This document shows positions 1-64,000 of a stretch of DNA of 64,000 nucleotides, one piece after another. Position 1 is the stretch's first letter; every line of letters begins with the position of its first letter. The translations under genes were made by a program, and so were the position numbers. Source of the DNA: Apus apus (taxonomy: Eukaryota; Chordata; Aves; Apodiformes; Apodidae); NCBI RefSeq assembly GCF_020740795.1, contig NC_067295.1, forward strand, positions 558,001 through 622,000, in the 5' to 3' direction. The notes under the pieces were generated by a model, which saw only the letters and a list, made by a program, of their open reading frames with translations, was not told where the DNA came from and made no database searches.

Positions 1-160
1 AGTTTATGGGCTGCGACATCCCCTGGGGACAGCTGGGCCATCACATGTTCAGTTCTGGCACCCACTCTGGTCTGAGGTGGTGTGGAGCACAAGCTCCTCT
101 TCCAGAGGATTTCTACACAAGTGCACACTGCTGTAGCAGTATTTTCTGTCTATTTTCCAG

Positions 161-1267
161 GACTGGATGCTTCGAGTTCTCTCTTGGGACAAAGGGCAGA
201 AAATCAACAAGAAGCTGAACAAGTAAGTTTCCATGTCTGTGTTTCTAGCTTGCACCTCAAGCTCAGATACCATCTCAGCAGCCCTAATGATGGCAATTGG
301 GGAAAAAGCTCCCTTAGAGTGGCCCAGCCCTACTGGTCCAACTGGTTATTTGCATAGTTTTTCAGTACGTTTCATGTTATTGTTTTACTAAACCCTCAGC
401 CTGCCATCTCTTTCTCCTCTCAGGACAGACCTTGCAAACCTCATGGTGTTTTACAAAGACCTGAATGAGAGATTCATTTCAGAGAATCCTGCCAACACAG
501 TAAGTGAGCACAGCAGCTCCCTGCTCAGCCCTGGCCACACAGACAGGGTGGAAGAGCTGGAGCTGTTCTCCTGGCCAGTGCAGTGGTCCCATCCAGGCAG
601 GGGTGGGAAGCTGTCCACAGGTGATGCACCTTGTGATGCCCAGTCCTGCCCTTTGCAGCCCTTTTCACTGGTGCATTTTCAGGCTGCCCAGTTCCAAGCC
701 CTGCACCCAGGTAGCCTGCAGGCAGCAGGTGCAGTGCTGGGCAGGGGAAGGGCCCCTGCCTTTGGTAGCACCCACAGCAAACACAGCTTGGGGCAGCCTC
801 CCTGCACCCCAAAACAGTGCCATGGACACACACCCAGTGCCCACAGGAGCTGATCTCCTTGTGCTCGTCTCTTCCAGCTCGTCATTCTTCTTTCCAACTT
901 CGGAGGCCAGTTGGGCCTTTGGATGAGCTGCTCAGTCGTCTGTGTCATTGAGATCGTCGAGGTTTTCTTCATCGATTCCCTGTCCATCGTCATGCGGCGC
1001 CAGTGGCAAAAGGCCAAGAAGTGGTGGAACGACCGGAAAAGGGCCGGGCCAGGGAAGCCAGGGCAGGCCAGGGACCTGGAGAGACAGGGCCACGAGAACC
1101 CCGTCTGCATCGACGAGGACCTGCCCACCTTCAACACCGCCCTGCGCCTGCCGCTGCCCCAGGACAGCCCCCTGCCCAGGACTCCCCCACCCAACTACAG
1201 CACTTTGCGCCTAGAAGCCGCCTTCACCGAGCAGCTGCCTGACACGCTGGAGGTCGGGCAGCACTGA
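161..1267 (+). CDS. SCNN1G: Epithelial sodium channel gamma subunit, 3' exons (partial)
   Basis: Three coding exons are visible: 161-222, 424-499 and 878-1267 (stop TGA 1265-1267). Each has AG/GT borders and matching phase; upstream exons lie outside the window. The product is the pore-forming gamma subunit of the amiloride-sensitive ENaC channel in the apical membrane of tight epithelia. The first exon gives the end of the extracellular domain (DWMLRVLSWDKGQ, then KKLNK). The last exon starts LVILLSNFGGQLGLWMS, the pre-TM2 degenerin region, with the S-C-S selectivity triplet in LWMSCSVV. TM2 follows, then a basic cytosolic stretch (RRQWQKAKKWW). A PY motif, TPPPNYSTLRL at 1181-1213, is intact; in this family it binds NEDD4-type ubiquitin ligases that remove channels from the surface. 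The final residues LEVGQH differ from human. SCNN1B lies downstream on the same strand. Confidence 0.95.
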
Positions 1268-2489
1268 CGCTTGTTGATCCACCCATCCAGGTGCCAAAAT
1301 GAGAGGTGGGTGCTGGACCCTCGTGTCTAGGAGTGAAAGGCACACACCCAAGCAAGCACTGAAGGGCTGTCGGGTTAGACCCTTATTCAGGGATTGAACT
1401 TGCAAAGCTCAGACACAAAAGCCAAGGGCTCAGAGACATTAGGAACTTCAGACAACATCAATTCTCAAGTTAATCATCATAGGAGATGGCTGGAGCAGGA
1501 TGTGGCACTGAGCAGGGATGTCTTGCCAGACAGAGGCACATTTTAGCAACCTACTGCACACACCCCATTGTATGTGAGCAGGAATTACTCCACAGCAGAG
1601 GATTGGTGCCACATTGAGTATTAACACTAATTACTCTCTGCTGTGTGGCTTGACTTGTGGGAAAAACCCAGGGCTTTCAGGAATGCAGCATGACGTTGGC
1701 AGGAAGGAGCATGACAGAGGTCTGGGAAGAGCACAAAATGGTCAAAAGGAAAGCTCTCAAGCTGAATTTAGATTCCAAAGGAGGCCTGATGAGCTCTTAA
1801 TTCTGAGATTAAAAGTTAGGATAGCCATAGATATACTTGCAGAGCAAGTTATTACACAGCTTGAGTGGGAGAACCTAAGTAATCCAAAAAGAATCATCTG
1901 GAAAGGGCACAAAATCCAATTCTGATCAGTCATGAACTGCCTACTCTGCAAGCTTGTTCTGTATCCCACGGCTCAAGCTGGCCATGAAAGGCACCCTCAG
2001 AGGAGCTCGCTGAGCAGTGCCTGCCCTTGGCCACAGGCGACTTCCCAGAAACCTCAAAGGGAGCTGCTCCTTTCCTGCTCAACCCTGGGCAAGGACTTTC
2101 CTCCTGCTGCCTGCACCAGAGCTGATGGTGCCCGGGAGGGGACTTGCACCAGCCCAGACCCTCCCCGCACCGCAGGCAGGGGCTGCTTCCTGCTCCCACA
2201 GGCTGCCAAGGGCTCGTGGAGAGACCCCCAGGGCACCTAGCTCGGGGGCAGAGCCCTCCCGTGCTCCCAGGCCTGCACCCAGTGCCCTCCTGCCAGAGCT
2301 GATTGTTACTGCCTAGAGCTCAGTAGTGATGCTGGGGGTGAACGGAGCCTGCACCGGCCTCTGTAGAGCAAGAGTGAGTGAGAGTGTGTGTGAGAGCAAG
2401 GATCAAGTGTGAGAAAGTCTCTCTATCTATATAAGCTTATTTTATATAGGACAGTGAGAATCCAGAAAGGTTCTTTCATGTGCAATAAA
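1268..2489 (+). other. SCNN1G: Probable SCNN1G 3' UTR
   Basis: No open frame of note follows the SCNN1G stop until an AATAAA at 2484-2489, with a second AATAAA at 2532-2537. The roughly 1.2 kb between is taken as 3' UTR. The extent is inferred from the polyadenylation signals alone, without transcript evidence. Confidence 0.5.
2484..2489 (+). terminator. Candidate polyadenylation signal of SCNN1G
   Basis: A canonical AATAAA follows a T-rich stretch about 1.2 kb after the SCNN1G stop. It is followed by an A/T-rich region with a second AATAAA (2532-2537) and T-rich sequence typical of downstream elements. It is the first canonical signal after the stop. Confidence 0.5.
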
Positions 2490-2539
2490 ATTATTTTAAG
2501 TGAATTATTTAAATAGCTGATACACTGAAAAAATAAATA

Positions 2540-5500
2540 TATATATTTTTAATAACAGCTTTTTTGTTTGTTTTGTTGTTGATTTTGTTTATTTTTAAAA
2601 TCAGCAACACACAAGTTACTTCCCTGCAGGCATCCCAAGAGATGATGGGATGTGCCTGTACCAGGGCTGCCTGGTGCTCAGCACCACTGAGCACCCCAGC
2701 TAGGCACCAGAGGAGAAGACAGTAGTGGGTTTGCTCTGCCTCAGAGCCCCTTCTCTAGCACACAGAGATAACAAACCATTGCTTGTTCCCATCAGCTCTC
2801 AACACAGCATCAAGAAACAGCACTTGTTACACTGGACCTCCTCCATTTGCAACAGGGGCAAAACAGACCCCAAGACAAATGCCAGGGTAGCCCACATAAG
2901 CCTCACCCACCCCGGGGCCACCACCTTTGCATTACAATGTGAGCTGTTGTGACTGCAGCAGTGGTGGAAATGCCAGCCAACTTCAGAGCTAGATAATGTC
3001 TCACAGCAAGCTCCTTCCTTGCCAGTTTGTTGCTTCCTTACAAAGGGACTGGTTTGACTCAGTAACACCCAGCTCAGGATCTTCCAGACACAGAGTTGCT
3101 GGAGTCAGCTTTGACTCCAACTCTTACACAGCACAGCCTGCTCTGAGCACTGGGAGGGAAGAAAAGGGAGTGGGGGGAAACACCTCCCCAGGAAAAAGCA
3201 AGCAAACATCTCCAAGGGGGATACAGCACAACCCCTCTGCTCCTCACCCCTACCTGTGCAGGTTGCAGTGCTGGGCAGATCACAGCTCTGCAGGGATTGC
3301 CAGGCTTGCTCCCTGCTGCTTGTGGGCAACACCAAGGAGGGGCTGCAGGGTCTCAGCTCAGCACCTTCCCACCACTCACACAGGACCTCCTCTTCTTCTC
3401 AAGCTGTTCCAGTATCTCTGCCCCTCTCCCAGCAGCCCCTAGTACCAAGGGTGGGTTAAATCAGCAGGCACTAATCATGCAATCAGCCCCCAGGAGGAGG
3501 GTAGAAAGGAAACCACCCCCAGCTGCTGCCAAGCATCATCCAGCACCTGGGTCCTTCAGCCAGGGAAGGCACCAGCAGCTGGCACAGCTGGGGACAGGCT
3601 GAGGGGACATGGATGCCCACCATGTAGCTGTGGTACATGCTTGGTAGCCATATCCCCAATGCTCATCAGTGGCCAAGGTACCCAACATGGTGGCAGCCAG
3701 CAGCTGTGTCACATGGATGCACAACTGCCATAGGCTGGTTCCCAGCTCTTTCTTTGGGATACCTGGGAGTTCACAACACAGTCAAAGCCTTAGGGTAAAA
3801 CACTAGAGCAAAGCCAGACCTCAGAGAGAGCTGATGACACTTCAGCCAGTGATCATTCTCGAGTTTTGTATTTTTAAAGGCTTCCCAGAGTAAAACAAGA
3901 CCCTTTTAAAATAGACAAAGTGGTGCCAATCCTGCACAAAAGCCCTTGTAGTGACCAGTCAGACTGTGTGCCTTGTAACTGCAGTCCTGCTAAGGACAGT
4001 GCCCTTTGACTAGGAGCAACCTGTGGCAGCACAGCATTCCCTGTGGCATTCCTGAATGGCCTCACGGGTCCATAACCTGGGATGTGTGTCCTGCCAGGTG
4101 CTTTTGGCATAAACACCCACACTAAACTCTTTGATTAAGTGCCAGTTTTCTGTAGGTGCTTTTTACATTTACTTCTCAGGGCAGTCACAGCATCTTTCCT
4201 CCTGTGAATAATCCCCAGGAGGCAGGAATCTATGCTGTAGCTATAGAAAAACATCATTGTGAATTAAATCCTGAACTCTGCCAAACTCCTGAGTCATCTT
4301 AAACACAGATCAGGACAGTACAAGAATCAGGTTTGACACACACTGAACATCATAAACTCAGAGCATTTGAGAAACTCAGCTTGGAGTTTACAGGAACAAC
4401 AGGCAGTAAAATTTGTGGCCGGGCAACATCTCATCCTCTGCTGCAGCTGCAAGGATTGGGTGGGAATGCCAGTCCCTTCCCATGGGACAGTATTCCCAGG
4501 GGGGCTGGGCCAGCCCCAGGCAGAGCTGGCAGGCGGGCAGCCCACCAGCTCCCTCGCACTGCAGAGCTGCAGCACTCACAAACGAGGTGAAGGTGCTGGC
4601 AGGACAGCAGGCACAGCACTGCCAGGCCAAGGATGGGCTGGGCAGAGGTGTTGAAACCAACACACAGTGGCAGGTGCTGGTGACTCACAGGGAAAGGCTG
4701 CCCACAAGCCAGGACTGGCCCTTGGGAGCCCAGGAGATGGGCAAACCTCACTGAGCTCTGCCCAGCTCCCAGCAGCAGCAGGAGAAAATTGTGGATGATA
4801 GAGGAGCTGCTGGGGGCCTGGAGGACAATCCAGCTGCAGAGAGGTTTGCCGGACAGCAGGAACCAGCCAGTGCCTCTCCCAGCAAGTGATGACCCACAGA
4901 AACAGGGTTTGAAAGCACAGGGAGCCTGTGGGCACCTCTGCATCCTGTAGCCTGCTGGCCATGCCCAGGGCTGGCTCTGTCTCACTTCACACACAGTCAC
5001 CCTGTGACACCCTTCAGGGGCAACAACCAAATCTTCTTTCTCAGCAAAACCTTCCCAAACAGCCCTAACTCAAAGAGCTCAGGTGTTTTGCTTGTGGGTG
5101 CCTGACTGCTGGAGCTGTCTGACCACCCCCTGCAGAGGAGCACTGCAAAGGGCAGGGGCTCTCCTGCCACAGGGAGTTTGGAGATGGGTTTGTCTAAGCC
5201 ATGGTGGAAGCACTTGCAGAGTAGGAGTCAGCCCTACCACTGGCCAGGCCTGCCAGTGGATTCCCAGTGCTCCCAGCTCCTCTGGCACACTAGCCAGGAA
5301 AAACAATGGGGAGAGGGGCAAGCTGTGCAGAAGCAAACACCAGCTGCAGCAGAGGGACTTGCTGCTTAAGTACTTTTGGGAATCAAAACTGCTGGGCAAA
5401 GGCTTTTCCCTGGTGGAAACTGAAACTCTCCCTCTGACTCTGCCTGTTTCTCTGCTAGGCAAGACGAGCCAGCACAAAAGTGACTCAGAGACAGAAGGCA

Positions 5501-5640
5501 GGGAGGATGTGTGCTTCCCTGCCGGACAGAATTCCACCTGGCAATCCAGAGATAAAAACGGGAGCATCCAACCTCCCAGTCAACTGGGATGAAAAACTTG
5601 CCCAGCATGTGATAATGAACAGCAAGACACAGATTCCTTG
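2540..5640. other. Intergenic stretch, no gene recognised
   Basis: No open frame resembles a known protein and I see no mobile element that I can name. The longest frames (for example 199 codons on the minus strand at 4431-5030) have low-complexity Cys/Pro/Ser-rich composition typical of chance reading in GC-rich bird DNA. Confidence 0.5.
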
Positions 5641-6870
5641 GAAAACACACCTGAGATGCAGCCAGGGCCCCTCCGGACCCCAGCAGCACTGCCTCCAGCC
5701 CCCCGGGTGCAGCCGCCGGGGGTGTCAGCCTGGGGGGTACTCCAGCCTCCCGCAGAGCGGAGGGATGGCTGCTCCAGGCAGCTCCAGGCTGCTCGAAGCT
5801 GCTGCCAGCTGGTGCAGCCAGGCAGCACCGACAGGGTTAAAGGCTGCCCGGGCCCCTTCCAGGCTGGGTGACATTGCAGTGGTCCACAAACAGGTTTGGG
5901 AGTTAAATGCCTCATTAATGTAAATGGAGCTGAGGCAGGGAAAGGCATCTCCAGCACATGCCTATGGAAAAGCCTCTCAGGATCTGAGCCCCGACTTGTG
6001 CCCAGGAAAAGGCGCAGCTCTGGGAAGGCCGGACAGGGCTGGAGATTGTGGCTGTTTCAATTTTACCCTTTCACCCCCGCGGCAGGGTGAGCCAGCTCTG
6101 TAACCACCAGTATCGGGAGGTGTCTCCTCCAGACACCCGGGACTGGGCCGGCAGGGCAATGGCAGCTCTGCTGCTGCCCGGTTCTCCAGGCAGCCCCCGG
6201 GCACTGGCCAAGCGAGGGGCTCAGCCCGGAGCCCACCCGTGCATCCTGCCCAGCTGCAGCCACCTCCCCGCTCGGGGCCGCGGGCAGAGCCCCCGACCTG
6301 CTCCCGGGGCTCCAACCGGGCTCCAGCCGGCTCCGGGGGCTGCAGCGGCTGCGTGTGCAGCACAGAGGGTGCTGGCAGCCGAGTTTCTTGTACAAAATCG
6401 TTGCCTTGGCCTGAAAGTCCCACTCTCTGTCTCTGGCGACACTGCAGCAGCGAGTGCCACACGGCTGGAGCCGGGCAGCCCCTGGGGCAATTCCCTGCGG
6501 CAGACAGCGGCTCCGAGCCACCCCTGCCAGCCCGGCCCGTGCTCGCTTGGCACAGCCTCACCCCGGGATGCTGCCGACAGCCAGGGCACCCCGAGCCAGG
6601 CCCGAGCCGTTCCAGGCACGCGTGAGTCAGAGGTGAAGCAGCGATTGCAGCCGTGACGTGCTGGGACACGGCTCCAGCGCTAATCCCAGCGCTGGCATCT
6701 CCCTGCGAACAGGACGGACGGGGAGGTCGGGAGGTGCGGAGCTCCGGCCGATCCCTCACGCCTTCGCCGGCACGGGCGGTACCGCCCGCAGCGGGGCTGG
6801 GCGGGCAGCGCCGCTCACAGCGCCAAACCCCGGGAGCAGAGCCGGGCCGAGTGTGACCAGTGCCCAGGGA
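5640..6870. promoter_or_regulatory. GC-rich, CpG-bearing intergenic patch
   Basis: The block at roughly 5.65-6.87 kb is clearly richer in G, C and CpG than its flanks, with many CCGG and CCCGGG clusters around 6120-6330 and 6690-6860. The high GC keeps long chance frames open (342 codons on the minus strand). No splice-bounded exon or family match was seen. It may be a distal CpG island or regulatory element between the two ENaC genes. CpG density was judged by eye, not calculated. Confidence 0.3.
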
Positions 6871-8597
6871 GGGAGAGAAGAAATCCCAGACCAGGCTGAG
6901 CAATCCTGTCTGAGAAACTTGAATTCCTTGCAGCGGAAAAAGCCAGCCCGGCTGGCCTGGCTGGCCCAGCTGCACACTGTGCTCTGCACGGCCACTCGCC
7001 AGCAAGGGCTACTGGGCACTGGGCTGCATTTGCCAGCCCGTGGCCTCACAGTTGCTCCCAAAACAAGTGCCAGCCTGCAGCTCACAGCACTGCATGCACA
7101 GGGAGCTGGATGTTTGATGGACCAACAGCACGGTTATTCCACCATGTTGCTCCCAAACAGCTTTTCTCTTGGGACTGATGCTTTCTGGCAGCAAGGGAGC
7201 CCCAGTCCCTTTCTCCACCTCAACTTCTTCCCAAGAGAAAGGCTCTTTTCCTGCCTTCTACTCATCCCACTCATCCTTCTCCCTTCGGCCCAGCAAGAGC
7301 AGCTGCAGGCTCAGGGTACTGACCCACAGCCACTCCTGCTCCCCAGCCTGGTTGCAACACCCCAAGGTATAAACAGGGAAACTCACCCGCCCTCGGGGAC
7401 ACGGACAACATGTCCCTGTGTTTGTCCTCTCTTGTATCATCATCCATACTTGGGCACCTTCCTGTAACACTCCTGCACTGCCCTGTCCCTCCCAGTCCTA
7501 TGCTCCCATCTCAGTTTCCTTTCCAGGAGGAGCTGGGTGGGAAACGCATCCCCTGGAGGACAAGCCTGTCCACACTGTCAGGCCCACAGGCTCCAGCACT
7601 GTGCAGATTTCCACACATGGAGGTGTGCTCTACTCTGCCCTAATGGCATTTTCATCCTGGCAGCCCTGCCATTGGGCACATTCCCATACAGCAGGACACT
7701 CAATGCAGAAGGGAACATTTGCCAGCAAAGCCTCTGTGAGGCCAAGTGACACACAACCTAGTGTCACTCCTGACCTGCTGCTGCCTGCCCACCTCAGACT
7801 GAACAGCCAGGGTCACCAAACACAAGCCCAGCCCCATTCAGCGTGCTGGTATGGGGTCAACCTCTGTCACTTTCCACTCATGTCCATATGTTTCTAGAGC
7901 TGGAAGAACGTATGTGTTCACCTGCCCAGTCCTGGGGCTGATGAGGTCACCGCGCCGCGGCTGCGTGAATCACCCTGTTTCCACAACGCTCCTTCCCGCG
8001 GTGCTTCCTCCCCGGGCTTTTAAGACCTTCTCACCCAAGTTTACATAACGAATCCTGAAAGGTACGAGCTGTTCCCCCAGGTAATCACAAAGGGTAATCA
8101 GCCCTCACTCTTGATCTTGTTAAAAAGTCATCAGCCACAAAATATTTCACATTTCCTCCAGAAGATGAGAAAGGACCATAAAGCACCAGCCCACAAGGCT
8201 CCTCAGGCTGCTCCGTCCTGGCGCCCCTGGCCCGTGCTGGGGCAGTGGCAGCCCTGGGGCCAGAGCCCACTGCAGCCACCACATTCTGAGATGCTGGAGC
8301 CATGGTGGGCTAGTAATCATTCCCAGTAAATGTCTAGGGCAGAAAATGCAAAGGAGCACAACTAATACCCTGTCACACCAATTAGCTAAGGAGCAGGTCA
8401 GGGAAACCCCCCAGTGACAAAGTGCTGCAGCACGCAGTGTGCCACTGTCCTATGTGGGATCAGCCTGGGAGCCAGCCAAGGCTCATTACCAACGTCATTA
8501 ATTAGTGCTGAGACTGAAGGGAGCTGTGCCTGAGCTGGGTTTGGCCCCATCCCTCCTGTCCCAGAGCCCACAGCTTGGCTGATGGCATTGGGCAGCA

Positions 8598-8668
8598 TGG
8601 TGGTACCCACAGCCTGGTGGTACCCACAGCTCTATGGTAGCCACAGCCTGGTGGTACCCACAGCCCAG
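8598..8668 (+). repeat. Short tandem repeat, about 18-bp unit
   Basis: The motif TGGTGGTACCCACAGCC and diverged forms (one reads CTATGGTAGCCACAGCC) recur four times in succession. The copies are imperfect. No coding context was recognised. Confidence 0.7.
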
Positions 8669-11569
8669 CAGCAGCAGCCTCGCACGGACCCAGCTCCTTT
8701 CCCACCAGCTCTCAATGTGCAGTGCCAGGCGTGCCGGAGCTGGCCTGGGGTGGGGGGGTGGCTTCCCTCCCCTCTTCCGCTGCTTGTAAAACAAAACCAG
8801 CCTCGGTTTTACTGCCTGATCTTTGTAACGCAAACAGAGGTCAGTTAAAAAGGTTTTATACGCAGTGGTTACCGGTGTAGGTTGGCTGGTAAGATGCTCC
8901 CTGTCATTTGACTGATTTTTCTGGTCACAACTAACTTACTCGTTTAGTCACAGTGTGTCTCTGAACGTGCGCCCAATAAACTGAGCAATTAAAGTGCTGG
9001 ATGAGCCTGTTTGCACCCTGCGTGGGAGCGGGCAATGGAGCAGGAGCAGCAGCCCCAGTGCCAGGGCTGCAGCCCCCACCAGCAGCGCGGGGCAAGGAGC
9101 AGCGGTGGGGACCGGGGTGAGGGACAGCAACAGGGACCAGCAATGGGGACGGGTGATGGGGACAGGGACGATCCCCCCAGGCAGGAGGCTGCCTGCAAGC
9201 CCCAGAGCTGTCGGGCTGGAAGGCGGGCTGCAGACGTGACTAACATTTAGCACGTACATCTCGCGGCTGCTGCTAAACGGCGACTAATTAGCAGGTGCAG
9301 GCGGTGCCTGCCTCAGCCGTGGGCAGGGCTGGCCACGCTGTCCTGGCACCCCAGCTGGTGGGGCCATCCAGGGGGAGACCCCCATAGAAGCCAGACAGGG
9401 AATGCAGGCCGGCAAACCACAATACCCCTCCTGTTTCAGGGGCCCAAAATCTTTTCCAAATCCCTGTGAAATCCCTGAGCACCAAGGAGTGACCTCGGCT
9501 CTGACCGCTGCCACCACAGCTGCACTGGGCTGGGACCCCGCATGGGGACCCCTCCCTCTGTGCCAAAGGGCAAAATTCAGCCAAAAGTAACAGATTTACA
9601 CAGAACCATCTACGAACGAGTCATATGTTTTTTTCCGGTGACCTAACTCAGTCCTACCAACAGGGCTGTAATTTTGGGGTGATTTCCTCCCTGCAGAGCT
9701 GTCCGTGAGTCTCCACACTGGACTCTGGCATGAGCAGCTCTGCTCATCTTTACATACAGACTTAAAAAACAAGACCAGAAACCTTTCAGCCTTCTTTGTA
9801 TCCACTCAAGTCACCCTTACAATATTCTCCCTTTATCAGATCAATTTATGACTAGTTGATATTTTCAAACCACGACAGATGAGACTGGTGGGGCTCTTTT
9901 CTGGACTGATCTGCCCCATGTATCTGGTTTCTCAGCTGTATTTAGCTGCTGTCAGTGGTGCATCACACCAGCACAACACCCTGGCTCCAAACACAATGCC
10001 TGAGGAGCAGAAGAGCCTTCCAGGGTGTTTTTTCAGCTGTATTTTTAGCAGGAGGTTTTTGCTTATGAAATAAACTTTCTCATGAAGCAAGCAAGGGAGA
10101 CAACACAAAGTCAAGCCAAATTCAAGGTCACTTGGCTTCACAGGCTTCACAGCTGATGTTTCAAACCACTGAACAAATGCAGCCTGCTCTATTTCCAGTG
10201 TTAGAGCTGCCAGTGCTGCTAAAAGACATTGTTCTCTGGGGCAATAAGTAGTGACAGAAGGGCAATTATTTTGACAGGACAGAGGTTAGAAACTGGGTAA
10301 GTCCTGGTACTTCCCATCCAGCCTGTTTGTTCCAGCTTCACTCGGAAACACTGTTTAAACACAATCCTGCATTCCACTTCTGACATGATGGCAGGAGGTA
10401 CACTTGTGCAATTTAAAAATAAAAATCCCTTTTGTTCCCAAACAGCCAAACACGGGGACATTTGGGAAGGTCTGACCAAGTCCTGATTGAACAAGAACCT
10501 GTGATTGCTTTTCCTAGCAAGAGGCAATCGTTACCTTTTACAATGCTTTGTTGCTCTGCTGTGATTTATAGTTCCGAGGAGGTTTATACGAGTTTACTGT
10601 TCTGTTGTGAGGAGTTAACATCTCCCACAGTTGCTCAAGATGTCCATACTTTTACCTCTGAACAGGTTTTGTACAGCAGTGTTGGGCTCAGGGATCCCAC
10701 CGCACAGCACCAGAACGCTGGCCCCAGCCTCAGGAAATGCAGACAATAAATGGGAGCGTGTGTGTTTCCCTGCCCCCCCAGAGGAATAACTATGAGATCA
10801 ACAGCAATCAGTGTGCAAGACACGTCAGGTTGAGATCAAGTTGTAAAGTGCACAAGTGCATGCTAAGCACCCTGATGGTGGTAGACAGCTGGGCTGCCAG
10901 CATGTCAGCCAGGGCTCCCAGCCCTGGCCCAGCCACTTGCCTGCCACCCTCAGCAGCAAACAGATGAGTGGCCTTGTCTTTGCATTTCATTGTCACTTTA
11001 TGGAAGCAGAGCTCGGTGCTGCTTGCAAGAGATCGTCCCCATTCACACTCATCCTGCCAGGGCCACCGAGACTGAGCTCTGCCCCTTCTATTTAAGCATC
11101 AACATCTTCTGTAGCTCGTGCTTGGAAGGCTCGTAGTGTACAAAACACTGCCAGGAAAGCGTGCCCAGCAGCAGGCTTGGGAGTAAACACAGCTGCTGGG
11201 GGAGGCCTTTTATAGGAAAAAAATAAATAAATTATAAGACTTTATGGTTCTTTTTTTAAAAGAAGATTGTGTATTTTAAAAACAGATTATAAGATCTTTT
11301 TTCAAAAGGGATTACAAAACTGTTTCAAAATACTAGTGCAGTTCACCTGCAGTTATTTAACCCATGTCACAGGCCCATCCCAGGTGATGAGTGGCCCAAG
11401 GGAAGCCACAGCAGCCAAGGGATGTCCTGGCACCAAGGACATTTCAAACCAGGCTGAAACACACCATTAATTGCTGCAGGGGTGAGGGCCGTGGCCACAG
11501 GGCCTGGTCCTGCACCTTTCAAGTGACCCAAGCACTCCTTCCCCCACCCTTGCCATTCCAGTAGGATTT

Positions 11570-11570
11570 A

Positions 11571-11601
<31 letters not shown>
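11570..11601 (+). repeat. A-rich (CAAAA)n microsatellite
   Basis: A run of A is followed by several CAAAA units and a further A run. It is a simple repeat, possibly the degraded tail of an old insertion, though no element body is recognisable next to it. Confidence 0.8.
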
Positions 11602-11602
<1 letters not shown>

Positions 11603-11785
11603 ACCAAGCCAACAAACAAGGACAGGGACCCATCTTTTAGCGGGGGGTGGAGACACAACTTCCTCAGCATCCTGTGAAGTGTCCAGTGGGTTTGCAGGAT
11701 CAGGGGGGTAGGAGCCTCAGAAGCGTCTGCAACTCCAGGGAGAAAAGAATATTTTAAGGAAGCCTGGACGAGCCCCGGCTGAACT

Positions 11786-12080
11786 GGGAGTCAGTGCAGG
11801 GAGGGAGGGTTTCGGTGCTCCTTGGTGCAATGAGACGGGGCGGGATGGGGCGGGACGGGGGCGGGGGAGGCGGCGGGGCCGCTCCCGCTCTCACCGGGGA
11901 GCGCGGCTGGAGCCGGGCAGGCGGCAGGTACGGGGGTCCCGGGGTGGCCGGGGGGGCAGGGGGAGGGCCAGGGGAGTCGGGGCTGACCGGTCCCTCCGGC
12001 CCCGGGTGACCAGCGGAGGGTGGGTTCTCCCGCGGGCATCCTTCGGTGGCCACCCGGGGCCGAAGGGACGGGCGCGGTGG
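11786..12080. promoter_or_regulatory. CpG island, candidate SCNN1B upstream promoter
   Basis: The block is very G- and C-rich with many CpG pairs and G-box-like GGGGCGGG runs (for example near 11836-11870). It contains a good splice donor in plus orientation (CGGCAG then GTACGG, GT at 11928). SCNN1B in mammals has a noncoding first exon, and this island lies about 5 kb upstream of the first SCNN1B coding exon. Assigning it to SCNN1B is inference. Confidence 0.4.
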
Positions 12081-12489
12081 GGCTGGACCTGCGTGACAGA
12101 GAAAATGTCAACTTTTAAGTGTTACTACTTTTTTTCTTCCTGCTTCTTGCAGTGGATGATGAGGTTTTAAGGCATAATGTTGTTTATAAAGGGAGAAAAA
12201 TGAGGAGAGTCCCTTGTTGCCTTTTTTTTTAAATTATTTTTTCTTTTTGGGAGGGGTGGGGAATGAAAAAAACCCATCAGTTTTGCGCTGCTCCGAAGGT
12301 GGAGTCATCTGTCCTTTGTGGTGGGAAATGAGCCATTCACCCCAGGCTGCAGAGGATGCTCCCTCCTCGGCCTCCCTGCAGAGGAACCGGGATCAGGGAG
12401 GAAGCTGCGCGGGGTTTTGCTGCTCTTGTGTCCCGGGATTCACGGTGGTCATTGCACAAGCAGCGGAGTCAACTCTCAGCAACGTGACC

Positions 12490-12720
12490 GCGAGGAGCAA
12501 AGCTTGTCCTCGTCCGGGGGACCCCAGGGAGGCGCGGGGTTAGGCGGGCAGGGCAGCAGGGACGGAGCAGCCGGGCAGGCGCTCCCGGAGCCTCCGGACT
12601 GTAAATACTCCCCGAGCAGACCCGGAGGCGCCTGCGGGGCTCGGGGCGCCCCGCGCGGCGGAGCCGGCGCTGCCCGCGGCGGCCGCGCTCCCCACAGCCC
12701 CGCGAAGAGAAGCCTTTGCT
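12490..12720. promoter_or_regulatory. Second CpG-rich patch upstream of SCNN1B
   Basis: A dense CpG cluster around 12600-12700 contains CGCGGCGG-type runs. It lies 0.5 kb from the preceding island and may be part of the same promoter region. I found no coding exon in it. Confidence 0.35.
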
Positions 12721-14924
12721 GGGCCTCGGGGACCCCAGGCTCAGTCAGGACGGGCTTTCATTGCTCGCTGTCTCCTTACTCCTCCATTTTTTCAATGGCC
12801 AACCTGCAGACTTTTGATGGAATAAAATCCTTCCCTCCAACTTGCAAAAATGCCTCTGCAGAGAATAAAAGTCTTCTCCGGGAAAACAAGGTCTTTCCAT
12901 CACGCTCTGGGGAAGGTGGTGGATGAGCAGCCAGTGATCAAAGAGCAATGACTGCTGTGTGTCCCAGCAGAGAAAGTACTGAGTAATTGCAGTATCAGGC
13001 CCGCAGTGTTGGAGCGGTTTTGCAGCCGAGATGCCACCCTGGAGCTCCTAGGAGTGTGCTGAATTTTGCTTATGTCTTTATTTCCTTTAAGTGGCAGTTG
13101 CCCCAGGAAAAGCCCAGAGGAGATTCAACACAGTCAACACGGTCATTTCGTAAGGCGGGAGTCTGATCTCACCTGCCAGGTGGAGGAGTTTCAGCAGGAT
13201 GGTGCTGGGGTGATGAGGGCTGGGCTGGTGGCTGCTGGGCAAGGCGAGGACACCTTCTTGGCAGCACAAAGCACACTTTGGACAGGAGCAGGTGGCTTTT
13301 AGGACAGCATCAGTCATCACAAGGATGCACATACTGCCAGGAAAGGGGCACCTGGCACCATGTGCACCCCCTGCAGGGGGCTGGTGGCCCTGAAGTTAGT
13401 TCCTGACAGTCAGTTTAGAGGAGACCTGTTTGCTGAGTGCAAAGCACAGCAGTGGGAAGGTAGGGAGGGGGCACCCGTGGGTCCCCAGAGCCCCCTGCAG
13501 AGGGGACAGTCAGTTCTTGTCTGCACATTAGAGATGGTTCTTGCAGATGAAGTAGTGTGACAATGAACATGCAAAGGAGACAGAGGAGTGGGGATCCAAA
13601 CGGGTGTGTGTTCCCCTTCCCCATCTGGGGCCTGGGAAGTAAAGCAGCCAAACAAGAGCTAAAACCAGTGAGGGGCAGCTGGGAGCTGCCAAACATCTGG
13701 GCCCTCGAGCTTCACAGGCTGTGTGAGTAATGGGGGCTTTGCGGGCAGCAGCAGGGACAGGTTTTTGTGTCCCTGTCTACTACACACCAGCTGCGGGTCC
13801 AGGGAGTCCCCAGCCCTGATCTTGGCTCCTGTCCCACTGCAGCCTCCACTGCCCCCTCCAGAAGGGGCTTAGAAAGAGGGAACATTTGTCTGTGTGCCAG
13901 TGGAGTGTACATCTTGTCATCCCTCATCTGTTACTTCTCTGTTTCAGGTACAGCCCTGATGGGGGAGAGCAGGACAGGCTCCATGCTGGCACCAGAACTG
14001 GTACCAAGTCCCCTCCCACGAGCTCTGGTGTCCAAGCACTGAGCTCTGTGCCTGGGGCAAGGAGCTCCCAGCTGGGCACCTTGCACAGAGCAGCTTTCCA
14101 CAAGGAAAGGGAAACTAGCAGCCTGTCTGGAAACATTCTGGAAATAAAGGTAAGGAAAAAAACAACTATTACAATGAGAAAAAGATTGAAAAAAAAGTCA
14201 TCTAAATGTGGTGATGGGATCCCTGTGCTTCCATGGCAGAGCTGGGGTGCTGCAGGCATCATGCCTGAGGATGTTCTTCCAGTTGTCCCCGTCCCTGTCC
14301 CCCCACTGGCAGGTGTCCCACAGGGCCATGGGAAGGAGCAGTGCTTGCACATGACAGGTCCCATAGCTTTGACATTGGGGAAAAATATTCTGAATCAGTT
14401 TTAAAAGTATCTAAAAACTAGTTTAATCTCATTTTCCATGGTGTGGCCTGAACCTAACTTAAAAATGTGAAAATGCTGCCCTGCAGCTCAGTGCTTTTAC
14501 GGTTGGTGAGCTGGAATCACTCTAATCTCTGCTTGAAACTGATCTGGAGCTGCTCTCCCTCTCCTGGAGCAGCATCCTGCCCTTGCTGGTGCTGGCAAGC
14601 ACCCTGTGCCTCTGCAGGAGCACTTGCAGGTTGGGTGCTTCAGTGGAAATAAATCCAAGGAGGACAATGAGTGCATCAATAACTCCTGCAAAACCATGAC
14701 CAAAGATAAAGCAGCATCAAAATTGGCCTCTCAGTATCTTTACCTCTCCTCAGTTATGAACGTGGAGCTTTTAGTCCACACGTGCTCCTCGACCTGTAAG
14801 TGTGTGTCTGAATGTGCCATCAGGGATAAAAAGCTAACATCCAGCCTCAGGAAACAATACAAAAAGAAATAATAGCCTCTGTCAGCGATGTCAGGTTGAT
14901 GAGCAGCTGACAAAGATCTGTATG

Positions 14925-14994
14925 ACAAACGGGGACCCCTGGGTGGGGTGCCAGGCTCGGGGAGTGCAGAGCACAGCGACACGCGGCCGGCGCG
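14925..14994 (+). other. Candidate noncoding first exon of SCNN1B
   Basis: A GC-rich stretch with several CpG pairs ends at a near-consensus splice donor (CGCG then GTGAGT, GT at 14995). The next acceptor that fits is the SCNN1B first coding exon at 16780, which carries only seven untranslated bases before its ATG and so needs an upstream exon. The left edge is arbitrary. The donor at 11928 is an alternative. Confidence 0.3.
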
Positions 14995-16577
14995 GTGAGT
15001 CTGCCCAGCGCCGGGTCCTGTGTTCTACACTGTAATCTAATCTAAATCTTTTACTGGATTTTTTAAAAGGCGAAAATATTTACTAGCTTGCCTCGCTGGA
15101 GTTCAGTGTATTTTGCGGGTGCTGTTGTATAAAGCAGGGCCGGCCCGAGTCGCTGCCTTGGGGCTGGTTTTGCTCGCAGCCAGCAGAGGGCTGGGCTGAA
15201 CGGCCCCGCGGTTCACGTTGTACCTGGAGCTGCCGTAACTAAGCAGAGGCTCACAGTGCTCCCCCGAGTCCCCCACAGCCCTGCCCAAAAGCCAGAGAGC
15301 ATCTGGTGCCATGTGAGCTCCTTCTGTGATGAGGCACTGGTGGGTCGCAGCCTCAGGAGGTCTGGGATGTCCAAGTCCCTGGACAAGTGCTCCTTGGAGA
15401 ACAAAATGCCTCAAATCCTGGAGGAAGCAGCTGGAGCTTCTTCTCTCCAAAGCACTCTCCCATCACCACCTCATGGTGTTGGGCTGGGTCTAACAGCCCC
15501 TGCAATAGGGTGTGCAATCAACATCACCCTCTCTGTGCATTACAGAGTGAGACATCATAAAGTCTATTGGTTTTGTACTTTCATCAAACTATATTCTACT
15601 CAAGAGATTTTGCAGATCTGGCCAATAAGTCAAGGAATCAGTATTACCTTTTTTTTCTTCTGGAACAATAGGAAGGAGGCAGTTTTTCCTGCTCCCCGAG
15701 AGGCCTGTGCACCCTCCAGCTTCCTTTGATATTCTATCTACAAATAACTTCATGTTAATCTAGTTTCTGCACTGCTGAGTATTGCTCATTACTGAAATAT
15801 TGCTGTATTATTTCAGCACTCTTTCCTCTAGGATGCTGAGTTATACGCAGCATTAATCTTTAATTCTGTTCTCCCACAGTTTAAATCTGAAAAATGTTCT
15901 AAGCAGCTGACTTGGGTTTGTGTTGAAATCCTGCCTGGGGATATTAAGATTTAGTAACACAAGTTCTCACCTTAAAATAGCAGCACAAAATGTTCTATTT
16001 ACTCACAATATGAATGTAAAATATGCAGCATCCCTCACATGAGCAGTGGAAACATACTGATAGTATCTGAAAGACAAAGGAATCTGGTGGGAAACCCCAA
16101 GGGTTGTCCTTCCTCTGGCGGGCAGCAGCACTGCACGGTGTTCCTGCTCCTGGGAAAGGGGCTGCCTGTTCCAGATCCTCACCTCCTGCCCCTCCAACAG
16201 GCTGGTGCACTGTCATGCTCCTTGTTTTTAAGAAAACCTGCTTTAAGCCCCCGCACTGCTTGAACAGTAGACACTGTCAGCTGGAACCCTGCCTGGCAGC
16301 AGCTCGTGTGTGTACTGCTTGGTCCATCTAGTGTTGGCAAAGGTTTCAGCTGAGCCTGTTTGCACACCTAAGACCGAGGTCCTAAAAAGTTGCCTGGTCA
16401 GTTATTGCACCATCCACAGGTCTGGGGCCAGTGCCTGGGTCCCATGGGCACAGCCGAGTCCAGCAGGTCTGGGGCACTTCACCTTGTGCGGCCAGAAGGG
16501 ACCCCAGGAGGGATGTGACAAAAACAGTCACCACTTTTGGAAGCACAAAGCACAAACCTCCCTGTTGGGCCTGCTCT

Positions 16578-16642
16578 GAAGCTGAGAGGCTTCAGGGTTG
16601 GATGAGATGACCTTTAAACTCTTCTCTGATTCTGTTGTTTGG
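16578..16642 (+). mobile_element. Possible CR1 LINE 3'-end fragment
   Basis: The sequence GGTTGGATGAGATGACCTTT followed by a diverged TCTGATTCTGTTG resembles the 3' end of bird CR1 elements (sense on the plus strand). It is short and diverged, and lies about 140 bp before the first SCNN1B coding exon. Confidence 0.35.
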
Positions 16643-16786
16643 CTGCCCTGCAGAACATCCGCAGTCGTGCCACCACATAGCTCCCCAGTACTTCTCTGCC
16701 AGCAGTACGAGCACAGTTGGGGCAGCACAAACCCTCCCTCCCAGCAGAGCTGTTCTGATGCCTTTCCTCCCCCCTGCAGACCCAGG

Positions 16787-19700
16787 ATGAACCTGAGGAA
16801 GTACCTCATCCGGGCGCTGCACCGCCTGCAGAAGGGCCCTGGCTACACCTACAAGGAGCTGCTGGTCTGGTACTGTGACAACACCAACACCCACGGCCCG
16901 AAGCGCATCATCAAAGAGGGGCCGAAGAAGAAACTGATCTGGTTCTTCCTAACGCTGCTCTTCGCGTCGCTGGTCTTCTGGCAGTGGGGCATCCTCATCA
17001 ACACCTACCTCTCCTATAACGTCACCTCCTCTCTCTCCATTGGCTTTAAGACCATGAAGTTCCCAGCAGTCACAGTCTGCAACGCCAACCCCTTCAAGTA
17101 AGTTTCCCTTTGCCTGATGTACCCCGTGGTGCACCAAGGCCTCGGCTCTGTGCCCAGCCTAAGGTGCTGCAGGTCGTTCCCACCTCAGTGCCACGTTAGG
17201 AGCATGGATGGAAATGATCCCTTGACTCACCAAGTGGCACAAAAAACCCAAGGAGAACCACACAAAAGGGAATGGCTCAGGTCCGGGGGGGGTGCATGGA
17301 CCTCGGTGTCCTCACGGATCAGTTAATCTAACGACAGGGGTTGCCTCCCTGCAAACTTTCTCAGGGAAAACATGAAGTTCAACTAATTTGTCACAACTAG
17401 AATTGGTCTCCTGATCTTTCCCACAATCCCTTCCTCTCCATGAAGGCCCCACTTATAGCTCACATTCCCAGCAGTAAGAGCTGGTCAAACAGCAGCATCA
17501 GCTGGAGCTGCAGTGACACCACTCCATCCTTATTTCAAAGCAGTTCCAAGTTGGGTTTGGTAGAGTTGTTTTAAATTTCTATCCATGCAATAGTGTAGCC
17601 CAAGGCCAGATGCTCTCAACTGATACACAGGAGTGATTTTGAGGTTGTTTTTCTCTGCTGGTTAGAGATGTTTTGTGTAACTCTAGTGAGTTACGGAAGC
17701 CCAGCCAGTTTGGTTCTGCACTGGCAGGTTCACCACCACAGGGTGTGTTTATCCTCCCAGGCTGCTGGGATGCCCGTGTCCCAGCTGGCTGGGCCTGCAC
17801 AGAGGTTCCCATCCTCCAGTAAATTTTCAGCCAACGATCCAAGGTCCCCAGGAAGATCAAAGCCTGTGGAGCTGCAGACAAGCTGCTCCATGTCCCCACA
17901 TCTTCACAGCACCTGGCAACTGCTCCTTGTCCTGCAGATACTCAGAGGTGAAGCATCTGCTGAAAGAGCTGGACAGGCTGATCGAAGCAGCACTGGAGAG
18001 GATCCTGCAGCCCACGCCAGGGAACAGCAGTGAGAAGAGCTCAACCCCACCACTCGATCTGGAGCTCTGGCACCAGATACCCCTGGTCCTCATTGATGAG
18101 CACGACAAAGACAACCCCGTCATCCTGGACATCTTTGAGAGCAACCAGGCTGCTAACCAAACCTCCATGGGCAATCAGACCTCCATGAGCAATGAAACAG
18201 CTGGTGGAAACCAAACTGCTGTGGGCAACCAGACTTCCATGGGCAATGAAACAGCTGATGGTAACCAAACTGCTGTGGGCAACCAGACCTCCATGGGCAA
18301 TGAAACAGCCCCAGGCAACATCATGTCAGAAGAAAAGAAGTACAAGTTGGCAGTGAAGCTGGTGAGTGAGGTCCCAGGAGAGGCAGCGGGGAGGGATGAG
18401 GCCGGGGCACCAGGCAGGGAGGCTGCAGCCTGGAGATCCCAGTCTGCTCCCACCAGCTGCCCCCAGCCACTCTGCCTCGGGGCTCTGGTTCCCTCAGTTC
18501 AGGGCATGCAGTCCATGGGCACTTTCCAAGTGTTATTCCGAGGCTCCAGGGCTGGTTGCTTGTGCTTTTGAGGAAAGCAACATAGAAATATTTTAAGATA
18601 TTTGTAAAATTTCAGAAGGAGCCTGATCCCCTGCAGGGTACACAGCCAGACACCTGGCTGGAGCTGCTGGAACTCCACACGTGGGGCCTGTAGCAGGATG
18701 ATACCCTCCATATACACAGGGTCAATATGCACAGGGTCACACCTGCTCTCTGTCCCCAGTGCAGCCACCAGGGCTCCGACAACTGCACCTACAGGAACTT
18801 CACCAGCGCGGCGCAGGCGGTGACCGAGTGGTACATCCTGCAGTCCACCAGCATCCTCTCCAAAGTCCCTCTGCAGGAGAGGATCAGGATGGGCTACCAG
18901 GCTGAGGACATGATCCTGGCATGTCTCTATGGGGCTGAACCCTGCAACTACAAGTAGGTGGTGACCGAGCTCCCTGCCCTGTTCTGTTATGCCAGGAAGG
19001 GCACAGGGCACTAAAGACATGCCAGCCTTTTTGTTTTCAGTTAATAAAGAGATTTCTGCAGATCCTTAACTCTAATGTTTCCCAGAGGGGTTCTGGATGT
19101 GATCCTGGCTGCAACAGGTTATTCTGGGACAGAGAGGGGTTGAGCTTTAGTTCTGGATGGGCCGTATTGCTCATGATGTATGGAGACTTAACAGCACCCA
19201 TGGGACCTTCCCAGGGTGTGCAGTGATAACCAGGTGCTGAGGCAGCAGTGCAGCCCCCAACCACAGCCCCCCTCCTTTTACATAAGGCATGAGAAATGCA
19301 TTTTAGCTGTAATTGTTTCTCATTAACACCAAATTTCTTTCATTTTTGAGAACTGTGAGTGTGCTGCAGCAGCCTGGCTGCAAGGAGTTCTGCCCCTTCT
19401 GCCAAGGGGGCAACAAGAGTAATTACCCAAGAATGAGCTGTAACACCAGCCAAAGCTGTCACCATAGCTCAGATCAAGCAATGATTTCTCTCATCTGTGT
19501 GACAGATCACTCCTTTCCATGCCCACAAAGCATTATCCCTGGTGGTTGGGTCTCCATTCACACCAGTTCCTCACTTTGCTGGGTTTTTCAACAGCAAATT
19601 GATCAAAATTGTATCAGCTGAAATTTCTATCCAGACATTCAACAAATGGAGCAGTTCAAAGTGAACCTGGATGCAGCTGCCAAGCACTGGCACCACCAGA

Positions 19701-22700
19701 TGTATTATTTTATAACCCATTAGTCCCCCCTGAGAGTCACAGTCTTATGTGCTTGATTCTTCCAGGAATTTCACCCAAATCTATCACCCAGACCATGGTA
19801 ACTGCTACATCTTTAACTGGGGCATGGATGAAGAGGCTTTGAATTCTTCCAACCCCGGAGCTGAGTTTGGTAAGAGTGAGCCCTGCTCAGAGGAAGAGGC
19901 TGAGGGAGCAGCAGTGCTGCCAGTCCCCCTGCCTTGGCCACCTCTGTCACATGTACCAGGGTTATGAACTCTGTGTCTCTGGAGATCTACAGCAGGGAGG
20001 AATGGTTTTCCAGAAGGGGATAAGCCCAGAAAGGGAAACGTGCCACATAGGAACAAGCAGCGTGACTACAGATGTTACACGCAGCTGCAGTGCAACATCT
20101 GGGCAGCCACGGCAATGGCTGGATGTTCCCATCTGGTGCCTTCACCATGGTGGTACAGATACACCTAAGGCTGCTGGGACAGCCAGACCTGGCCCTTCCC
20201 CAGGGAACAGAGGCTTCTGTGCACAGCCACCAGAAAACTCACTCAGTGTTTTTTCCAAAGCCTCACATTTTGATGCAATTCTTGATCTCGGTGTCTGGTG
20301 TCCCAGGGCTGAAGTTAATCCTGGACATCAGCCAGCAAGACTACATCCCTTACCTGTCCTCAGCTGCCGGGGCCCGGCTCATGCTGCACCAGCAGAAGAG
20401 CTTCCCCTTCCTCAAGGATCAGGGCATCTACGCCATGGCCGGGACAGAAACCTCCATCGGAGTGCTGGTGGTATGTGTGGCATTCCTCTAGAGCAGATTG
20501 TCTGAGCATAATGTTATCTGATGGGACTGCAACCAAGTCTGTTTTAAGTCTTGGCTGAACTGGCTCAAACCAAAAGAGTCAAGCTACACTCTGGCTGTGG
20601 CCCGAACCATTTATGGAGGATTTTATGTAACTGTCCTGGCAAAGCGCTTTACTGAAGCCAAAATACTGAGCTCAGGTTATTGTTCCCTCTTCCTTCAGCA
20701 TGTCAGGGGGTGCCTTGCTAAAACATGCTGCCCTGAACACCCTCCCCTGCCTCCACCCACCCAGGGCAACGCAGCGCCTCTTCCAGCTCTGCCAGGCTTT
20801 GGGGTCTTTTCAAAGCCACCAAGGAACAGAGAAGTTAGTCTCAATAAGTAGGCACTGGGGACCTGGGGAGGAGCAAGGACTCCTGCAGTTTGGTGTTCCC
20901 CTCTTCTTCCAGGATGAACTGGAGCGGATGGGTTACCCATACAGTGACTGCACCATGAATGGCTCCGACGTCCCCGTTAAAAACCTCTACAGCCAGTACA
21001 ACACTTCCTATTCCATACAGGTAAAACATGTTTTTGAATCAAACAAGGCTGTTTAGGAAAAATCATGAGAGCAGTTAAAATCCTTGACCATCCTGCAGGA
21101 TGACTGGCACATCAGCAGTGCTTAAGCAGAAGGCACAAGCTGAACATGGGAACCTTCTTCTCTGGTAATAACCAGCACTCCAGTCTGAACATCCTGTAGC
21201 CCCAGGTTCGGAAATGATCCCAGTGGATCTATTGGAAATGGCTCTGACATTTCGTGCAGGAGCAAGACTTAATGATGCAGGTATTAAAACCTGCATCAAA
21301 AGATAAGGAACATGGCTCCAGGAGTGATTCCTCTCTTGAACACTTTGACTCTTTAATCCTCTTCTCTTTAAGGGAATTCAGTCATTCTTCACCCTCAGAA
21401 TGCCTCCTTGATTTCTGTAGGACATGAAGACAGACCTTGCCTTTCCTTCACTCTTCAATTGGGATGAGCAAGTTGAGCGCTTGTAAACCTTCAATCTGCA
21501 GAAAAATATAGTGTAAAAATTAAGCACTGGTTAATCTGTAACAGGCTATTACATACAGGAGAAGCACTTCTGGAGGGTGAGATCTGGCAATAAAGAAAAC
21601 ATCAAAACTGTTTGGGGGGTTATTTACAAAAGCCTGAAGAATACACCTGGAGGAGTGGGAGGGCTTTGGTCTGCAGGGGTTTTGATATTTCTGCCTTTCT
21701 ATAATTGTAACAATTGGACCACTCCCCCGTACACTTCAGGGTGCTTGTATAATGTTTAAGCAAATACTTAACATTATTGCATTATTACTTTTAAGTTGCT
21801 AAATGCTGACGGGGGTTCTATGTCCACGTAACTGACGTTACTTCAGAGACCTCTCAGCAAAATCAGACTTTTCCATCACCCTGATTACAGTGAACTCTTT
21901 CAGTGTCTTGTGTCCCACAGAAAATCTCTGGTTGTTCTACCTAGCTGGAGCTGTTAAATTTAATTATCTGTTCATAGACTTTGTTACTGCTTTGTGCACT
22001 GTTTCATCCAGAATCCCACTCCAATCTCGGGTGATTAACTTCATGCCTCACTGAGCTAATGGCAGCACTGCAGCCCGGCTCGCTGCTGCTGGAGCTGTGC
22101 TGCAGCCCTTCCAGGGAGAGCAGCAGATGCACAGATAAGATAATTCAGATTTCTAAAACCTGCTCTTTGTGTTGAAGTATTTTTAGAGTCCTGGCTTTAA
22201 AGTGGAAACCAGACCCGTGTCAGTGTGTCCTGTAAAGCCTGGAGACAACAGCAGAGTCCGTGGGTGTAGTGGAACATTTTTAATCCTTTTTGGAAACTCT
22301 GTATGACTCCTGTGAAGCCCTGAATTGTGGGCAGTCCTGGCCAGGGCAGGGTCCAGCAGGGAGGCAGGTGAGAGCTCAGCCTCTCTGAGCAGCTCCTCTT
22401 CCCTTTCCTCAGGCTTGCCTGCGCTCCTGTTTCCAAAACCACATGACTGAGACCTGTGGATGTGGTCATTACATGTTTCCTTTACCTGAAGGGGTCAATT
22501 ACTGCAATAATGAAGACAACCCAGGCTGGGGTAAGCACACAGATGGAGCAAATGGCACAGAAGAGTTTAGAGACAAACTCTCTGATCCTTCGCTGAGTTT
22601 CTCAAGAAGACAGCAAACTTGTGCAGCAGGCTCAGGCTGAAATACTTATTGTATTAAATGAAATTGATAACCACCCAGTACATGGGGTCTTCATCTAACA

Positions 22701-25026
22701 GATGCTTTGGTTTTGTTTTCACCAAACAGCCTATTGCTACTCATCACTGAGATCCAGTATAAGACACAGACAGATTTGCATTGATTCCTGTAAGGAAACA
22801 TGCAAGTAAGTACCCAGGCCCCTTGTGCAGCTGGAAAGGTGGGGGGGACCCTGCATCCCGTCCCCCATCAGTTCTGACCTCCCAAAATGGCAGCAAATCC
22901 TGAGGGGCTGCTGGTCTTCATGAGAACTGAAGTTCCAGTGACTTCAGAAGAGGGGAAACATTTGTACCCATGTTCTCCTTTCCTCTCTCCAGTGACACAC
23001 AGTACAAGATGACCATCTCCATGGCAGACTGGCCATCAGAAGCTTCGGAGGTAGCACCAATTCCTTGTTTTGAAACATTCATTAATAATTACCTGCTCTT
23101 AGCCACATGAATCACTCAGTATTTTCAGAGCTAATGTCCAGGTAGCAAGTGCCTCTTTGCTAAATTACACATTTTCAATGTGCAAACAAACACTAGTGCC
23201 AGGGCATGGGACAGGAGGGGGGACTCCCCCATGGCAACACCTCCTCCCTGGGTCCTGAACCAGGTCCTGCAGCTCTCTTGGGTTCCTGCACTAGCAGGCA
23301 CCCAGAGAGGATGCTTCTGCTCTGTTCTGAATATATGTTGTTTTCCTAGGACTGGATTTTCCATATTCTGTCTTATGAAAGGGATATGTCAGCAAATGTG
23401 ACTTTGGACAGGTAAGTAAAAGGAACAACCACTTTATCTTCTCTGTTGAGCCTGTTAACATCAGATTAACATGAACCTTGGCGATGGGCCAGAGCACATG
23501 TGTGCTAATGCAGAAGGACAGCAAGATTTGGTGCATGTTTGCCTGGAAGATACATAAAGCAAATCTGAAACTCTCTTTGTGCATCTCCTCTGCTTTCCAT
23601 AGTGACAAACTGGGTCACACAAACTCAAACGTCCAGTTCAGTTACAATGACATTAACTGCAACACCTCCAATCAGTCACTGCTGCAGGTTCTGAAGCTCT
23701 GAGCCCCCAGGGTCCAGCTCCTGATTGGAACGTTGGTCCCTTCACACTCTGAATCTGCCAACAGCAGCAGCACAGGGGAATGCACCAAAATGGGGGTAAC
23801 GTGTGAGTTACCCTTGGAGAACCTAAACACTGAATTAGGGGTAAAAGAAGAGGTTTTTTTCCCCCAAGGGAAACGAAGAATCCAGAGAAGCATGACAAGT
23901 TTTTGCAGGTATTGTAACACAGTGGGTCTTGTGGCAGCTGCTCTGTGGGGCAATGGGAACAGGAGCAGGACACCAGAGGGGTGACAGCCCCTCCACACCA
24001 GCCAGGGCCACTGGGAAGAACAACACAAATGGCCCCAAAGAGGCTTCCAGCTGCTCTAGTGCATCTTCAGGAGAAAGTGGAGAACAGTGTCTCCTCCCTG
24101 TGCAGCCAGGGACACGTTTTACCTTCTCCCACAGGCCCAGCCGAGGTTTCAGTGGCCACTGTGAACCCCTTGGCCGGGCTGTGCAGCCCCCTGGGCAGGG
24201 AGGAGTGGAGGGCAGGATGGCCACAGCCTGGCTCTGCACTGAGCTGCTGTTTCTCCCTTGCAGAAACGGGATCATCAAGCTGAACATTTACTTCCAGGAG
24301 TACAACTACCGCACCATCTCAGAGTCTGCTGCCACCACAGTGAGTGCCCATCCCTGCCTCCTGCCCGCAGCCGCAACGCGCAGCGGGCGCTCGCCAAAAC
24401 GAGCCACCCAGACACACAGGCAGGGCTCAGCTCCTCGGGGCTGATCAGCCATGGCTGAGGTGCCTCTCACCTGGCTGCCAGCTCCCTTGGTGCTGCTGCT
24501 GCTGCCTCCCATGGCCAGCAGGGCGCAGGGACAAGGGCCATCAGCAGCGCATGGTGGTTGGTGGGGGCTGACCAGGGTCCAATGCCTCTGCTCACTCTTC
24601 TCCCTGCAGATCGTTTGGCTGCTGTCAAGCCTGGGGGGCCAGTTTGGGTTCTGGATGGGTGGCTCAGTGCTGTGCCTCATCGAGTTTGGGGAAATCATCA
24701 TCGACTCGCTGTGGATCACCATCATTAACGTCATCAGCTGGTGCAAAGGCCTGAAGCAGAAGCGGGCGCAGGCGCGGTATCCCGACGCACCCCCGACAGT
24801 GTCGGAGCTGGTGGAGGCTCACACCAACCTGGGCTTCCAGCACGAGGACACAGGGACCCTCCCCAGGGAGGAGGCGCTGCCCCCCCGAGCCCGGCACCCC
24901 CCCGCCCAACTACGACTCCCTGCGTGTCCAGCCCCTCGACATCCTCAGTCCCGACAGCGACGCAGACCCCGAGTGAGCAGCACAGCCCCCACCACGGCAC
25001 AGCCCTGGGCCAGCTGCCACTGCTGA
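16787..25026 (+). CDS. SCNN1B: Epithelial sodium channel beta subunit
   Basis: Twelve coding exons: 16787-17097, 17938-18361, 18760-18953, 19766-19869, 20307-20470, 20913-21020, 22413-22530, 22730-22805, 22993-23050, 23350-23411, 24264-24339 and 24610-25026. All have AG/GT borders and consistent phase. The product is the beta subunit of the ENaC sodium channel. The N-terminus ([20 protein letters not shown]) carries the His-Gly gating motif (G37); TM1 is at about residues 48-72. The extracellular Cys-rich domain includes [20 protein letters not shown]. Pre-TM2 and filter are [19 protein letters not shown], followed by TM2. Residues 177-230 are a repeat of nine N-X-T sequons (listed separately). 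Read literally, the last exon gives 703 aa and ends at 25026. A seven-C run at 24880-24886 shifts the frame; the +1 frame holds the conserved tail with [10 protein letters not shown] and a stop at 24974-24976, giving about 686 aa. Human beta is about 640 aa. Confidence 0.95.
18155..18316 (+). repeat. SCNN1B: Nine-copy 18-bp coding repeat encoding N-X-T sequons
   Basis: Exactly 162 bp made of nine in-frame 18-bp units, each coding a hexapeptide that starts NQT or [58 protein letters not shown] 54-bp three-unit superperiod is visible ([18 protein letters not shown]). It lies in SCNN1B exon 2 of the coding set, in the extracellular domain after [12 protein letters not shown]. Confidence 0.97.
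24880..24913 (+). other. SCNN1B: C-run frame anomaly and out-of-frame PY motif
   Basis: Seven C at 24880-24886 and seven more at 24897-24903 lie in the last SCNN1B exon. The frame entering from the acceptor at 24610 reads [15 protein letters not shown] here. One base off, the sequence reads [18 protein letters not shown] and ends in DADPE and a stop, closely matching the human beta tail ([17 protein letters not shown]). Six C in the first run would restore that match. Confidence 0.85.
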
Positions 25027-25119
25027 GCCATCTTCTGCTCTCCATCACAACCAAGAAGGAACTAAAAAGCCCTGGCTGTGCTCCCCCCCACTTTAACGTG
25101 CTCACTGTGAAGATGCTCT

Positions 25120-25125
25120 AATAAA
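25120..25125 (+). terminator. Polyadenylation signal of SCNN1B
   Basis: An AATAAA lies 94 bp after the literal stop (25026) and about 144 bp after the conserved-frame stop (24976). T-rich and TG-rich sequence follows. The 3' UTR would be short. Confidence 0.7.
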
Positions 25126-26639
25126 CCCTGTAACTAAGCTCATAGAGTCAGCATCAGGCTCTGCCTTTCTATAGAGACCTTGTATAAACACTGTTGCTGT
25201 ATCATCACCAGTCACCGCTCCTTTGCAACAGGTTTTGCTCACACGTGGGTGGGAAGCACTTCTGCGTGAGGGAAGATGGGTCGGGGCAGCTGTGCACCAG
25301 CAAGGAGCAGGGCCATGGCTGGCCAGCAGGACACACGCTACCGCTGACTTCTGAGGTTGCAGCATTTCCACACCTAAATTGCTGCAAAGGAAACAAAAAG
25401 AAATAAACCCATCCATTTGCTGCCAGAGCCCGCACGGCTGCTCGTGCTTGCTGCTCAGGGCTTGCTAGTGCTCACACCGCGGTGGGCATGGCTGCCAGAC
25501 ACTCCAGCCTCCGCAAAGACTTGGGAGCAGAGAGGAAGTGCCAGGCTGTCTCACAGCACTGCTTGGAAAGAAACTCATTAACTTAAAAGTTGCCTTTAAG
25601 TTCCCCGCAGGCAGCAGGTGCAGGTCAGCGCTGGCAGGAGAGGGATGGCTGTGGCTTGCACGAAGGGCAGGTGCTGTGATCGCCCAAGCGTGCGTGTGGC
25701 CCCGGGGGTTTGGTGGTCCCTGGAGGGGCAGGCTCAGCGATGCAGTGAGCTCACCTGGCCTCCAGCTTTCCCAGGAGCCCATCACAACCGACCAGGACCT
25801 GCTTCGCTGAAGTACTTCTGCAAACCTTTAAGAGGAAACAGGACCGTGTGGTTAAGTCATGCGACCAGAACACCAGGTTCTGGGCAGGGCGCCCAGCGCG
25901 GGGCAGCTGCAGCCAGGGGGGTTCATGCTCCTTCTGCACCTCCAGCTCCCCAAGTACACGGGGCTCAGGTGAGGAGCGGAGGGTGCCCAGTGTCCTTCCA
26001 TCTCCCCTCGGTGGGGAAAGCAGTGTGTCCAGCTGCTGATGACCACCAGAACAGGACCGAGGAACCAGGGGCCATCAACCGAGGCGCTGCTGGCAGCGCT
26101 GACACTGCCCCACGCTGGGGAGCACCCGAGTTCAGAACTCACTGAAATAGTCAAACCCTCAGTTCCTGCTGTGTTGCTGCTCTAACATCGCTGCAGCAGC
26201 TACCAAGGCAATAATGCACGGAGTATCTGCAGCCTTCATTTAAAAAGTATTGATTAACGAATTTTTAAAATGTTGTGATTAGCTGCAAAAGTGATGGCAA
26301 CTTAAAGTTTTCATTTTCTATTACTTCTGATATCTGAATTTTACAGACAACTTCCAATTTCACTTGGTGATCATAAGAACAAGAAGCTTAACTACTTTTA
26401 AAAAATTAAATCCAGATGCTTATATAATTTTAAACAATGAAATAGTTTTGGAAATTTCATTCTCAGCCCATTTGCTTTTTCTGCTGTTGAGAAATAGGGG
26501 TGAGGGTCAGGAGCTTGGTGTGTGCCCGTGGCGTGCTCCTTCACATCCTCCAGGGTTTCAGCCTGGTGACTGGAGTGCCACCTCCCCTCCCTCAACGTGT
26601 GCAGGACACCACACCCTAGAGCAGATTTGGAGACCTTGC

Positions 26640-27793
26640 AGAGGTTTCACTGTCGCTTCTTACCCAGTTCCTCAACAACCCACAGAGCCGAGTCTTTGAT
26701 TCCAATAGTGTCCAGAATCCACACACTGGGAAAACCCTGCACCTGGAGCATGTGCCAAGCAGCCCTTCCTCTGGTTCTCCCTCCTGGCAGCCCTGCTGCT
26801 CAGGGACCTCCTGAGCTGGAGCCCGTGTTTGTTTTAGCTGCCACAGCTTGAAAGTCAGGAGATAAGGAGGTTGTTTAGAAACTGACGCTTTGCCACTTGG
26901 CAGAACAGTTTCATTTGCAGAACTTCCTACTCCATCCGCTGGAAACAACTCATGCTTTACAGGCTTTCTAGCATCTGGAATCAATTCCTCCAGAAGTTTT
27001 GCCACAGAAACAACAAATTATTATCTTTTAACCATTAAGCAAACAACAGACCTGTTATCCTACAGTGGGAGGAGGCGATGACACCTTCGTCCTTCAGCAC
27101 CAGATCCCTTAGGAACTGAACAGTGAAGCAAGGACCCCACACATGGATTCATCCATCTCCACTGGCCTTCCCAGGCTGGCAAGCAACCTGTACCCACCTC
27201 TGATCTTGGTTGGAATGAGGGTGAAAAAACTGGGGCAGTTTACAGACACCTGCAGCCAAAGAATACCTGAATTAAATTACATGAGGAATAACAATCCTGA
27301 TTCAGGGAGAATCTTCCTAACAAGCCCAAGGCTGCCCCCAGCCCCTCATCCGTCAGCCAGGTCTCATTTGCAGGAGTGCAGGACCAGCAGCCCCTAAACA
27401 TACTGCTCTGTGGTGAAACCACCCAACCCTGGGCACAGACAGAGCTCTTCAAGCTTGTAAATCCAACTGGAGCAGGGATGGGGCAGATGGAAGGCAGTCT
27501 GGATGCTTGTAAAAACAGGAATCCAGCTCTTGCAAGTTGTCCTGGGCTCTTCCTGCCTGACTCCTCACTCCCCCTCTCCCTGCAGGGATGGTTCCCTCCC
27601 TGAGCACCCAAAACCTGTGGTACAGGCACCCTAACCAAATGGGAGAGACCCCCTGAAGTGACAGTGCTTCATCCCACATGGCAGCTGAGTCGGAAACAAG
27701 CACAGACACCCTCCTGGTTCGGAGCTTGTTGTACACACGGAAGCCAGTTCTGATCACAACAAGGATCAGACACCCCAGGGTGGGCACACAGAG
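26640..27793 (-). other. Candidate unrecognised minus-strand exons (weak)
   Basis: Between the convergent SCNN1B and COG7 genes, several open stretches on the minus strand end at plausible splice sites. One is after the acceptor at 27793 (LCVPTLGCLILVVIRTGF, a possible membrane segment). One ends NLIQ before GTATTC near 27275. One spans 27115-27052 (FLRDLVLKDEGVIASSHC). One starts near 26967 (DARKPVKHELFPADG). Phases of the last three are compatible (0/0, 0/1, 1). I recognise no family and the first piece lacks a convincing donor. Chance open frames are the main alternative. Confidence 0.15.
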
Positions 27794-27999
27794 CTGTAAC
27801 AAAGGGGAATGGCAGCAGCAGGTCCAGGGTGAGAGCTGGCAGGGCTGACCCACCCAGCCCCTCACACCTTCAGCCCATCCAGTGCCTGCCCCAGGCTGCT
27901 CACCCTCTGAAACACACAAGCAGCAGGCAAAGAACAGCCTCGAAAATCCTCAGCTTCTAGTGACAAGGCAGAATGATGGGAGAGGCACAGTGAGATTCA

Positions 28000-29670
28000 C
28001 CCATCTCGCACCAAAGGTAAATGGGAACAGCATGTTCTCTGACAGGACACAGACAGTTTACTATTCCAGTTACTGCTGGTTTATAGAGGGCGTCTGACAA
28101 CTAATAAAAAGGTGGAAAGTGTCTCAGGTACTTGACTTCAGCTCTCTACCAGCTTGGCTCTCTCCCCCAAATAGGTTGATTGCAGATAAACCTGCATGTG
28201 CCAAGGGGCTGTTTTTTCACTGCAGCAGCAGCTGAGCACAGGCAGGACCAGGCACAGAGCTGGGGACAGAGCTCTCCAGGGAAAGCCACCACAAATCACA
28301 GCCACACGAGGCATAGAAGTCCCAACTCAATACAGCACCAAACTCCCCATTCATTTTGGTATTTTTTTAAAGTACTTGTCATACTCTGAAACAAAAGAGT
28401 AAACACCTAACCAAAAACTTCACCAAGAAAAAAAACCTTGCAGAAAACAATCTTACTTTCCTGCTTTGAAATTTTTTTAGATACCAAAATTCACAAAACC
28501 CAAAATCTATTTACAAATCACTTCTGCTCTCTTCACCTCCCCAGAGTGCAGATTTGGCAGCAAAACATCACCAAAGTCCAGCTGAGAATAGCAAAAAATA
28601 CACTCAAAAAATACACAATTGGTAAAACACAAGCCCACATCAACATGTTACATATTTGCTATAAAACACAGAGAAGATGCTGGAGTGACCAAAAAAGATG
28701 TGACACTGCCTAGAAGAGGCAGGTTTGGCAGCAAACCAGAGCCGCCCAAGGGAGAACACAGCAGACTACAGAGTCCCTGAAGGAGCACAAGAATGACAGC
28801 TGCCCAACAGACAGAGGCTGCTGGGGAAAAAACAGTCAAAAAGGACAGCGGAAAGATCTGTGGATGGGGCTGGACACAGGGTAGAGCAGCTTGAACCAAG
28901 CTAAAGAAAGAAGAGGCAAAGACATGAACACTGGGAAAAGAATTACTCCCCTAATTATCTGGTGGTCGAACAGAAAAAACTGCACAAGCAGATGGAGAGA
29001 AGGGGAAGAATTTTTTTCTCTCCAGAAGATAATTTTGCAGGAGAGGTTTTACCCAGCACCATCTCACACAGCTGGCATTCCAGTTTTGGGCCCTGTTTAT
29101 ATTCTGCCCAGTTTGCTCCCAAGAAAAAAAAGCTGTGGCAGTGCTGGAAGCACACTTAGGCTAGACAAGGTTTTTAGAAAGGTCTATATACCAGGCTTTA
29201 ATAAATTTTACAAGACAACAAGACTTTCCTTACGTTTCTTATAAACTTCATAGCTTTCAGTAGAATGTATGAATCCCACATGGAACAACCCACAAAACTG
29301 GTTTTATTCTCAGGGCTGAGCTTCATCATGCTCCATCTACTAACTGATGAGTCTGTCTTCTTGACTTGGTGAATAATGACAGACTTGAGCAATGACCATT
29401 GCCTCCAGGTAGAAGAGCTTCCAATCAGTCGATCTTTGTTGCACCTACCCCATAATTTTAGATTCAGAATTGATTAAATTTTCTGAAAATGCCAGTCATC
29501 TCACCGCCAGGAAGCACGAACTCTCCAGCAACCAGCAGAACATTGCTAGTCAGAAGCCAGCACTGATCAGCCTACTCAAGGTCCTCCAGATAGTTTTTGG
29601 TAAATTGGGCTGTAGGACATTCCCCATTTCTGAAGATGGAAAAATGGAACAAGCTTTTTCTAGACAAAGA
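28000..29670. other. Intergenic or distal COG7 3' UTR, no gene recognised
   Basis: This is AT-richer sequence with A-runs and no exon that I can support. It could include an extended COG7 3' UTR, since further minus-strand AATAAA-like signals occur, but the nearest good signal to the COG7 stop is at 29673-29678. Confidence 0.4.
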
Positions 29671-29672
29671 CA

Positions 29673-29678
29673 TTTATT
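29673..29678 (-). terminator. Candidate polyadenylation signal of COG7
   Basis: TTTATT on the plus strand reads AATAAA on the minus strand, 130 bp after the COG7 stop codon. It is the first canonical signal downstream. Confidence 0.5.
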
Positions 29679-29807
29679 AAAAGTTGTTCAGAAAGAAACC
29701 CCCCTGATCTCCAGACATTTTCACTGTCCTTGCAAAGCTTATGGGGAATTAAAACCCACCCCAGCAGTTCAGCCCTCAGGCAGAGCCCAGCAGCAGAGGG
29801 GTTGCAG

Positions 29808-48751
<18,944 letters not shown>

Positions 48752-48845
48752 CCCGGCGCCGCGGGCGGGCAGCGCAGGCCGGGCTGCGTGCGGGGAGGCG
48801 GCCCCGGGGCGGAGGAGGGGCCGGGGAGGAGGACGGGAAGGGAGG

Positions 48846-48890
48846 CGGGCCCGGGGAGGGAGGACGGGCCCGGGGAGGGAGGACGGGCCC
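48846..48890. repeat. 19-bp tandem array upstream of COG7
   Basis: The unit CGGGCCCGGGGAGGGAGGA occurs twice in full plus a partial third copy, about 100 bp upstream of the COG7 start codon. Confidence 0.75.
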
Positions 48891-48913
48891 CGGCGCGGCA
48901 GGAGGGGCCGGGC

Positions 48914-48981
48914 CGGGCCGTTTCTCCTCCCGGGCCGTTTCTCCTCCCGGGCCGTTTCTCCTCCCGGGCCGTTTCTCCTCC
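48914..48981. repeat. 17-bp tandem array upstream of COG7
   Basis: The unit CGGGCCGTTTCTCCTCC is repeated four times without mismatch, 160-230 bp upstream of the COG7 start codon, within the CpG island. On the minus strand it reads GGAGGAGAAACGGCCCG. It may lie in the 5' UTR or core promoter. Confidence 0.9.
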
Positions 48982-49160
48982 CGGGCCGCCCCCCAAGCCC
49001 CGCCCCGGTCACTCGCTGCGTTTCGTGCCGTCCCCCACGAGCCGCATCGCGCAGAGCCCGGGCAGCCCCGGTGACAGCGGGGGCAGGTCCCTGGCACAGC
49101 CCCTGCTCTGGCTCCCGGCAGGCACGGCAGGAGAGCTGCTTGTTGGTACCGGTTTGCTTT

Positions 49161-49166
49161 TTAATT
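49161..49166 (-). terminator. Candidate polyadenylation signal of GGA2
   Basis: TTTAAT on the plus strand reads ATTAAA on the minus strand, 314 bp after the GGA2 stop. It lies about 410 bp before the COG7 start codon, so the two genes would be separated by only about 0.3-0.4 kb. Confidence 0.4.
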
Positions 49167-49479
49167 AAAAAATAAAAGGTAATGGGAGCAAGGGAAAATC
49201 TGCCCTGAAAGCAGCAAGAAAGACTTGTACAGAAGAAGCATTAAGGCTCCTGAGCTTTACAGGAGGGTCGTGTAAAGCAGGGTCAGCTACAGAAAAAGGC
49301 TGTGGCAGAAGCTGCCAGTTTACATTCCACCTGCCAGACACAGCACAGCAACCAGAAGGAAGGAGGAGATGGTGGATCCCGAGGAAAGGAGCCATCACAG
49401 AGCCCAGGCCAGCTCGGCTGGCACAGTCCCTCCCCATCCACCGCCGAGGGAAGATGGCAACGTCCCAGCCCGCTGAACT

Positions 49480-52400
49480 TCAGCTCCTGCCCCACAGCTC
49501 TGCTTCTGGGAAGCCAGTCAGCTCTCCAGCCTCCCTGAAGGGCTGCACACCTTGCCTGAAGGCCAGCTTGTACCTCAGTCGGATGGGATCCTGCAAGACA
49601 GGAATGGAGAGAGGGGCACGTTGCAGCTGCAGGTTCCTGGCCCCTCCAGCCTTGCTGCAGGGAACCCCCCTCTGCAAGGGGACAGTAACACTGCAGCTCT
49701 GCAGAAGCTCTGCACAGAACAAGGCCTGGATCTTTGTCAGTGTGGCTGGGAAACCCATGCAACCAACCAAGGGCAGGCTCTGCAATCCAGGCCTGACCAG
49801 CCTTCCCAATGGCAGAGGATTCCTTACACCAGTCTTGGATCTCATAATTATTCATCAATACAACAGAACTGCCACCCACTGTCTGTGCCTTGGGTGGCCT
49901 TGTGTCCCACCAGCTGCAAACCCCTGTGCAGGGTCTACCAGGAGCAATCTCTGCAGGCAGACTGAAGCAGAACTATGCAGGCCCCTGCAGCAAATGCCCA
50001 TTGGATCCTTCATAGCTCTGGAAAGCTGTTTCGGTGGGAAAACTGTCTTCCCAGAACAGCCCAGACTGCTCTGTCTCTCCCCTGCATCTCCCTGTCACAC
50101 AAATACCCCTCCCAGCACAGGGACTTTCCAGTGCTCCACCAGCACCCTCCATCACTGCACACACCTTGTGTGGATTGGCAAGCAGCAGGACCTGGGATAC
50201 CACTGCTGGGGGCAGAAGGGGGTTGAAGGCAGGCAGCTCAGAGCCAGATGCTGGCTGTAACTTTATTTTCATGGTCTGAAAGAGAAAAAATGAAAGCTTT
50301 TTTGGTCCATGCTGAAAAAGGGCTGGGAGTACTACCAAGCCACACAGGTGGTTAAAGATCCATCAGGCAGCTTTGGTCACTGAATGAAAAGCAGCCTTCC
50401 CACAGCCTACATCTAAAAGCAGATCTTCCTAAATAGACAATTTCCTGCTGCACACACCCAGGCAGAGGGAGTGTTGTACCCTGGAGGCTAAAGCAGCGTG
50501 TCTGGAGCCCTGTCTAGTTGTCCCAAGGCCTTTCTCTGCCCTATCTCTCCTCAAGGGATATTTCTGTGAAAAGGCACAGGGCCACAGGCACCACCACACG
50601 AGAGTCACCATTCAGAGAAGCAAGCCATGCCATTTCCAGGGAGCAGGCAAATCCTAAGCAAGCAATGGCAAACCTTCTTCTCAGGACATTTCTGAGTAGC
50701 CCCACTCTGCTACTCGTCACAGGCTCCTCACCTTTGGGACTGCAGCTTGGAACACTATGTCCTTAATTGGTTGAGCTGATGTGCTCAGCATGGAAAGAAC
50801 CATCACCAGCACATCTGGTCGGCCAGGAGCCAGGTCTCTGGAGAAGTGGAGCATAGCCTTGAAACCATTCCTGTCATACACCGTGAGTGGACAGACACTG
50901 CCTGCCAGGGACAACAGGAGAATCAGAAATGAAAACATGGATTCCCCTCCCTTCTGTGGGCAGAACAGCCAAGAAGCATGTATACAAACTTTCACTTCCT
51001 CCAGCAAACTGACAGTGTTGAATCAAAAAGCAGAGGAGCTCTGCTTTAGGAAGCAGGACAGCTCCCACCCAGAGACAGATGTTAAGCTTCTGGAGAAGCA
51101 CTGTGAGAAGCTTTATTACAGGTGCTAAGGGCAAACAGTTTAGAGCACATAACACAGGTTAGCCAGGGCAAGAAACTCCTGACTGCTGAGTGCAAAGGAC
51201 AGGGACATGTCCATGGTACAACCCCTGGCACTTGTTCAGATACATGAAGTTCCTCACAGAACAGCTGTTACTTTTCTCCAGCTGACCCACACAGCATGAA
51301 GCTACTTTGACTTCCTCCCCTGCAAAGATCACAACAGAGCTCCTGTAAGCCTCTAGGAAGCAGAGCTGGGGCACAGAAATCATTGTACTTACTTGGTGTA
51401 ATTTCAATTAAAGGGACAAAAAGGTTTTCTAGAGAAGCATCATGGGAAGCTGGATGCAAAGAGGCAGCAGGCTTCAGCTCAGAGCCTAAGCTGGAGAATG
51501 AAGTGTCTGCCATTGAGCTACTTGGAAGGTCTGGACAGGGCAATTTCATTGGTGATAAATCCCTGGAAAGAAAAGCATGTAGAAAGCTTGTATTAACTGG
51601 GGAGGCTACCTGGCATACACCATCATCTGCTGTGTCCATTTGTGTTCCCAGTCCCTCATCCCTTTTAGGTATAAAGAAAGGACAAGCTTACACTCTCTGA
51701 GTTCTTGAGATATTTGAAAACTCTTACATTATATGGAAGAAGCTGCTTTTTCAGTACATTAAGGCAGACTTTGATTTCTGCTACTACCATGAAACTGCTT
51801 CACGGCTTCAGAAGTCTGGTCTCTGCATACAGACTCTCTGGAGCTCTGGTCAGTGAGGTTAAATTTGGTTCAGAATCTGTTGGCCTCCACTGAACGCCTG
51901 GAAACTATATTGTCACAGCCTGAAGAAAGCTGGGCAAAGTACTTGAGTCACAGGTTTTTGTAAAAAGACCTGACTGTAAGGTTTCTGTTCCTTTAGCTCA
52001 GGATCACCTTGTCACTAAACCATGGGATTTGTCTGTCCAGAGTTCTGACCATTGGAAGGTCCTCATGTGCAATTACCAAAGTGCAATTAGATGAACAGCT
52101 AGTTGAAAGGCTTTCCTAAACCCCTCCCCTGTAACACAGTTCTGCTCATCTCCAAAGCCAAGCTGTACTGGGACAGTTTGCTTACAAGGATAATGTGTGT
52201 GTCCTGGACGGTGGAGAGAGCTGATCAGCCAGGCCCTGGAATCCACCCTCCTCTGCACAGCTCTCCTCCCAGCTCTCCTGCAGTCCCCATGTCTGAACAG
52301 CACTTATGGTTTCACCATGTCCATTGTGTGCAGCAGCCTGAAAAATAAGGCACTTCTGGTTCATGCTACAGAAACATTAGCAAAGATCAGGCCTGTTCCA

Positions 52401-55400
52401 CCAAAAAGAACCTCATTTTTAACAATGCTACTTGATGTCGAAGCAAATACGAGTGATCTGGTTGCAAAATGCACTGAGAAATTAATTGCAGAGCAGGAGG
52501 ATTCCAGTTTCCCTTCAGAGTAGTCTTGTATAGAGAGGCTGCTAGAGAAAGCTAGATCAAGAATCTTGTCTGATTTTAGTCCTTTGTACCTTATGGACTA
52601 AAGTATCTGAGGATCACTCACCTCTGCTAAGCCAAAATCAGGCGGTGGCTTCTGTACAACAGGAGAGTTGCTGAGACCTAAGAAAGATGCCAAAATGCCA
52701 CTGCTCAATTACAGAAAACAAGAGTTCTCTACTAGTTCTTCCTTTGCTGTCTAACAGCAGTTTGACTACAGTCTGACACCATTAGACAAGCTACATTATT
52801 GAAAACTTATGACACTGGCTGAAAGGGTCTCCTTTCTCTTACTTAGCACAGACATTAAAGCCAAAGTTCTCCCATCTTCAATAAATGCCATGAACCCTAG
52901 TGACAAGGAGAACAGTGCACAGAAATGCACATACAAACCTAAAGCCTTCAGCTCCTCATTGAGTAGACAGGTGGAGGTGGTGCTGCCCTGCTGGGAGGTG
53001 GTGGTTGTGTTTGCAAACTGATCTACAGGACACTGGGATGTCACCTCCAGTTCTGAGAAGTCAATCAGTGTGTAGCTCCTCACGTGCTGTGGGACTGGCT
53101 GGCAGGCTTGGGAACAGCAGAGAGAGTTAGAGAGAGACCTGAAAGGAACAGTGTATAGGAGGGCACAGACGTGCCCTAGAGGACTCACAGGTGAAGAACT
53201 TCAGGAATATTTTCTATCAACCACATGTAAAAGCAAACAATGGTTACATTATAGCTTTCCTGTGTTATAAGATTTTCTCCACATTTCTTCCCTGAGAAGC
53301 ACCTTCCTTCCAAGCTGCCCTCACACACTACACACAGGAGCAGAGCTCTTGTGGAACGCTGCAGGATGCTCTGTACCTGGTGCATCAGCAGAGCTGGTGG
53401 CTGAACCTCCTCCACCACCATCTTCAGGGCTGGCTACAACCTGCCTGTACTGTCTGAGCACCTGTGTGAGCTTGTCATTGGCCTGCAGGATCTCAGCTGG
53501 AAAACAGGAGGGGGAACAGAATATTAATGTTCTAACCCAACGGGCATGGTTTAAAGGTGAATGCAGAAAGCTTTGCCAGCAGGGTAGCCAGTGCCTTAGC
53601 ATTCCCCCTCTCAGAGGAAGGGCTTACCCCACTTGTCAGACAAACCAGACACACCTAACTGCAGAGAAACCCAAGGACAGGGTTGTCTCTTACCTAGAGC
53701 CTCGTCGTCCTCGACTGTCTCGCTGGCCAGGCGGAAGAGCAGCGGCCGGAGCTTCTCACAGCGCTGAAACAGAGTCTGTGGAAGGAAATGCTTCACATCA
53801 GGAGGTCCCCAAGGCTCTCACACTCTGCTGTCCCCGTGACCATCTGTAAGTGATGCTACCTCTAGAAAAGAAAGATGCACTTTCTGCCCAGGTCCAGACA
53901 GAAGGTATAAATGCTGCATGTTTCTGCACTCTCAAAATCCACAGTAGCCTGGAAGTACAGCCACTGGAACAAGGAGGCTTTGCTGGTACCTCCTCAGCAA
54001 CTGCTTTCTCTCTATACATAGAGGCATAAGATAGATCTGTGTCAAATTACTCATTTTAAAAGAAAAAATATCCAGGTTTGAATAGGTGGATCAGACTCCT
54101 GGGAAGCATTTCAACCACTGGTTGCTGCTCCCCTCAGTGCCACACGGCTCTGCCCCTGAGGAAGTGAGGAGGCACAGAGGGAGACATGTTTCCAGTCTAA
54201 CAACAGAGACTCTTCCATCTGCAGCAGCAGCCTCCCAGCAGCAGCCAGCTCCCAACTCTGCTGTCTCACACAGCCACAGAAGTCCTCACCTACAAAAATT
54301 CAGTTGTCTGAAGTTTTTTAAATTTGAGTCTGACAGGCATTCTGGTGGAATCTCAGGTGTTTGGAGGCCATAAAGTTATTCTGACAGCCCTGTTAGTGAC
54401 ATTAAACATTTCCTCAATTCACTGATATTTATGAGCAGACCATGAAGTCTGGACAGAAAAGGGGAATCACAGGAACCACAGCACAAGCTGAAGAGCACAA
54501 AGCTTTGAGCTCTGCTCAGGTCTCATCACACCCACCTAACCATGCTGGGGCTGCAGGGGTTCCCGTGAGCTATGCCACTGCTGGAGAAGAACCATTTCCT
54601 CCTAAGACACCAGAAGGAGATCAGCTAAGCTGGACAGAAGCTCCAGCTGGCACAGCAGCAGATGGTTCTGTTCCAGCTTCCATTACACTGACAGGAGGGG
54701 CCATTATTCATCAAATCCATGGTGATGCCCTCCCTGGCAGAGCTGAGGGCACTGTGCTGTCCTTTGAATCCTGCTGCCCTCCCAGCCACTGCCTGGGCCT
54801 TCCTCTTATGCAGGAAAAAACAGCACTTACCTCTAGGGTCTCCTGGTCGGATTTGGATAATTCTTGTCTCTTGTATTTTTCCAGCAATTCATCCATCTGT
54901 TTAGCATTCTCAGAAACCTCACGGATGGTATCCACTCTTCTGGACACCTTGGCTGACTTTTCTTGTTCCTTTGATGAAAAATGAAATAGAAGTATATGAT
55001 GACTGGGCTAATACAGACAGTGCATGTGCTCAGCCGGGTCACTCTGCATCACACTGGTGGGGGAGCTGCTTCCTATGAGTATCTTGATGCAGGGAGAGGA
55101 GGGAGAAGGCAGCAGGGAAGGATTCGCCCCCAGCAGCTCTGGTGTCGGCACCGCACCCGCCTCCCTGGCCAGGCTGAGGACAGGAACCTCCTCCACTCAT
55201 TTCACCACAGGCACGAGTAAGGTTTCAAAATTAGAGCTGGGAGTTGATGGCTTCTGCCATACAAAGGGCACCCTCAGAACAACCGCAGGGATGCTGTCAA
55301 ACCAGACCAGATCTCCCATTTATGCAGGGAAGTGGGGTGCCTTTCAGATGGGGAATGGGAACAGACACACCAGATGTGTGCACACACCCTGCAGACAAGA

Positions 55401-58400
55401 GGCAGCTCTGTACAGATGGGACTCTTTTCCATCTGGGAACTGAGCCCCTTTTTGGAAAATTTCTATCATTATGGCAGCACTACTGCCAGAATCCCACTAA
55501 TGTGAAGTGTCCCACCGTACAGGCTCCTGGGGACACATGTTCCCTCCTCCTGACAATGGCATATTTTAGGGAAACCAAACAACCCAGTACTGTAACTTCA
55601 GAGCATCAAATACTGAAAATCACCCCTCCTCTGGGGCAGCATTATGGGGATCAGGTATAGAGGGCCCACTGCCAAAAACTGAACTACCAAGTCATCCCCC
55701 TCCCCAGCTGTAAACAGGGTGTCTGGCCCAAGGAGCTGCCCACCTCTCTGATGATGCTCTTGATCAGACGGTTGGCAGCCTGCAGGTCTGCAGGGTGGCT
55801 GCTCTTCAGAAGCCTTGCCAAGAGCTGTGGAGGGGAGAGCAGGGGACAGGCATGAGCAGCAGGCTGTGGGCACTGTGCTGCAGGCACACACCACAGAGGT
55901 ACAGAGGCCTGCAACAGTTCCTATAATCCTGGAAATATATTTCCCATCATCTAATCCAGATTATATTGTTGCTTCCTAGAGCTGCCTGCACACACTGTTT
56001 GGGAATAGAACTCTCTGGCTCTGCAGAGCTTCTGTGAGACCTGGAGAAACCCTCCCTTAGGGAAGTTTAATAGAAACTGACATTTTTCTGTTAAAAAGTT
56101 CACTTTTTACTACGCAAAAATTTCTGACAAAGCATCAGAGCATTCTCTAGCTGTACAGCAAGAAGCATTAGCATTTTTCTGCAGACAGTCAGTTTGAAAC
56201 AGCAAAAGCCCCCAAAATATGACAGTATCTTCTCATCAGTTTGTATCAGAGGATGGGTAGGCAAGAAAACCTCTAGGTTTACCTTTGATTTCTCTTCAAC
56301 TGTGTCAAAAATTGAATTCTGAGGTCTTGGAGAAGGGGGAGGTAAAATTTTGTCTTCTGGCACTTTGGGGTCTTCTTTTACAATCCCTGGAATGGGTGAC
56401 AGTATTTGCTCAGTGATGCCTGAGCTGTTAAAACACCAATGCCCAACAGTGGTTTTGATTTTGCACCTATTTCCTTCACCCCTCCCTAGAATTTTACAGA
56501 ATGAGATGGAGAAGCAGGAGTTGCCTTAGCACATGCCCAGACAAAAGACTTTCCTTACTCCCTTGATTTAGCACAGGCCAAATGAGATCTTCAGACAATA
56601 ACATTTGGATGTGCTGAGCTTTGGACAAGTTTCTGGGTGACAATAGCAGCAAGGACTATTAAATACGATGGAATGGATGAAAAATCCAGCTCAGGCTCTC
56701 TCTGAAGCCATTCCTCACAATCCTGGATGAGCATTCCAGTGCAAAGATCACCCTGAGAGTGTCCTGCACCTCTTCCCAGCACAACAGTGACCAGCATTGT
56801 CTGAGCAGAGGCCTCAAGGACAGCCTGAGCTCTGGCTTAATGCAGCTGTTCTTTGGTAAATCTCTTCAAACAGTTACATGCATCTTAAGTACCCAACAGC
56901 CTCGTGAGCGTGGCCTTTGTCCTTTCCTCCTTACACATGGCATTTTAGGAAAAAAGCTGAGTCACAAGTGAAGAGGACAGATATCTGTGGTCTGAAAGCA
57001 TGTGACTTGAAGGCTAAAAAGGAAACTGAAATAACAGAACTAAACCTTGTTTCTTCAGCATCTGATAAGCATCCCGGATTTTAACTTCCTGAGGAAACCA
57101 GACTGTCCAACTGAATATTACTTCTGTAACTCTTGACTTGACTTTTTCTGAAGACCAGGTTCCATAGTACTGAAAAGAAAATGAAAACATAAAGTGAGAC
57201 AAAGAAGATTAAACCCAAAACATTAGTGCCAGATGTGACATTTGGGTCTAGCCCCAAGTTGTTTGTGTGCAGTGACTGAGTGGCAAGTGGATTCCTAACC
57301 CTTTACTCACAGTGTTGTCAACGGTGTATCTTGTGGCACAGGAACCAGTGCTGAAATGCTGCTGAAGTCCAGCTCCCCTGCTGCTACCTAAGCTGATCCT
57401 GCCTGTTGAACAGGACCCAAACCCAGGCTGACCTTTGGCAGGAGGAAGCAAGGAGGAGAGCAGCCACAGCACAAGGGTTTGAGGACAGAGCATAAGAAAA
57501 CACAGGAGAGGCTCTGGGCAGCTCCTGGCATCCCTCTCCTCCACCATTTCCACAACCAAAGTTCTGTAAATCATTGCAAGGCAAAAGGGCCACAGGCTGA
57601 GGGGTCACAGCAACAAATTCAAGTTCCTGTAGAGTCCCAAATTGTCCCAGCAGAGAAAGGAGAAACCACAAAAGCTTTTCAGAGGAAGAGTCCCTAGCTT
57701 ACATCTTTTACAGGGGAATTCACACCCAGTCCTTGTGCTTGGAACCACAGAAGAATTCTGCTCTACTTCTGTGTGAGACCAATTTTTTGTATCCAACACA
57801 AACTAAACGGTGTGTCCCATCTGCAATGTCCAGCATAACCATGACCACCTACCTTTGGAGAAAGCACTTTAATCAGCTCATTCAAGAACCTGAATTTTGC
57901 TATTTCATTGTGAAATCTTTCACCACAGTTGTTCACACAGGTCTCTAGCACCTGCAGAAAACAAAATGGTACCAAACAGAAGCTGTACTCACAGGTTTGG
58001 GGAATTTTTTAATACCTTGCCATTATAATCCTAAATCTAAGAACCTTCTGGCACTGCATTCAGAAATATAAGATGCTGAGGAAGCTGTGGAGCAAGAACA
58101 TCTGTTTTTCCTTCATCCAACATCCTGAAGCAGCACATTTAAGACCATCTGCTCTGTTCCACCCATCACTGATAACTTTTGGGCCACTGTCCCTGCAGTG
58201 GGTCTACAGGCAAGAGCTGCAGACCATGAAACATCCCAGCAGAACGACATGGGAAAGAACAGCAGTTACTCCCTCTGTTAACACCCTGCTTTATGCACTC
58301 CTTGTACAATGGCAAGATAAAAGGGAGATATCCAAGAGAAAAAAAGAAGAGACAGCTATACTGTCTCTACCCCCAGACTCTATTTCCAGGTTACTGCTGC

Positions 58401-59537
58401 CTCTCTTGGCATGTGGATGAAAGCACTTACTGTGAGAGCATGGAGAGCTTCCATCTCCTGAGGTGACTGTATTTTATGTGCCAGCAGCCGCAATGCAAGG
58501 GATGGGCTGGGGAGTAGAAGCAGCAGGTCAGACTAGGCACAAGTTCCCAGGAAAAACAAGAGGCTGGTGAGGACACAGTAGCAGGACTCGCAGCCCCCTG
58601 GGTTGCAGTGGTAGACGTCAGAGATACCAATCTTGTAGAACCCAGTCTCTGGGATATGCCTCTGCAGCTTCTTTACTCTCTCGGGAGCAGCAGAGCCCAG
58701 AAGCAGTCCTGTCTGAAGGTCCCATTCCCCCCCAGCAGCCAGGGGACTCAGAGCTAACACAAAGAGCTGTCTGTCTGCCTTACCCTTCTGCCTCGGTCTT
58801 CACCTGCTCACAGAACTTCTGGATGCACTCCCAGTTTTCCTCGGGGATACTTGGGTCAGTGGCTTTATCTTACAGAGGGGGAACAGAAAAAAAAAGAACA
58901 GGCTCAGTGCGAGCAGCATGTGCAAACATGTGGCACAGGAAGCAGCTCAGACCTCACACTGCTACCAGCTGCTTTTTGGTAGAAGAGGCAGAAATGGAAG
59001 GCACAGGACGAGCAGCAAACAGCTGGTACTAAAATCTGCCTCAAACCAGCCCTGAGCACACCCGAGCCCAAGCCAGGCACCAACTGAGGTGTTGAAAGAG
59101 CAACAGCATGATGTTGCTTTTAGCACAGAGTAGGACAAAACGCTAAAAAGCATTTTCAGGCAGCTTTCCTAGGACCAGACAGCAAACCTTGCCATGCCAG
59201 AACAGTTCACCCTTTTACACCAATGCTCACCCCAAAGCTCTGCCTGAATGGCAGAAAAGTCTTTTCCAGCTTTATCCACTCCCCCTATTCAGTGCACAAA
59301 TGACTTGGTCAGGACTGGGAGGGGAGGATGGACAGGAAAGATGGGAAGCAGGAGAGATGCAGCAGGTTGAGACAGCACCTGAAGGGGTCCGTGGAGGAGA
59401 CAGACCCTTCCCTATGGAGCTGAAGCTGCTCCAGTGCCCACCCAGCGCTGGAAGCAGCACCGGAGCCAGCAGCAAAGCCAACCCCGGCCCCAGCCCCACT
59501 CACTGAGCCACTGCTCCAGCTCCCCGGTGCCAGCCAT
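49480..59537 (-). CDS. GGA2: Golgi-associated gamma-adaptin ear ARF-binding protein 2
   Basis: Seventeen coding exons as modelled, in transcript order: 59537-59504, 58868-58784, 58506-58431, 57951-57853, 57169-57046, 56386-56283, 55824-55744, 54968-54831, 53775-53694, 53496-53377, 53106-52939, 52677-52622, 52337-52186, 51562-51393, 50901-50732, 50275-50165 and 49590-49480. They give 1881 bp (626 aa; human 613). GGA2 is a monomeric clathrin adaptor sorting acidic-dileucine cargo at the trans-Golgi. Order: VHS domain (exons 1-6, with FRFLNELIKVLSPK and FSWTVWFP), GAT domain binding ARF-GTP (LLKSSHPADLQAANRLIK; QANDKLTQVL), a poorly conserved hinge, and the gamma-ear (LTVYDRNGFKAMLHFSRD; LPAFNPLLPPAVVSQVLLLA), ending ELWGRS. 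The first in-frame ATG gives a shorter N-terminus (MAGTGELEQWL) than human. Exon 13 is inferred from splice sites and phase only. Donors of exons 5 (GTTTAG) and 11 (GTTTGT) are weak. Confidence 0.95.
52186..52337 (-). other. GGA2: Inferred hinge exon 13 of GGA2
   Basis: The exon has acceptor TTTTTCAG and donor GTAAGC, runs 152 bp and starts in phase 0. The preceding exon ends in phase 0 (GAG at 52624-52622) and the next starts with one base completing a codon (G then GAT at 51562), so an exon leaving two bases over is required. This one fits. It reads AAAHNGHGETISAVQTWGLQ, then ESWEES and a Ser/Pro-rich end. No clear human counterpart was recalled. Confidence 0.6.
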
Positions 59538-59720
59538 GGACTCCTGCTCTGCTCCGCCCAAAGCAGGAAGCAGAACCAGCTCCCGGCCTGCTTGCCCCTG
59601 CAGGCAGCCCACACGAGTTTTCCTGCCGTGGAAGTAAAATATTCCCCCCCCAACACCCCGCCCCTCCGGCTGCTCCTCCCCTCACTGGCGCGCAGGGCGA
59701 GCAGGCGTTGGTGAGGGCGG
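59520..59720. promoter_or_regulatory. GGA2: Promoter region of GGA2
   Basis: This GC-richer block spans the GGA2 start codon and about 180 bp upstream and includes a CpG cluster (CTGGCGCGCAGGGCGAGC near 59685-59703). No TATA box was seen. The transcription start is not defined by the sequence. Confidence 0.5.
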
Positions 59721-59741
59721 AACCAAAAGTCACCACGTTAG

Positions 59742-59747
59742 TTTAAT
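59742..59747 (-). terminator. Candidate polyadenylation signal of EARS2
   Basis: TTTAAT on the plus strand reads ATTAAA on the minus strand, about 675 bp after the EARS2 stop and about 200 bp upstream of the GGA2 start codon. It is the best signal I saw; other positions are possible. Confidence 0.3.
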
Positions 59748-59936
59748 CATTTAAAGGTCATCATCCAAAAGGGGGAAAAAAAACAACCAACAATCCCGGT
59801 TTCCAGGTCAGGGATATTTTTAGCAGAACCACACGCATGACACGACACAGGGAGGAGAGTCCCCTCTCCCAGCAGCTCACTCAGCCCAGCAGGACACTGG
59901 GACAACTGAGAGGGCAGCAGTTGTATTACACATCTT

Positions 59937-59950
59937 ATATATATATATAA
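59937..59950. repeat. Short (TA)n run
   Basis: A run of about seven TA dinucleotides lies between the EARS2 stop and the GGA2 start codon, probably in the EARS2 3' UTR. Confidence 0.7.
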
Positions 59951-60420
59951 ATACACATATTTATGTTCTGCGTATATTAAAATATCCTCCCCACAGTATT
60001 TGCTGGGGACCCATGTAGTTGTAGCTGCAGGTACCCTGGTGGTGAAGCCCTCTCAAAAAGAGACTGGTCACTTGAGACGAACCATGCTGCTGTCAGAAAC
60101 AGCATTACTTTCTGTCCATGTGGTCTGAATTTAAACACTGACAAAAGTCTCTTTCTCCCAGCCTGCTTTCCAGGCTGTTGGTACAAGATGAATGCAGAAG
60201 GATGGACCTAAGTCTGTGTTTGGTTCCTCTACCAGACCAAGTGGCTTATGTCAGTGCAGATACATACACAGCTGGGTGACACCTGCCTGGTCTAAATCCC
60301 AGCTCATCTGACCACAGGAAATGCTGTTGAGATCCAACAGTCCAGGTCTAGGGCCATGACACATGCTGCCCACACCACCCGGGCCCCGGGCTGGCTTGGG
60401 GGTGTTGCTGCTGTCTCCTG

Positions 60421-63400
60421 TCAGCCAGACAGGGCTTTGTGGACTCGTGCAGACACTTCTTGGGGTCCCAGGGTCACCATCATCTCCGCAACGCTCGGTC
60501 CGTGCTGCGAACACAGGAGGAGTCACTGAACAAATGGAAACTTACACTTCTCAGCACATGCTCATGCATCATCACGACGGAAATGACAGGGTGATTAGCT
60601 ACCAGATTGCTGGTAGACCAAGGGCAGAGGTTTTATGAGCAATCTCAAAACACGGGTTTGGGTTGGTTTTTTTCTCCTGAAGTGAAATGCTAACAATGGT
60701 CAAACTGACCCAGGACTGATGCCAGAGCCTGAGCCAGGGCTTGGCTTTGAAGGACTTTTATAAAACTTGGTTTTGAACTTTGTAAAAGCAGATAGCACAT
60801 AAAATCCCAGTTTTTCCCAAAAGGTACAACCTTGCCAACACTCCCTGCAGCTGGCCCAGAGGTTTGTCTGACTTTAGATTTGACCACATTCCTGCTCTGA
60901 CAACTCCTGCCTTTCTGAAACTTTCACAACAGCCCTTTTCTCCAGAGCTGCTGTCCAGTGGTACATTCACTCATAATAGCAACTGATGTCAGTCCTTGTG
61001 AGATGTCCAAATACCAGCATCTTCCTATCACAGAGAAAATAGCTGTTAAAAAAAACCCAGAAGGTCCCACTCTCAGAATTTTTATTTTTTACCTGCTGCC
61101 CACTGAGAGCCAAGCGAAGGAGTTTCATCACACTGCTGTACTTGGTCTCTTTGGTTTGCTTCTGGAGGCTTTTCAGGTCTTTGTTCAACTCCTCCATGGA
61201 CAAAACTGCTGCCTTCCTTGTCATGAGCCTTTAGGAAAGAAGATGTCCTTAGTCTGGGACATACAAAACACAGGATTCCTTCCCAGGAACAACTAATGAC
61301 TTTGATGACTGCCAGCCACCTCAGACTGGCTTTGCAAAATCTTCTGGCAAGGACAGCAGCTCAGGGTAAACTTTCCTGCCCTTGGCTCCTGCTCTGTGCC
61401 AGGTCCTAGGCTAGCCAGCCTGTGTGCCACCCTGACACCACTTCCCAGCAGCCAGAACTGCCAACTGGCAGCCAGGGACTGAGAGATGGAAGCAAGAGGA
61501 GCCTCCGGGAACAAGCTCTTCAGAATGACAGTGATTCCCACTGGACACAAACTAGGCTCATTCCAGAGACCCAAAAGTCTCATGACACAATGTGAACACG
61601 TTGACAAACGCCCTCACACTTTTCCAGCTGGACACCAGAGCAGACAAAAGCTCAGGGGATCTGGTGGGAAGGCCCTGCCGAGGCCACTGCTCCCTCAGCA
61701 CAGGCTGCTGTGCCTTGTGCTCTACAAACCCCAGGTGTTTGAGAGCTCTGATGGGAGCTTGCCTGCTGGCAAGCTGCTTTTCAAATAAACACATGGAATT
61801 TCTCACCAGTTATTAACTACAGCACCTTCCAAGGTAGAGCAAATGAAATGCCCAAGATGGATAAGCAGCCCCAAGCAATGCTGTGGGGCAGGCAGGTGGG
61901 GGTGTGCAGAGCTGGGAACAGACACTTACCCTAAGACTAGTTTTCCTATTTCATCTACTTCTGCAGAAATAGTTTGCAGCTGCTCTCGGGACACCGAGGG
62001 CCTAACCCATAAGTAAGAATAATCAGAGGACACCAGATTCTCCAGGAAGCTTATGTGTCCCTGTAGAAAGAAAGCAAAGCTGTGAGGCTGAGGGTTGAGC
62101 TAGAGCAGACTCATCCTGCCTGGGCTGCACCGACACTGCAGGTCCAAACACACCACGACCTCGCACCCCACACTGCTCAGGGGATCACTGACAATTAGGC
62201 AGCTGAGCTGGTCACACCCACAAACCCAAAGGCTTTATTCTTCACCAGGAATCCCCCAGATACCAGAGAAGCATCCAGGGCAGACTGGGAAACAGCTGGG
62301 TTCATCCTCCTTCCTGGCAGTGGGAAGAGCCACAACATCATCTGTCCCCTTCACAGCCAGCACTCTGCCACTTATCCCAGATCTGGGCTCCCAAGGCACA
62401 AACCCCACCAGTTTAACCAGAGCTTCATTTGCTTCTGCAAAGAGGTTGCTCTGACTTTGCTTCAAAGCACAGAGCAGTGGAAAAGTAGAAGCACCTTCTG
62501 CTGCCCAGCCAGCAGAGGTGACAGGTCTCCTGGCAGGAGGGGCTATGGGTGCTGCACCTTCCACCACATGCCAGCTGCATCCCAGGCTACAGCAGAAGTG
62601 CTGCTTGAAGGCTGTCACCACACATCTAGCCAAAGCTACAGCTGACCTGGTCCAGCACTACTGAGAGTCCTGCTCTGAGCAGGAACCAGAGACATCTTCC
62701 AAGAAACATCCTAGAGTCCCATGATTCACTTTCATGGCAGAGAGACATCCATGCCCCTCTGCCAAGGGAGCCCTTGGCTGGCTCGGCAAAGTGCAGATGA
62801 GTTTAAGACTCTGCAGAGGCCACCAAGATACTCACCACGCCCGTTCCTACAGGTCAGCTAAGTATATGAGCTGATTCTGCAGCCCTTGCACACAAAACCA
62901 CCCGAGCTGGCTGCCTGCAGGCTGTGGAGCTTCAGAGCTCAGATCTCAGTGCCCAGGTCTCAGCCAAGTCTCCCTCCAGGAATCCCACAAAACCTCAGCT
63001 CCCCAGCAGGCTGACAGTGCTACTGCTGCTCGTACTTTTCTCAGCAGGAGGACTCGCTCCACATACTCCTTTTCTAGAACATCTCGATCTATGTGTTGAT
63101 CCCCATAGACGTGCTCCACCAGCAGCTGCAACTCTCTAACCAGCTTCTGTCGCAGCCCTTCATTCTCAATGTGACGGACGAGGTGAATCCTGGAACAAAG
63201 AGGGAAACTGGACTGCTCTGGGTCAGGCTGAAGCTAATCATCCCAACCTCACAACACTTACCAAACAAAACTGACAGACAAAGCCAAGTCCCAGGAATAA
63301 ATTCTCACTGACATACACATGATTGAGTTTGAAAGTTACTGATGTTTATACCTGTTGAACTCTGGGAGTTTTTCAAGGTCCAGGAGGGCAGAATGGGTTG

Positions 63401-63460
63401 TAATTCTGCCTATTTCAAACTGCGAGATCAGCTCCTCCAAAGTCCTTCCCATCTGTTTCT
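60421..63460 (-). CDS. EARS2: Mitochondrial glutamyl-tRNA synthetase, 3' exons (partial)
   Basis: The last five coding exons, in transcript order: 63460-63352, 63189-63036, 62060-61930, 61228-61093 and 60504-60421 (stop 60421-60423). Borders and phases agree. EARS2 charges mitochondrial tRNA with glutamate in the matrix. The visible part is the C-terminal anticodon-binding region; the Rossmann catalytic domain with its HIGH and KMSKS-type motifs is upstream, outside the window. Recognition rests on [67 protein letters not shown] and the last exon [13 protein letters not shown], all in the human order. It ends VHKALSG. The gene runs tail-to-head into GGA2, with 0.88 kb between the EARS2 stop and the GGA2 ATG. 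Confidence 0.95.
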
Positions 63461-64000
63461 CTGCAAAACAACCCAACATGGGAATGAGACGTCCACTCTC
63501 CTGCAGAGCAGCAGTGTCCCTGCCTTCCACTGCCAGCCTGAGGCACAGGGCTGGGGCAGGGGGTGACACAACAGAGCCACTTTTCACAGTGCCAACAAGG
63601 GATGTACCCCAGCAAACAGGAGGGAACTGGGAGCAGCCACACCTGGGAAGCTTTCCCCTCCTTAAGAGCAAGCTCTTTGGTGGAACACCCCTTGCATCAG
63701 TCAGCTAAAAAGAATTAACACTCAGCCTAGAAGCTCCGCTGCCCAGGGAAGGTTTCATTCCCCAGCAGAGTCCCCGAAACACAAGTCAACTTGTGATCCC
63801 CACACAGCAAGAGCAACAGAATTGACTCAACCTCTCATGGTCTTTCAGGTTAAACAAGAAGTGTGACAGACGTAACACACAACACTGCAATTATTAACCA
63901 CAGAATACACCTTTTCCCAGGAGTTTACAGACAGTTTCTTCACCTTGAAATGAATGTTGTTGCAAGTGGGAACCCATTAAGCACCAGAGTCAATTTAAAT

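Follow-up and report, generated by a model that had tools for sequence, protein, structure and literature searches.

The SCNN1B gene (beta ENaC) examined here carries a real and unusual coding minisatellite: nine units of 18 bp at 18155–18316, without any insertion or deletion, encode 54 residues (177–230), and N-X-T is encoded by all nine. By alignment the array sits in the P2–P3 linker of the GRIP domain, where it most likely forms a flexible, N-glycosylated loop. The window, i.e. the whole stretch of DNA analysed, spans 64,000 nucleotides (G000:C15:558001-622000) of a genome of 1.1 Gb in 110 contigs, whose size and compact introns suggest a bird; the last exons of SCNN1G come first in it, followed by the coding part of SCNN1B on the plus strand.

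The sequon array and its gene

Every unit of the array fits the sequon pattern N-X-S/T, with X other than proline and the site on the extracellular side, as the array falls between TM1 and TM2 in the alignment to human. The first-pass annotation had reported the coordinates, the nine copies of 18 bp, the nine sequons, the residues and a 54-bp superperiod, all of which are exact. The superperiod was seen by two repeat searches: TRF reported 18168–18309 with a period of 54 and 93% matches, and in a second, separate search superunits 2 and 3 were 83% and 80% identical to superunit 1. The 18-bp periodicity had been described as perfect. That is true of the period, which no indel disturbs, and of the N and T that the units encode, but not of the DNA, as pairs of 18-mers in the array differ at 0–10 of 18 positions. 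The pairwise differences between superunits are 9, 11 and 6 of 54 positions, and the spacer residues within the units are variable (S/A, M/V/G/D/P and G/S). The nine sequons are not due to chance: when the 54 residues of the array were shuffled 200,000 times, eight sequons were obtained twice and nine never. Within the first 640 residues, the densest 54-residue windows outside the array, one on either side, contain 1 and 2 sequons.

The features are listed below (positions in the window, strand, description, and the basis of each assignment in brackets).

16787–17097, plus: SCNN1B coding exon 1, with start codon, cytoplasmic N-terminus and TM1 (start codon, GT donor, human beta alignment)
17938–18361, plus: SCNN1B coding exon 2, which holds the array (AG acceptor, GT donor)
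18074–18097, plus: QIPLVLID, residues 150–157, equivalent of the P1 strand and inhibitory tract (alignment to human beta and gamma and to the gamma of the same genome; P1 from excerpts of PMC7413742 and PMC6197857)
18137–18154, plus: ESNQAA, residues 171–176, opposite the gamma SGQKRK with its distal cleavage motif; no basic residue in beta (alignment)
18155–18316, plus: array of nine N-X-T units, 9 × 18 bp = 3 × 54 bp, residues 177–230 (TRF, second repeat finder, unit comparison)
18317–18361, plus: 15 residues of resumed common sequence leading to the P3 strand; the cysteines of human ICNAHGC have no counterpart (alignment)
18760–18953, plus: SCNN1B coding exon 3, beginning with the GRIP loop CSHQGSDNC, conserved cysteines 246 and 254 (exon model, human beta alignment)
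19766–19869, 20307–20470, 20913–21020 and 22413–22530, plus: SCNN1B coding exons (AG acceptor and GT donor each)
22730–22805, 22993–23050, 23350–23411 and 24264–24339, plus: SCNN1B coding exons (AG acceptor and GT donor each)
24610–25026, plus: last SCNN1B coding exon, with TM2 and C-terminus (stop of the TM2 frame at 25024–25026)

The identity of the gene was assessed with HMMER, using the first 640 residues against the human chains. The scores were 958 bits for beta, 441 for gamma, 372 for alpha and 294 for delta, in line with the earlier assignment to SCNN1B. The Pfam ASC model (PF00858) matched residues 29–593 over profile positions 1–454 of 455 (E 7e-111), and the match to human beta is strong on both sides of the array, TM1 and TM2 included. 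Judged from its sequence, the gene is SCNN1B and encodes an otherwise ordinary subunit. The model comprises 12 coding exons separated by 11 introns with GT-AG ends throughout, and no stop interrupts the reading frame between the start codon and the last exon. Loss of the array by simple skipping of exon 2 was considered and rejected, since this exon measures 424 nt, which is not divisible by three, and its removal would break the frame.

The PY motif is a typical accessory motif of ENaC subunits, and its loss in people leads to Liddle-type gain of function. In this assembly SCNN1B has no in-frame C-terminal PY motif. The sequence PPPNY, the PY motif given for chicken beta in a published table (PMC8791634), is present from 24899 on in another frame than TM2, with a stop at 24974–24976; a run of seven C (24880–24886) precedes it, and a second C7 run lies at 24897–24903. 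The frame shift would be explained either by a homopolymer error in this assembly or by the motif having genuinely been lost. It is the one feature in favour of the array being an assembly error or of SCNN1B being a pseudogene, which we consider very unlikely: the altered frame would follow from a homopolymer error in the C7 stretch, and the intact introns, the open frame and the strong human beta match around the array with both transmembrane segments argue against it. Moreover, a duplication error of the assembly would presumably not yield copies that diverge at many sites.

In a DNA search of the genome, which skips simple repeats, the array matched only itself. The array peptide gave at least 22 matches: itself (E 1.9e-24) and at least 21 others, the best of which had an E of 0.008. 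Seven of these others were examined (L020, L021, L022, L024, L025, L027 and L028) and proved to be repeats of other composition, none of them a comparable N-X-T array; the number of sequons per 56 residues was 6 in L022 (in one frame) and at most 3 in the other six. The idea that the array is a repeat common to other loci was thus not supported by either the DNA or the peptide search. L022 itself (G000:C20:1421742-1421891) is a minisatellite with a 486-codon open frame of GNRSCPG-like repeats and is probably non-coding. A scan of viral contigs yielded a single match of 21 residues, the frame of which is riddled with stops, and a comparison of the array alone with PDB chains one match to an RNA polymerase subunit (E 0.077); both were taken for chance. 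Pfam gave just two matches to the array, both under the cut-off (E 0.23 and 0.62). Other tandem repeats were also observed in the window. At 43845–43987 lies a 36-bp repeat (97% matches, 3.8 copies, 18-bp sub-period) that is open in several frames on both strands; the minus-strand frames around it resemble COG7. A cluster of GC-rich tandem repeats lies at 48790–48988, with periods of 17 to 47 bp, including one 17-bp array with 100% matches.

Mucin-type repeats and other protein-coding minisatellites are tandem coding repeats that multiply glycosylation sites, and their number may be variable. Mucin-type repeats are S/T-rich and carry O-glycans, whereas the SCNN1B array is of the N-X-T type, short, and located inside the extracellular domain of a channel. 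The earlier term 'mucin-like' is therefore a loose one, the sites being N-X-T sequons, although O-glycans may be present on the array as well. In the open-access literature, searched by title and the start of the abstract, no account of a sequon array in SCNN1B was found among the matches listed.

Position in the GRIP domain and the protease motifs

Human beta ENaC and the beta of the window have the gene and domain order in common, with TM1, finger, GRIP cysteine pair, palm and TM2 all conserved. The HMMER alignment to human beta is broken at the array, where window residues 181–238 (58) stand against human residues 178–188 (11). This alignment bears out that the array is extra relative to human beta, and likewise that its place in the GRIP region is after VILDIF and before the CS....C loop, as had been proposed. 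From the start of the exon up to the leucine that precedes the GRIP cysteine, beta has 141 residues, or 87 when the 54 residues of the array are subtracted; in the same genome gamma has 98, alpha 85 and delta 84. As beta without its array resembles the other subunits in length, the array is a clean insertion in beta; it is absent from the matching exons of the same-genome alpha, gamma and delta. Four ENaC subunit genes are kept in this genome, with alpha at L017 (G000:C1) and the delta-like gene at L018 (G000:C21). The paralogues were named by their best human chain (gamma 121 bits, alpha 105, and delta 57 with alpha next at 54), which makes delta the least secure of the three names. Exon 3 of the delta-like gene itself contains three sequons (NTS, NLS and NFS).

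In the four-subunit alignment ESNQAA, just 5' of the array, faces SGQKRK of gamma, and RQKR of alpha comes to lie there too, give or take a few columns. In the human ENaC structure, according to an excerpt of the paper (PMC6197857), the inhibitory tracts are on P1 and the second protease site is likely on the C-terminal side of strand P2. Combined, the slot of the gamma and alpha motifs and the human structure place the array in the P2–P3 linker, after the inhibitory tract and not inside it. The first-pass annotation had put the array in the finger/GRIP area of the alpha and gamma inhibitory tracts; this is right for the GRIP region but not for the tract itself, as the array stands where gamma and alpha have their distal cleavage motifs (QKRK and RQKR, respectively). 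The distal cleavage loops of gamma and alpha thus share their fold slot, after the inhibitory tract and before P3, with the array, and differ from it in having basic motifs where beta has sequons.

A further difference concerns the cysteine pair of ICNAHGC, whose letters in human beta were confirmed by an exact match. Human beta has this pair and is without the sequon array, whereas in the window beta the reverse is seen and both cysteines are without counterpart. An additional disulfide loop near the beta–gamma interface is described for the human beta GRIP domain in the same structural excerpt (PMC6197857), and presumably it is formed by the ICNAHGC cysteines. Replacement of this human beta-specific loop by the array was considered and set aside: the residues after the array (GNIMSEEKK) resemble SNVMHIESK of human gamma, and for this reason the derived condition may be the human one.

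The gamma of this genome contains KVRR and QKRK and the alpha RSSR and RQKR, so that the usual alpha and gamma cleavage motifs are kept beside the array-bearing beta. For chicken, a published table (PMC8791634) lists KVRR and RKRK in gamma, RTSR and RQKR in alpha, and no polybasic site in beta. A search for cleavage motifs that also misses the QKRK of gamma gave no match in beta, nor in the delta-like subunit. Between residues 105 and 260 of beta the sole run of at least two basic residues is KK at 237–238, 3' of the array, and two basic cleavage motifs flanking an inhibitory tract, as in the GRIP domains of alpha and gamma, were not found in beta. According to PMC8791634, mammalian beta does not undergo the kind of processing seen in alpha and gamma, and the structure paper calls the presence of a GRIP domain in beta surprising, since no gating by proteolysis is known for this subunit (PMC6197857). 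An effect of the array on cleavage of beta itself is unlikely, given that mammalian beta is described as lacking that kind of processing, that the chicken table shows beta without a polybasic site and that the alpha and gamma motifs are kept. The proposal that the array alters proteolytic activation is thus improbable for beta's own cleavage and survives as a possible effect on the neighbouring gamma.

Divergence and possible maintenance of the copies

As the superunits differ at 6–11 of 54 positions, the array as a whole is neither a freshly homogenised satellite nor a recent burst. The differences between superunits 2 and 3 are unevenly distributed, with 1 in the first 36 bp and 5 in the last 18 bp (two-sided Fisher p 0.013); such a 36-bp stretch adjoining a far more divergent 18-bp unit is a hint that part of the array was duplicated or converted at a later time. 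The distances between superunits (0.12–0.24), at an assumed neutral rate of 2e-9 per site and year, would correspond to some 30–60 million years. This dating was set aside, since the uneven differences between superunits 2 and 3 indicate that the units have no one common age, and it ignores conversion. Differences in array length between species are plausible.

The shortest unit trees found require 20 changes. In the codons for N and T there are 4 or 5 changes, depending on the tree, every one at the third position, and in the other codons 8 of 16 or 8 of 15 changes are at first or second positions; this is a weak difference, with a one-sided Fisher p of 0.05 or 0.10 according to the tree. Neutral evolution was simulated by placing 20 random changes on 30 trees of the shortest type, with stop-free runs counted and conversion not modelled. 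All nine sequons survived in 112 of 37,611, 139 of 35,389 and 127 of 32,150 stop-free runs (about 0.003–0.004), figures to be read in the light of the array having been picked for its intact sequons and of the uncertainty of repeat trees. The data are suggestive of selection for the sequons, and conversion among the repeats could also keep them alike.

These statistics bear on the reading in which the array is neutral: slippage would have expanded a minisatellite within a loop that is permissive and little conserved, and the sequons, copied along with the unit, would be partly glycosylated and invisible to selection. The varying spacer residues and the marginal codon-position contrast are in keeping with such tolerance, whereas the low survival of nine intact sequons after 20 changes (about 0.3–0.4% of the simulations, with the ascertainment caveat) argues against it; we regard it as a serious possibility, somewhat short of an even chance. 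Selection for at least some of the glycans is ranked slightly ahead of mere tolerance, and we give about even odds to a glycan-bearing loop that has some selected steric role.

A proposed glycan-bearing loop in beta ENaC

For the selected loop we propose the following course. An in-frame coding minisatellite would have arisen in the P2–P3 linker of the beta GRIP domain, probably in a bird lineage, adding 54 residues and nine predicted N-glycosylation sites to a subunit that is otherwise normal. The insert would be translated and extracellular, oligosaccharyltransferase would modify many of the sites in the ER, and the outcome would be a flexible loop with a bulky mass of glycans, placed at the channel rim beside gamma. 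By its bulk the cluster might keep proteases away from the rim and from the cleavage region of the adjacent gamma; alternatively, it might improve folding or surface stability, or tether the channel to the matrix, as described for the glycans of alpha. Human beta is listed as the ENaC subunit with the most predicted N-glycan sites, 11 (PMC6197857, excerpt). N-X-T is the sequon type favoured by oligosaccharyltransferase, and closely spaced NXS sites are reported to be skipped by the cotranslational enzyme (both from a partial text of PMC4750078); by analogy with these skipped sites, occupancy of sequons six residues apart may be partial. Exon 2 folded alone from a single sequence gave a mean pLDDT of 50.6, a value of low confidence by which flexibility is not established. 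The glycan and protease papers cited concern other subunits or species.

Two more specific forms of the selected loop can be weighed. In the first, the glycans cover the GRIP domain of gamma and slow its distal cleavage, leaving more channels uncleaved and activatable by proteases. In beta the array fills the place that the distal motifs QKRK (gamma) and RQKR (alpha) take in the other subunits of this genome, the gamma of which keeps both KVRR and QKRK, and the additional disulfide loop of human beta is placed near the beta–gamma interface (PMC6197857, excerpt). The geometry is, however, carried over from the human structure and not taken from a bird ENaC, and we consider such shielding improbable. 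In the second form, the glycans would anchor the channel in the matrix and make it more responsive to shear. Parts of a study on delta ENaC (PMC7958617) report that N-glycan motifs put into delta raise the shear response and that the response of site 487 is gone once the matrix is degraded. These delta sites mimic palm and knuckle positions of alpha and not the GRIP linker of beta (PMC7958617, same parts), and we think a mechanical tether a little less probable still.

Activation of ENaC by cleavage in the GRIP domain is a central mechanism of salt balance, and a natural beta with nine GRIP sequons offers a ready-made test of the role of this loop. With the array-bearing beta it can be examined whether GRIP glycans affect cleavage, surface stability or mechanosensing. 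The array is, in addition, a clean case of a coding minisatellite that multiplies glycosylation sites. A bolder idea, to which we assign a low probability, is that beta has turned the proteolytic-activation slot of alpha and gamma into a repeat-encoded glycan module, the copy number of which would set shielding and the responsiveness to protease or shear. If true, the array would be a length-tunable regulatory dial for salt uptake.
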